From NCBI RefSeq assembly GCF_946886105.1, contig NZ_CAMPHV010000038.1:1-54253 (forward strand): DNA of 54,253 nt. Reading direction: 5' to 3'. Positions 1 to 54,253 of the stretch are shown here, piece by piece. The translations under genes were made by a program, and so were the position numbers. How positions within the stretch are numbered: position 1 is the stretch's first letter; each line of letters opens with the position of its first letter. Under the pieces are notes generated by a model, which had not been told where the DNA came from, did not search any database, and saw only the letters and a program-made list of their open reading frames with translations. The stretch is from an uncultured Pseudomonas sp. (lineage in GTDB: Bacteria > Pseudomonadota > Gammaproteobacteria > Pseudomonadales > Pseudomonadaceae).

Positions 1-54
1 CGCACCAGCCAAGACTTGCGGTGGCTCATGCCTTCATTAAACCGGACAGTAGTG
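1..54. mobile_element. Terminal fragment of an insertion sequence (right end)
   Basis: Positions 37-54 hold an 18-bp segment ending ACCGGACAGTAGTG. Its reverse complement recurs at 54200-54217 with 15 bp identical (CACTACTGTCCGGTT). Terminal repeats in opposite orientation at the two window edges mark the outer ends of two copies of one IS, whose bodies lie outside the window. Bases 1-36 are then the last bases of the left copy; one frame ends in TAA at 38-40, inside the repeat. The IS family cannot be named from this piece. Confidence 0.6.
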
Positions 55-63
55 ACGCAGCCC

Positions 64-2298
64 TTATTTGTTGAGGTGACGGAAGGTGCCGTCCCAGTCG
101 ACAGGCAGTTGCTGGTCGCGCAGCTCATGGATGCGCTCCCGGTAAATGCGGTACAGCTTGGCCTTGGGATGGGCGCTGCGCAGCTGTTCGAAACCCTGCT
201 CGGCCAACTCCCAGCGGCGTGCGCGGTAGTGCTGCAGCGCCGCCTCATAGCGCGCGAGTTCTTCGCGCAGTGCATCGCTCAATTCGCTAACAAGGCCGAG
301 CGGTTCGAAGGCATCGACCGGTTCGTTCTTGCCCTTCACCTGCAAACGGTCGATGAAACGAAAGGCGATATCGGCGTTCTCAGCGGCGGTATTGGCGCCG
401 ACGAGGATATGCACACCATAGAACTTGGTCAGGCTTTCCAGCCGCGAGCCAAGGTTCACCGCGTCGCCCAGCACGGTGTAGGCCTTGCGGTATTGCGAGC
501 CCATGTCGCCGACGTTCATAAAGCCGGTGTTGAGGCCGATGCCGATGTTGATTTCCGGCATATTGCGCGCGCGCAGCTCGCTGCGCAGGCGCTCGGTGAC
601 GGCGATCATTTCCAGCGCCGCCAGGACGGCATTGCGGCGGTGGTCCGGGTCGGCCAAGGGTGCGCCCCAGAAGGCCATGACCATATCGCCGACGTATTTA
701 TCGATGGTGCCGCCATGGCGGAAGATCACTTCGGTGATGGGCGTGAAGTAGAAGTTCAGCAGGGTCTTCAGGTCGGCGGCGCTGAGGTTTTCCGAAATAC
801 TGGTGAAGCTGCGGATATCGGAGAACAGCACGGTCATTTCCCGGCTCTGGCCCTCCATCGAATAGCTTTGCGGCGAGTCGAGCATCTGCTGAATATGCGC
901 CGCCGGCACGTATTGACCGAACATGCTGGTGACCGCCTGGCGCGCCCGGCTCTCGCGGACGAAACCCTCGAACATAAACCAACCGGCCAGCACCAGCACC
1001 AGCAGGTAGGTGCTGGCCAGGGGCAAATCCAGGCCGTTGCGCATCCACAGCAACAGATTCAGCCCGGTCCACCCCGCCAAGGCACCGAAACTCAGGCCCG
1101 CCTGCAACCAGGGCGAACGCCGCGGCATCAGCACGATCAGGAGCAAGCCGGTCAACAACAACTGCGTGAAGGTGACGCCGGGCTCCCAGGCCGGGCGATA
1201 GGGAAAGCGGCTGGTCAGCAAGCCATGGATCACGTTGGCGTGCACCTCGACGCCGGGAAAAGCCGTGGCCAACGGTGTGTTGACCAGATCGAAGAGGCCG
1301 ATGGCCGAGCCGCCGACCAGCACTATGGCACCTTCCAGGCCCAGTTCCGCAGCGGGTTCGCGCAGGATGCGCCAGGCCGGCAGATAGCGCACGGGCGCGG
1401 ATTGGCCATGGTAAGGCACCAGCACCCGGCCCAGGCCGTCGGTATACAGCGGCTTGTCGCTCAATTGCACGGCGGAAACCGCCAGCACGTCGCCGATGGC
1501 GGCAAAGCGCACGTCCAACTCCTCGACCAGCATAAAACTCATGGCCGCAGCCAGGGCCAGCGACGGATAGACCTGGCCGTCGTGGGCCATCAGCAAGGGC
1601 GTGCGGCGGATCACCCCGTCGGCATCGGCGAAAGTGGTGACGAAGCCGCCGCTGCGGGCGCCGCTGGCGATCAATGGAATATTGCCGGTGAAGCCGTCCT
1701 TGCTCAGGATCACCGGGGTTCCCTGCCCGGCCGCGGCCTGCTCCAAGGAGGCGACTGGCGGCGGCAGTTGCCCCGTGCGGTGCTCGGCGTGGTCCTGGAA
1801 GAAGAAGCCCAACACCGTATCCGTCCCCTGCAAGGCTTCGGCAAAACGACGGTCCGGGTTCCACTGCTCGCGCAACGCGGCGATCTGCGGCGCCGGCAGG
1901 CCAGTGCCGGGTTGCTGCTTCAGCCAGGCGATAAACGCCGACTCCTCCGGCTCGGCGAACACCACGTCGAAGGCGATCACCGTGGCGCCGGCTTGCGTCA
2001 ATTGCTCGGTGAGCAGCGCCAGCTTGTCGCGGCTCCACGGCCAACGGCCTTCGCGCTTGAGCGATTGTTCGTCGATATCGGCGATGACGATGGGCGCGGC
2101 CTGCGGCATCGGCTGGTAGTGGGCGCTGAGCCACATGCGCCAGTCGTACCAGATGAAATCCAGGCGATTGAGCAGGCTGCGGTCGGCCACCTGCGACGAC
2201 AACTGCAGGGCGACCACCAAGCCCAGGAGCAACACGCCGACCAGGCGCAGCCAGTGCCTGCGCAGAAGCGGCGCCTGCGCGACCGGCGCTGACCTCAA
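64..2298 (-). CDS. CHASE2-domain adenylate/guanylate cyclase (class III)
   Basis: A 744-aa membrane sensor cyclase. It has an N-terminal membrane anchor (about residues 14-35), an extracytoplasmic CHASE2 sensor (about 40-350), further membrane segments (about 375-450) and a C-terminal class III cyclase domain (about 485-665). The catalytic motifs are present: FSDIRSF just after Met488 (metal-binding Asp), DKYVGDMVMAFWG (Lys and second Asp) and VLGDAVNLGSRLE (transition-state Asn and Arg). It should make cAMP or cGMP in response to a periplasmic signal. The start is TTG; GGAG lies 7 nt upstream and no ATG fits as well. It is divergent from the Slam-like/FecR pair at 2412-5917. The ligand and the nucleotide made are inferred, not shown. 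Confidence 0.9.
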   Translation of the reverse strand: MRSAPVAQAPLLRRHWLRLVGVLLLGLVVALQLSSQVADRSLLNRLDFIWYDWRMWLSAHYQPMPQAAPIVIADIDEQSLKREGRWPWSRDKLALLTEQLTQAGATVIAFDVVFAEPEESAFIAWLKQQPGTGLPAPQIAALREQWNPDRRFAEALQGTDTVLGFFFQDHAEHRTGQLPPPVASLEQAAAGQGTPVILSKDGFTGNIPLIASGARSGGFVTTFADADGVIRRTPLLMAHDGQVYPSLALAAAMSFMLVEELDVRFAAIGDVLAVSAVQLSDKPLYTDGLGRVLVPYHGQSAPVRYLPAWRILREPAAELGLEGAIVLVGGSAIGLFDLVNTPLATAFPGVEVHANVIHGLLTSRFPYRPAWEPGVTFTQLLLTGLLLIVLMPRRSPWLQAGLSFGALAGWTGLNLLLWMRNGLDLPLASTYLLVLVLAGWFMFEGFVRESRARQAVTSMFGQYVPAAHIQQMLDSPQSYSMEGQSREMTVLFSDIRSFTSISENLSAADLKTLLNFYFTPITEVIFRHGGTIDKYVGDMVMAFWGAPLADPDHRRNAVLAALEMIAVTERLRSELRARNMPEINIGIGLNTGFMNVGDMGSQYRKAYTVLGDAVNLGSRLESLTKFYGVHILVGANTAAENADIAFRFIDRLQVKGKNEPVDAFEPLGLVSELSDALREELARYEAALQHYRARRWELAEQGFEQLRSAHPKAKLYRIYRERIHELRDQQLPVDWDGTFRHLNK

Positions 2299-2411
2299 CG
2301 GCTGGCTCCGGACAGTCGACGCATTATGAGCGATCGCAATAGTGGTAATTCCAAACCTGGCTCCTAGACTGGCAGAACAATGTCTCGTTTTGCAGGGAGC
2401 TCGACCGGCCA

Positions 2412-3767
2412 GTGATCAATGCATCCGCCTTGCCATCCGTTTTCTCTTCCAGGGCCCGCCAATGGATTGTCACACCTCTGACCTTGATCTGCCTGTGGAG
2501 CCCCCAGCTCAACGCGCAAACCTCTACCCCGCCCAACCAGCGTAGCCCAATAGTCCGCCAGCTCGCCGAGCTGATCGAACGCCAGGAACATGCCAAGGCC
2601 CATGAACTGGCCATGCAGCATGTGGCGAGCGAGGAAGGCGACCCGGAGTTCGATTTCTATTACGGCCTGGCGGCACTCGAGATGGGCCATGCCGAAGAAG
2701 CCAGCTTCGTCTTCGAGCGGCTGGTGGCGCTACACCCGGAGAACGACCGGTTTCGCCTGGAATACGCCCGCGCGCTGTATCAAATCAAGCGCCATGAAGA
2801 AGCTGAAAAGCAGTTCCGCCTGGTGCTGGAGCACAACCCGCCGACGGCGGTGGTCGGTAATATCGAGCGTTTTATCGACCATATCGTTGAGCAACGGAAC
2901 GACACGATCAAACGCTGGGAAGGCTTTGTCGAGATCGGCGGCGGTTACGACAGCAATATCAATAACGCCACCGGCGATCGCATCATCGGCCTGTTCGAGT
3001 TACCGGACAGCGCCGTGGAAATGGACAGTTCCTACCTCTCCGCCCGCACCCAGGCCAAGTACCACTGGCCGTTCTCCCAACGCAATCGCGCTTTCGTACA
3101 GCTGCAAAGCGAGCACAAGCACAACACCGAGAACAGCGATTTCGATCTGGATACCCTGGGCCTGACCACTGCCTGGGTACATCAGCGCGGCGCCGAGCAG
3201 TTCCAGGCCGGCCTGCAGTACCAGCACACCTGGCTGGACGGCGAAGCCTATCAACGCTCCAGCGGCGTCTTCGGCCAGTGGCGCCACTACTGGGGCACCC
3301 AGATAGCGACCACCCTGTATTCGGGGCTGGTCGACAAGCACTCCTTCCAGCTCGACGAGCTGAACGCCTGGCAACCGCTCGTCAGCGCACAGTTGCAGGT
3401 GCTCGACGGCAACTTCCTGCATCAGTTTTCCCTCGGCGGCGGCACCGAGAACCCCCGTTCGTCGAGTGGCCGGCATCTGGCCAAGGACTTCACCTTCGCC
3501 GGCTACCAGTTGCTCTGGCAAGCCTCCGAGTTGTGGCAACCCTATGCCGGCGTATCGGCTTTCAAGGGCCGCTACAAGGACGAACACCCGGTATTCGGCG
3601 AGCGCCGCAAGGATGACGCCTATCAATTCTCCATCGGCGTAACCAACCGTCTGGCCGAAAACCTGAACCTCACCCTGGAGACCAGCTACACCGATAACGA
3701 CAGCAACCTGAGTTTGTACGAATACACCCGCTGGCGGGTGGAGGCCCGTTTGCAGCGGGTGTTCTAG
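2412..3767 (+). CDS. TPR plus beta-barrel outer-membrane protein, Slam/DUF560 (type XI secretion) type
   Basis: 451 aa. A probable signal peptide ends near residue 35 (QLNA/QT). TPR-like helices span about 45-145 and an outer-membrane barrel about 170-451. The barrel opens with GGGYDSNIN (about 176-184), a motif I associate with the surface lipoprotein assembly modifier C-terminal family, and the protein ends in Phe, the usual C-terminal signature of barrel proteins. Slam proteins (N-terminal TPR, C-terminal barrel) move cargo across the outer membrane. The gene starts with GTG, its RBS is weak, and it lies 8 nt before the FecR-domain gene, so the two are almost certainly one operon. Assignment to the translocon family is by motif and architecture; cargo export is inferred. 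Confidence 0.75.
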   Translation: MINASALPSVFSSRARQWIVTPLTLICLWSPQLNAQTSTPPNQRSPIVRQLAELIERQEHAKAHELAMQHVASEEGDPEFDFYYGLAALEMGHAEEASFVFERLVALHPENDRFRLEYARALYQIKRHEEAEKQFRLVLEHNPPTAVVGNIERFIDHIVEQRNDTIKRWEGFVEIGGGYDSNINNATGDRIIGLFELPDSAVEMDSSYLSARTQAKYHWPFSQRNRAFVQLQSEHKHNTENSDFDLDTLGLTTAWVHQRGAEQFQAGLQYQHTWLDGEAYQRSSGVFGQWRHYWGTQIATTLYSGLVDKHSFQLDELNAWQPLVSAQLQVLDGNFLHQFSLGGGTENPRSSSGRHLAKDFTFAGYQLLWQASELWQPYAGVSAFKGRYKDEHPVFGERRKDDAYQFSIGVTNRLAENLNLTLETSYTDNDSNLSLYEYTRWRVEARLQRVF

Positions 3768-3775
3768 GAGGGGTC

Positions 3776-5917
3776 ATGAAGAAGTTGCCCTACTCGTTCG
3801 CAGCGCTCTGCTTGGTTCTGAGCCTGCTGCTATCGCCGGCCCACGCCGCCGAGGAGGCGGCCCAGGTGATTCTCGCCCGCGACGCCCAAGCGCTCGGCGA
3901 GGACGGGGTGGCCCGCAAACTGGCCCGGCGCGACAAGATTTTCGTCGGCGAGACCCTGACCACCGGCAGCGCCGGCATGCTGCAGGTGCGTTTCGTCGAC
4001 AAGGCGCTGCTGACGCTGCGCGAGAGCAGCCACTTCCGTATCGAAACCTATGCACCGCCCACCGATGGCGGCGGCAACGTCTTGATGCACCTGGTCGAAG
4101 GCGGCTTCCGCACCATCACCGGTAGCATCGGCAAGGGCTCGCAGGATTCCTACAAAGTCACCACGGGCGCCGCCAGCATCGGCATTCGCGGCACGCACTA
4201 CGAGGTGGTGCAGGAATCGGCCCAGGCCATAGTGGTGGCGGTATGGGACGGCGGCATCCGGGTCGACAACGAAAGCGGCAGCCTGGACCTCGGCCAGGAT
4301 ATGGATTTCAGCTACTCGCGGATCGAAACCGGGCAAGCGCCTGTCGGCCTGCTCGAGCCGCCCGCGGCATTTCAGCAGGGGCCGGTCGCGACGCAGAGCA
4401 GTCAGCCGGCCGATAGCGAAGCAGCGGTGGCAGAGAGCGGCAGCGGCTCGAGCAACTCCAGCTCCTCAACTTCAACCTCAACCTCAACCTCAACCTCAAC
4501 CTCAACCTCAACCGCCACCAGCACCACGACAGCAACCGGCAGCACGTCCAGCTCATTCACCGCCACGGCGCCCACAACCACCCAGACCAGCCTTTCGCCC
4601 ACACTAAGCTCAAGCACCACGATCGCCAGCCCGACGACGACAACCGCAACCCTGGATTTCACGGTCACCGATACGCAGTTGCAGGAAACCCTGGAGCCCA
4701 TCGAAACCGACCCGGTCGGCGATCCCTGGACGACCAAATCGACGGACGACCCGCGCCTGTTCGTCGCGGAGTTCGATCAGTTCATCGACCCCGCGCGGCG
4801 CGAGGCGGTGATCGTCACGCAGGACCCGGAGATCATCCTGGCGACGATCATCTCGCCGAACTCACCATCGCTGTACAACTTCGCCAGCAACGGCCCGGTC
4901 ACCTTCGATGTGACCTATTTCATCGACGATGGCACCTCGACACCGCCCACGAGCACGGTACCAGTGACCCTCGATAAAAATCATACCAGCCTGAACACCC
5001 TGCTGAGCGATATCCAGGAGCATCTGACCGCCGCCAGCGCACCGGTGGGCGTTCGCGAATCCACCTTTAATCCGGGGAAACTGGAGTTCTACACGGTGAA
5101 TCAAGCGGATATTCATTTGAATTTCAATCTGATCAACTTCGACTATTCGTCCAGTACGGCGCAACCGCTGGATGTGGCCGCCGCCCTCGGCGGCTTGGTG
5201 GAAGGGTCCTTCGCCGCAGGTCACCGGGACGGCTATCCGATGCGCGCCGCCGTGGTTTTCGGCCAGGACGGCAAGCCTTCCGCGTTCCTGGCGCCGGAAT
5301 TCAAATCGAACTCGACCGCCCAATCCGCCCTGGACGTTGGCCGCCAAGGCGGCGCGACATTAACGGATTACAACCCGACGGTAGGCGGGCGCAGCAATAT
5401 CAGTTGGGGAAGATGGGCCGCCTCATCGAGCAACCCGATCCATATCTATGGCGAGATAAACTCACCCGACACCATCACCTCGTTCGAGAGCGACTCGGCC
5501 TACTGGCTGACCGCCGAGGCGGCCACCGCCGCCCAGTTGACCGGCAGCCAAAGCTTTCAGATGGGCGCATCGCCGGTATTCCTGGGCACGGGTAGCGATG
5601 GCGCGGTGCAAGCCATGAGCGGCGGTTTCTCGGTCGATTTCACCACCGGCGCCATCAGCGGCGGCTCCTTGTCCCTGACCACCGCGAACCAGAACTGGAG
5701 CACCCTGTTCGACGGCAACTACAGCAACGGCCATGCACTGATGAAGATCCATACCGGCTATATCAGCGGCAACATCAATTGCACTAACTGCGTGACCGGC
5801 AGCATCAGCGGCGTCTTCGCCGCCCCGGGGGATCGTTTCGTCGGCGGCTATGACATGTTCAAGATCGGCCAGCCGACGGTGAACAACCAGGGCTTACTGC
5901 TGATGGAGCGCCAGTAG
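3776..5917 (+). CDS. FecR-domain exoprotein with Ser/Thr linker and TbpB-like C-terminal barrel
   Basis: 713 aa with a clear Sec signal peptide (cleavage near AHA/AEE, residue 24-25) and no lipobox Cys. Residues about 50-145 form a FecR domain ending in the characteristic [11 protein letters not shown] (135-144). A low-complexity Ser/Thr linker follows (about 205-300), partly made from a perfect hexanucleotide repeat. The rest is Gly/Ser/Asn-rich; the last 180 residues alternate Gly and hydrophobic residues and end in a segment ([19 protein letters not shown]) resembling the last strands of TbpB-type barrels, the usual cargo domain of Slam translocons. It lies 8 nt after the Slam-like gene. 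No sigma factor is adjacent, so a classical anti-sigma role is unlikely; I infer a surface or secreted protein. Confidence 0.72.
4466..4513 (+). repeat. Hexanucleotide microsatellite (TCAACC)8
   Basis: Eight tandem six-base units, the first with one mismatch (TCAACT), encode the Ser-Thr repeat of the FecR-protein linker. Because the unit is 6 bp, slippage would change linker length two residues at a time without breaking the frame. Confidence 0.9.
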
Positions 5918-5924
5918 CGGGTAT

Positions 5925-5946
5925 GCGCTGGCAAACCCGCCAGCGC
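5925..5946. terminator. Bidirectional stem-loop between convergent genes
   Basis: GCGCTGGC and GCCAGCGC form a perfect 8-bp stem around a 6-nt loop. It lies 7 nt past the stop of the FecR-protein gene and 2 nt past the metE stop. There is no strong T-tract on either side, so it may protect mRNA ends rather than act as a classic intrinsic terminator. Confidence 0.55.
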
Positions 5947-5948
5947 TG

Positions 5949-8270
5949 TCAGGCCGGCAAGGCCGCGCGCAACTGCCGCGCCGCCGCCACCATATTCACC
6001 AACGCCGCTTCGGTCTCCGCCCAGGCGCGGGTTTTCAGGCCGCAATCCGGGTTGACCCACAGGCGCTCGGCGGGAATCCGCTGGGCGGCTTTGCGCATCA
6101 GCTCGACCATCTCGCGGGTATCCGGCACCCGTGGCGAGTGGATGTCGTAGACCCCCGGCCCTATGTCGCTGGGGTACTCGAACGCCTCGAACGCTTCCAA
6201 CAATTCCATATCCGAGCGCGAGGTCTCGATGGTGATGACATCGGCATCCATGGCGGCGATGGCTTCGATCACGTCGTTGAACTCGCTGTAGCACATATGG
6301 GTATGGATCTGCGTTTCGTCGCGCACGCCGGAGGCGCATAGACGGAACGCCTCGGTCGCCCAGGCCAGATACTCCGCCCACTGTGCCTTGCGTAGCGGCA
6401 GGCCCTCTCGAAACGCCGCTTCGTCGATCTGCACGATCCTGATCCCGGCCGCTTCCAGGTCCCGCACCTCGTCGCGAATCGCCAGGGCCAGTTGCCGCGC
6501 CTGCTGCTCGCGTGAAATGTCTTCGCGCGGGAAGGACCACATCAGCATGGTCACCGGGCCCGTGAGCATGCCCTTCATCACCTTGCCGGTGAGGCTTTGC
6601 GCGTAGCGAATCCACTCCACGGTCATCGCTCGGGGACGGCTCAGGTCGCCGTAGATCAGCGCCGGCTTGACGCAGCGCGAACCGTAGCTCTGCACCCAGC
6701 CGAAGCGGCTGAAGGCGTAGCCGTCGAGCTGCTCGGCGAAGTATTCGACCATGTCGTTGCGCTCGGCCTCGCCGTGCACCAGCACATCCAGGCCGAGATT
6801 TTCCTGGACCTCGACCGCATGACGGATTTCGCTGTGCATGGCCTCGGTGTACGCGGCGGCCGACAACTTACCCTGCTTGAACGCCTGGCGCGCCAGACGA
6901 ATCGCCGCGGTTTGCGGGAAAGAGCCGATAGTGGTGGTCGGAAATGCCGGCAACCGCAAACCCGCGCGCTGCTTGGCGATGCGTTCGGCAAAGGGCGACT
7001 GGCGCTGGCTGTCGGCGTCGGTCACGGCCTGCACGCGGGCCTGCACCGTGGCGTTATGAATACGCGTCGAGCTGGCACGGCTGGCCTGCACCGCATCACT
7101 GGCGGCCAGAGCGGCCTGCACCTCGGCGTCCTGCGGTTGATTGAGGGCGCGGGCGAGGATCGCGATCTCGCCGCACTTCTGCGTGGCGAAGGCCAGCCAG
7201 CTGCGCAGTTCGTCGTCCAGCTGATCTTCGCGGGCTAGGTCCACCGGGCTGTGCAGCAGCGAACAGGAACTCGCCACCCACAGGCGCTCACCGAAACGCT
7301 GCTGCGCCTGGCGCAGTTGTTCCAGGGCCTGCTGCAAATCGCAGCGCCAGACGTTGCGACCGTTGACCACGCCGAGCGACAGCACCTTGTAGGCCGGCAG
7401 GCGATCGAGCAGCAGCGGCAGTTGCTCCGGCGCGCGCACCAGATCGACGTGCAAGCCGTCCACCGGCAGCCCTACCGCCAGGCTGAGGTTGTCTTCCAGG
7501 CCGCTGAAATAGCAGGCCACCAGCTTTTTCAACGGTGCGTGCTGCAACAGGTTGTAGGCGCGCTCGAAGGCATTCTTCCAGTCCTGGGGCAGGTCCAGGC
7601 CGAGGATCGGCTCGTCGATCTGCACCCACTCCACACCTTTGGCCGCCAGGCGCCCGAGAATCTCGCCATAGACCGGCAGCAGGCGGTCGAGCAGGTCGAG
7701 CTTGTCGAAGGCTTCCGTCTCAGCTGCGCTGCCTTTGACCTTGCCCAGCCACAGATAGGTCAGCGGGCCGATCAGCACCGGCTTGACCCTATGACCGAGG
7801 GCATGGGCTTCGTCGACCTCGTCGAACAGTTGCTCCCAGCTCAGCTGGAAACGCTGATCGACGCTGAATTCCGGTACCAGGTAGTGGTAGTTGGTATCGA
7901 ACCACTTGGTCAGTTCCTGCGCATGCTGCGTCTGGGCATGGGTGCCGCCACAGCAACCGCCGCTGGCACCGCGGGCCATGGCGAACAGGGTATCCAGGCT
8001 CGGCGTGCCCTGTGCCGGACGAAAGCGCTCGGGGATCACGCCAAAGGTCAGCGAGTGGCTCAACACCTGGTCGTACCAGGCGAAGTCGCCGACCGGCAGC
8101 AACTCGATGCCGGCGTCTTTCTGCACTTGCCAGTGGGCGGCGCGCAGCTCGCGGCCGACGGCGCGCAGGCCGGTCTGGTCCAGCTCGCCGCGCCAATAGG
8201 CTTCGAGGGCTTTCTTCAATTCGCGGTCGCGGCCGATGCGTGGGAAGCCGAGGGTATGGGCCAGAGCCAT
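5949..8270 (-). CDS. metE: Cobalamin-independent methionine synthase
   Basis: 773 aa from the ATG at 8270, where [13 protein letters not shown] matches the family N-terminus; GGAG lies 9 nt upstream, so the longer reading to 8315 is rejected. MetE transfers the methyl group of 5-methyl-tetrahydropteroyl-triglutamate to homocysteine in the cytoplasm. The zinc ligands are present: His658 and Cys660 in HTHMCYSEF, a Glu near 682 in [13 protein letters not shown], and Cys743 in NPDCGLKTR. They match His641, Cys643, Glu665 and Cys726 of the E. coli enzyme with a constant offset. Length is normal. Two candidate MetR boxes lie upstream at 8324-8336 and 8355-8367, and metR is 1.1 kb away. Organisms with both MetH and MetE normally use MetE when cobalamin is short. 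Confidence 0.97.
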
Positions 8271-8323
8271 GGGAACAATCTCCATATAAGTGATGAAGGG
8301 GATTGTCGGCGCCAATGCATAAG

Positions 8324-8367
8324 TGAAACAAACTCAAGATATTCGTGTTAAGCACAAATTATTTTCA
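8324..8367 (-). promoter_or_regulatory. Two tandem MetR-type boxes upstream of metE
   Basis: Read on the minus strand, 8336-8324 is TGAGTTTGTTTCA (one mismatch to the MetR consensus TGAANNTNNTTCA) and 8367-8355 is TGAAAATAATTTG (two mismatches). The boxes start 31 bp apart and lie 54-97 bp before the metE ATG. Two MetR sites before metE is also the enterobacterial arrangement. No convincing -35/-10 pair was seen between the boxes and the gene. Confidence 0.5.
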
Positions 8368-8460
8368 TAACAAATGGCGCCCACCATCCCGGATGAACCT
8401 CAAGGCCGGCCAGGACCTCCAAACTGCAGACCAGTGTTTTGCGGTATCGCCGGAATGGCC

Positions 8461-9048
8461 ATGGGTAACCAACAGCCGAGCAACCTCCAAGAACTGCTGC
8501 AACGCTTGCAGCAGGCCAGCGCCGATGGGCAGCAGGTGGCCTTTGCCGATTTGCTGGAAGCCAGCGGTCAGCGTTCGTTCGGCCCACTGTTGTTGCTACC
8601 TGGCTTGATCGCCCTGTCGCCGCTGTCGGGGATTCCCGGGCTGCCGAGCACGGTCGCGTTGATGGTGGCGCTGATCGCCGGCCAGTTGCTGTGCGGACGC
8701 CGGCATATCTGGCTACCGCATTGGCTGCTGGCACGCAGCCTGTCGCAAGACAAGTTCGAGCGCGCCTTGCGCTTTCTGTTTCCGCTGGCACGGTCGCTCG
8801 ACCGCCTGGTACGTCCGCGTCTGGGCCTGCTGACCCGCGGGCCCGCACTCTACGCCAACGTCCTGCTGTGCCTGCTGATCGCCCTGAGCATGCCGCCGCT
8901 GGAAGTGGTGCCATTCGCCAACTCGATCAGCGGCGCCGCCCTCAGTGCGCTGGGGCTCGCGCTATTCGCCCATGACGGCCTGCTGGCACTGCTGGCGTTC
9001 GCCTTCGGCATCGGCTGTCTGTACCTACTCAGCCAAGCATTTCTCTAA
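8461..9048 (+). CDS. ExoD-family membrane protein
   Basis: 195 aa from ATG 8461. An in-frame ATG at 8455 and a longer reading to 8374 exist, but the latter would cover the metE control region. The protein has a short polar N-terminus with a Gln-rich helix, then LLLLPGLIALSPLSGIPGLPS, a Gly/Pro-rich membrane hairpin typical of the exopolysaccharide-synthesis ExoD family, and two or three further membrane helices to the C-terminus. ExoD proteins are inner-membrane proteins of poorly known role, first linked to exopolysaccharide and alkali tolerance in rhizobia. The gene sits between metE and metR and is divergent from metE, so its promoter shares the interval with the MetR boxes; a link to methionine is not shown. 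Confidence 0.75.
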   Translation: MGNQQPSNLQELLQRLQQASADGQQVAFADLLEASGQRSFGPLLLLPGLIALSPLSGIPGLPSTVALMVALIAGQLLCGRRHIWLPHWLLARSLSQDKFERALRFLFPLARSLDRLVRPRLGLLTRGPALYANVLLCLLIALSMPPLEVVPFANSISGAALSALGLALFAHDGLLALLAFAFGIGCLYLLSQAFL

Positions 9049-9052
9049 CCGC

Positions 9053-9152
9053 GGATTGCGCTGCGCTTATCCAGGCTACCGGACTGCGCAGTGGCGGATC
9101 GGCTCGCCCAACGATTGCGGTGTAGCCCGGACAAGCCTCGACGCAATCCGGG
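9053..9152. repeat. Inverted pair of REP elements
   Basis: An outward-facing copy (GGATTGCGCTGCGC...AGGCTAC, 9053-9079) and a second copy in reverse orientation (GTAGCCCGGACAAGCC...CAATCCGGG, about 9122-9151) belong to the GTAGCCCGGAT...ATCCGGGCTAC REP family that recurs through the window. The rest of the 9049-9343 gap shows no gene. Confidence 0.7.
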
Positions 9153-9343
9153 AGCGATGTTTCAGCGATGGCTTGTCCCGTGCCATCCGCGGACAAACTG
9201 CCCGGGCTCGACAGTTGCAAAACCTTGAGGGACACTGGCCATTCGCTCAATGAGCCGTTTTCATACAAGCGGCATTGCCCGATAACGCGCAGCGCACCGT
9301 CCGGTAAGCTTTCCACACACACTCAAAGAGAAGTCAGGCCGCC

Positions 9344-10261
9344 ATGTTGGAACTTCGCCACTTGAAAACCCTGCACGCGCTGCGCGAAAGCGAGAGCCTA
9401 GTGGATGCCGCCGAACGCCTGCACCTGACCCAGTCGGCGCTGTCGCACCAGTTCAAGGAGCTGGAAGAACGCCTGGGCATGCCGCTGTTCGTGCGCAAGA
9501 CCAAACCGGTGCGTTTCACCAGCGCCGGCTTGCGTTTGCTGCAGCTGACCGATGCCGTGCTGCCGTTGCTGCGTGCCGCCGAGCGCGATCTGGCGCGACT
9601 GGCCGGCGGCACCGCCGGGCGCCTGCATATGGCGATCGAATGCCACAGCTGCTTCCAATGGCTGATGCCGACCATCGATCAGTTCCGCGATGCCTGGCCG
9701 GAGGTGGAATTGGACCTTGCCTCAGGCTTCTCCTTCGCCCCGCTGCCAGCGCTGGCCCGTGGCGACCTGGACCTTGTGGTGACCAGCGACCCGCTGGAAC
9801 TGGCCGGCATCACCTATGTGCCCTTGTTCACCTACGAGGCCATGCTCGCGGTGGCCAACCAGCATGCGCTGGCCGGCAAGCCGTTTATCCAACCCGAAGA
9901 CCTGGCCAGCGAGACGCTGATCACCTACCCGGTGGAACGCGACCGCCTGGATATCTTCACCCGCTTCCTCGAACCCGCCGACGTCGAACCCGCCCAGGTT
10001 CGCACTTCGGAACTGACGGTGATGATGATGCAACTGGTGGCCAGCGGCCGCGGCGTCTGCGGCCTGCCCAACTGGGCGCTGCACGAATACAGCTCGCGCG
10101 GTTACGTCACGGCCAAACGCCTCGGCGAAAAAGGCCTGTTCGCCACCCTGTATGCCGGCATCCGCACCGATATGCTCGATTCGCCGTTTATGCGCGACTT
10201 CCTGCTCACCGCCAAGGACACCTCCTTCGCCAACCTCGAAGGGGTCAGCGTGGCGCGTTGA
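9344..10261 (+). CDS. metR: LysR-type regulator of methionine biosynthesis
   Basis: 305 aa. The N-terminal winged helix-turn-helix is LysR-type (about 1-65, DAAERLHLTQSALSHQFKEL) and is followed by a periplasmic-binding-like effector domain (about 90-295). Several stretches match MetR closely: MLELRHLKTLHALRE at the start, AIECHSCFQWLMP and SGRGVCGLPNWAL in the effector domain. MetR activates metE (and often metH) with homocysteine as co-effector. Start ATG 9344 has AGAGAAG about 12 nt upstream. In enterobacteria metR is divergent from and adjacent to metE; here an exoD-like gene lies between them. Confidence 0.93.
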   Translation: MLELRHLKTLHALRESESLVDAAERLHLTQSALSHQFKELEERLGMPLFVRKTKPVRFTSAGLRLLQLTDAVLPLLRAAERDLARLAGGTAGRLHMAIECHSCFQWLMPTIDQFRDAWPEVELDLASGFSFAPLPALARGDLDLVVTSDPLELAGITYVPLFTYEAMLAVANQHALAGKPFIQPEDLASETLITYPVERDRLDIFTRFLEPADVEPAQVRTSELTVMMMQLVASGRGVCGLPNWALHEYSSRGYVTAKRLGEKGLFATLYAGIRTDMLDSPFMRDFLLTAKDTSFANLEGVSVAR

Positions 10262-10283
10262 TCCGGCGCCGCAGCGGCGGATC

Positions 10284-10467
10284 AAGAGCATCGCGGCCAA
10301 GGCCGCTCCTACCTGAGATCGCGGTACCCCGGATTTCATCCGGGCTACAGGTTACACGCATCGCGGGCTGGTTCGATCCCAGAGCAAAACGCGATCCCGT
10401 AGCCCGGATGCAATCCGGGAAACAATCTTCGCCACAAAACCGCTCCCGGATTGCGCCAAGGCTTAAC
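10284..10467. repeat. REP cluster downstream of metR and cusA
   Basis: Several palindromic repeats fill the convergent gap: a GCGGCCAAGGCCGCTCCTAC-type copy near 10289-10309, CCGGATTTCATCCGGGCTAC at about 10328-10347, GTAGCCCGGATGCAATCCGG at about 10399-10418, and a partial copy (CCCGGATTGCGCCAAGGCTT) at about 10444-10463 that runs into the cusA stop. At least two REP families are represented. Confidence 0.75.
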
Positions 10468-13400
10468 CAGGTGACAGGTTACGCCTGCGCATCAGGCGAT
10501 AGGCCGCCGGCAATACGAACAGCGATAGCAGCGGCGCACTGAGCATGCCGCCGACCATGGGCGCGGCGATGCGGCTCATCACCTCGCTGCCGGTGCCGCC
10601 GCCGAGGAGGATCGGCAACAGGCCAGCGATGATCACCGCCACGGTCATGGCCTTGGGTCGCACCCGCTGCACCGCGCCTTCGCGGATCGCCTCGACCAGC
10701 GCCTGTTCGCTGCGCTCACCGGCTGCTTCGCGCTCGGTCCAGGCGTTCTTCAGGTAGAGCAGCATGATCACGCCGAATTCCGCCGCCACCCCGGCCAGGG
10801 CGATAAAACCGACGCCGGTGGCCACCGACAGGTGATAGCCGAGCAGGTAGAGAAACCAGACCCCGCCGGTCAGGGCGAACGGCAGCGTGGCCATGATCAG
10901 CAACGCCTCGCCGAAGCGGCCGAAGCACAGATAGAGCAGCACGAAGATGATCAGCAGCGTGGCCGGCACCACCAGCTTGAGCCGCGCGTTGGCCCGTTCG
11001 AGAAACTCGAACTGCCCCGAATAGCTCAGGCTGACGCCCGGTTGCAACTGCACCTGGGCCTCGATGGCGGCGCGCAGATCGGCCACCACCGAGGCCAGGT
11101 CGCGGCCGCGCACGTCGACATAGACCCAGCCCGAAGGCCGCGCATTCTCGCTTTTAAGCATCGGCGGACCGTCGCTGATGGCGATTCGCGCCACAGTACC
11201 CAGGGTGATCTGGCTGCCCTGGGGGGTGTAGATCGGCAACTGCTCGAGCCCGCTCAGCGAGTCGCGCCATTCGCGCGGGTAACGCACGCTGATGGGGAAA
11301 CGCGCCAAGCCTTCGACGGTTTCGCCGACATTCTCGCCGCCGATGGCGCTGGCCACTATCGCCTGCACATCGGCGATATTCAGGCCGTAACGCGCGGCCG
11401 CCGCGCGGTCGATATCGACATCGATATAGCGCCCGCCGGTCAGGCGCTCGGCCAGGGCCGAACTCACCCCGGGCACGGTCTTCGCGACCTTTTCGATGGC
11501 CTGGGTGGCCGCGTCGATCTGCGCCAGATCGCTGCCGGCGACCTTGACCCCGATCGGGCTCTTGATCCCGGTGGCGAGCATGTCGATGCGGTTGCGGATC
11601 GGCGCAATCCAGATATTGGTCAGCCCCGGTACCTGCACCACCCGGTCCAGCTCTTCCACCAGTTTTTCCGCGGTCATGCCGGCGCGCCATTGCTCGCGCG
11701 GCTTGAACTGGATGGTGGTCTCGAACATCTCCAGCGGTGCCGGGTCGGTGGCGGTCTCGGCGCGACCAGCCTTGCCGAACACATGTGCGACTTCCGGCAC
11801 GGTCTTGATCATCCGGTCGGTCTGCTGCAGCAGCTGCGCGGCCTTCTGCGCCGAGAGCCCGGGCAGCGCCGATGGCATATACAGCAGATCGCCCTCGTCC
11901 AGCGGCGGCAGGAACTCGCCGCCCAGCTGCGACAACGGCCACAGGGTGCTGAGAAACACCAGCGCCGCGACCGCCAGGGTGGTCTTCGGCCACGCCAATA
12001 CCGCATCCAGCGCCGGTTGGTAGACACGGATCAACCCGCGGTTCAGCGGGTTGCGTGCCTCATCGGGAATCCGCCCGCGGATCCAGTAGCCCATCAGCAC
12101 CGGCACGAGGGTCACCGACAGCCCCGCGGCCGCGGCCATGGCATAGGTCTTGGTGAAGGCCAGCGGGCCGAACAGCCGGCCTTCCTGGGCCTGCAGGGTG
12201 AACACCGGAATAAACGACAGGGTGATGATCAGCAGGCAGAAGAACAGCGCCGGGCCGACTTCCACCGCCGCGTCGGTAATCACCCGCCAATGGGTTTCGC
12301 CCTTGAGTTCCTCGCCGGGGTGCGCTTCGCGCCAGGCCTCGATCTTCTTGTGCGCGTTTTCGATCATCACCACTGCGGCGTCGACCATGGCACCGATGGC
12401 GATGGCGATGCCGCCGAGCGACATGATGTTGGCGTTGATGCCCTGCTGTTGCATGACGATAAAGGCGATCAGCACCCCGATCGGCAAGGACACTATGGCC
12501 ACCAGCGAGGAACGCAGGTGCCAGAGAAAAGCGGCGCAGACCAGCGCGACGACGATGAACTCCTCCACCAGTTTCTCGCCCAGATTGCGCACCGCGCGGT
12601 CGATCAAGCGGCTGCGGTCGTAGGTGGCGACGATCTCCACCCCGTCCGGCAGGCTGCTTTTCAATTCCTCAAGCTTGGCCTTGACCGCGTCTATGGTGCT
12701 GCGCGCATTCTTGCCGCTGCGCAGGATCACCACGCCGCCGACCACCTCGCCCTCGCCGTCCAGTTCGGCGATGCCGCGGCGCATTTCCGGGCCCAGCTGG
12801 ATATGCGCGACCTCGCCGAGGGTCACCGGAACGCCGCCGGCGTCCAGGCGTAGCGGGATGGCGCGAAAGTCGCTGAGGCTTTGCAAATAGCCCGAGGCGC
12901 GCACCATAAATTCGGTTTCCGCCAGCTCCAGCACCGCGCCACCGGTTTCCTGGTTGGCCCGGCCGATGGCCGCCGTCACCTCGGCCTGGGTGATGCCGAG
13001 GCTGGCCAGCTTGATCGGGTCGAGCTGCACCTGATACTGCTTGACCATGCCGCCGATGGTCGCCACCTCGGCGACGTTGGCCAGGGTCTTCAGCTCGAAT
13101 TTGAGGAACCAGTCCTGCAGTGCGCGCAGCTGCGCCAGGTCATGCTTGCCTGTGCGGTCGACCAGGGCGTACTGGTAGATCCAACCGACCCCGGTGGCGT
13201 CCGGCCCCAGCGCCGGTTTGGCGCTGGCCGGCAGGCGGCTCTGGATCTGGCTGAGGTACTCCAGCACCCGCGAGCGCGCCCAGTAGAGGTCGGTGTCGTC
13301 CTCGAACAGCACATAGACGAAGCTGTCGCCGAAGAACGAATAGCCGCGCACGGTCTTCGCCCCCGGCACCGAGAGCATGGTGGTGGCCAGCGGATAGGTC

Positions 13401-13594
13401 ACCTGGTTCTCGACGATCTGCGGCGCCTGCCCCGGATAGGGCGTGCGGATGATCACCTGCACATCGGACAGGTCCGGCAGCGCATCGATCGGCGTGTTCT
13501 GCAGCGACCAGACGCCCCAGGCGGTGGCGAACAGCGTCGCCAGCAGCACCAGGAAGCGATTGGCCACCGACCAGCGGATCAGCGCGGCGATCAT
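10463..13594 (-). CDS. cusA: Cu(I)/Ag(I) RND efflux pump
   Basis: 1043 aa, full length for the heavy-metal RND family, with twelve predicted membrane helices and two large periplasmic loops. The methionines that bind Cu(I)/Ag(I) in E. coli CusA are all present at the same numbers: Met573 ([10 protein letters not shown]), Met623 (PLEMFETT) and Met672 ([13 protein letters not shown]). The proton-relay helix reads [13 protein letters not shown]. This argues for CusA over a Zn/Co/Cd pump of the CzcA type. The ATG at 13594 overlaps the cusB stop by 4 nt, so the two are translationally coupled. The pump takes metal from the periplasm or inner membrane and passes it to CusC using the proton gradient. 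Confidence 0.95.
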
Positions 13595-15123
13595 GGCTGC
13601 GCCTCCTGATGGCCTTTATGCTCGCTACCTTGCTGAGCCGTGGGCGACAGATGCTCGATACGTTCGATCTGCATGCCCTCGTCGTCGGCGCGCACCCCAA
13701 CCCGCACCCGATCGCCGGGTTTGAAGCCTTCCAGCAGCGCCGTATCGGCGACCGGAAACAGCATACTCATGCCCGGCATACCCAGGGTTTTGAACGGACC
13801 GTGGGTGAGCATCACACCATCCTCTTCGATGGCGTCGATCTGCCCCTCGGCTTCATGCAGGGCCGGCTGCAGCTTGACCTCGGTCGCAGGCGCACCCAGC
13901 CCCTGAACCAGGATGCCGCGCAGGCTGGCTTCGGAGTCGAGCAGGAACTGCCCGGAGGCGACCACTTGCTGCCCCTCCTCCAGCCCTTCGAGGATCTGGC
14001 TATTGCCTGCGACTTCGCGGCCCAGGCGGACTTCCACCGGACGGAAACGCCCCTCGCCCTCGGCCAGCATCACCAGGGCGCGGCGACCGCTGCGGATCAC
14101 CGCCTCGCTCGGCACGAACAATCCATCGCCCTGGTCCGGGCGGGTCAGGCGCACCTGGGCGGTCAGGCCCGGACGCAAGCGGCCATCGGGATTATCCAGC
14201 TCGACCCGGACGCGCAGGGTACGGCTGTCCAGGTTGGCCTGGGGCAGAATCGCCTCGATGCTGCCTTCGAGCACTTCGCCGGGAAACGCCGGCAGCCGCG
14301 CCTCGACCCGCTGACCGCGGCGCAGGCCCTGGGCTTCGGCCTCGGGTACGGCCACGTCCAGCCAGACGCTACGCAGGCCGTTGATGGTCGCCAGCGGAGC
14401 ACCCGCCGCCAGGGTCATGCCCTCGCGCACATCGAGCTGTTGCAGCACACCGGCGATCGGGCTGGTCACGGTCCACAGCGCCTGCACCTTGCCGCTGCGC
14501 TCGAAGCGCGCGATCGACTCAGGCGGCATGCCGGCCAGGCGCAGGCGCTGGCGCGCCGCTGCCAGCAGCGCGGGATCGCCGGCATCGCGCAGCGCCAGGT
14601 ACTCCTCCTGGGCCGCGACCCACTCGGGCACCAGCAGGTCGGCCAGCGGCGCGCCGGCTTCGAGCAGGTCTTCGGCGGCGCGGGCGTAAACCCGCTCGAC
14701 GAAACCGCCGCTGCGCGCCTGCACCACGGCGATATCGCGGTTGTTGAAGGTCAGGTTACCGGTCGCTTCCAGGCTGTTGGTCAATGCCTCGCGGGTCACC
14801 GGGGCCAGGCGCATGCCGAGGTTCTGGGTGATGCTCGCATCGATGCTGACAGCGGCGCTGTCGCCCCCCTCATCGGCATAACGCGGCACCAGTTGCATGT
14901 CCATAAAGGGCGACTTGCCCGGCTGATCGAACTTTTGCTGCGGCACCATGGGGTCGTACCAATACAGCACCTTGCGCTCATCGGCGGCGCTGGGCTCCTC
15001 GGCGGCCACGGCCATCTCAGGCCCCTGACTCATCGATTGTCGGGCGAACCAGTAGCCTCCCGCCGCGCCTATACCCAGCACCAGCGTGGCCAGCAGCGTA
15101 GTTTTTACCAGTCGAGCGTTCAT
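13591..15123 (-). CDS. cusB: Cus membrane-fusion protein with N-terminal metal-binding and C-terminal CusF-like domains
   Basis: 510 aa, about 100 more than E. coli CusB. Order: signal/anchor (8-28), heavy-metal-binding domain (53-81, [14 protein letters not shown]... DMQLVP), alpha-hairpin, lipoyl and barrel adaptor domains (about 95-405), and a CusF-like OB-fold (about 425-495). In the CusF-like part His441 and Met452/Met454 ([14 protein letters not shown]) match the Cu(I) ligands His36, Met47 and Met49 of CusF, but the CusF Trp44 that caps the metal is replaced by Met449. The domain is therefore a fused periplasmic metallochaperone. The gene overlaps both neighbours by 4 nt. Confidence 0.93.
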
Positions 15124-16370
15124 TGGCCCACCTCTTCATAAGCGAAATGCAGGCGGGCACTGGTCAGCGCGCGCGCTTGTTCGAAGTCGATCTGTTGCAG
15201 GCGGGCCTCGATCAGCTCGCGGCGTGCGGCGATCACCTCGGCCAATGCAGTCGCACCAGATCTATAGCCAGCCAGCGTCAGCGCGACCTTCTCTTCGGCC
15301 AGCGGCACCAGCAGCTCCTGGCTGCGGCGCAGCGCGCGATCGAAACGCTGATACTCGGCCAGGTCGGCAGCCAATTGCTCGGCATGCTCGCGCTCGGCGG
15401 CTTCCCGTTCGGCTTCCAGCTGGCTGAGTGCGGCCTGTTTGGCGGCGATTCTGGGGTTCTGCCGCGAGCCCGGGAACAGCGGCAGATCGAAGCTCAATTC
15501 CAGCGAGACCATATCGCCGAAGGCCGGGTCGCGCTTCTGGTAGGCCAGCTGCCAGCTCCAGTCGGAGCGCTTATCCGCCACGGCCTGACGCACCTCGGCT
15601 TGCGCCGCCTCGGTCATCGGCTCGAACAGCGCCAGTTCGGGATGGCGTTGCAGGTTGTGTCGATAGTGCTCGGCATCCACCGGCCAATGCGGCAGGCGGC
15701 CGGACAGGGGTTCGACGGCGCGCGGGCCGACCCAGCGGCGCAGGGCGGCGCGTTGCTGGGCTCGATTTTGCAGCAGCAGGTCCTCGGCCTCGGCCAGCAA
15801 TGCGGCCTCCTGCTTGGGGGCGATGTTCTCGGCGGCCTGCCCTTGCCCGCCGGCGATGCGCGCGCGCACCGCCTTGGCCAGCAGATCGTTCTCCGCATAG
15901 AGGTGTTCGAACAGCGCGAGCTTCTGCTCCACGGCGCGCGTGGCTATCCAGGCCAACGCGGCTTGCCGACGCACCCGCAGGCGCTCGACCCGTTCCCGCG
16001 CGGCAGCGCTGAGCACGTCGGCCTCGGCGGCCTCGACCCGGGCGCGGCGTTTGGCGCGGTTGGGCACCTCCTGCATGACCCCGATCATCTGCATGGTCAT
16101 CGGCTCGCCGTCGAAGCGACCACGGTTGTCGCCCTCGATCGGCAGGTTCTGCACGCCGAGGGTTAGTTTCGGGTCGGGCAACTCGCCGGCCGGCACCGCG
16201 GCATGGCGCGCGGCCTGCACATTGGCCGCCTGGGCCGCCAGCGAGGGGGCTTCGCGCTCGGCCAGATCCAGCGCCTGATCGAGAGTCAGGGCCGCGGCCG
16301 GCAGGCTGAGCAAGACAGCGGCCAACGCACCGGCCAGAGAACGGCCGGGGGAGGGAAATAAAGCGTACAT
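15120..16370 (-). CDS. cusC: Cus outer-membrane channel (TolC family)
   Basis: 416 aa with a good Sec signal peptide (first 27 residues, ending LPAAALT) and no lipobox, then two outer-membrane-efflux repeats rich in long Ala/Glu/Arg coiled-coil helices, as in the TolC/CzcC/CusC family. It would form the exit duct of the CusCBA complex. It is the first structural gene of the efflux set; its stop overlaps the cusB start (ATGA). A 92-nt gap without a terminator separates it from the CopL-like gene upstream. Confidence 0.88.
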   Translation of the reverse strand: MYALFPSPGRSLAGALAAVLLSLPAAALTLDQALDLAEREAPSLAAQAANVQAARHAAVPAGELPDPKLTLGVQNLPIEGDNRGRFDGEPMTMQMIGVMQEVPNRAKRRARVEAAEADVLSAAARERVERLRVRRQAALAWIATRAVEQKLALFEHLYAENDLLAKAVRARIAGGQGQAAENIAPKQEAALLAEAEDLLLQNRAQQRAALRRWVGPRAVEPLSGRLPHWPVDAEHYRHNLQRHPELALFEPMTEAAQAEVRQAVADKRSDWSWQLAYQKRDPAFGDMVSLELSFDLPLFPGSRQNPRIAAKQAALSQLEAEREAAEREHAEQLAADLAEYQRFDRALRRSQELLVPLAEEKVALTLAGYRSGATALAEVIAARRELIEARLQQIDFEQARALTSARLHFAYEEVGQ

Positions 16371-16462
16371 ACGGGTGATTCCTGTCGATATCGCGCGCTA
16401 GCGGCACGCAACGGCCATCGAGTCGCCGGGGCTACACGATGGGATTTGCAACGGGACGGGAA

Positions 16463-16792
16463 TCAGGCGCGGGGTGGGCGCCAGGGGGCAAGCGAGGGTC
16501 GGGACAGGGGTTCGGCTTGGCTATACCACGGGCCGTTGGCGGCGGCCGGCAGCAGCTTGAGCTTCAGTCGATAGCCATCAGCCAAGGGCAGGCCGACGCT
16601 GGGGCATTTACTCATATCCGGGCACAGCTGCCCGCTGACTTGCATCGCCGCGTCGTCGCAGCAGTCGCTCGCCTGCGGTGCATCCTGGCTCATCGGGCAA
16701 GGCTCGACGACCAGCAGCGCGCTCGCCAGGCTCTGCAAGGGCAGAACCAGGGCCAGCAACAGCACCAGACAGAAGCGAGGGAAGGCGTTCAT
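16463..16792 (-). CDS. CopL-like small Cys/Met-rich periplasmic protein
   Basis: 109 aa from ATG 16792, where a strong signal peptide begins (MNAFPRFCLVLLLALVLPL); the longer reading to 16864 is unlikely. The mature part carries CPM, DCCDD and CPDMSKCP clusters and ends PWRPPRA. Short metal-binding proteins with this layout are common at the front of copper operons in pseudomonads and xanthomonads (CopL-like). I infer a Cu-binding or sensing role; no catalytic domain is seen. It is the first gene before cusCBA. No Shine-Dalgarno sequence precedes the ATG, and a candidate promoter lies so close that the message may be leaderless. Confidence 0.65.
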   Translation of the reverse strand: MNAFPRFCLVLLLALVLPLQSLASALLVVEPCPMSQDAPQASDCCDDAAMQVSGQLCPDMSKCPSVGLPLADGYRLKLKLLPAAANGPWYSQAEPLSRPSLAPWRPPRA

Positions 16793-16799
16793 GCCGGGC

Positions 16800-16845
16800 A
16801 GTCTAGCCGCACAGCAATCGCACGACAATTGATGGGTATCAATTG
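16800..16845 (-). promoter_or_regulatory. Candidate promoter and operator of the copL-like/cus operon
   Basis: On the minus strand TTGTCG (16828-16823) and TAGACT (16805-16800) are 17 bp apart. Overlapping the -35 is a perfect inverted repeat, CAATTGAT-GGGT-ATCAATTG (16826-16845). The -10 ends only 7 nt before the ATG. The repeat is a likely regulator site, but its protein cannot be named from sequence alone. Confidence 0.5.
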
Positions 16846-16939
16846 CCCGGCTTGGCGGTTTCACCCGCCCTAGCGAGTCCTTCCGATGTCAGGCAGCAGA
16901 GGAGATGCAAGCGCTGTTACAACTCACCGCTTGCCCAGC

Positions 16940-16972
16940 GTGACCACCAGTCATAGCATGACCGTCGGTCAC
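16940..16972. promoter_or_regulatory. Double palindromic operator upstream of tetR
   Basis: Two 13-bp boxes lie in an 18-bp repeat: TGACCACCAGTCA (16941-16953) and the perfect palindrome TGACCGTCGGTCA (16959-16971). Together they form a 33-bp interrupted palindrome (GTGACC...GGTCAC, 12 of 15 arm positions matching). The site ends 21 bp before the tetR ATG, which is typical of TetR autoregulation by two stacked dimers. Confidence 0.7.
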
Positions 16973-16993
16973 AACTTTCCGATACAGGTCCTT

Positions 16994-17650
16994 ATGCGCC
17001 TACAAGAGCAACTGTTCGAACAACGGGAAACCGCCATTCTCGCCGCCGCGCTACGGCTGTTCCGGGAACAGCCCTGGGACCGCGTGACCATCGCCGAAGT
17101 GGCGAACGCCGCGGGTATCGGCAAAGGCACCGTCTATAAGCACTTCGCCAGCAAGGAGGCGCTTTATGCGCGCCTGGCGCTCGACCTGAGCCACGCCAAT
17201 CTCGCCGAGTTGCGCGCCCTGCACGCCACTCACCCGCCGCAACAGGCGCTGCGTCTGGTATTGCGCCGGGCGTTCGAGCAGATGCTCGCCGACCCGATCC
17301 AGGCGCAACTGTGCCAACACTGCGACCGCCCGGAATTCCAGGAGCGTCTGGACGATTCCTATCGCCAGCAATTTTTCGAGCTGGAACATCAATTCCAGTT
17401 GTTTTTCGGTCAGATGCTCAACGACACCCTGGAAGGCCACAGTTTGAACCAGGCCGAGTGCCAGAACCTGCTGTGGGGTGTCGAGGCCTGCTTCAACGGG
17501 GTGATGGCGCGTATCGCCTCCGGCGGCTTCAGCCATTGGGCCGAATCCATCGCCCTGGACGAGTACTTTCACCGCGTGACCGACTTCATCATCGCCGGGC
17601 TGAACGCCCAGGCCGCCGCCGTTCTTGCCCAACCCGACCGTCACGAGTAA
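16994..17650 (+). CDS. TetR-family repressor of the adjacent RND pump
   Basis: 218 aa from ATG 16994, preceded by AGG 5 nt upstream; the reading from 16886 would run through the operator and is rejected. The helix-turn-helix lies at about 24-50 (VTIAEVANAAGIGKGTVYKHFASK) and is followed by a ligand domain with several Cys and many aromatic residues. It is the first gene of a tetR-MFP-RND operon: only 6 nt separate it from the membrane fusion protein gene. It probably represses the operon, including itself, at 16940-16972 and is released by a pump substrate. The ligand is unknown. Confidence 0.88.
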   Translation: MRLQEQLFEQRETAILAAALRLFREQPWDRVTIAEVANAAGIGKGTVYKHFASKEALYARLALDLSHANLAELRALHATHPPQQALRLVLRRAFEQMLADPIQAQLCQHCDRPEFQERLDDSYRQQFFELEHQFQLFFGQMLNDTLEGHSLNQAECQNLLWGVEACFNGVMARIASGGFSHWAESIALDEYFHRVTDFIIAGLNAQAAAVLAQPDRHE

Positions 17651-17656
17651 CCGCCC

Positions 17657-18739
17657 ATGTTCAGTCAGTTGTCCAAACGCCCCTGGTTGATCGCCGTCGC
17701 CATAAGCCTGCTGTTGCTGTTGTGGCTGCTCAGCGGTTCCTTGTTCACCGCCAAGCAAGCCGCCAGCGCCGACCAGCCGGCCGCCGAACCTGGACTGGCC
17801 AAGGTCGAAATCCAGTGGCTGCAAGCCAGCCCGATGCAACGCGAGCATGTGCTGCAAGGGCAGATCGAAGCCTGGCGGCGGGTCGAGCTGCGGGCTCAGG
17901 TCAGCGGCAACGTGGTGCGTCTGGATCAGGACAAAGGCAGCCCGGTCGCCGCCGGTGAGCTGCTGTTGAGCCTCTCCGCGGATAACCGCCCGGCCCAGGT
18001 GACGCGCGGCGAAGCCGATGTGCGTCAACGTCAGGCCGAGGTCGACGCGGCGCTTCGCCTGCGCGAGCGCAAGCTGATTTCCGCCAACGAACTGATCCGC
18101 CTGCAAAGCGAGTTGGCCAAGGCCAAGGCGGAACTGGACATGGCGCGCATTCAGTTGAAGGACACCAAGATCGTCGCACCCTTCGCCGGGGTCTACGATC
18201 AGCGCATGGTCGAACTCGGCGACTTCGTGCAGCCCGGGCAGAGCCTGCTGACCCTGGTGGATATCGAGCAGCTCAAGGTCAGCGCGCAGATTCCCCAACA
18301 AGACGTCGGCCAATTGCATATCGGGCAGGTCGTGCACGTGCAACTGCTCGATGGCCGCAAGATGGAAGGCACGCTGCATTTCATCGCCGCCGCCGCGGAT
18401 CCCGGTTCGCGCAGTTTTCGCGTCGAGGTCAAACTCGCCAACCCCGAACGCCTGCGTCTGGCCGGCGCCAGTGCGACCCTGCGCATCCAGACCGGCGAAA
18501 TGCTCGCCCAGCGTATCTCGCCCGCCCTGCTCAGCCTGGACCAGGCCGGGCGCCAGGGGGTCAAGTGGGTCAATGAGCAGCAGCGCGTGGAGTTCACCCC
18601 GGTCCAGCTGATCAGCGTCGACAGCCAGGGCGCCTGGGTCAGCGGCCTGCCGCACAAGGTGGCGTTGATCACCCTTGGCCAGGGCTTCGTCGAGCCGGGC
18701 CAGCAGGTCGCCGCGCAATTGGCCAAGGGAGACAGCTGA
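17657..18739 (+). CDS. RND efflux membrane fusion protein
   Basis: 360 aa. An N-terminal inner-membrane anchor (about 9-30, LIAVAISLLLLLWLL) has no lipobox. It is followed by lipoyl half-domains around a short alpha-hairpin (about 65-200), a beta-barrel domain and a membrane-proximal domain. Motifs such as RVELRAQVSGNVV and DTKIVAPFAGVYDQR are typical of HlyD/AcrA-type adaptors. It links the RND pump to an outer-membrane channel. The stop overlaps the pump start (TGATG). Confidence 0.92.
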   Translation: MFSQLSKRPWLIAVAISLLLLLWLLSGSLFTAKQAASADQPAAEPGLAKVEIQWLQASPMQREHVLQGQIEAWRRVELRAQVSGNVVRLDQDKGSPVAAGELLLSLSADNRPAQVTRGEADVRQRQAEVDAALRLRERKLISANELIRLQSELAKAKAELDMARIQLKDTKIVAPFAGVYDQRMVELGDFVQPGQSLLTLVDIEQLKVSAQIPQQDVGQLHIGQVVHVQLLDGRKMEGTLHFIAAAADPGSRSFRVEVKLANPERLRLAGASATLRIQTGEMLAQRISPALLSLDQAGRQGVKWVNEQQRVEFTPVQLISVDSQGAWVSGLPHKVALITLGQGFVEPGQQVAAQLAKGDS

Positions 18740-21700
18740 TGCACGGTCTGATCGCCGCGGCCATGGATCGCAGCCGCACCAGCCTGCTGCTCCTGGCCTT
18801 TCTGATCGTCGGCGGCCTGGGCGCCTATTTGGCGATCCCCAAGGAGTCCAATCCGGATGTCAGCATCCCGATCATCTATGTCGCGGTGACCCTCGAAGGG
18901 ATCAGCCCGGAAGATGCCGAACGCTTGCTGGTACGCCCGCTCGAACAGGAGCTGCGCAGCCTCGAAGGGATCAAGGAGATGCGCTCGACCGCAAGCGAGG
19001 GCCGCGCCACCGTGACCCTGGAATTCGATGCCGGCTTCGACGCCAAGCAGGCGCTCGCCGATGTGCGGGAAAAAGTAGACACCGCGCGCAGCAAACTGCC
19101 GGACGAAGCCGACGAGCCGACCGTGCATGAGGTCAATGTGGCGCTGTTCCCGGTACTGTCGATCGGTCTTTCCGGGCCGCTCGCCGAGCAGGAGCTGGTG
19201 TATGTGGCGCGGCGTCTGAAGGACAACATCGAAGGCATCGCCGAAGTGCTGTCGGTGGAAATCGGCGGCGACCGCGAAGACCTGCTGGAGATCGTCGTCG
19301 ATCCCCAGGTGCTCGACAGCTACGGCGTCGACTACACCGAACTGTTCAATCTGGTCTCGCGCAACAACCGCCTGGTCGCCGCCGGCAGCCTGGACAGCGG
19401 CGCCGGGCGCATCAGCATGAAAGTGCCCGGGGTGATCGAGGACCTAGACGACATCCTGAGCATGCCGGTCAAGGTGGTCGACAACAGCGTGGTGACCTTC
19501 GGCGATGTCGCCACCATCCACCGCACCTTCAAAGACCCCACCGGCTACGCGCGGATCAACGGCCAGCCGGCGGTGGTACTGGAAGTCGCCAAACGCAGCG
19601 GCGCCAATATCATCGAGACCATCGAGCAGGTCAAAGCGCTGATGGCCCAGGCCCAGCCGCTGCTGCCCGAGGGCCTGCAGGTCAGCTACATCATGGATCA
19701 GTCGCAACAGGTCGAGGACATGCTCAGCGACCTGCTGAACAATGTGATGACCGCCATCGTTCTGGTGTTGATCCTGGTGGTGGCGAGCATGGGCATGCGT
19801 TCGGCGCTGCTGGTCGGCCTGACCATTCCCGGCGCGTTCCTGACCGGCATCCTGTTGATCTGGATGCTCGGTTTCACCCTGAATATCGTCGTGCTGTTCA
19901 GCCTGATTCTGGTTGCCGGCATGCTGGTCGACGGCGCCATCGTGGTCTCCGAGCTGGCCGACCGTTACCTGCAGCAAGGCCAGAATTCACGCCAGGCCTG
20001 GGCCAACGCGGCGACGCGGATGGCCTGGCCGGTGATCGCCTCCACCGCCACTACCCTGGTGGTGTTCCTGCCGCTGCTGTTCTGGCCCGGGGTGGTCGGC
20101 CAGTTCATGAAATACCTGCCGGCCACGGTGATCGTCTGCCTGCTCGCCTCCCTGGCCATGGCCCTGGTATTTCTGCCGGTGCTCGGCGCGGTCACCGGTG
20201 GCCAACCGCTGCCGCCGGCGGATAAGCCCAATCGCGGTGCCCAGGCCTATCGCACGCTGCTGGGCAGATTGCTGCGGCGTCCGGGGCTGACCCTGTTCGG
20301 CCTGCTCGCTCTGATCGCGTTGATCTATACCGCTTACGGGCGCTTCAACCATGGCGTGGAGTTCTTCCCCGAGGTCGAGCCGGAAAGCGCGCAAATCTGG
20401 CTGCGCGCCCGCGGCGATCTGTCGGTGCAGGAAAAGGACGCGCTGCTCAAGCAGGTGGAAAGCCGCCTGCTCGGCATGAGCGAGGTCAAGGCGCTGTACG
20501 CCCGCTCCCTGGCGCTGCCGGACGGCCAGCTCGGCGTCGACGTGATCGGCACCCTGCAGTTCCAGTTCGTCGACTGGCACGAGCGGCGCCCGGCCAAACG
20601 GATTCTCGCCGACATGGCGCAGCGCAGCGCCGATATCCCCGGTGTGGTGCTGGAATTCCGCGCCCAGGAAGAAGGACCGAGCGGCGGCAAGCCGGTCAAG
20701 CTGCAGATCAGCGGTCTGGACCCGGCCAAGACTTCGCTCTGGATCGACCAGTTGCGCGAAACCATGCAGAAGGTTGGCGGCTTCAAGGACATCGAGGACG
20801 ACCGCGCCCTGCCCGGCATCGAGTGGCGGATCAAGGTCGACCGCGAAGCCGCCGCGCGTTTCGGCGCCGATGTGCTGAGCGTGGGCAATGCCGTGCAGAT
20901 GATCACCAACGGCTTGAAGCTGGCGACCTACCGCCCGGAAGACGCCACCGACGAGGTGGATATCCGCGTACGCCTGCCGGGCGACTGGCGTTCCCTCGAC
21001 CAACTCGGCCGCCTGACCCTGAATACCTCGAGCGGCCAGGTGCCGCTGTCGAACTTCGTCGACCTGCAACCGGCGCCCAAGGTCGGCACCCTGCACCGCG
21101 TCGACGGCGACCGCACCATCACCCTGCAAGCCGATCTGGCCGAGGGCGCACGCCTCGACGAACGCCTGCAAGCGCTGCGCGAAGCCATGGGCGAACTGCC
21201 CGCCGATATCCAGCTGCAAACCGCCGGCGAAGAGGCCGATCAGCAAGAGGCCGCGGCCTTCCTGGCGACGGCCTTCGGCGTGGCGATCTTCCTGATGTTC
21301 ATCATCCTGGTAACCCAGTTCAACAGCCTCTACCAGGCGCTGATGGTGCTCTCGGCGATCGTTCTGTCCACCGCCGGGGTGCTGATGGGATTGCTGGTCA
21401 ACGGCCAGTCGTTCGGCATCGTCATGGTCGGCATGGGCCTGATCGCCCTGGCCGGCATCGTGGTGAACAACAACATCATCCTGATCGACACTTACAACCA
21501 GCTACGCCGCCAGGGCCTGGAGCCGCGCGAGGCGGCGCTGGAAACCGGCAGCCTGCGCCTGCGCCCGGTATTGCTGACCGCGGTGACCACCATTCTCGGC
21601 TTGATGCCGATGGTGCTCAGCGTTAACGTCGACCTGCTGACCCCGAGCCTGGGCGTCGGCGCGCCTTCGACCCAATGGTGGACCCAGCTGTCCAGCGCCA

Positions 21701-21879
21701 TCGCCGGCGGCCTGAGTTTCGCCACCCTGCTGACGTTACTCCTGACCCCCTGCCTGCTGGTGCTGGGCGCGCGCTTCGAACGTCGTCCGCCACCGCTGGA
21801 GACCTTCGACGACGACCTGCTGGACCTGCCGGAACACCTGCTCGCGCCGCAACCGGCCAAGGCCAGCCTGAGCAACTAG
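18739..21879 (+). CDS. RND efflux pump (hydrophobe/amphiphile type)
   Basis: 1046 aa with the full AcrB-type layout: twelve membrane helices and two periplasmic porter loops. The TM4 relay motif reads GMLVDGAIVVSE, so only the first of the two Asp of AcrB (GLLVDDAIVV) is kept. It lacks the Met triad of CusA and belongs to a drug/solvent-type pump rather than a metal pump. The substrate cannot be read from sequence. No outer-membrane channel gene is in the operon, so a shared OprM/TolC-like channel must serve it. It is co-transcribed with tetR, the fusion protein and probably the cupin gene 19 nt downstream. Confidence 0.92.
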   Translation: MHGLIAAAMDRSRTSLLLLAFLIVGGLGAYLAIPKESNPDVSIPIIYVAVTLEGISPEDAERLLVRPLEQELRSLEGIKEMRSTASEGRATVTLEFDAGFDAKQALADVREKVDTARSKLPDEADEPTVHEVNVALFPVLSIGLSGPLAEQELVYVARRLKDNIEGIAEVLSVEIGGDREDLLEIVVDPQVLDSYGVDYTELFNLVSRNNRLVAAGSLDSGAGRISMKVPGVIEDLDDILSMPVKVVDNSVVTFGDVATIHRTFKDPTGYARINGQPAVVLEVAKRSGANIIETIEQVKALMAQAQPLLPEGLQVSYIMDQSQQVEDMLSDLLNNVMTAIVLVLILVVASMGMRSALLVGLTIPGAFLTGILLIWMLGFTLNIVVLFSLILVAGMLVDGAIVVSELADRYLQQGQNSRQAWANAATRMAWPVIASTATTLVVFLPLLFWPGVVGQFMKYLPATVIVCLLASLAMALVFLPVLGAVTGGQPLPPADKPNRGAQAYRTLLGRLLRRPGLTLFGLLALIALIYTAYGRFNHGVEFFPEVEPESAQIWLRARGDLSVQEKDALLKQVESRLLGMSEVKALYARSLALPDGQLGVDVIGTLQFQFVDWHERRPAKRILADMAQRSADIPGVVLEFRAQEEGPSGGKPVKLQISGLDPAKTSLWIDQLRETMQKVGGFKDIEDDRALPGIEWRIKVDREAAARFGADVLSVGNAVQMITNGLKLATYRPEDATDEVDIRVRLPGDWRSLDQLGRLTLNTSSGQVPLSNFVDLQPAPKVGTLHRVDGDRTITLQADLAEGARLDERLQALREAMGELPADIQLQTAGEEADQQEAAAFLATAFGVAIFLMFIILVTQFNSLYQALMVLSAIVLSTAGVLMGLLVNGQSFGIVMVGMGLIALAGIVVNNNIILIDTYNQLRRQGLEPREAALETGSLRLRPVLLTAVTTILGLMPMVLSVNVDLLTPSLGVGAPSTQWWTQLSSAIAGGLSFATLLTLLLTPCLLVLGARFERRPPPLETFDDDLLDLPEHLLAPQPAKASLSN

Positions 21880-21898
21880 GACTTTTAGGAGTTATTAC

Positions 21899-22228
21899 AT
21901 GGACATCGGCAATATCCCTTTCGGCATCACCGACTGGAGCCAGATCGAACCCAGCGAACATGCCGGCGACACCGGCATGGCCTACTGGCGCACCCAGGTG
22001 TTCGGCAACATTCGCGTACGCATGGTCGAATACACGCCCGGCTATCTGGCCGACCACTGGTGCCACAAGGGCCATATCCTGCTGTGCCTGGAAGGCGAAC
22101 TGCACACCGAACTGGAAGACGGCCGCCGCTTCGTCATGACTCCGGGCATGAGCTACCAGGTCGCCGACCAGGCCGAAGCCCACCGCTCCTCGACCGCCAC
22201 GGGCGCGCGTTTGTTTATCGTCGATTAG
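21899..22228 (+). CDS. DHCW-motif cupin-fold protein
   Basis: 109 aa, one small cupin barrel. The central segment YLADHWCHKGHILLCLEGEL carries the conserved His/Trp/Cys cluster of the 'DHCW motif cupin' family, with GELHTELEDGR and GMSYQVAD as the second half of the barrel. Enzymatic function is unknown for the family; a metal or small ligand may be bound. AGGAG lies 7-11 nt upstream and the gene begins 19 nt after the RND pump, so it is likely the fourth gene of that operon. Confidence 0.85.
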   Translation: MDIGNIPFGITDWSQIEPSEHAGDTGMAYWRTQVFGNIRVRMVEYTPGYLADHWCHKGHILLCLEGELHTELEDGRRFVMTPGMSYQVADQAEAHRSSTATGARLFIVD

Positions 22229-22241
22229 CAGGCCGCTCTGG

Positions 22242-22383
22242 TAGCCCGGATAAGCCTTGGCGCAATCCGGGGAGATCTCGGGCGCTGGATCAAGAAACGC
22301 GGGGATTGCATATCGTAGGGCGGACATGCCGAAGGCTTGTCCGCCATTGAGCGGTCAGCGATGGACAAGGCTTCGCCATGTCC
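22242..22383. repeat. REP cluster downstream of the cupin gene
   Basis: One GTAGCCCGGATAAGCC...CAATCCGGGG copy (22242-22273) belongs to the common family. A second type starts GTAGGGCGGACA at 22315 and closes with TGTCCGCC at 22345 (8-bp stem). A GGACA...TGTCC half follows at about 22361-22382. No gene is seen between 22229 and 22447. Confidence 0.7.
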
Positions 22384-22447
22384 CCCCTACACAAGCGCAC
22401 TTCGCGCCCTGATGCATCTAGAAAGCCCGCGAGAGCGCCGCACATAT

Positions 22448-23269
22448 TCAAACCATCTGCAAATGCCGCTTACCCGCCGGTGGCGGGTAAGCCGCGTCTA
22501 TTGTCGCCAGGTCCTCGGCGTTCAAGCGCAAGCCCGCCGCTTCGGCATTCAGGTGCAGGTGCGCGGGATCGACCGCCTTGGGGATGGCGATCACCCCTGG
22601 CTCGCGTAACGCCCAGGCCAGGGCGACCTGGGCCGGGGTGACGGCATGTCGTTCGGCCACCTCGCGCAGCGCCGGGCTGCGCAGCAATTGCCCGCCCTGG
22701 CCCAACGGACAATAGGCCATCAACGGCATGCCCTGACGTTGCTGCCAGGGCAGCAGATCGAATTCGATACCGCGCGCCTCCGGGTTGTACAACACCTGAT
22801 TGGTCGCACAGGCCGGCGCGTCGAGTTCCTGCATATCCGCCAGGTCGAAATTCGACACGCCCCAGCGCTTGATCTTGCCCTGCTCGCGCAGGCGCTCGAA
22901 GGCTTCGACGGTTTCCGCCAGCGGATACTGGCCGCGCCAGTGCAGGAGGTAGAGATCGATGACCTCGGTCTTCAGGCGCTGCAAACTGCGCTCGCAAGCG
23001 GCGGCCACCCCATTGCGGCTGGCGTTGTGCGGGTAGACCTTACTGACCAGGAACACGCTGTCGCGCTGTCCGGCGATCGCCTCGCCCACCACCACCTCGG
23101 CGCCGCCCTCGCCGTACATTTCCGCGGTATCGATCAGCGTCAGACCGAGTTCGATGCCCAGGCGCAACGCCGCCACTTCCGCGCGGCGCTGCGCGGCATC
23201 CTCGCCCATGCGCCAGGTGCCCTGGCCGATACGTGGCACCTGGACGCCCGCCAATTCGATGCTGTTCAT
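22448..23269 (-). CDS. Aldo/keto reductase
   Basis: 273 aa from ATG 23269 (MNSIELAGVQVPRIGQGTW). A single (beta/alpha)8 barrel with the catalytic tetrad visible: Asp and Tyr in LIDTAEMYGEG, Lys in VSKVYPHN and His in LLHWRGQYP. The NADPH-binding end reads GVIAIPKAVDPAH. It reduces an aldehyde or ketone; the substrate is unknown. The ATG overlaps the stop of the VOC gene upstream by 4 nt, so it is the last gene of a coupled four-gene set (methyltransferase, VOC, VOC, AKR). Confidence 0.9.
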   Translation of the reverse strand: MNSIELAGVQVPRIGQGTWRMGEDAAQRRAEVAALRLGIELGLTLIDTAEMYGEGGAEVVVGEAIAGQRDSVFLVSKVYPHNASRNGVAAACERSLQRLKTEVIDLYLLHWRGQYPLAETVEAFERLREQGKIKRWGVSNFDLADMQELDAPACATNQVLYNPEARGIEFDLLPWQQRQGMPLMAYCPLGQGGQLLRSPALREVAERHAVTPAQVALAWALREPGVIAIPKAVDPAHLHLNAEAAGLRLNAEDLATIDAAYPPPAGKRHLQMV

Positions 23270-23706
23270 GCTTTGTCGCACTCCTCGTCTGTATAGGGGT
23301 TATAACTGCCGAACGACCACAGATGGCCTTCCGGGTCGTGGCAGCTGAAACCGCGGCCGCCGTAGTCCTCGTCTTTGATATCGATGACGATCCAGGCGCC
23401 ACCTGCTTTGGCCCTGGCGTAGAGCGCATCGGCATCGTCGACCAGCACATAGAGGCTCTGGGTGCAGCCACCGACCTGATCCGGCTGGCGCATCAGCCGC
23501 CCAAATTCGGATTCGACCGCCGAGCCGAGCATCAGCATGTTCTTGCCTTTACCGAAGAGCAGTTGGGCATGGGCGATCCCGCCCCCCTCGTCGGGCACCA
23601 CAAGATGGCGCTCGAAGCCGAAGGTCTTGCACAGCCAATCGATGGCCGCGGGTGCATCGCGGTAACGCAGGCAAGGAATCAGTTTGGCACCGGTATCAAC
23701 GCTCAT
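23266..23706 (-). CDS. VOC-fold protein (glyoxalase/bleomycin resistance type)
   Basis: 146 aa from ATG 23706 (MSVDTGAKLIPCLRYRDAPA). It shows the paired beta-alpha-beta-beta-beta modules of the vicinal-oxygen-chelate fold: LRYRDAPAAIDWLCKTFGF near the start and HDPEGHLWSFGSYNPY at the end, a layout often labelled 'PhnB-like/glyoxalase'. Possible metal ligands are His and Glu in the second half. The substrate is unknown. It overlaps the second VOC gene by 11 nt and the reductase gene by 4 nt. Confidence 0.85.
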   Translation of the reverse strand: MSVDTGAKLIPCLRYRDAPAAIDWLCKTFGFERHLVVPDEGGGIAHAQLLFGKGKNMLMLGSAVESEFGRLMRQPDQVGGCTQSLYVLVDDADALYARAKAGGAWIVIDIKDEDYGGRGFSCHDPEGHLWSFGSYNPYTDEECDKA

Positions 23707-24121
23707 AACCACCTCCCGTTCGCACTTCGTCATAGCCGTGGCCCAGCCATTGCAACAGACAACAACCATGGCCGAATGGATCGCTCAAGCCGACCGAACG
23801 GCCCCATGCTTCGGTACTGATGGGCCCTTGCTGGCGCGCGCCGGCGGCCAGGGCGCGGGCCAGGGCGGCGTCGAGATCCTCGACCACGAGATCCAGGTGT
23901 ACGGGCGTCCAATGACGCTGGTAAATGCGTGGCTGCGGGCTGTTGGCGAAAGGCGCGGTGCCTGGCGCCTTCGCCAACAGATAGAGCGGCGAGGAGGCGC
24001 CGAGCAATTCGACCACCGTACCGCCAAACAGATGCCGGCCCTCTTGCAGGCCGAATGCGCGGGTATAGAAGGCCAACGCCGTGGGCAGATCCGGTACATC
24101 GATATTCACCAGCAACTGCAT
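23696..24121 (-). CDS. VOC-fold protein
   Basis: 141 aa from ATG 24121 (MQLLVNIDVPDLPTALAFYT); the longer upstream reading overlaps the methyltransferase gene and is a shadow. It is a glyoxalase-type fold with typical halves: DLPTALAFYTRAFGLQEGRHL and LVVEDLDAALARALAAGA, then LSDPFGHGCCLLQW. The ATG shares one base with the methyltransferase stop (TGATG). It is distinct in sequence from the VOC protein after it, so the two are not a recent duplication. Confidence 0.85.
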   Translation of the reverse strand: MQLLVNIDVPDLPTALAFYTRAFGLQEGRHLFGGTVVELLGASSPLYLLAKAPGTAPFANSPQPRIYQRHWTPVHLDLVVEDLDAALARALAAGARQQGPISTEAWGRSVGLSDPFGHGCCLLQWLGHGYDEVRTGGGYER

Positions 24122-24822
24122 CAAGCCCGGTCCTGCTCGGCGCTGAGCAATAGCAACAACGACACCGGCTGTTCGCTCTGCGGGTGCAGCGGCTCCTGCA
24201 ACCATTGCAGGCGCCAGCCGGTTTGCCGCAGCAGGGTCAACCAGGATTCGAGGGTGCGGAAAAACCAGGGCATGGCCTGGCTGAAACCTTCGCCAAAACC
24301 GGTGAAGGTTTCCACCCGCCAACCATCGCGGTAACCCGAAGCGCCGCCGGCGCGCCAAGGGTGGAGGGTCTGGATCAGCAAACGGCCACCGGATTCGAGC
24401 AGCTCGTGCAGCGCCTCCAGGGTTGGCGCCAGCGGGTCTTCGAGCAGGGCGAAATTGCACACCAGCACATCGAAGCGGCCGAGCTGCGCTGCCTGGTTGG
24501 CCAACTCGCCATAACCGCAGACCCGGTAGCGGGTGCGCTCATGGCTCAACGCCTGCGCCCTGTCGATCAAAGGCACCGAAGCATCGACGCCAACCGATTC
24601 GATGCCCTGCTCGGCCAAACCGCGGCATAACCAGCCTTCGCCGCAACCGATATCCAGCACCCGTTTGGGCGCTAAAGCCACCACCGCCTGCACGATGGCC
24701 GCATCGGTGACCAAGCGCCGGCTTTCGATACGCCGCTCGCGCACCGCCGCCGTCCAGGCATCGGCGTTCGCTTGCCAACTGAGTTGGAGTTGTTCGTGGT
24801 GATCGCGTTGCATAGCTGCCAT
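24121..24822 (-). CDS. Class I SAM-dependent methyltransferase
   Basis: 233 aa (or 230 from the ATG at 24813; neither start has a clear RBS). The SAM-binding motif I is VLDIGCGEGWLCRGL with the acidic motif II GVDASVPLIDRA; the later FDVLVCNFALLEDP and ESGGRLLIQTLHPW are motif-III-like. The fold matches small-molecule methyltransferases of the UbiE/Methyltransf_11 type. It is the first gene of a translationally coupled set with two VOC proteins and an aldo/keto reductase; this hints at detoxification of a small metabolite, but the substrate is unknown. Confidence 0.88.
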   Translation of the reverse strand: MAAMQRDHHEQLQLSWQANADAWTAAVRERRIESRRLVTDAAIVQAVVALAPKRVLDIGCGEGWLCRGLAEQGIESVGVDASVPLIDRAQALSHERTRYRVCGYGELANQAAQLGRFDVLVCNFALLEDPLAPTLEALHELLESGGRLLIQTLHPWRAGGASGYRDGWRVETFTGFGEGFSQAMPWFFRTLESWLTLLRQTGWRLQWLQEPLHPQSEQPVSLLLLLSAEQDRA

Positions 24823-25032
24823 GCCATCCGTCGCCCATCGATGGAATGATTCTAAGCCGGTAAATATTTTTATGTCCGCTTCACGTCATGTTATTTGGCG
24901 CAACTAAGCTTTTAGCAAGCGGCTTTAAACCAGCGAAACGTAGCGCCACATGGAACCTAGTGGAAAACCATTTGCTCTACCGTTTGTCGGTTATGCACGA
25001 CATTTCCAAGTTGAACGAACAGGGAGACCTTT

Positions 25033-28000
25033 TTGCTAACGGATGCAGCCGACACGACGTCGGCAACCAATAGCCAGGCCGCCATGCCGACGCCACCGCG
25101 CAAGCGACGAAGCCGGCTACGCCTGGCAATACGCCTGACCCTGCTGGTCCTGTTGATCGCCGGCGGCCTGTTGGTCGCCAATGAAATGCGCACCTCGCAC
25201 CTGCAGGCTTACGAACTCAGCCGCTACGCGAAAAGCCTCACCTACAAGGTTGAACCCGGCCCCAGCCCGGCGATCGTCTACCCCAAGGAGGGGCCTTTCG
25301 ATAAGCGCCTGGGTTATACCCATATCCCGATGATGCTCGAACGTCTGGATCAGCGCGGCTTCGGCGTGCACCGCCAGGCGCGCTTTTCCCCCGCTCTGCT
25401 CGACTATGCCGAGCGCGGCTTCTTCGTGCCCTACCCGGAAAAACCCCAGGCCGGCCTGCGCATCGCCGATTGCCGCGGCACGCCGTTTTATGAATTCCGT
25501 TACCCCAGCCGGCGCTACCCCAGCTTCTCCGCCATTCCGCCACTGATCACCAACAGCTTGCTGTTTATCGAGAACCGCCATCTGCTCGACCCCGAGCAGC
25601 CACACGCCAACCCCGCGGTGGACTGGCCGCGCTTCTTCATGGCGGCCGTCTCGCAGGTCGGCAAGATGATGGAAATGCAGGACGACTCCGCGGGCGGCAG
25701 CACCCTGGCCACCCAGTTGGAGAAATACCGCCACTCGCCCGACGGCCTGACCCTCTCGGCCATGGAAAAACTGCGGCAGATGATCTCCGCCAGCGTGCGC
25801 ACTTACCAGTACGGCCCGCTGACCATGCCAGCCCGGGAAAACATCGTGCGCGATTACCTCAACAGCGTGCCGCTATCCGCCGCCCCCGGGCACGGCGAGG
25901 TCCACGGCATCGCCGATGGTTTGCGCATCTGGTTCGGCGCCGACTTCGATCAGGTCAACCGCCTGCTCGACCCGCAGCGCTCGCCTGATGTCAGTGTGGA
26001 ACAACGCGCCCTGGCCTTGCGCCAGGTGCTCGCGTTATTGATCGCCCAGCGCCGGCCCTCCTATTACCTGGCCCAGGGCCGGCATGACCTGGCCGACCTG
26101 ACCGACAGCCATATCCGCCTGCTCGCCGGCGGCGGCCTGATCGACCGCGAGCTACGCGATGCGGCGCTCGCGCAAACCCTGAGTTACCGCGATTGGCAGC
26201 TGCAACCCAACCTGCAAACGGTGGACAGCAGCAAGGGCATCAGCGTGACCCGCTCGCGCCTGTCGTCGCTGCTGAATATGCCGCTGTACGACCTCGACCG
26301 CCTCGACCTGAACACCGACAGCACCCTGCACAACGAGCTGCAACAGGCCGCCAGTCAGTACCTGCAACGCCTGGCGGAGCCGGCGTTCGCCGAGCAGATC
26401 GGCCTGTTCGGCGAGCGTCTGCTGTCGCCGGAGAAAACCGCCGAGGTGCGCTACAGCTTCACCCTGTTCGAACGCACCGCAAACGGCAGCCGCGTGCGCG
26501 TGCAAACCGACAGCACCGATCAGCCGTTCGACATCAACGAGGGGAGTAAGCTGGAGCTCGGTTCCACCGCCAAGCTGCGGGTGCTGGCCACCTACCTGGA
26601 AATAATCGCCGAATTGCACGCCCGTCACGCCGGGCAACCGCCGACGCAGTTGCGCGCGGTGGAGGCCGAGGACAACCTGAGCCGTTGGGCGCTCGACTAC
26701 CTGTTAAGCAATCCGCAGGCGAATCTTCCGGCCATGCTCGACGCCGCGCTGGAGCGCAAATATTCGGCCAGCCCCCACGAACGCTTCTTCACCGGCGGCG
26801 GCATCCACACCTTCGCCAACTTCCGCCGCGAAGACAACCAACGCATCGCCAGCATGCGCGAAGCGCTGCGCGAGTCGCTCAACCTGCCGTTTATCCGGCT
26901 GATGCGCGACATCGTGCGCTACACCACCTACCAGGGGCCGGGCAACAGCGCGCAATTGCTGAAGGACGACAGCGACCCGCGGCGCGAAGCCTACCTGCGC
27001 GATTTCGCCGACCGCGAAGGCAAAACCTTCCTGCTGCGCTTCTGGCGCAAATACCAGGGCCAGGCGGCGCAACCGCGCCTGGAAACCTTCCTCAGCGGCC
27101 TGCGCCACACCTCGGTGCGGCTCGCCGCAGTGCACCGTTATCTGTTGCCGGATGCCGATCAGGCCACCTTCGCCGCGTTCCTGCAGGCCCATGTGCCGCA
27201 GGAAAAACTCAGCGACAAGCGCATCGCCGAACTCTACGACAGATACGGGCCGGGCTCCTACGACCTGCCGGACCAAAGCTATATCGCCCGCGTGCACCCC
27301 TTGGAGCTGTGGTTGCTCGGTTATCTGAACGAGCAGCCCCAGGCCACCTTCAGCGAAGCGGTCGAGGCCAGCCGCGACGAGCGCCAGGAGGTCTACGGCT
27401 GGCTGTTCCGCAGCCGCCACAAGAGCGCCCGCGACAGCCGCATCCGGATCATGCTCGAGGTCGAGGCCTTTCTCGATATCCACCGCCGTTGGCAGAACCT
27501 GGGTTACCCCTTCGGCCATCTGGTGCCGTCGCTGGCCACCGCCATCGGCAGCTCCGGCGACCGCCCGGCGGCCCTGGCCGAGCTGATGGGGATCATCCAG
27601 AACGACGGCATCCGCCAGCCGACCACGCGCATCGACAGCCTGCATTTCGCCGCCGATACGCCCTATGAAACCCTGGTGACGCGTAACACCACCGGCGGCG
27701 AGCGGGTCATGGCCTCGGAAGTCGCGGCGGCCCTGCGCAACGCCCTCGCCGAGGTCGTGGAAAACGGCACCGCGCGGCGCCTGCAAGGCGTTTTCCTGAG
27801 TCCGGACGGGCAGCCATTGAAAGTCGGCGGCAAAACCGGCACCGGCGACAACCGCACCGAAGTCGTCGGCCCCGGCGGCCGGGTGCTCAGCTCGCGGGCG
27901 ATGAACCGCACCGCGACCTTCGTGTTCTACCTCGGCCCGCGTCACTACGGCACCCTCACCGCCTTCGTGCCGGGCCGCGCGGCGGAGAACTTCCGCTTCA

Positions 28001-28122
28001 CCTCGGCCTTGCCGGTGCAAGTGCTAAAAGGCATGGCGCCGATCCTGCTGCCCTATCTGGAGCCCGGCACCCATAGCCAATGCCAACCGCCTTTGCCCTC
28101 GGTACAGGCGAGTTGGCGGTAG
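25033..28122 (+). CDS. Divergent class A penicillin-binding protein (GT51 plus transpeptidase)
   Basis: 1029 aa. A cytoplasmic N-terminus and one membrane helix (about 32-50) are followed by an unusual 120-residue lead-in, a GT51-like glycosyltransferase (about 165-330) and a C-terminal transpeptidase. The transpeptidase motifs are intact: Ser511-Thr-Ala-Lys514, Ser615-Leu-Asn617 and Lys934-Thr-Gly-Thr. The glycosyltransferase motifs are off-consensus: Glu180 lies in FIENRHLLDP instead of EDRRFYEHHG, and GGSTLATQLEK (221-231) replaces GGSTLTQQLAKN. It should polymerise and/or cross-link peptidoglycan in the periplasm. Start: TTG 25033 has AGGGAG 6 nt upstream; an in-frame ATG at 25084 is the alternative. 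It stands alone, with no partner gene. Confidence 0.82.
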   Translation: MLTDAADTTSATNSQAAMPTPPRKRRSRLRLAIRLTLLVLLIAGGLLVANEMRTSHLQAYELSRYAKSLTYKVEPGPSPAIVYPKEGPFDKRLGYTHIPMMLERLDQRGFGVHRQARFSPALLDYAERGFFVPYPEKPQAGLRIADCRGTPFYEFRYPSRRYPSFSAIPPLITNSLLFIENRHLLDPEQPHANPAVDWPRFFMAAVSQVGKMMEMQDDSAGGSTLATQLEKYRHSPDGLTLSAMEKLRQMISASVRTYQYGPLTMPARENIVRDYLNSVPLSAAPGHGEVHGIADGLRIWFGADFDQVNRLLDPQRSPDVSVEQRALALRQVLALLIAQRRPSYYLAQGRHDLADLTDSHIRLLAGGGLIDRELRDAALAQTLSYRDWQLQPNLQTVDSSKGISVTRSRLSSLLNMPLYDLDRLDLNTDSTLHNELQQAASQYLQRLAEPAFAEQIGLFGERLLSPEKTAEVRYSFTLFERTANGSRVRVQTDSTDQPFDINEGSKLELGSTAKLRVLATYLEIIAELHARHAGQPPTQLRAVEAEDNLSRWALDYLLSNPQANLPAMLDAALERKYSASPHERFFTGGGIHTFANFRREDNQRIASMREALRESLNLPFIRLMRDIVRYTTYQGPGNSAQLLKDDSDPRREAYLRDFADREGKTFLLRFWRKYQGQAAQPRLETFLSGLRHTSVRLAAVHRYLLPDADQATFAAFLQAHVPQEKLSDKRIAELYDRYGPGSYDLPDQSYIARVHPLELWLLGYLNEQPQATFSEAVEASRDERQEVYGWLFRSRHKSARDSRIRIMLEVEAFLDIHRRWQNLGYPFGHLVPSLATAIGSSGDRPAALAELMGIIQNDGIRQPTTRIDSLHFAADTPYETLVTRNTTGGERVMASEVAAALRNALAEVVENGTARRLQGVFLSPDGQPLKVGGKTGTGDNRTEVVGPGGRVLSSRAMNRTATFVFYLGPRHYGTLTAFVPGRAAENFRFTSALPVQVLKGMAPILLPYLEPGTHSQCQPPLPSVQASWR

Positions 28123-28137
28123 TGGGGCCGACAGCGC

Positions 28138-28258
28138 CGGCGGGCATGCCGAAGGCTTGACCGCTTCTGCTCCGCCAGCCCTACCGATCCTGTAGCCCGG
28201 ATGAAGTCCGGGGAAGATTCAGCGCCTGACACAGTTCCCGGATTGCATCCGGGCTACG
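28138..28258. repeat. REP pair between convergent genes
   Basis: A degenerate GGGCATGCCGAAGGCTTGACCGC copy (about 28141-28163) is followed by an inverted pair of the common family: GTAGCCCGGATGAAGTCCGG (from 28194) and CCCGGATTGCATCCGGGCTA (from about 28237). Inverted REP doublets of this kind are called REPINs or BIMEs. Confidence 0.75.
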
Positions 28259-28271
28259 GGATCGAGATCAA

Positions 28272-28490
28272 TCAGCCCTTATGCTGTTTGATATACAGCG
28301 CCTCGACCTTGGCCCGAGCCCAGGGAGTTTTGCGCAGGAAGGTCAGGCTGGATTTGATGCTCGGATCGCTTTTGAAGCAGCGGATATCGATGCGCTCGGC
28401 CAGCCCTTGCCAACCCAGTTTCGCCACCAGGTCGTTGAGAATGGCTTCCAGGGTCACGCCATGCAGGGGGTCTTTCGCGGGCTGGTTCAT
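28272..28490 (-). CDS. VF530-family DNA-binding protein (DUF2132)
   Basis: 72 aa from ATG 28490 (MNQPAKDPLHGVTLEAILND). The segments DPLHGVTLEAILNDLVAKLGWQ, IDIRCFKSDPSIKSSLTFLR and TPWARAKVEALY are the hallmarks of the VF530/DUF2132 family, small alpha-helical proteins annotated as DNA-binding from a structural study of the Vibrio member. The cellular role is unknown. The larger reading from 28868 covers the next gene in another frame and is a shadow. Confidence 0.88.
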   Translation of the reverse strand: MNQPAKDPLHGVTLEAILNDLVAKLGWQGLAERIDIRCFKSDPSIKSSLTFLRKTPWARAKVEALYIKQHKG

Positions 28491-28548
28491 GCTTGCTCGT
28501 TCGGCTCGGGTAATAAGCTGGCAGCTTAACAGGCTGTGGAACAACCAC

Positions 28549-28821
28549 CTATCTGGCCGATCCCCTGCTACGCCTGTTCGACGCCGCAGGCGGCGACTGC
28601 AAATGTTCGACGATGCGGTCCTTGGCCCGCACCCGCTCGAGCCTGAGCCGGTTGAGTTCATCGCCGCTATTGCCATGGGCAACCTCCCATTCGAGCACGC
28701 GGCGGTCGAGTTCGTAATAGCGTTTGACCAGGGCGGCGAACGCGACGTCGCTGGCGAGGCGCGCCTCGAAGCGGTCCGCCAGCTCGGGCAAGTCTTGCAG
28801 CAAATCGTGCTTGGCAACCAT
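28549..28821 (-). CDS. YdcH/DUF465 family small protein
   Basis: 90 aa. MVAKHDLLQDLPELADRFEA followed by FAALVKRYYELDRRVLEWE is the DUF465 (YdcH) pattern: a short two-helix coiled-coil protein, here with a basic Arg/Ser-rich tail (SPPAASNRRSRGSAR). Function is unknown. AGGAGAAACGCCG precedes the ATG, giving a good RBS. It is 58 nt upstream of the VF530 gene on the same strand. Confidence 0.8.
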   Translation of the reverse strand: MVAKHDLLQDLPELADRFEARLASDVAFAALVKRYYELDRRVLEWEVAHGNSGDELNRLRLERVRAKDRIVEHLQSPPAASNRRSRGSAR

Positions 28822-28925
28822 CGGCGTTTCTCCTGACTTCTTCCAGGTTTTGTTCCACGGTTATGCAATCGACTGCATCGTCGCGCATCCGTTCGACGCT
28901 ACCCATGGTCAAGTTGCCCAGCGCA

Positions 28926-30047
28926 TCAGGCATCGCCGAACAACGCCGGCTCGCGATAGTGCCGTGGGCAGGCGTAGCCGTCGGCGCGGAACAGGTGGCA
29001 TTTATTGGCCATCAGGCCGGCGCCGTAGGTCTGCCCGACCGCGACCTTGCGGTTGCCGCAGCTGCGCAGGGTGATCATCGGTTCGACGCCTTCGAGCGTC
29101 AGGTACAGCAGGTTGTGGTCGCCCAGGCGCTCGGCCACCGCGACTTCGCCGTAGAAGGCGAAATCCGCCTGCTCTGCCTCGACGAAATGTTCCGGGCGCA
29201 CGCCCAGGGTCAGGGTTTCGCCGACGCTGACCGCACTGCCGTCGACCGCCACGCTCATGCGCGAGCCGCCAGGCATTTCGATCTCCACCGAATCGCGGCA
29301 GGCCTGTAATGCCCGTACCGGCAGGAAGTTCATCTGCGGCGAGCCGATAAAGCCGGCGACGAACTGATTCCGCGGGTAGTGATAGAGCTCCAGCGGCGGG
29401 CCGACCTGGGCGATTTCGCCGGCGTTGAGTACCACTATCTTGTCGGCCATGGTCATGGCTTCGACCTGATCGTGGGTCACGTAAATCATCGTGGCTTGCA
29501 GGCGTTGATGCAGACGGGATATCTCGATGCGCATCTGCACGCGCAGGAAGGCGTCGAGGTTGGACAAAGGCTCGTCGAACAGGAACACCTTGGGTTCGCG
29601 GACCATGGTGCGGCCGATGGCGACGCGCTGGCGCTGGCCGCCGGAGAGGTCCTTGGGTTTGCGTTCGAGCAACTGGTCCAGTTGCAGGATCTTCGCCACC
29701 TCGCCGACCCGACGGCTGATTTCGCGTTTCTCGACCTTGGCCAGTTTCAGACCGAAAGCCATATTTTCCGCGACGTTCATATGCGGATAGAGCGCGTAGG
29801 ACTGAAACACCATGCCCACCGAACGGTCCATCGGCGGCAACTCGTTGACCCGCTCGCCGCCGATCAGCAGTTCGCCGTCGGTGATGTCCTCGAGCCCGGC
29901 GATCAGGCGCAGCAGGGTCGACTTGCCGCAACCGGACGGACCGACGAACACCACGAACTCGCCGTCGGCGATGTCCAGGTCGATGCCGCGGGTGATCTTG
30001 ATGTCGCCATAGCTCTTGCAGATATTGCGTAGCGTGACGCTGGCCAT
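28926..30047 (-). CDS. malK: Maltose/maltodextrin ABC transporter ATP-binding protein
   Basis: 373 aa. The ATPase domain (1-235) has Walker [10 protein letters not shown] (36-44), the signature LSGGQRQ, Walker B VFLFDEP and the switch His in YVTHDQ. The C-terminal regulatory OB domain (about 236-370) is of MalK/UgpC type. It drives MalFG and in enterobacteria also restrains MalT and is the target of EIIA-Glc. Unlike E. coli, it is not with lamB; it follows the alpha-glucosidase gene, from which it is separated by a REP element and an intrinsic terminator. Identity as malK rests on family plus locus; a UgpC-like protein is the alternative. Confidence 0.93.
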
Positions 30048-30059
30048 GTGATTTCTCTC

Positions 30060-30094
30060 AAAAACAGGGCCTGCCGAACGGACTCGGCCAGGCC
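30060..30094 (-). terminator. Intrinsic terminator/attenuator between alpha-glucosidase gene and malK
   Basis: On the minus strand GGCCTGGCCGA and TCGGCAGGCC form a 10-bp stem with one bulge and a 6-nt loop, followed by CTGTTTTTG. It lies 100 nt past the alpha-glucosidase stop and only 13 nt before the malK ATG, overlapping its leader, so it should reduce read-through into malK unless malK has its own promoter. Confidence 0.65.
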
Positions 30095-30112
30095 AAAAGA
30101 CTTCAGGAACCT

Positions 30113-30183
30113 GTAGGAGCCAGCTTGCTGGCGATCTGTCGCCCTGATCACCAGCAAGGACTGGGCGTCCCCCTGGTTCCTAC
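30113..30183. repeat. REP element of the GTAGGAGCCAGC family
   Basis: GTAGGAGCCAGCTTGCTGGC begins at 30113 and a partly degenerate inverted mate (ATCACCAGCAAGG ... TTCCTAC) closes at 30183. This is a third REP family in the window, common between Pseudomonas genes. Confidence 0.75.
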
Positions 30184-30197
30184 AACCGCAATCGTCG

Positions 30198-31817
30198 TCA
30201 ACCCAGCAAACGGGCGAAACCGAAACCCTGAGCCGGCAACTCTACCCCGGTATTGCCGAACAGCGCAGTGCTGGCCGGCGCCGGCAGCGCTTCGACCTTT
30301 GCCGTCCAGGCGAAGTGCCGCGCCTGACTGCCCAGGTTGAACAGACACAGCCAGGCCTCATCGCCCAAACGCCGCTCGAACACCAGCAGGTCGTCGTCAT
30401 GGTGCAGGACGCGCAGGCTACCCTCGATCAACAACGGCTGGCTCTGGCGCCAGGCGATAAAACGCCGGTAGGTGTTGAGCATGGAGTCTTCATTTGGCTC
30501 CTGGGCGGCGACGGACAGCGGCAAGTGGCGGCTGGACAACGGCAACCAGGGTTGCTCGCGACTGAAACCGCCGTGCAGATCGCCCTCGTGCCAGGGCATA
30601 GGCGTGCGGCAGCCGTCACGGCCCTTGAACTCGGGCCAGAAACGGATGCCGTAGGGGTCGACCAGTTGTTCGAATTGCAGTTCGGCCTCGTCCAGGCCCA
30701 ACTCCTCGCCCTGGTACAGACACACGCTACCGCGCAACGACAGCAGCAGCGCCATGAACAGCCGGCCGCGGCTGAAGTCCGGCTGGCCATCCAGCGCCCA
30801 ACGGCTCATCACCCGCACCACGTCATGGTTGCCGATCGACCAGCAAGGCCAGCCGTCGACCAGCTCGCGCTCGACGCTTTCGATGGTGTGGCGCAGAAAC
30901 GCCGGGCTGCACTGCTCGGTCAGCAGGTCGAAGGAATAGGCCATATGCAGAGTGTCGCCACCGCCGGTATAGGCGGCCATGGTGCGCAGCGACTGGTCGC
31001 AGCCGATCTCCGCGACAGTCGCGCTGCCCGGATAACGTTCGAGCAACTGGCGGATGCGTTTGAGGAACAGCAGGTTTTCCGGCTGGGTCTTGTCGTGGAG
31101 GTGCTGCTGGAAGGCGTAGGGGTTGTCGGCGCGCACGCCAATGCTGCCCTCGCGCACTTCATGGTTCGGCGGGTTATTGCGCAGCGCGCGATCGTGAAAG
31201 TAGAAATTCGCCGCATCCAGACGGAAGCCGTCGACACCCAGTTGCAGCCAGAACTCCATGTCGTCGAGCAATTGCTGCTGCACCGCCTCACAGTGGAAAT
31301 TCAGGTCCGGCTGGCTGGAAAGAAAGTTGTGCAGGTAATACTGCCGACGCCGGCTGTCCCAACTCCAGGCCGGGCCGCCGAATACCGACAGCCAATTGTT
31401 CGGCACAGTGCCGTCTTCCTTGGGGTCGGCCCAGACATACCAGTCGGCCTTGGGATTGTCGCGGCTGGAGCGGCTTTCCTTGAACCACTCATGCTGGTCC
31501 GAGGAGTGATTGAGCACCTGGTCGATCAGCATGCGAATGCCGCGGGCATGGGCGGCCTGCACCAGTTGGCTGAAATCGGCCAGGGTGCCGAACAGCGGAT
31601 CGACGCCGCGGTAGTCGGATACGTCGTAGCCGAAATCCTTCATCGGCGAGGTGAAAAACGGCGACAGCCAGATGGCATCGACATTCAGGCTGGCGATGTA
31701 ATCGATTTTCTCCAACACGCCGAGCAGGTCACCGATGCCATCACCGTTGCTGTCGAAAAAGCTGCGCGGGTAAACCTGATAAATAACGCCACCGCGCCAC
31801 CAGTCATTGTGAGTCAT
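30198..31817 (-). CDS. Alpha-glucosidase (GH13, oligo-1,6-glucosidase/maltase type)
   Basis: 539 aa with no signal peptide, so cytoplasmic. GH13 (beta/alpha)8 barrel with N-terminal WWRGGVIYQVYPRSFFDSNGDG-type opening. The catalytic triad is visible: Asp201 (DGFRLDAANFYF), Glu270 (VAEIGC) and Asp332 (GNHDVVR). Region I reads LIDQVLNHSSDQH. It would hydrolyse imported maltose and maltodextrins from the non-reducing end to glucose, which would substitute for the MalP/MalQ route not found here. It is upstream of malK and follows a MalT-box region at 31877-31948. Confidence 0.93.
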   Translation of the reverse strand: MTHNDWWRGGVIYQVYPRSFFDSNGDGIGDLLGVLEKIDYIASLNVDAIWLSPFFTSPMKDFGYDVSDYRGVDPLFGTLADFSQLVQAAHARGIRMLIDQVLNHSSDQHEWFKESRSSRDNPKADWYVWADPKEDGTVPNNWLSVFGGPAWSWDSRRRQYYLHNFLSSQPDLNFHCEAVQQQLLDDMEFWLQLGVDGFRLDAANFYFHDRALRNNPPNHEVREGSIGVRADNPYAFQQHLHDKTQPENLLFLKRIRQLLERYPGSATVAEIGCDQSLRTMAAYTGGGDTLHMAYSFDLLTEQCSPAFLRHTIESVERELVDGWPCWSIGNHDVVRVMSRWALDGQPDFSRGRLFMALLLSLRGSVCLYQGEELGLDEAELQFEQLVDPYGIRFWPEFKGRDGCRTPMPWHEGDLHGGFSREQPWLPLSSRHLPLSVAAQEPNEDSMLNTYRRFIAWRQSQPLLIEGSLRVLHHDDDLLVFERRLGDEAWLCLFNLGSQARHFAWTAKVEALPAPASTALFGNTGVELPAQGFGFARLLG

Positions 31818-31876
31818 ACAGCCAACCTTCGAGGTAATGGAAAGATGCTTTCACTCTAGGTTCGCGCCTGTGCCGG

Positions 31877-31948
31877 CACATCCTCCCGGCGGGTTATTTC
31901 GCGGGAGGATGGTGCAGGCGTAGGCCGTGGGCGTAGAGGGGGATGAGG
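31877..31948. promoter_or_regulatory. MalT-type box cluster upstream of alpha-glucosidase/malK
   Basis: Three boxes: minus-strand GGGAGGATGTG (31887-31877), plus-strand GCGGGAGGATGG (31901-31912), and GGGGGATGAGG (31938-31948), which contains the E. coli MalT consensus GGGGATGAGG. GGCGTAG is repeated between them at 31918-31924 and 31930-31936. The same grouping recurs at 39152-39197. Confidence 0.6.
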
Positions 31949-32081
31949 CGCGCAGCGGGGGGCTGGCTATCGATAGGATCAACCCCGGCGGCATCTGTTC
32001 TTTGCTTTTGAGCAGCGATCGCACAGACGACGCAAAAGTCCCCTTCAGGAGGCCGAGTGGAATCGCCGCGTAAGGGGTTGA

Positions 32082-32239
32082 GCGACATGGATGTCGCGAG
32101 AGCCGCGATGGGCCAGGGATGGCCCTTCGCGGCGGGCCCCTGGAGCGGTGATGGAAGGAGGGAACCCCGGCGCAGCCGGGGCCGGATGTCGGGGTGCCCT
32201 TCTCTTTGGTTACTTTCTCTTGGGCAAGCAAGAGAAAGT
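32082..32239. repeat. Multi-hairpin intergenic element
   Basis: Four strong stem-loops in 158 bp: GCGACAT-GG-ATGTCGC (32082-32097); CCGCGA-T-GGGCCA-GGGA-TGGCCC-T-TCGCGG (32103-32132); CCCCGGC-GCA-GCCGGGG (32165-32181); and ACTTTCTCTTG-GGCAAG-CAAGAGAAAGT with an 11-bp perfect stem (32212-32239). The surrounding text (GTGCCCTTCTCTTTGGTTAC) resembles a repeat I remember from other pseudomonads. It fills the gap between malT and the alpha-glucosidase gene, where no protein gene is supported. Confidence 0.7.
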
Positions 32240-32328
32240 GACTCGCCCGTGAGGGGCGAAACCAGAAGCCGGATTCGACGCGCTAATGAACCTGTTACAG
32301 AAGCAAGGAGCACCTGCAAAAACATCCG

Positions 32329-35073
32329 CTACTCACCCTGAATCTTGCTCAACAAACTACGCGCCAGCTGCACCGCCTCGCTGCGGTGGCTGATATTGAG
32401 CTTCTGGTAGAGGCTACGGATATGGGTCTTGATCGTGGTCGGGGCGACGTTGAGGTGTTCGGCGATCTGCTCGTTGGACTGGCCGGCATGGATCAGGCTG
32501 AGTACCTGCCATTCACGGCGGGTCAGCGGCGAGTGGCGCAGCAGCTCGGGTACGTCGGGACGGTTGATGATGTCCTGGATCACCGCCTCGTCGAGGGTGA
32601 TGCGGATCGCCCGACTGAAGTCGCGCTGCTGCTGGGCCAGTTGGATCAGCCGGTCGGCGCGCTGGGCTTCCAGCTCGCCGAGGCGGCGTTCGTGCTGCAG
32701 CGATTTGAGCATGACGATGATCAGCTTGCCGATGCGCAGGAAACTGCCGATGGCGCCGGTGTTGCTGGCCAGGCTCAGGGCCTGGTGCAGGTGGTCGAGG
32801 GCCAGTTGGCGTTCCTCGCGCAGCCAATGCAATTGGGCCTGGAGGATGTGGTTGCGGTTGGCGTCCATCACCAGGCCATGGTGTTCGGCGTCGATCTGCA
32901 ACTGGCGGATGATCGGCAGGGCCTTGTCCGGCTGGTTGAGCGACAGGTGCGCGCGCACATGGTTACGCCCGTTGTACTGAGCGAAGTGGTTGGCCCCCGG
33001 CTTTAGCGGCGGCGCGGTGCCCAGCCACTGCTGGATGGCTTCCTTGTCCTGGGTCGAATCCCAGTAGCCGAGCATCACCGCATGGGCATTGGTCAGCCAG
33101 TCGATATGGTAGTTGTCGTCGGCCAGCATGCTCTGGATCTTGCCGATATAGTCGGCGCACACGCTCTGCTGGCCGCGGGCGTGGGCGATGCTGGCGAGCA
33201 GCGCATAGCACTGCAGCAGCCAGCGGTCGCCGACCTCGTCGAGAATCTGGATGCCCTGTAGCGCGCACTGTTCGGCGGCGTCGAGGTGGTGCCATTCCCA
33301 CAGCACCTGGCCGCGCACGCGGTAGATGAACTCCATGATCGGTGTGGCCTGCAGGCGTTCCTGCTCGATGTAATGGATAGCCTTTTCCTGCAGCGAATAG
33401 GCCTTTTGCAGATGGCCCTGGGCAATGGCGATTTCCGACAGCTGCCCCAGGCTCCAGACCACCAGGTGCGAGGCATGGATCTCGCGGGCGCGGCCTTCGG
33501 CTTCCTCGTATTGCTGCTGCGCCTGCACCAGCAGGCCCTGGACGAAATGCGCCTCGGCCAGCCCGGACAGCGCGGCGACCCGCGAGGTGCGCATGATCAG
33601 CGGTTCGCAGGCCAGCGCCTCGTGGGCCAGGGCGATGGCCTTCTGCTCGTCGCCGCGGTTCATCGCCACCTGGGCGCGCACCGCATTGAACTCGCCGACG
33701 ATGCGCGCCCATTCCTGTTCGGAGCAGCGCTCCTGCAAGGCCCGCTCGCCGGCGCTGAACCAGCTCTCGACCTGATCGAACTGATAGGAGTTCTGCGACA
33801 CCCAGGCCTGCAACAGGGTGAACAGCGGCGAGCTGGCGATGCTGCTGACCGGCAGGGTTTCCAGGCACTGCTGCAACAGGCTCAGGCGGCCCTGGCGGTA
33901 GAACTGCCGGCCGTGGCGCTCCAGCACTTCGCCGACGCGTTCCGGGTTGCGCGCCAGCACCGCATGGCGCGCGGCCTCTTCCGGCAGGTTTTCGGCGAAC
34001 AGCGCCTGCGAGGCGCGCAGGTGCAGTTCGGTTATCCGCTGCGGTTGATGAGTGCGCAATTCGCCCTGGAGGAACACCGCGAACAACGGGTGATAGGCGT
34101 ACCACTGGCGCAGGCTGTCGAGCGGCTGGAGGAACAGGCCGCCGCGCTCGATCTGTTCGAGCATGTCGCGAGCGTTGCAGCCCTGGGTCAGGTGATCGGC
34201 CAGGGGCGCGTTGAAGCGTTCCAGCAGGCAGGTGGCCTGGAGAAACTCCAGGGTCGCCGGGCTCAGCTCGCCGACCACCTGCTCGCGCAGGTAATCACGG
34301 ATATAGGGATGGCCGAGTTGCAGGCTCTCGAGAAACAGGTCCATGCCGCGGCTGGTCTGCACCTCCTGCAACAGCAGTTGCAGGGCGCTCGGCCAACCGC
34401 CAATACGCCGATTGAGGCGCTCGACCTGCTCGCGATTGATCGCCGCCGGCAGGTTCAGGTCCAGCAGCGCCTGGACTTCGTCGGTTTCGAACGCCAGTTG
34501 CTGGGCATCGAGGATCAGCAGCTGGTGCTTGACCCGCAGCTCGGCGACGCCCAGCTCCGGCAGGCCGCGGCTGCACACCAGCAGGGTCATCCAGGTCGGC
34601 ATGTTGCGCAGGAAGAAACGCAGCGCGGCGATCACCTCGCGGTTGTCCAGCAGCTCGAATTCATCGAGCACCAGCAGCAGCGGCGCATGCTCGGCCGGCA
34701 GTTCGGCGAGCAGGTGGGTCAGCAGGGTTTCGAAACTCTCGCCGCCCTGCTCGGCCAGCAGCAGGCTCAGCGGGCAGCCGTGTTCGAGTTGACGGTCGAG
34801 GGCGTGCAGCAGGTAGCGGCCGAGCTGGCGCGGTTGGTTGTCGCCGGCGTGCAGTTGCAGCCAGGCGACCGGACCGTTGAACGCCCCGGCCCATTGGCAG
34901 GCCAGGGTGGTTTTGCCGAAGCCGCTGGGTGCTTGCAGCATCACCAGACGCACCTCGCGCAGGCGCGGCAGCCACTCGTCGAGGCGCGGGCGGGCGAGCA
35001 AGCCGGGCGGCAGGGTCGGCATATTGAGCTTCGCGGGAATCAGCGGAAAAGCGGCTGGCATGGCGGCATTCAT
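32329..35073 (-). CDS. malT: MalT, LuxR/LAL-type activator of the maltose regulon
   Basis: 914 aa (E. coli MalT is 901). An N-terminal STAND ATPase has Walker A APSGFGKTTL (about 50-60) and an Asp-rich Walker B-like LLLVLDEFELL. The central region is helical repeats and the C-terminal LuxR helix-turn-helix reads RREWQVLSLIHAGQ... NEQIAEHLNVAPTTIKTH. MalT oligomerises with ATP and maltotriose and binds arrays of GGGGATGAGG boxes. Matching boxes occur in three control regions of this island. Start ATG 35073 is preceded by GGGAAACG. It is transcribed in the same direction as malEFG but 143 nt after malG, across a REP. Confidence 0.92.
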   Translation of the reverse strand: MNAAMPAAFPLIPAKLNMPTLPPGLLARPRLDEWLPRLREVRLVMLQAPSGFGKTTLACQWAGAFNGPVAWLQLHAGDNQPRQLGRYLLHALDRQLEHGCPLSLLLAEQGGESFETLLTHLLAELPAEHAPLLLVLDEFELLDNREVIAALRFFLRNMPTWMTLLVCSRGLPELGVAELRVKHQLLILDAQQLAFETDEVQALLDLNLPAAINREQVERLNRRIGGWPSALQLLLQEVQTSRGMDLFLESLQLGHPYIRDYLREQVVGELSPATLEFLQATCLLERFNAPLADHLTQGCNARDMLEQIERGGLFLQPLDSLRQWYAYHPLFAVFLQGELRTHQPQRITELHLRASQALFAENLPEEAARHAVLARNPERVGEVLERHGRQFYRQGRLSLLQQCLETLPVSSIASSPLFTLLQAWVSQNSYQFDQVESWFSAGERALQERCSEQEWARIVGEFNAVRAQVAMNRGDEQKAIALAHEALACEPLIMRTSRVAALSGLAEAHFVQGLLVQAQQQYEEAEGRAREIHASHLVVWSLGQLSEIAIAQGHLQKAYSLQEKAIHYIEQERLQATPIMEFIYRVRGQVLWEWHHLDAAEQCALQGIQILDEVGDRWLLQCYALLASIAHARGQQSVCADYIGKIQSMLADDNYHIDWLTNAHAVMLGYWDSTQDKEAIQQWLGTAPPLKPGANHFAQYNGRNHVRAHLSLNQPDKALPIIRQLQIDAEHHGLVMDANRNHILQAQLHWLREERQLALDHLHQALSLASNTGAIGSFLRIGKLIIVMLKSLQHERRLGELEAQRADRLIQLAQQQRDFSRAIRITLDEAVIQDIINRPDVPELLRHSPLTRREWQVLSLIHAGQSNEQIAEHLNVAPTTIKTHIRSLYQKLNISHRSEAVQLARSLLSKIQGE

Positions 35074-35156
35074 GATCGTTTCCCGTTTGTTATTGGTTAT
35101 TCGGGTAAGCGCTGAATTCTACGCAAATCGCGGGCAATACTCGGGTTTCGATCTGT

Positions 35157-35187
35157 GTTGGGCTTCGCAAAGCTCAGCCCAACCTAC
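35157..35187. repeat. REP-like hairpin between malG and malT
   Basis: GTTGGGCT and AGCCCAAC form an 8-bp stem (35157-35183), followed by CTAC. It is one copy of a further palindromic family in the window and sits in the only gap between malG and malT. Confidence 0.6.
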
Positions 35188-35216
35188 GCCAGCACGCCCG
35201 TCCAACGTCGCATCGG

Positions 35217-36107
35217 CTACCCCTTCACCCCACCCGCGGTCAGCCCGCCGACTATCCACTTCTGGCAATAGAGGAACACCGCGGTGATCGGCAGGCCGGA
35301 GAGCACCGCGGCGGCGGCGAAGTCGCCCCACAGGTAGTTCTGGTCGTACAGGTACTGCTGGGCGCCGACCGACAGGGTCAGTTTGTCGACATCCATCAAC
35401 AGCACCGAGGCGATCGGGTATTCGGTGATGCTGGTGATAAAGGCGAGGATAAATACCACCGCGAGAATCGGCACGCTCATCGGCAGGAGGATATGCACGA
35501 ATGCCTGCCAGGTGGTGGCGCCGTCGACGATCGCGGCCTCTTCGAGCGAGGCGTCGATGCTCTCGAAGTAGCCCTTGATCGTCCAGATATGCAGGGCCAT
35601 GCCGCCCAGGGAGGCGATGATCACCGCGCCATGGGTGTTCACCCCGAGCCAGCTGACATGCTCGCCGAGTTGGTCGAACAGCGCATAGATCGCCACCAGG
35701 GTCAGCACCGGCGGGAACATCTGAAAAATCAGCATGCCCTTGAGGACCGGCCCCTTGCCGCGAAAACGCAGGCGGGCGAAGGCGTAGGCGCTGGTGGTCG
35801 ACAGCAGCAGGATCAGCAGCGAGCTGATCACCGCGATCTTGATCGAGTTCCACAGCCAGGTCAGCACCGGGAACGGTGGATTGCTGATCGCGCCATTTTC
35901 ATGGACGTAGGGGATGCCCAACGCCAGCGACCAATGCTCCAGGGTAGGGTTATCCGGGAACAGGCTGCCGGTGGCGAAGTTGCCTTCGCGAAAGGAGATC
36001 GACACCACCATCAGCAGCGGGAAGACGATCAGCGCGATAAAACCGAGCAAGCCGAGGTGGGTCGCCCAAACCCGGTATTTGACGGACTTTCGATGGACCA
36101 TGGCCAT
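35217..36107 (-). CDS. malG: Maltodextrin ABC transporter permease
   Basis: 296 aa with six predicted membrane helices. The EAA loop that docks on MalK reads [21 protein letters not shown]. With MalF it forms the membrane channel of the importer. The ATG lies 10 nt after the malF stop with GAGGAAC as RBS, so the two genes are in one operon. Length matches E. coli MalG (296 aa). Confidence 0.95.
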
Positions 36108-36117
36108 ATGCAGTTCC

Positions 36118-37695
36118 TCAGACCTTCACTTTCGAGAGCTTCAGGTTCAGCCAGGCCATGGCGCCGACGACGATAAAGATCAGCGTGGCGATGGCGGCGG
36201 CCAGGGCGAAGTTCTGCCCGGAATCCTGAAAGGCGATGCGGTAGGTGTAGCTGACCAGCAGGTCGGTGGTGCCGGCCGGCGTGGTGGTGCCGAGAATGTC
36301 CGGGCCACCGCGGGTAAGCAGGGTGATCAGCACGAAATTGTTGAAGTTGAAGGCGAAGCTGGCGATCAGCAAGGGCGCCAACGGCTTGATCAACAGCGGC
36401 AGGGTGATCTTCAGCAGGTTGTCCAACGGCGTCGCGCCGTCGATCGCCGATGCCTCGTAGAGGTCGCGCGGGATCGCCTGCAACAGGCCCATGCACAGCA
36501 ACAAGATGTAGGGGTAACCGAGCCAGGTGTTGACGATCAGGATCATCGCGCGGGCCAGGGTCGGGTCGCTGAACCAGTCCGGGCGCACGCCGAACAGCGA
36601 ATCGAGGAGCAGATTCAGCTCGCCGAAGTTCTGGTTGAACAGCCCCTTGAACACCAGGATGGAAATGAACCCCGGCACCGCGTAAGGCAGGATCAGCATC
36701 ATCCGGTAGAACGCTTTGCCGCCGACCAGCTCCCACTGCAACACGCTGGCCAGCGTTAGGCCGACTGCCAGGGTGAAGAGCACGGTGAGGGCGGCGAAGC
36801 AGATGGTCCAGATGAATATCTGGATAAAGGGCCCGCGTATTTTCGGGTCGGTCAGCACCTTGGCGAAGTTGCTCCAGCCTGCGTACACGGTAAAGCCGGG
36901 GGCGACCCGCTGGCCTGCGGCGTCGAGGTAGAAGCCGCTGTCGTGGTCGGCGATCAGGCGTTCGCCGGTCTTGGTATTGAGCAGCGCGCCGTCGTCCTGC
37001 AGGCGGTACAGCGGTTTGACCGCCGCCACTTCGCGCAGGCCGTAGAGGCGCAACAACTCGCCTGCGCCGCCGCGCAGCACCCATTGCTCCAGCTCGGCGC
37101 GACGCTGAATCACCTCGCGCAGCGCCAACGCCGCGCCGATCTCGCCTGCGTCGGCTTGCGGGGTCAGGCTCAGCGGCTCGGCCGCCTGCGGGTCGCCGGA
37201 CAGCGGCGCGGAGACGAATACGCCCTGCTCGCCTTTGTCGACGCGTATACGCAGTTGGCCCTGATCGTCCCGGTGCAGGCTGAAGGCATAGCGCTCGCCG
37301 GCCACATGGGTCTGGCGCAGGTGATAGCGCTGCACCTGCTCGAAGCTCAGCAGGTTGTCGCCGCTGTAGTTGGTGAAGCCGATGCCCACGGTGTACAGCA
37401 GCGGAAAAATCACGAACACCAGCATGCCGGCCACCGCCGGGAAGATATAGCGGTGGGCATAGGCCCGCTGGTTGATGAAGACGAAGCTGGCGAGCCCGCA
37501 GACCACCAGCCCGAGCAGGGCGAACACCGTTTGCCCCTGGGCATAGAGGGCGATCACCAGGTAGAGCGCAAGCCCGTTGCACAGCAGCCAGACCGCCCAA
37601 CGCATGACAACGGAAAAGGACACGGCGCTCAGGGATTTCGACATGGCGGAGTTGGACAGCTCGATGGGCAGGTTGACGGCGGACATCGGAATCAT
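36118..37695 (-). CDS. malF: Maltodextrin ABC transporter permease
   Basis: 525 aa with the MalF-specific extra N-terminal helices and a large periplasmic loop between helices 3 and 4 (about 95-275) that contacts MalE. The core transporter domain carries an EAA loop ([21 protein letters not shown]). E. coli MalF has 514 aa. It follows malE after a 166-nt gap holding strong hairpins, and precedes malG by 10 nt. An alternative ATG lies three codons downstream. Confidence 0.95.
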
Positions 37696-37801
37696 AGCCT
37701 CATGGCGCGCAGCCGGCGGCGCTCAAGCCTGCAATTCGCGCCGCGAAGCCGCCCTTGTCGCCGGCTCCCAGCGGGAGCATGTCGGCACGAGCGGTCATGT
37801 C

Positions 37802-37840
37802 GCGAAGCTTCGCAGGTCGGGGCGCCGCACGCGGCACCCC
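37802..37840 (-). promoter_or_regulatory. Stem-loops in the malE-malF intercistronic gap
   Basis: GCGAAGCTTCGC (37802-37813) is a perfect palindrome. GGGGCGCCGC-AC-GCGGCACCCC (about 37819-37840) is a near-perfect 10-bp stem. Both lie just after the malE stop. In E. coli a REP at the same place protects malE mRNA so that binding protein exceeds permease; the same role is inferred here with an unrelated sequence. Confidence 0.5.
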
Positions 37841-37861
37841 GTTCGCCTACCGGTTGCGGGG

Positions 37862-39049
37862 TTACTGGACGATGCGCTTGGCGGCGTCATCGAGAGCCGT
37901 GTCCACGGGCTGGCGGCCCGAAGTGATGTTGGTCAGCGCGGGCTCCATGGCGGACCAGAACGTCCCCATTTCCGGCACGTTGGGCATCGGCCGGCCCTGT
38001 TGGGCGCTGTCGAACGTGGCCTGGATCAGCGGGTCCTTGCCCAGCTCGTCCATATAGGCCTTGTTCGCCACCGCACCGAGCGGCACGTCGGCGTTGACCG
38101 TCTTCAGGCCTTCGACCTGCAACAGGTAGTTCTCGAGAAACTCCACCGCCAGCGCCTGGTTCGGGCTGGCCGCATTGAGGGTCGCCGCCATCACCCCGGA
38201 GAACGGCTTGCTGCTGCCCTCGCCGACCGCCGGGATCGGCGCCACGCCGAAGTCGATACCGCTCTTACGCGCGTTGGCCCAGGCCCAGGGGCCGCTGATA
38301 AACATCGCCGACTCGCCCTTGTTGAACGCCGCCTCGGCAACGCTGTAATCCGCGCCCTTGGGCATCACGCCCTCGTCGATCAGGCGTTTGAGCAGCGCCG
38401 CGCCTTGCTTGGCGCCGGCGGTGTTCACCCCGGTGCTGTTGACGTCGTAGCCGGAGCCGTCGTTACCGAAGGCATAACCGCCATTGGCCGCCAGCAGCGG
38501 CCAGCTGAAATACGGTGTGTTGTAGGCCCAGAGGATCGCGCGCTTGCCGTCTTTGGCCAGCTCCTGGTGCAGGGCGATGACTTCATCGAAGTTCGCCGGC
38601 GGGGTTTTCACCAGGGCCTTGTTGTAGATCAGCGCGGGCGCTTCGATCGCCATGGGATAGCCCCACAGCTTGCCCTGGTAACCGACCGCGTCCCAAGCCA
38701 GATCGACGATCTCGGCTTTGCTTTTGGCGCTGGGGTTGATCGGCGCGATCAGACCGCTCTTGGCCCATTCGCCGAAGCGGTCGTGGGCCCAGATGAAAAT
38801 GTCCGGGCCGTTGCCGGTGGCGGCGGCCTGCTGAAATTTGTCGGTGATGCTGTCGGGGTGCGCGACTTCGACCGGGATACCGGTGTCGGCGGTGAATTTT
38901 TCGCCGACCTTGGCCAGCCCTTTATAGCCTTTATCGCCATTGATCCAGATGACCAGCTTGCCTTCTTCGATGGCAGCCAGGGCCGAATGCGGCAGGCTCA
39001 AGGTGGCGGACAGGCCGATAACGGCTGCTGCAAACAGCTTTTTGTTCAT
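37862..39049 (-). CDS. malE: Periplasmic maltose/maltodextrin-binding protein
   Basis: 395 aa from ATG 39049, where a signal peptide begins ([25 protein letters not shown]); GAGGGAAC is the RBS. The mature start [20 protein letters not shown] is almost that of E. coli MalE. Most sugar contacts known from E. coli are kept: Lys15, Trp62 (IWAHDRFG, with Asp65 and Arg66), Glu111, Tyr155, Trp230 (GPWAW) and Trp340. Glu153 appears to be Thr (NTPYFSWP). It delivers maltodextrins to MalFGK. First gene of malEFG, divergent from the periplasmic amylase across a MalT-box region. Confidence 0.96.
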
Positions 39050-39151
39050 GGGTGTTCCCTCGTGGCTTGTTATTTTTAATCCACAACATGGTTTCTGCCT
39101 GCCGCAGGGCGGTTGCGCAGTGGGCCCATGGTCGACCAGCAGGAGAACCGG

Positions 39152-39197
39152 CACATCCTCCCCACGAGGAGGATGAGGGGGCGTAGAAGCGGGGCGT
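39152..39197. promoter_or_regulatory. MalT-type box cluster between malE and periplasmic amylase
   Basis: Minus-strand GGGGAGGATGTG (39163-39152), plus-strand GAGGAGGATGAGGG (39166-39179), then GGCGTAG at about 39180-39186 and 39193-39199. Order and spacing echo the cluster at 31877-31948. The site lies 103 nt before malE and 114 nt before the amylase gene and can serve both. Confidence 0.6.
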
Positions 39198-39310
39198 AGT
39201 CTGCCAGCCGATGCACCGGCGAACCCAGCTTTTTCGCCGTGTCTCAGCCTGCACAAGCGGGCGGGATCGCGGCTAAATGAGCGGCACTGCCCTTCTGCGC
39301 GGAGTCCCGC

Positions 39311-41392
39311 ATGCCCATGTTGAGTGTACTTAGTCAGCGCCTGCTGGCGCTTTGTTTCGGCCTGCCGTTATCCCTCGCCCTTGCCCAACCGAACCTCGAC
39401 GCCCGGCTCGACGGCCAGCCGCTGGCGCTGGCTTGGCAACCGCTGGATAGCCCGGCGGCCCAGGGGCAACGCTTCGCCGCCGACTTGCAGTTGCCGCCCG
39501 GCACCCTGCGACTGGGCCAGGGCGATGACGCAGGCGAAGCCCTGAAACCGTTCCAGCGTTTCGACCTGCGCCCCGCCAGCCGTTTCGATTTCGCGGTGGC
39601 CGAAGCCGGCCGTTATCGCCTGCTGGTGGAGACCGGCGCGGATGCGCACCTGCGCCTGCTGCCGCTGCGCAGTGAGATCGCGCAGCAGCAAAGCGCCTGC
39701 TCGGCCTGGAACGGCGAAGCCCTGAGCGTCGATGTTTCCAGCGTATTCGCCGACGGCCAGCGCCTGCGCGATGCTTACAGCGGCCAGCATGCGCTGGTCG
39801 AGAACGGGCATATCGACCTGACCCCGGCGCCCGAAAGCGGCGGTTTGCTGCTGCTCGAAGCCGCCGATACGCCGACCAGCGCAACCTGGGATTGGCGCAA
39901 CGCCAGCGTGTATTTCGCCATCGTCGACCGCTTCGCCAACGGCGATCCGGGCAACGACCGCAGCTACGGCCGCGCCCCCGATGGCGAGCAGGAGATCGGC
40001 ACCTTCCATGGCGGCGACCTCAAGGGCCTGACCGGCAAACTCGACTACCTCGCGGAACTCGGCATCAGCGCGCTGTGGATCAGCGCACCCTACGAGCAGA
40101 TCCACGGCTGGGTCGGTGGCGGCGACAAGGGCGACTTCCGCCATTACGCCTACCACGGCTATTACGCCCTGGATTACACCCAGCTCGACGCCAATATGGG
40201 CAGCGAGCAGGACCTGCGCGAGCTGATCCGCCAGGCCCATGCTCGCGGCATCCGTGTGCTGTTCGATGTGGTGCTCAACCACCCCGGCTACTCGACCCTG
40301 GCCGATATGCAGGCGTTCGGTTTCGGCGGCTTGCGCGACGGCATGGCCCAGTACCTGCCCACGCAGTGGACGCAATGGCAGCCAGAGAGCTTCGAAAACC
40401 TCCACGCCTATCACAACCTGCTCGACTACCAACACCCGGACTGGGCCAACTGGTGGGGCAAAGACTGGGTACGCGCCGGCATCGCCGACTACCCCACCCC
40501 GCCCAGCGTGCTGGTCGACCCGCTCAAGGGCTCGCTGGCATTCCTGCCGGACTTCCGCACTGAGCGTGAAGAGCCAGTCGCCCTACCCGCCTTTCTCCAG
40601 CACAAGCAGCCGACCCGGGCGGTGCAGCGCGACGGCTACCGGGTGCGCGACTACCTCAACGAATGGCTGAGCGGCTGGGTACGCGAGTTCGGGGTCGACG
40701 GTTTTCGCGCCGATACCGTCAAACACGTCGAACCGGCCGCCTGGGCCGAACTGCGCGCCGCGGCCGAACAAGCGCGCGCCGATTGGGCGAAAGCCAACCC
40801 GGGCGATCCAATGGCCGGCGAGCCGTTCTGGATGGTCGGCGAGGTGTTCGGCCATGGCCCGGAAACCAGCGAGTACCAGCGCAACGGCTTCGACGCCCTG
40901 ATCAACTTCGCCTTCCAGCAGCAGACCGCGGCCAAGGCCAGCGATTGCCTGCGTCAGGCCGAAGCCGGCTATGCGCACTATGCCGAGCTGTTGGCGCGCA
41001 ACCCCGGGCACAACTTTATGAGCTACGCCTCGTCCCACGACACCGCGTTGTTCTTCGCCGAACAGCACAACGACCTGGCGCGCCAACGGGGCCTGGCCGA
41101 GGCCCTGTTGCTCAGCCCCGGCACAGTGCAGATCTACTACGGCGACGAAAGTGCGCGGCCGCTCGGGCCCAGCGGCTCCGACCCGCTCCAGGGCACCCGT
41201 TCGGATATGAACTGGAACGACCACGACAAACCGCAGATCGCCGCGCTGCTCGACCATTGGCGCCGCCTCGGCCAGTTCCGCGCACGCCATCCGGCGATCG
41301 GCGCCGGCAGCCATCGCCAGTTGTCCGCGCAGCCCTATGCCTTTGTCCGCGAAGCTGGCGCGGACAAGGTGGTCATCGTCCAGGGCCGCTAA
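39311..41392 (+). CDS. Periplasmic alpha-amylase (GH13, MalS type)
   Basis: 693 aa with a signal peptide (residues 1-25, ending LSLALA). An N-terminal beta-rich domain (about 26-190) precedes a GH13 barrel starting [20 protein letters not shown]. Catalytic residues: Asp468 (GFRADTVKH), Glu511 (WMVGEVFG) and Asp577 (SSHDT); region I is [10 protein letters not shown]. Length and layout fit MalS, which trims long maltodextrins in the periplasm before transport. A GGAG sequence lies 5-9 nt before the ATG. It is followed after 68 nt, across a REP copy, by a kinase-fold gene. Confidence 0.92.
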
Positions 41393-41413
41393 CGCCATAC
41401 CAGACACCAGCCA

Positions 41414-41434
41414 GTAGGGTGCGCCATGCGCACC
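41414..41434. repeat. REP copy of the GTAGGGTGCGC family
   Basis: GTAGGGTGCGCCATGCGCAC begins here: a GTAGG head and a GGTGCGC/GCGCACC palindrome. It is the first of five copies within 2 kb of the RAYT gene at 42701-43234. Confidence 0.75.
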
Positions 41435-41460
41435 AATCGCCCCCAACAAGAGCTACCCAG

Positions 41461-42549
41461 ATGACCGCTGAACAACAACGTCAACACGATCAACTGGCTT
41501 TTATCGCCAGCGGCGCCGAACTGACAATCGGCACCCCAGCGGATTGCCCACTGCCGCTCGCCCAACTGGCCGCCACCCAGGGCGACGAAACCTATGTGCG
41601 CGAGCGCTTTGCCGGCGGCCTGACCGCCCATGTCTACCGGATCAAGGCGGGCGGCCGCGATTGGACGCTCAAGCGCGCCCGCGAACGCTGCCTGGTGCAG
41701 AACCCCAACGGCCAGACCAGTTTTCTCAACGAGATCCAGCGCCGCGCCGATCTGCGTTTGCTGAAACAGGACGCGCAACTCGGCAAACGCCTCGGCGGCA
41801 TCGTCGACACCCAATACGCCAGCTTACGCCACGGCGTGCTGCTGTCGCCCTGGATCGCCGGTACGGCGATCGAGCAATGGCACGAAAGGCAACTGCTGGA
41901 GCTGTTCGATACCCTCGGTGCGCTGCTGCTCGGCGGCCTGTTCGAATGGGACCTGTGCCCCGGCAACACCCTGGACGATGGCCGCGTGCGCCTGTTCGAT
42001 TTCGGCTATATGTACCGTTTCGACCCACTGCGGCAGTTCAACAGCAACGGCACCGCGACGCCGCAATTCCACGCCGCCGAGCGCTTCGAAACCCGGCAAT
42101 ACTTCGGCCACTTGCTGAGCCTCGAGCAACGCGGCGACGGCGAAGCGCTACGCGCCCTGCGCCTGGAAAAACAGATCGCCCTGCTCGCCTATCAGCGCCT
42201 GCACCGCGAACTCAGCGGCCGCCATGCCAGCGCCGTGGTGCTCGATTGGTTGCAAGGCATCATTGATACCTGGCGCGTCGCCCTGAGCGGCGACCTCGAA
42301 GGCCTGTACCTGCGCGAAGCCTGGCGCTCCCACAACCTCGACCTGCACGACGACCTCAGCGGCCAGACCTGCACGCCGCTAACCCTACAACGCATCGATT
42401 GGCTGCAACAAAATGCCCGGGAGCGCTACGCCGACCTGCAGCGCCTGGCAATATTCGAAGAAGCGGCGCCAAGCGCCGCGAAGTTGCTGAGCGAACTTGG
42501 CGAGGCCAGAGAACTGGCGCAGCAGTGGCAGATTCAAAGCGGCCCGTAA
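41461..42549 (+). CDS. Kinase-fold (protein kinase/aminoglycoside phosphotransferase-like) protein of the mal island
   Basis: 362 aa from ATG 41461. The kinase core is visible: Lys71 in WTLKRARERC (VAIK position), Glu91 in FLNEIQRRADL (helix C), catalytic loop Asp164 to Asn169 in FEWDLCPGN, and metal-binding Asp180 in LFDFGYM. The helical C-terminal half (about 200-362) is not recognised. The sequence is cytoplasmic, with no signal or membrane helix. It is 68 nt downstream of the periplasmic amylase gene on the same strand. A sugar or maltodextrin kinase, an antibiotic-kinase relative, or a regulatory protein kinase are all possible; I cannot choose from sequence. It does not show the overall pattern of actinobacterial maltokinase as I know it. 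Confidence 0.7.
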   Translation: MTAEQQRQHDQLAFIASGAELTIGTPADCPLPLAQLAATQGDETYVRERFAGGLTAHVYRIKAGGRDWTLKRARERCLVQNPNGQTSFLNEIQRRADLRLLKQDAQLGKRLGGIVDTQYASLRHGVLLSPWIAGTAIEQWHERQLLELFDTLGALLLGGLFEWDLCPGNTLDDGRVRLFDFGYMYRFDPLRQFNSNGTATPQFHAAERFETRQYFGHLLSLEQRGDGEALRALRLEKQIALLAYQRLHRELSGRHASAVVLDWLQGIIDTWRVALSGDLEGLYLREAWRSHNLDLHDDLSGQTCTPLTLQRIDWLQQNARERYADLQRLAIFEEAAPSAAKLLSELGEARELAQQWQIQSGP

Positions 42550-42553
42550 TCCT

Positions 42554-42643
42554 GTAGCCCGGATGAAATCCGGGGGAAATATGGCATCTGGAGCCAAGCT
42601 CCCGGATTGCATCCGGGCTGCCGTAGGGTGCGCCATGCGCACC
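42554..42643. repeat. REP copies downstream of the RAYT gene
   Basis: An inverted pair of the GTAGCCCGGAT...ATCCGGG family (from 42554, and CCCGGATTGCATCCGGGC at 42601-42618) is followed by a GTAGGGTGCGCCATGCGCAC copy from 42623, identical over its core to the copy at 41414. Confidence 0.8.
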
Positions 42644-42700
42644 ACCGTGCACTCACCATCAATAGCCGGCATGCAGCACCAAAGAAGCGACGAGCATGGG

Positions 42701-43234
42701 TCACTCCCCAAACGCCCCCAGCACTTCTCCGCAGCCTCCCCAATCCGCCGGATAAATGCCCTCCCGCACCAGCCGGTGATAGCTGGACCACGGCCAATCA
42801 GCTACCCGCTCGACCAGGGCATGACGCACCGGATTCCAGTGCAGGTAATCCAGATGCTGGCGATAGTCCTGTTCATCACGGATACGATGCTCCCAAAAAC
42901 GCCGCTGCCACAGCCCGGACTCGCGGCGTAAGTTGCGACTCAAGCTGATGCTGCCGGATAACTCGGGCATTGCCTGGCTGGTCAGGCGTTTGATCATCGA
43001 CCAACGCCGGGAATAATCGGTATCACCTTCGGGCAGTTGCCAGAGGCAGTGCAGATGGTCGGGCAACAGCACCCAGCCATGAATGCTAAAGGGATGACCC
43101 TGACGCACCCGCTCGATGGCCAGGCGCAATGCTTCACGCAACCTGGGCTGAGTCAGCACGGGCTGGCGTTGATGAGTCACCAGGGTAAAGAAATAACAGG
43201 CACCGGCATACCGGGCACGACGGTAGTTGGACAT
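42701..43234 (-). CDS. REP-associated tyrosine transposase (RAYT)
   Basis: 177 aa, normal for the family. The single-strand transposase core of IS200/Y1 type is visible: the HUH-type pair His60-Leu-His62 in LLPDHLHCLW and a probable nucleophile Tyr130 in HLDYLHWNPVRHALV. The N-terminus NYRRARYAGACYFFTLVTHQR is the usual RAYT opening. RAYTs are single-copy, non-self-mobile domesticated transposases thought to spread REP/REPIN sequences. It is bracketed by copies of the GTAGGGTGCGC...GCGCACC repeat, its probable target family. Confidence 0.95.
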   Translation of the reverse strand: MSNYRRARYAGACYFFTLVTHQRQPVLTQPRLREALRLAIERVRQGHPFSIHGWVLLPDHLHCLWQLPEGDTDYSRRWSMIKRLTSQAMPELSGSISLSRNLRRESGLWQRRFWEHRIRDEQDYRQHLDYLHWNPVRHALVERVADWPWSSYHRLVREGIYPADWGGCGEVLGAFGE

Positions 43235-43276
43235 TCCCTGTCTCCTGACGCGAATCCTTTGCTCAGGATAGACCGC

Positions 43277-43409
43277 GGTGCGCGCAGCGCACCCTACATT
43301 TGCTGCGGCAGCCGATGCTGCCGCAGCCGGCGACCGCCCGTAGGGGGCGCCATGCGCACCAAAAAGCCATCAGCCGACGCACCGATCGATGGTGCGCGGC
43401 GCACCCTAC
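43277..43409. repeat. REP cluster upstream of the RAYT gene
   Basis: Three GGTGCGC/GCGCACC copies: GGTGCGCGCAGCGCACCCTA from 43277, GTAGGGGGCGCCATGCGCAC from 43340, and GGTGCGCGGCGCACCCTAC (43391-43409). Between the first two lies a 10-bp perfect hairpin GCTGCGGCAG-CCGATG-CTGCCGCAGC (43302-43327). Confidence 0.85.
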
Positions 43410-43411
43410 AG

Positions 43412-45064
43412 TCAGAAACTACCGCTCGTCGTCACCCCCGCCGCACTGACTACCTGATTATTGCTACCCGGCTGCCAGCTTTTGACCAGGCTCGGGTCGT
43501 TCTCGCTGCGTACGATGCATTTCCATTCGACGCTTTGCTGCGCCGGCAGGCTGATGCTGCCTTTCCAGGTCGGGTAGGCGCTGACGTCGGTCAGGCGCAC
43601 GGCGGCGGCCGGGCTCCAGCTGCCGAGTTGGCTGAGGTTGCCGACCGCATAGACGCTGTCGCCCAGTTGGGTCACACCGTTGTCGCAGCGGAAGTTCACA
43701 CTGACCAGGTCGCCGCCGCCCGTGGTGCCGCTGGTCCAAATGCGCAGCTTGCCGCCGTCCTGGTTCAGCGCCGCATTGAAGGTGCCGCTGGCGACCTGGC
43801 CAGGGTTGCCGAGGTTGGAGTCCAGGGCGATGACCAGGGTCTGCGTGGTGCCGGTCACAGTCGCCACCAGCCCCGAGTAGCCATTGTGGAATTGGATCGC
43901 CGAGTCGGCGCGCACCCCGGCGGCGCGGCGGATCTGGATCAGCTGACGGATCAGCGCGCCATGGCCCCAGTCGTACATATGCGACCAGTACACCACCGGC
44001 GTGCCGGGGCTGGAGAGGATGTAGGCATAGGCTTGTTTAACCAGCCCGTCGGCCAACGGCCAATGGTGCTGGCCGCCGTTCTGCCCCGGCGAATAGCCGG
44101 TGTCGTGGTTATCGACGAAGGTCACCGCGACTTCGCGCCAGCGCGCATCGGGGTTACCGTTGAGGCCGTTCTTCCAGTCGGCGATGCCGCCGTTCTGCAT
44201 GCGCTCCTTGAGGGCAAAGTCGAAGATCGGGCACTTGGCGCGGTCCGACCAGTCCTTGAGCACCTGCTGCCAGCTGGCGCCGTTGCGCCAATCCCAGCTC
44301 GGGTATTCACCCGGCGCTTTCCACAGCTCGCCGACGCAGAAGCCATTGTCGTGGGCCGCGCCCATCCAGCTGTCGACCCGCTCACCGGCGTAGCCACGCA
44401 CGAAGTCGAAACGCAAACCGCCGGCGCCGTAGCTGTTACGCAGGTTGGCGAACTCGTCGCGGAACATCCCGTAGACCTGGGGGTTGCCGGTGTTGAGGTC
44501 GGCATCGCCGCCGATGAAACGGTCGCCGTCGTCGCAGTCGTTGGGGTAGTTGCCGGGATCGGCGCAGTCGTTGCGCCATAAACCCTGGCCGGCCGGCAGG
44601 TTGATTTCCTTGTTCGGGTAGCCGCGGTTCATATGGTTGGGCACCACGTCGTAGAGCACCTTGACCTGGGCGCTATTGAGGGCGCTGGCGGCCTGCTTGA
44701 GCTGGGCATCGCTGCCGTAGCGGCCGTTCTTGTTGAAGTCATGCCAGAAGTAGCCTTCACCACCGCCGGAGTTGGCGCCGTCGCTCCAGCTGGAGAAATC
44801 GCGCCAGGGCACCGGCATCCAGATCGCACTGAAGCCGTCGGCGGCGATGGTCGGCGCCATATCGCGCAGGGTGTTGTACCAGTCGTTCGGCGCTTCGCGC
44901 ACCACGTTCCAGTGAAAGCCCTGCAGGATGATTTCGTCGCCACCGTGATAACGCACGCCGGCCGGGCTTTTACCGGCCAGGTCGGCGGCCTGGGCAGCGC
45001 CCAGAGTTAGCAGCAGGGAAGAAACCGCCAGTGTCAGGCGGGCGGGGTTGAACAGGTTTTTCAT
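43412..45064 (-). CDS. amyP: Maltotetraose-forming amylase (glucan 1,4-alpha-maltotetraohydrolase)
   Basis: 550 aa with a signal peptide ending near AQA/ADLAG. The mature protein follows the P. stutzeri G4-amylase nearly throughout, e.g. GGDEIILQGFHWNVVREAPN, NKNGRYGSDAQL and NDCADPGNYPNDCDDGDRF. Catalytic residues sit in RFDFVRGYAGERVDS (Asp), CVGELWKAPGEY (Glu) and FVDNHDTGYSP (Asp). The last 110 residues (VNFRCDNGVTQLGDSVYAVG to the end TSGSF) are a CBM20-type starch-binding domain. It releases maltotetraose from starch outside the cell. Divergent from lamB across a MalT-box region, so digestion and uptake are likely co-induced. Confidence 0.96.
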   Translation of the reverse strand: MKNLFNPARLTLAVSSLLLTLGAAQAADLAGKSPAGVRYHGGDEIILQGFHWNVVREAPNDWYNTLRDMAPTIAADGFSAIWMPVPWRDFSSWSDGANSGGGEGYFWHDFNKNGRYGSDAQLKQAASALNSAQVKVLYDVVPNHMNRGYPNKEINLPAGQGLWRNDCADPGNYPNDCDDGDRFIGGDADLNTGNPQVYGMFRDEFANLRNSYGAGGLRFDFVRGYAGERVDSWMGAAHDNGFCVGELWKAPGEYPSWDWRNGASWQQVLKDWSDRAKCPIFDFALKERMQNGGIADWKNGLNGNPDARWREVAVTFVDNHDTGYSPGQNGGQHHWPLADGLVKQAYAYILSSPGTPVVYWSHMYDWGHGALIRQLIQIRRAAGVRADSAIQFHNGYSGLVATVTGTTQTLVIALDSNLGNPGQVASGTFNAALNQDGGKLRIWTSGTTGGGDLVSVNFRCDNGVTQLGDSVYAVGNLSQLGSWSPAAAVRLTDVSAYPTWKGSISLPAQQSVEWKCIVRSENDPSLVKSWQPGSNNQVVSAAGVTTSGSF

Positions 45065-45226
45065 CGTGTCGCTCCACTCTTGTAATTGTTGTTGAGCATC
45101 CGACTACGGGGCGATCAGGCCGTCGGGCGCTACAGCACTCGGCTCGCGGCGTACGTTCCCCCGGATCACTGCGGCGCAACGCGCCGGCCCTTGCAGACTG
45201 CTCCCGCGTGCCCCTGCGCAATACCT

Positions 45227-46737
<1,511 letters not shown>

Positions 46738-46743
46738 TCGGTC

Positions 46744-46835
46744 GCGGCGCTTAGTTCTGCGCCGCATAGAGACAACCCAGTACTCACGCTGCTCCTGTGG
46801 GCTTTTACCCCGGTCTGCTCCGGCCGGGGCCTTTT
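46744..46835 (+). terminator. Stem-loop and terminator-like hairpin between lamB and malM
   Basis: GCGGCGC-TTAGTTCT-GCGCCGC (46744-46765) has a perfect 7-bp stem just after the lamB stop. CCCCGG...CCGGGG with CCTTTT after it (46808-46835) is a short intrinsic terminator 24 nt before the malM ATG. Together they should make malM expression a fraction of lamB. Confidence 0.55.
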
Positions 46836-46859
46836 CCCGATGAGCCTGACGAGGTCACC

Positions 46860-47780
46860 ATGACGCCATTCAAAGTTTCCCTGTGCCTGCTCGGCCTGCT
46901 GCTCGCCGGTTGCGCCAGCGAACCGCTGCGCCGCTTCGATGCGCTGAACGCCAGCCCGGCGCCGCTGCAAACATCGGCCAGCGCAGCGCAACGCAGCCTT
47001 GACGCCGCCCCCTCCTGCTGCGCCAGCCTGCGCGATCTGCCATTCACCCGTATCGGCGCAGACTTCAGTGGCGAGGTGCTGATCGACGAGAACGCTCCAG
47101 CATTCGAATTCGACAGCGGCAAGAGTTTCTTCCGCGCCTTCCAGTTACCCGCCGACAGCAAATCCTTCGAGATCCGCCTGTACAGCCAGGCCGGCGATAC
47201 CGTGCTGACGCCCAACGCCATGCTGCTCGACAACCAGTACCGGGTCACCCGTATGCTCGGCGCCGAGGATTTCGTCTACGCCCCGGCCGCCGGCCTGAAA
47301 AGCGACAGCCTGGACGCCCGGCTGCGCGTCGACCGCCTGTACAAGGACAACCCCGGCAACGAGCAGTACCTGGTGCTGTACAGCTCGGCCAAGCAGATGA
47401 GCGGCCAGACCGTCATCGAGCACCCGGCCAAGGCCTACGCCCGCGCCCTCGGCAATCAGCCGCCGAACATCCCCGACCCGGTGGTCAAGCATGCGCCGGT
47501 GGGCATGCTGAAGATGGTGCTGATCGAAGACAAGATCGCCGGGCAAGTCGCCAACACCTACGTGCCGCCCTACAGCGTCGGCCAGGCCATGGGCAATACC
47601 GTGCCCTCGGTGCCGCCGCCCGCCGTGCTGCCGGAAACCCAGGCCTACTACCGCCAGGGCATAGATGCGGCGTTGGCCAGCCAGGATCTGTCGCGCGCGC
47701 TGCGTCTGGCCGACGAAGCCGAACGGGTCGGCGACGCCAGCGCCAAGGCCTATCTGCTCGAGCGCATTCAGATCAAGTGA
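46860..47780 (+). CDS. malM: MalM-type periplasmic lipoprotein/protein of the maltose operon
   Basis: 306 aa from ATG 46860 with a lipobox (LLAGC, Cys20), so probably lipidated. The body matches the MalM pattern: CCASLRDLPFTRI, then EFDSGKSFFRAFQLP and SFEIRLYSQAG; the C-terminal part is helical. MalM is conserved next to lamB in enterobacteria but its biochemical role is uncertain; carbohydrate binding or LamB association has been suggested. GAGG precedes the ATG. Confidence 0.9.
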   Translation: MTPFKVSLCLLGLLLAGCASEPLRRFDALNASPAPLQTSASAAQRSLDAAPSCCASLRDLPFTRIGADFSGEVLIDENAPAFEFDSGKSFFRAFQLPADSKSFEIRLYSQAGDTVLTPNAMLLDNQYRVTRMLGAEDFVYAPAAGLKSDSLDARLRVDRLYKDNPGNEQYLVLYSSAKQMSGQTVIEHPAKAYARALGNQPPNIPDPVVKHAPVGMLKMVLIEDKIAGQVANTYVPPYSVGQAMGNTVPSVPPPAVLPETQAYYRQGIDAALASQDLSRALRLADEAERVGDASAKAYLLERIQIK

Positions 47781-47845
47781 CGGCCGTGGGGCTGGCGGCG
47801 CCCTTGCGCCAGCTGCCACATCCGCCAACGCCGCCCTCCCCTGGT

Positions 47846-47893
47846 CCCCTCTCCCGGGGTGAGGGGCGTATATGCCGGGCCGTAGTGCCCGGC
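47846..47893 (+). promoter_or_regulatory. Hairpins in the leader of the second malE-like gene
   Basis: CCCCTC-T-CCCGGGG-T-GAGGGG (47846-47866) and GCCGGGC-CGTAGT-GCCCGGC (47874-47893) are perfect stems. GGGGTGAGGGGCGTA (from about 47856) also resembles the GGGG..GAGG and GGCGTA pieces of the mal boxes, so a regulatory reading cannot be excluded; a REP origin is equally possible. Confidence 0.35.
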
Positions 47894-47913
47894 CTGTCAT
47901 TGCGAGAACTTAT

Positions 47914-49146
47914 ATGAACGCTTTGCTAACGGCCGCAGCGCTATCGCTGCTGCTCTGCCTGAGCGGCGGCGCCTGGGCTTTCGAACGCGACACGCTGTTG
48001 GTCTGGGTCAGCCAGGACAAAGGCTTCGACGGCATCGCCAAGGTCGGCGAACGCTTCCAGGCCGATACCGGCATCGAGGTCGAAGTCGCCACCCCGGACG
48101 ATCTGGCCGCTCGTTACGACCGCCAGGCCGGCACGGCGAACGGTCCGGATATCGTGATCTTCGCCCACGACCGTTTCGGCTCCTGGATCGATGCCGGACT
48201 GCTCGCCGACCTCACGCCCAGCCAGGACGCCATGCAGCGTGCACCCGCCTTCGCCTGGGAGGCGGTGAGCGTGGCCCGGCGCATCTACGGCTACCCGCTA
48301 TCCACCGAAGTGGTCAGCCTGATCTACAACCTGGACCTGGTGCCGAACCCACCGCGCACCTGGGCCGAGGTCAGCGAACTGGACAGCCGCTTGCGCGCCC
48401 AGGGCAAACGCGCGATCGAGTGGGATTACGCCAACCTGTATTTCTCCTGGCCGCTGATCGCCGGCAGCGGCGGCTACAGCCTGAACAAGCGCGATGGCCT
48501 TTACGACCTCGGCGATTCGGGCATCGCCAACCCCGGCGCGATCGCTGGCTTCACCCAGCTGCGCAGCCTGCTCGATAGCGGCGTGCTGGCCCGCGAGGCC
48601 AGCTACGACAGCATGATGACCGGCTTCAAGGCCGGCGAAGTGGCCATGATCATCAACGGCCCCTGGGTGTGGAACGAACTGCGCGCGGCGAACATCCGCT
48701 TCGCCATCGACCATGTGCCCGGCATCAGCGCCGAGCAGCCGGGCAAACCCTTCGTCGGCATAGTCGCGGCGGCGGTCAATGCCCATAGCCCGAACAAGCA
48801 GCAGGCGCAGCGCTTTCTCGAGGATTACCTGACCAGCGCCGAAGGGTTGCGCAGCATCGATGCCGACAAGCCGCTCGGCGCGGTGGCCAACCTGGAACTG
48901 CTGCAAAGCCTGCAACAGGACCCGTTGATCGCCCACACCTACAGCTCCGCCGCGCGCGGCGAGATCATGCCCGACCTGCCGGAGATGAAGCGCTTCTGGG
49001 CGTTGTTCCAGAGCCGCCTCAAGCCCATGTTGGATGGCCAACGACCGCTGCTCGCAACCCTCGAGGAAATCGCCGCGCGCCTCAACAAGCAGGCGCAGAT
49101 GCAGGCCACCCGCCGCCGCCACTACCCGGCCAGTCCGCTGCACTGA
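47914..49146 (+). CDS. Second, divergent maltose-binding-protein-like protein
   Basis: 410 aa from ATG 47914 with a signal peptide (MNALLTAAALSLLLCLSGGAWA). It aligns with MalE end to end: LLVWVSQDKGFDGIAKVGERF, then HDRFGSWIDAGLL and GPWVWNEL. Compared with E. coli contacts, Lys15, Asp65/Arg66, Glu111, Tyr155, Trp230 and Trp340 positions are kept, but Trp62 is Phe (VIFAHDRFG) and Glu153 is Asn (ANLYFSWP). A basic C-terminal tail (MQATRRRHYPASPLH) is extra. It is an orphan binding protein after malM, with no permease of its own; it probably shares MalFGK or has a different ligand preference. Confidence 0.85.
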   Translation: MNALLTAAALSLLLCLSGGAWAFERDTLLVWVSQDKGFDGIAKVGERFQADTGIEVEVATPDDLAARYDRQAGTANGPDIVIFAHDRFGSWIDAGLLADLTPSQDAMQRAPAFAWEAVSVARRIYGYPLSTEVVSLIYNLDLVPNPPRTWAEVSELDSRLRAQGKRAIEWDYANLYFSWPLIAGSGGYSLNKRDGLYDLGDSGIANPGAIAGFTQLRSLLDSGVLAREASYDSMMTGFKAGEVAMIINGPWVWNELRAANIRFAIDHVPGISAEQPGKPFVGIVAAAVNAHSPNKQQAQRFLEDYLTSAEGLRSIDADKPLGAVANLELLQSLQQDPLIAHTYSSAARGEIMPDLPEMKRFWALFQSRLKPMLDGQRPLLATLEEIAARLNKQAQMQATRRRHYPASPLH

Positions 49147-49267
49147 GCACACCGAACGCGGCGCCGGAACGCCGGAACGCCGCGTCGTCCGGCGGATCGT
49201 CAGAATTAATGCGCCATCGCCATAGTCCATCGCAATGCAAGTTCAGCCTTTCTGAGGAGGAGCGAAG

Positions 49268-50245
49268 ATGACGATGAAATCACTGCAAGGTGCACTGGTC
49301 GTGGTGACAGGCGCATCCAGCGGCATCGGTCGCGCGGCGGCCGAAGCCTTTTCCCGACAAGGCGCGAAGCTGGTGCTGGCGGCGCGCGATGCCGAGGCGC
49401 TCGACGAGGTGGTCGCCGAATGCATACAGCAAGGCGCGCCGGCCATCTCGGTGCCGACCGATATGACCGACAACCAGGCGGTCTTGGATCTGGTCGAAGC
49501 CGCCGCCGACTTCGGCGACGGGCGCATCGATGTGTGGATCAACAACGCCGGTGTCGGCGCCCTGGGCAGTTTCGACAAGACGCCGCTACGCGCTCACGAG
49601 CAGGTGGTCCAGACCGATCTGCTCGGCTATCTGCGCGGCGCCCATGGCGTTATGCCCTACTTCAAGGCCCAGGGCTGTGGGGTGCTGATCAATACCCTGT
49701 CGGTCGGTAGTTGGGTTGCGCAACCCTTCGCCAGTGCCTATTCCGCGGCGAAATACGGTTTGCGCGGTTTTACCGAGGCCTTGCGCGGCGAACTGACCGA
49801 TTGGCCGGGCATTCACGTATGCGATGTCTACCCGGCGGTGGTCGATACCCCGGGGTTTCGCGACAGCGGCAACTACAGCGGTCACCGGCTGGCCCCGCCA
49901 CCGCCGATCATCGATCCGCGCGAAGTGGCCGAGGCCATGGTGCGCCTGGCATTGCACCCGAGACCGACGGTCACCGTCGGCGTCAGCGCATCCCTGCTGC
50001 GGCTCGCGCATTTTCTTCTACCGCACTTCGAGTGGCTGTCCGGCAAATTGACCGGTAAGGCCATAAGCCGGGCACAAGCCTGCGGTACCTCGTCCGGCAA
50101 CCTGTTCGAGCCGACCCATGCCGAACGCCGCGTGGATGGCGGCTGGCGTGCGGAAAGGGCACGAACCAGCAGATCCCTGCTCGCGGTCGGGGTGTTCGCG
50201 GCGCTGTTGCTCGGCCTTGGTGTGCTGGGTTTACGCCGCCACTAA
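49268..50245 (+). CDS. Short-chain dehydrogenase/reductase with C-terminal membrane anchor
   Basis: 325 aa. Rossmann motif VVVTGASSGIGRAA (about 11-24), NNAG-type segment WINNAGVG, active-site YSAAKYG (Tyr-X3-Lys) with an upstream catalytic Ser in INTLSVGSW. After the SDR core the protein adds a basic linker and one membrane helix (RSLLAVGVFAALLLGLGVLGL) at the extreme C-terminus, so it is probably membrane-tethered. The substrate is unknown. GAGGAG is a strong RBS 8 nt upstream. Confidence 0.9.
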   Translation: MTMKSLQGALVVVTGASSGIGRAAAEAFSRQGAKLVLAARDAEALDEVVAECIQQGAPAISVPTDMTDNQAVLDLVEAAADFGDGRIDVWINNAGVGALGSFDKTPLRAHEQVVQTDLLGYLRGAHGVMPYFKAQGCGVLINTLSVGSWVAQPFASAYSAAKYGLRGFTEALRGELTDWPGIHVCDVYPAVVDTPGFRDSGNYSGHRLAPPPPIIDPREVAEAMVRLALHPRPTVTVGVSASLLRLAHFLLPHFEWLSGKLTGKAISRAQACGTSSGNLFEPTHAERRVDGGWRAERARTSRSLLAVGVFAALLLGLGVLGLRRH

Positions 50246-50252
50246 CAGGCCG

Positions 50253-51122
50253 TTAGGGCGCTTCGTAACCGCGCGCCACCTGCGCCAGATGGAACCAGGT
50301 CGGCGCATCCAGATGCAGCTGCGCTCCCGCCAGGGTATTTTCGATGCGCGACCAGCGCAGGCTGCCGATGATCGGCACGGGCGCGCCGGGCAAGCGCCGC
50401 AACCAGGCCAACGCGACCTGATCGGGCGTTGCGCAGAGCGTATCGGCAACCGTTGCCAACGCTTGTTGCAAGGCCACCGGGAAGGCTCCGCCGGCGAACG
50501 GCGACCAGGCCAGCGCTTGCAGCCCGGCGGCCTGCAGCGCCTGCAACTGGCCATCCCAGGCCGCGTCCTGGGCCAGCAGCGACAGCTCGATCTGGTTGCA
50601 GCGCAGCGGCAATTCACGCGCCAGCTGCTGCCACTGCAACGGCAGGAAGTTCGACACGCCGAGCCAGCCGACCTTGCCGCTTTCGAGCATCTCCTGCAGC
50701 ACGCGGATGGTTTCCTCGGCCTGCATCAAGGGGTCGGGGCGGTGCAACAGAAAGCCATCCAGGCGTTCGACCCCGAGACGCTTGAGCGACGCGTCGAGCG
50801 AATCGCGCAGGTGCGCCGCGCTGCTGTCGTAGTGTTTGACCTGCCAGCGCGACGCATCCTGCGGGGCCAGAACGATATCGGCCTTGCCGATCAACTGCAG
50901 CTGCCCGCGCAAGTGCGGCCTGAGGCGCAATGCGTCGCCGAAATGCGCCTCGCAGCTGCCCTGGCCGTAGATGTTGGCGTGGTCGAAAGCGTGTAATCCA
51001 TGCTCCACGCAGCGTTCGATAAAACCCAGCAAGGCCTGCGGCGCGGCCAGCTCGGGATAATCGTGCAGGCGCATCATGCCGAGTAGCAGCGGCACCTGGA
51101 CCGGATTTCGGGAGGCGTTCAT
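50253..51122 (-). CDS. Aldo/keto reductase (YdhF-like)
   Basis: 289 aa. The catalytic tetrad is Asp and Tyr in AFDHANIYGQG, Lys in GKADIVLAP and His in FLLHRPDPL. The C-terminal NADP site reads VPIIGSLRWSRIENTL. The overall order (LLGMMRLHDYPE at the start, LGVSNFLPLQWQ mid-protein) is that of the YdhF/oxidoreductase subgroup. It is convergent with the SDR gene (7-nt gap). Confidence 0.9.
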   Translation of the reverse strand: MNASRNPVQVPLLLGMMRLHDYPELAAPQALLGFIERCVEHGLHAFDHANIYGQGSCEAHFGDALRLRPHLRGQLQLIGKADIVLAPQDASRWQVKHYDSSAAHLRDSLDASLKRLGVERLDGFLLHRPDPLMQAEETIRVLQEMLESGKVGWLGVSNFLPLQWQQLARELPLRCNQIELSLLAQDAAWDGQLQALQAAGLQALAWSPFAGGAFPVALQQALATVADTLCATPDQVALAWLRRLPGAPVPIIGSLRWSRIENTLAGAQLHLDAPTWFHLAQVARGYEAP

Positions 51123-51219
51123 GGGCTCGTCTCTAGTTTTTGCCCATGATCACAGAGCGAGGGACGGACGGGAACAAAAGGAATGTCACAGGCCCGTGAC
51201 AGGGCGCTGCCAGCAAGGG

Positions 51220-52047
51220 TTACCGCTCGGGTGGAAGGTCCGAGGAAAGATCGAGGGGCTCGACCCGGGCGTTACGGGTGGCGCCGGGCGTTTGCTTGAA
51301 GCGGCTTTTGTAGGCACGGGAGAAGCTGGAGGCATCGGCGAAGCCGACTTCATCGGCCACCGCCGCCAAGGGCATCGCGCTATTGAGCAACAAATATTGC
51401 GCGCGCTGCATGCGTCGGCTCATCACGTACTGCTGCGGCGTCATGGCGAACCTGCGCTGGAACAGAAAGTTGAAATGGCTCTCGCTGAGGTTCAGCGCCG
51501 CGGCCAGCTCGCCGTTGCAAGGCGGCTCGGCGAGACGCCGGTCGATCAGCCGATTGAGTTCGGCGAGCGCCAAACGCGAATCCGCGGGTAGCGGTGGAAC
51601 CGATGAGTAGCGCTGGACCAGTTGGGTCATAAATAGCGATACCAGCTGGTAATTGACCAGCGCACTGCTGCGCCCGGCATCGCCCTGCAATTGCCCGGCG
51701 GCGAAATCCAGCAAGGGCATCGCAGCGGCATCCAGGGTGATGAATTCCGCGCGCTGGAACAGCGTCTCGCTAAACTTCAGCTCGCAGGCCTGTTCCAGCG
51801 CGCGGATATAGGGATCGTTCAGCGCCACGTCGATCACCAGCAATTCGCTTTCTTCGCTGAGGCCGGCATACAGGTGACTGGCCGAGGCCGGCACCAGGGC
51901 CACGGTGCCGTTGGTCAAACGCCCCGCACTGTCGCTGAACGCGCAATCCATTCGCCCGCGCCAACCGATCAGCACCTGGGCATAGTCGTGACAATGCTCG
52001 CCGCGCTGCAGTGCGATCAGGTTACGCCGCGCCTGGCTGCCGTTCAT
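51220..52047 (-). CDS. AraC-family transcriptional regulator
   Basis: 275 aa. An N-terminal cupin-like sensor (about 10-150; CHDYAQVLIGWRG near the start) is followed by two helix-turn-helix motifs (about 175-270): AAALNLSESHFNFLFQRRF and AVADEVGFADASSFSRAYKS. It is divergent from the ornithine-cyclodeaminase-family gene and is its likely regulator; the inducer may be an amino acid. The 125-nt divergent gap (52048-52172) must hold both promoters. Confidence 0.88.
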   Translation of the reverse strand: MNGSQARRNLIALQRGEHCHDYAQVLIGWRGRMDCAFSDSAGRLTNGTVALVPASASHLYAGLSEESELLVIDVALNDPYIRALEQACELKFSETLFQRAEFITLDAAAMPLLDFAAGQLQGDAGRSSALVNYQLVSLFMTQLVQRYSSVPPLPADSRLALAELNRLIDRRLAEPPCNGELAAALNLSESHFNFLFQRRFAMTPQQYVMSRRMQRAQYLLLNSAMPLAAVADEVGFADASSFSRAYKSRFKQTPGATRNARVEPLDLSSDLPPER

Positions 52048-52172
52048 GCTGCCGAGGCCATGATGGGAGGGAGGATTTTCATAGTCCGGGTATATAACTC
52101 CAGCGCCCGGGTCAATGGCAAACGCTCAGACGCGGTTAGGATGCAAATCACCAACACAACGGGAAATCCGCC

Positions 52173-53129
52173 ATGCAGCTGAATGCCGACCAGGTACAAA
52201 ATGCCCTGCCCTGGGACAGTTTGATCGACGCGCTCAGGGATATTTTCGCCCGTGCCGATGTGCGTTCGCCGATCCGCCATCATCACAGCCTCGAGGTGCC
52301 CGGCGAGCCGACCGCCACCTTGCTGCTGATGCCCGCCTGGATCGAAGGCGAATACCTCGGGGTCAAGCAGGTCAGCGTGTTCCCCGGCAACAACGCACGC
52401 AACCTGCCGGGGTTGAACAGCCATTACATGCTCAGCTGCGGCAGGACCGGCCGCCCGCTGGCGATGCTCGACGGCAACGAGCTGACCGCCCGGCGCACAG
52501 CCGCCGCCTCGGCATTGGCCTCGCGTTTTCTCTCGCGTGCAGATGCCAGCCAACTGCTGATGGTCGGCGCCGGGCGCATGGCCCGCCGTCTGATCCCGGC
52601 GCATATGAGCGTGCGGCCGATCCGCAGCGTGCAGGTGTGGGATCGCCACGAGGCGGTCTCGGCAGCGCTGGTGGCCGAGCTCACCGCCTGCGGCATCGAT
52701 GCCCGGGTGTGCCGCGTCGATCGCTTGCAAGAGGCCGCCGCTACAGCCGACATCATCAGTTGCGCGACCATGGCCAGCGAACCGCTGGTATTCGGCGACT
52801 GGCTCAAGCCCGGCGCGCACCTCGACTTGGTCGGCAGCTTCACCCCGGACATGCGCGAGACCGATAACGTCGCCATGCAGCGCTGTGCGGTATTCGTCGA
52901 CACCCGCGCCGGCGCCCTCAGCGAGAGCGGCGACCTGATCATGCCGATCCGCGAAGGCGCGATCGGCGCCGAAAAGATCGTCGCCGAACTCGCCGAGCTG
53001 TGCCGCGGCCAGCACGCCGGCCGCGCCGCCCTGGCCGATGCCGACAACGCGCTGACCCTGTTCAAGTCGGTCGGCGACTCGCGCGAAGACCTCGCCGCGG
53101 CGATCCTCGCATTCCGCAATCAAGGCTGA
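52173..53129 (+). CDS. Ornithine cyclodeaminase/mu-crystallin family (probable delta1-pyrroline-2-carboxylate reductase)
   Basis: 318 aa. The dimer/substrate half (1-115) includes GVKQVSVFPGN and LDGNELTARRTAAASALASR, the family signature. The Rossmann half has LLMVGAGRMARRLIPAH (NAD(P)-binding GAGRMA) and SCATMASEPLV. Family members include ornithine cyclodeaminase, alanine dehydrogenase and delta1-pyrroline-2-carboxylate reductase. Beside a DadA-like D-amino-acid oxidoreductase, the reductase reading (cyclic imino acid reduction in proline/hydroxyproline or lysine breakdown) is favoured by inference. A terminator-like hairpin lies 15 nt downstream. Confidence 0.85.
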   Translation: MQLNADQVQNALPWDSLIDALRDIFARADVRSPIRHHHSLEVPGEPTATLLLMPAWIEGEYLGVKQVSVFPGNNARNLPGLNSHYMLSCGRTGRPLAMLDGNELTARRTAAASALASRFLSRADASQLLMVGAGRMARRLIPAHMSVRPIRSVQVWDRHEAVSAALVAELTACGIDARVCRVDRLQEAAATADIISCATMASEPLVFGDWLKPGAHLDLVGSFTPDMRETDNVAMQRCAVFVDTRAGALSESGDLIMPIREGAIGAEKIVAELAELCRGQHAGRAALADADNALTLFKSVGDSREDLAAAILAFRNQG

Positions 53130-53143
53130 AAAGGACGCCTGTT

Positions 53144-53171
53144 CAGGCACTCGGCAGCGGGTGCCTGTTTT
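53144..53171 (+). terminator. Intrinsic terminator after the OCD-family gene
   Basis: CAGGCAC and GTGCCTG form a perfect 7-bp stem with a 10-nt loop, followed directly by TTTT. It lies 47 nt before the flavoenzyme ATG, so the two genes may be uncoupled or only partly read through. Confidence 0.6.
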
Positions 53172-53217
53172 ACTCCAGCCAACCAGAACAGGTCGCTGAT
53201 CTTCCGGAGCCCCGCGC

Positions 53218-54216
53218 ATGAGCGATACATCCACAGCCGCGATCGACGCTGGCGCGACCACCTTCGAGACCATCGCCGTGGTTGGCGCCGGGGTGGTCGG
53301 CCTGTGTACCGCCCTGCAAGCCCAGCGCAAGGGCTACCGGGTAACCCTGATCGACCGCGATGCGCCGGGCAAAGGCGCATCGTTCGGCAATGCCGGCTAC
53401 CTGGCCACCGAACTGATCGACCCGCTGTCCTGCGGCAAGACCCTGCGCGGCGCGCTGGCCATGCTGCTCGACCCGCATGGGCCGCTGGTCTTGCCGTTGG
53501 GCTATCTGCACCGCAGCCTGCCCTGGCTGCTGCGCTTCGCCGCCGCCGCCCGCCCTTCTCAGGTCGAGCGCTCGCGTACCGGCCTGCGCCAGCTCAATCG
53601 GGCGGCGCTGCCGGCATGGCAGCGTTGCCTGGCCGATATAGGCGCAAGCGAGCAGCTGTGCAATTCCGGATACCTGCTGGTGTGGGAGTCGGCCGCTCGC
53701 CTGGCGGACGCCAAGGCCCATGCGCGTTACCTGCAGCAATGGGGCGTACGCTGCGAGCTGATCGACGCCACGCGCCTGGCCCAGCTGGAGCCGGCTCTGG
53801 CCGGTACCCTCAGCCACGCCCTGTATTTCCCCGATGCCTGCCAAGTGCGCGAACCCTATCAGCTCTGTCGCCTGCTGTTCGCCGCATTCGAAGCGCGGGG
53901 CGGCCGGTTCGTGCAGCAGGCGGTCGAGGGCGTGACGGCGGATACGCAGCAGGTACGGCTGAAGACCGCGGACGCTGAGCAGCGCTTCGATCAGACGGTG
54001 ATCTGCGCCGGCGCCTGGAGCAAAGCGCTGTTGCAAGACACGGGGATCGAGGTGCCGCTAGAAGCCGAGCGCGGCTATCACATCAGCATGGACAGCCCGG
54101 CCATTAGCAGGCCGTTGAAAAACGTAGGCGAGGCAGGCAAGACAAGGCAAAAACAGGCGAGGAAGCGGAGTTTACGTGCTGTAAATGAGCATTCCGAGCC
54201 ACTACTGTCCGGTTAA
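53218..54216 (+). pseudogene. DadA-like FAD-dependent amino-acid oxidoreductase, 3' end lost to insertion
   Basis: The FAD-binding N-terminus is intact (IAVVGAGVVGLCTALQAQRKG, then FGNAGYLATELIDP) and homology runs to ERGYHISMDSP near residue 295. D-amino-acid dehydrogenases of this family are about 410-430 aa, so roughly 120 residues, including the final FAD-binding segment, are missing. The last 33 codons read into foreign sequence beginning near 54103 (AGCAGGCCGTTGAAAAACG) and stop at 54216 in the IS repeat. A functional enzyme is unlikely. The intact gene would have oxidised a D-amino acid or D-hydroxyproline alongside the OCD-family reductase. Confidence 0.75.
54103..54199. repeat. Remnant of a mobile repeat inside the flavoenzyme gene
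   Basis: About 97 bp starting AGCAGGCCGTTGAAAAACG. It is A/G-rich on this strand (repeated AGGCAAG/AGGCGAGG blocks) and unlike the surrounding coding sequence. I recall AGGCCGTTGAAAAA as a common end of Pseudomonas IS or MITE elements, but cannot name the family. It is itself cut by the IS end at 54200. Confidence 0.45.
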
Positions 54217-54253
54217 ATTGTGAATAAATTCAACTGGTTGCCATCGACGCCCC
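54200..54253 (+). mobile_element. Left end of an insertion sequence running off the window
   Basis: CACTACTGTCCGGTTAA is the terminal repeat matching 37-54 in inverse orientation. A GTG at 54220 opens a frame (MNKFNWLPSTP) that continues past the edge and may be the transposase start. Family not determined. Confidence 0.6.

What the first reader, a model, noticed from the sequence alone, without database searches (positions are those of the whole stretch)
64..5917. Possible type XI secretion pair carrying a FecR domain, with a divergent CHASE2 cyclase
Seen: a TPR plus 280-residue barrel protein (GGGYDSNIN opening, terminal Phe) 8 nt before a secreted protein with FecR domain, Ser/Thr linker and a Gly-rich C-terminus ending in a TbpB-like segment. 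Known: Slam/DUF560 translocons export cargo with a TbpB-type C-terminal barrel. Known cargoes carry metal, heme or host-binding parts. A FecR domain as the effector part, with no sigma factor nearby, and a periplasm-sensing cyclase next door, would be a new arrangement: a surface-displayed FecR sensor feeding a cAMP/cGMP signal.
Basis: partly seen in the sequence, partly recalled or inferred. Interest (0 to 1): 0.72.

Follow-up and report, generated by a model that had tools for sequence, protein, structure and literature searches.

The report
Surface-export pair joined to cyclase sensing
Three neighbouring bacterial genes look like a relay that puts one end of a protein on the cell surface, keeps a signalling domain beneath the outer membrane and talks to a second-messenger enzyme inside; relatives of the first two genes sit together in many bacteria.

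Summary
Gene 2 (2412-3767) is a TPR plus 14-strand outer-membrane barrel above the Slam/DUF560 cut-off. Gene 3 (3776-5917) has a signal peptide, a FecR domain, a disordered linker and a C-terminal barrel that matches TbpB, NHBA, fHbp and haemophilin by fold, and TbpB, NHBA and haemophilin by family profile. Gene 1 is a CHASE2 cyclase.

The pair is a deep family. In 369 class genomes, 57 of 57 testable strong relatives of gene 2 have a FecR ORF within 400 nt, against 4 of 26 weak relatives. A pre-declared phylum-wide repeat gave 6 of 8, below my 90% forecast. A CHASE2 cyclase lies near 17 of 37 strong loci and 2 of 18 weak ones.

I differ on topology. The FecR protein before CHASE2 cyclase CyaK in S. 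meliloti (NsrA) fuses FecR, TPRs and an outer-membrane barrel. So the barrel may go out while FecR stays periplasmic and contacts CHASE2: inferred, untested. A CHASE2-FecR-TPR cluster is in print; I found none tied to T11SS.

The parts
64..2298 (-). CHASE2 receptor cyclase (744 aa), class III nucleotide cyclase
   Evidence: PF05226 and PF00211 over cut-off
1144..2214 (-). CHASE2 sensor domain (residues 29-385), with hydrophobic TM-like segments at both ends seen by eye
   Evidence: hydrophobic stretches read from the sequence
322..846 (-). cyclase catalytic domain (residues 485-659)
2299..2411 (.). 113-nt divergent intergenic region; no sigma-70-like promoter and no CRP-like site found there
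2412..3767 (+). T11SS/Slam-type outer-membrane protein (451 aa, GTG start)
   Evidence: PF04575 34.9 bits over cut-off 22; model mean pLDDT 88.6
2556..2843 (+). TPR domain (about residues 49-144), periplasmic by family
2913..3764 (+). 14-stranded outer-membrane barrel (residues 168-451, C-terminal Phe)
   Evidence: DSSP on the model, 14 strands; best VIA matches CymA and OmpG (that these have 14 strands is recalled)
3768..3775 (+). 8-nt gap; the ribosome site GGAGGGG begins at the last base of the stop codon
3776..5917 (+). FecR protein, predicted T11SS cargo (713 aa)
3776..3850 (+). signal peptide, type I (about residues 1-25), no lipobox
   Evidence: read by eye; SignalP not available
3953..4258 (+). 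FecR domain (residues 60-161); fold match to the PupR cell-surface-signalling domain over residues 56-203
4376..4747 (+). disordered Ser/Thr-rich linker (residues 201-324)
   Evidence: pLDDT under 50 over 201-324
4751..5380 (+). middle (pedestal/handle-like) region, residues 326-535, well modelled over about 350-480; matched by profile only in close relatives
5498..5914 (+). C-terminal TbpB-type barrel (residues 575-713)

Best explanation
A three-part envelope relay. (1) The 14-strand SlipAM barrel with TPRs is a T11SS translocon [family shown; export inferred]. (2) It takes the FecR protein by its C-terminal TbpB-type barrel and passes that barrel and the middle region to the surface, where they meet a ligand [barrel shown by fold and profile; export and ligand inferred]. 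(3) The N-terminal FecR domain stays in the periplasm, tethered by the disordered linker running through or beside the translocon, near its TPRs [inferred from NsrA, LysM variants and barrel-less FecR partners]. (4) Ligand binding or translocation state changes how FecR touches the periplasmic CHASE2 domain, which switches the cytoplasmic cyclase and so cAMP or cGMP [inferred from gene linkage and from NsrA-CyaK genetics]. Where no cyclase is linked, FecR may report to another inner-membrane sensor.
For: Family and fold of each part. Pairing: 57 of 57 testable strong loci against 4 of 26 weak ones; the 60 translocons have a median pairwise identity of 27% and fall into 46 clusters at 50%. Cyclase link: 17 of 37 strong loci with full flanks, 2 of 18 weak ones, both of those FecR-paired; 13 of the 40 strongest CHASE2 loci have a FecR ORF within about 7.5 kb. 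71 of 71 partners (picked by my own FecR profile, window included) match Pfam FecR at E <= 0.01; 3 match LysM, best 4.1e-7. 48 of 67 scored tails carry the barrel near their C-terminus, with no reversed or shuffled control at E <= 1e-3. Fused precedent: the 1197-aa protein directly upstream of cyaK (L161, taken as NsrA from its place and length) has FecR at 66-160 and TPRs at about 417-531; its barrel is given as 600-1200 and as its only surface part, and NsrA and CyaK are both needed for signal 1 (PMC7529298 passages). Paracoccus plasmid: TPR gene, FecR gene and CHASE2 cyclase in one row, with a cNMP-binding patatin nearby (its TPR protein is below the SlipAM cut-off, 14.9 against 22). SlipAM-FecR-CHASE2 in that order in 5 of 16 loci of the repeat.
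Against: Verified T11SS cargoes are exported whole, as far as I recall, and the T11SS passages read describe surface or secreted cargo, not a split protein. Weak NCBIfam hits include Leptospira LipL45 and Lsa33, the latter named a surface adhesin. 20 of 37 full-flank strong loci have no CHASE2 cyclase within about 9 kb. 19 of 67 tails lack a recognised barrel (one of them, L084, gains one), so in some pairs nothing may be exported. The pre-declared repeat gave 6 of 8, under the forecast 90%. The first Foldseek rows for the translocon model are the exopolysaccharide channels BcsC and PelB, so a TPR-barrel fold alone does not prove protein export. NsrA's chain does not match SlipAM in Pfam at E <= 1.
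Confidence: 0.5

Rival explanations
1. Plain T11SS pair: the whole FecR protein is exported and released or held at the surface; FecR acts outside as a stalk or adhesive beta domain, and the cyclase is an unrelated frequent neighbour or controls expression.
For: Type I signal peptide without lipobox (by eye), as in soluble T11SS cargo (PMC8406197 passages); barrel homology; no cyclase near 20 of 37 full-flank strong loci; repeated barrels in some partners suggest an adhesin-like surface protein.
Against: The cyclase is tied to FecR-paired loci; NsrA joins FecR and TPRs to an outer-membrane barrel whose loops are given as its only surface part; LysM in some partners.
Confidence: 0.3
2. NsrA-like receptor without export: the SlipAM barrel is the surface receptor, and the FecR protein, its barrel included, is a wholly periplasmic messenger between the TPRs and CHASE2.
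For: FecR is the constant element (57 of 57) while 19 of 67 tails lack a recognised barrel; in NsrA the barrel loops are given as the only surface part (PMC7529298).
Against: 48 of 67 tails keep a TbpB-type barrel, the part shared by T11SS cargoes; SlipAM family membership. In the repeat one partner joins a lipase-like region to a TbpB barrel over the Pfam cut-off (L248), which suggests that such translocons serve barrels with varied other ends.
Confidence: 0.17
3. Classical FecI/FecR cell-surface signalling whose sigma-factor gene lies elsewhere.
For: FecR domain; fold match to PupR.
Against: Signal peptide in place of a cytoplasmic anti-sigma domain and TM helix (by eye; no other Pfam domain there); no sigma factor among the next four genes.
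Confidence: 0.03

Closest known systems
Type XI secretion (Slam/NilB/HrpB, DUF560) with TbpB/haemophilin/NHBA/fHbp-type cargo
   Same: TPR + 14-strand PF04575 outer-membrane protein next to a Sec-exported protein with a C-terminal TbpB-type barrel
   Different: The other end is a FecR signalling domain; 'FecR' and 'CHASE2' occur 0 times in the main texts of PMC12282271 and PMC8406197, and FecR is not among the ten cargo groups named in a passage of PMC12282271. Their supplements were not readable here.
NsrA-CyaK of Sinorhizobium meliloti
   Same: FecR domain, TPRs, outer-membrane barrel and CHASE2 adenylate cyclase encoded together; NsrA and CyaK needed for the response to signal 1
   Different: NsrA is one chain and does not match SlipAM in Pfam; here the parts are two proteins and a TbpB-type barrel is added
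CHASE2 adenylate cyclase / phosphodiesterase / FecR outer-membrane protein / TPR protein cluster of Campylobacterota (PMC9239204, section 9 read)
   Same: CHASE2 cyclase with a FecR gene and a TPR gene, proposed as one pathway
   Different: In that section the TPR protein is not named as a T11SS translocon, nor the FecR protein as its cargo; sequences of that cluster were not compared here
BiofilmReg operon: LysM-FecR protein + CHASE2 histidine kinase (PMC5192318, passages)
   Same: FecR gene next to a CHASE2 sensor
   Different: Histidine kinase output; no translocon gene in the operon as described
LapA-type retention module
   Different: Below the family cut-off; different secretion route (recalled)
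TPR-barrel exopolysaccharide channels (BcsC, PelB)
   Same: First Foldseek rows for the translocon model (9b8h E 1.6e-11; 9h80 E 2.3e-10)
   Different: Pfam names SlipAM here; 14 strands in the model, 16 given for PgaA in PMC8406197

Membership tests
T11SS/Slam outer-membrane protein | PF04575 over gathering score | tested here: met
   34.9 against 22 bits, profile 1-288/288
T11SS/Slam outer-membrane protein | 14-stranded barrel with N-terminal TPRs | tested here: met
   14 strands plus TPR helices in the model; 14 strands as family trait in a passage of PMC8406197
T11SS/Slam outer-membrane protein | PF24575 TPR_Slam over cut-off | tested here: not met
   24.9 against 35.2 bits; this argues for a separate branch rather than against PF04575 membership
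T11SS/Slam outer-membrane protein | Exports cargo across the outer membrane | not testable with these tools
   needs a surface or secretion assay
T11SS cargo | Sec signal peptide | tested here: met
   by inspection of residues 1-25 only; no SignalP
T11SS cargo | C-terminal eight-stranded TbpB-type barrel | tested here: met
T11SS cargo | Pfam TbpB_B_D or FHBP_C match in the protein itself | tested here: not met
   no match at E <= 1 for the window protein; TbpB_B_D in 2 of 39 related C-termini at E <= 0.05; 22.1 bits against 26 in the Paracoccus protein
FecI/FecR anti-sigma regulator | FecR domain | tested here: met
   48 bits against 24
FecI/FecR anti-sigma regulator | Cytoplasmic anti-sigma domain and neighbouring ECF sigma gene | tested here: not met
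   signal peptide at the N-terminus by eye; no anti-sigma Pfam domain; no sigma factor in the four next genes
CHASE2 receptor cyclase | CHASE2 plus class III cyclase domain | tested here: met
   193.1 and 72 bits
CHASE2 receptor cyclase | Makes cAMP rather than cGMP | not testable with these tools
   metal Asp, Lys, Asn and Arg motifs seem present by eye (motifs recalled)
NsrA-CyaK type system | FecR + TPR + outer-membrane barrel gene(s) beside a CHASE2 cyclase | tested here: met
NsrA-CyaK type system | FecR, TPRs and barrel in one chain | tested here: not met
   two genes here

The most novel reading that the evidence does not exclude
A new class of envelope receptor: a type XI translocon threads only the C-terminal sensor half of its cargo to the surface and keeps a FecR half in the periplasm, so the stalled, membrane-spanning cargo is itself the signalling link to an inner-membrane CHASE2 cyclase. 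FecR would then be the main cargo class of one large T11SS branch that has no tested member.
Probability: 0.35. Interest if true: 0.85.

Novelty: new variant of a known kind. Interest (0 to 1): 0.68.

Why it matters
Nine of the ten published T11SS clusters held no characterised protein in 2021 (PMC8406197 passages). A branch whose gene is paired with a FecR gene in 57 of 57 testable strong cases gives such translocons a concrete partner to test and a possible role in signalling, not only nutrient or host binding. It also offers an upstream part for CHASE2 cyclases, and joins three separate notes in print (T11SS, NsrA-CyaK, the Campylobacterota cluster) into one testable scheme.

Tried and rejected
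CRP-like site in the divergent promoter: none there; 8 matches in the whole window against 13 expected by chance. Sigma-70-like promoters and terminators over 1-8400: 0 found against 1.4, and 7 against 6.9, expected. In 199 genomes of G001's genus (record titled Pseudomonas) only G001 has a full-length match to the FecR protein: patchy there. PDB sequence searches with the single proteins gave no Slam or cargo match; the translocon profile found TPR-type proteins and OmpX; no Slam structure is among the 50 rows shown by either fold list.

Limits of the counts. E <= 1e-50 holds 61 hits; 60 were fetched before their neighbours were read, the 61st (L145) later, with 1 nt downstream. 3 of the 60 end under 400 nt downstream and are left out of the 57. 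Distances run between open-frame edges, not start codons (picked starts lie up to 818 nt apart). One of the 57 (L088) has FecR upstream. The 1e-37 split was drawn after looking. FecR was found with my own profiles: first one of 12 close relatives, then one built from the partners; Pfam was run on the partners but not on the weak loci. The weak hits with FecR are L129, L130, L134 and L157. Of 70 partners, 3 tails were too short to score for a barrel. In one search, 19 of 67 had none; two of those (L089, L096) are cut by a contig end, L059 may be, L084 gains a barrel, and L076, L077 and L159 have one on a neighbouring ORF. One reversed control reached 0.003.

Repeat test: I declared n=300 but ran n=400 with a looser E limit. 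FecR in 6 of 8 at E <= 1e-50 and 6 of the next 8. The two strong misses (L240, L241) have a long ORF in the same slot without Pfam FecR and without a hit of my barrel profile (both ORFs are cut by the stretch end); by eye both show a barrel-like start and L240 a FecR-like N-terminus. L247 has no cargo-like ORF in the stretch; L248 has a lipase-like cargo. The cyclase part of the forecast could not be tested on such short flanks.

Papers: PMC12282271 abstract, outline and passages; PMC8406197, PMC5449769, PMC9090332, PMC7529298, PMC5498481, PMC13001267, PMC5192318 passages; PMC9239204 section 9 and passages; PMC5952392 (NsrA) not held, so known through citing papers and recall. The statement that FecR is not tied to T11SS in print rests and on word counts in main texts; no supplement was readable.
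Full report
What is there. Three genes fill 64-5917: a CHASE2 receptor cyclase on the minus strand; a divergent TPR + barrel gene; and, 8 nt further and with its own ribosome site, a FecR gene. A methionine synthase, an ExoD-family gene, a LysR regulator and an AcrB/D/F-family pump follow; none looks like part of the system. Near homologues of the FecR protein that carry a name are called FecR family protein of uncultured Pseudomonas sp..

The pair is old. A profile of the translocon (A2: the window protein and 19 of the 64 hits, spread over the list) hit 73 of 369 class genomes at E <= 1e-10. I fetched 60 of the 61 hits at E <= 1e-50 before reading their neighbours. 57 have at least 400 nt downstream, and 57 of 57 have a FecR ORF within 400 nt (open-frame edges) on the same strand, one of them upstream (L088). 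The 60 translocons have a median pairwise identity of 27% and fall into 46 clusters at 50%, so this is not one clone counted many times. Weak hits of the same profile behave differently: 4 of 26. Pfam finds FecR in 71 of 71 partners, which had been picked with my own FecR profile. 48 of 67 scored tails carry the barrel, near the C-terminus, after profile iteration; no reversed or shuffled control reached E <= 1e-3, one reversed tail came in at 0.003. Some partners have two to four barrels in tandem. Ten short partners (under 380 aa, contig-edge cases aside) lack a barrel in their own chain; two of the ten have one on a neighbouring ORF. So FecR, not the barrel, is the constant element.

Replication. 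I declared a phylum-wide repeat before running it, forecasting 90%. It gave 6 of 8 at E <= 1e-50 and 12 of 16 overall: under the forecast, above the line that I had set for refutation (60%). The two strong misses hold a long ORF in the same slot with no Pfam FecR. One weaker miss joins a lipase-like region to a TbpB barrel that passes the Pfam cut-off (38.5 against 26), which suggests that translocons of this kind serve such barrels. In 5 of the 16 the order is translocon, FecR, CHASE2 on one strand.

The cyclase link. With at least 8 kb on both sides, a CHASE2 cyclase is present in 17 of 37 strong loci and 2 of 18 weak ones; both of those two (L130, L134) also have FecR. Its orientation varies: divergent upstream, convergent downstream, or in line. 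From the other side, 13 of the 40 strongest CHASE2 loci have a FecR ORF within about 7.5 kb, 6 of them with the translocon in the same stretch. The link is real but not obligatory.

What it most likely does. The best experimental precedent is NsrA of S. meliloti, required with the CHASE2 cyclase CyaK for the response to signal 1 (PMC7529298 passages). The protein directly upstream of cyaK in a S. meliloti pSymB record, taken as NsrA from its place (recalled) and its 1197 aa, holds a FecR domain (66-160) and TPRs (about 417-531); PMC7529298 gives the barrel as 600-1200 and its loops as the only surface part. The window locus reads as a split form of that receptor, with a T11SS-type barrel in place of NsrA's own and a TbpB-type barrel added to FecR. 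In NsrA the FecR and TPR parts then lie on the periplasmic side, where CHASE2 also lies (recalled). Hence the split-topology proposal: C-terminal barrel outside, FecR inside, linker between. LysM in 3 of 71 partners and barrel-less FecR partners agree with a periplasmic FecR. Export, topology and FecR-CHASE2 contact remain inferred.

Novelty. FecR + CHASE2 pairing is in print (PMC5192318), and so is a cluster of CHASE2 cyclase, phosphodiesterase, FecR outer-membrane protein and TPR protein in Campylobacterota (PMC9239204). I found no paper joining FecR to T11SS (word counts of 0 in the main texts of PMC12282271, PMC8406197 and PMC5449769; ten cargo groups named without FecR). Supplements could not be read, so a table entry may exist. 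What seems new is naming the TPR protein as a T11SS-type translocon and the FecR protein as its cargo-type partner, the depth of that pairing, and the split-receptor hypothesis.

Noticed in passing
L073 (G247) 10232-14305 and 14444-17575; L069; L075: FecR partners with two to four tandem C-terminal barrels; in G247 two such genes lie side by side, followed by a convergent CHASE2 cyclase.
   Followed up: partly
L248 758-2758: T11SS-like pair whose cargo joins a lipase-like region (Lipase_3, 18.4 bits, below cut-off 22) to a TbpB_B_D barrel over cut-off; 'lipase' occurs 0 times in the main text of PMC12282271.
   Followed up: partly
L112, L113, L114: FecR partners of about 250 aa with no barrel and short Cys-containing tails, right behind the translocon gene.
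   Followed up: no
window 5780-5791 (residues 669-672): An invariant C-x-x-C just before a strand of the barrel in the 12 aligned close relatives; perhaps a structural disulfide or a metal site.
   Followed up: no
window 3776-5917: Weak Foldseek hits of the FecR protein to FliD (E about 0.015-0.07); the listing does not say which part they cover, perhaps the middle region.
   Followed up: no
L162 1212-3038: Near the Paracoccus TPR-FecR-CHASE2 cyclase genes lies a cNMP-binding patatin-like phospholipase, a possible output of the cyclic nucleotide.
   Followed up: partly
L198, L207, L209, L215, L217, L221: CHASE2 cyclases without FecR that sit near a second CHASE2 ORF of about 850-900 aa, perhaps a different system.
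   Followed up: no
L159 5040-7657: In a Thalassolituus bin the FecR part and the barrel part are on two overlapping frames, either split genes or a broken gene; not mended.
   Followed up: no
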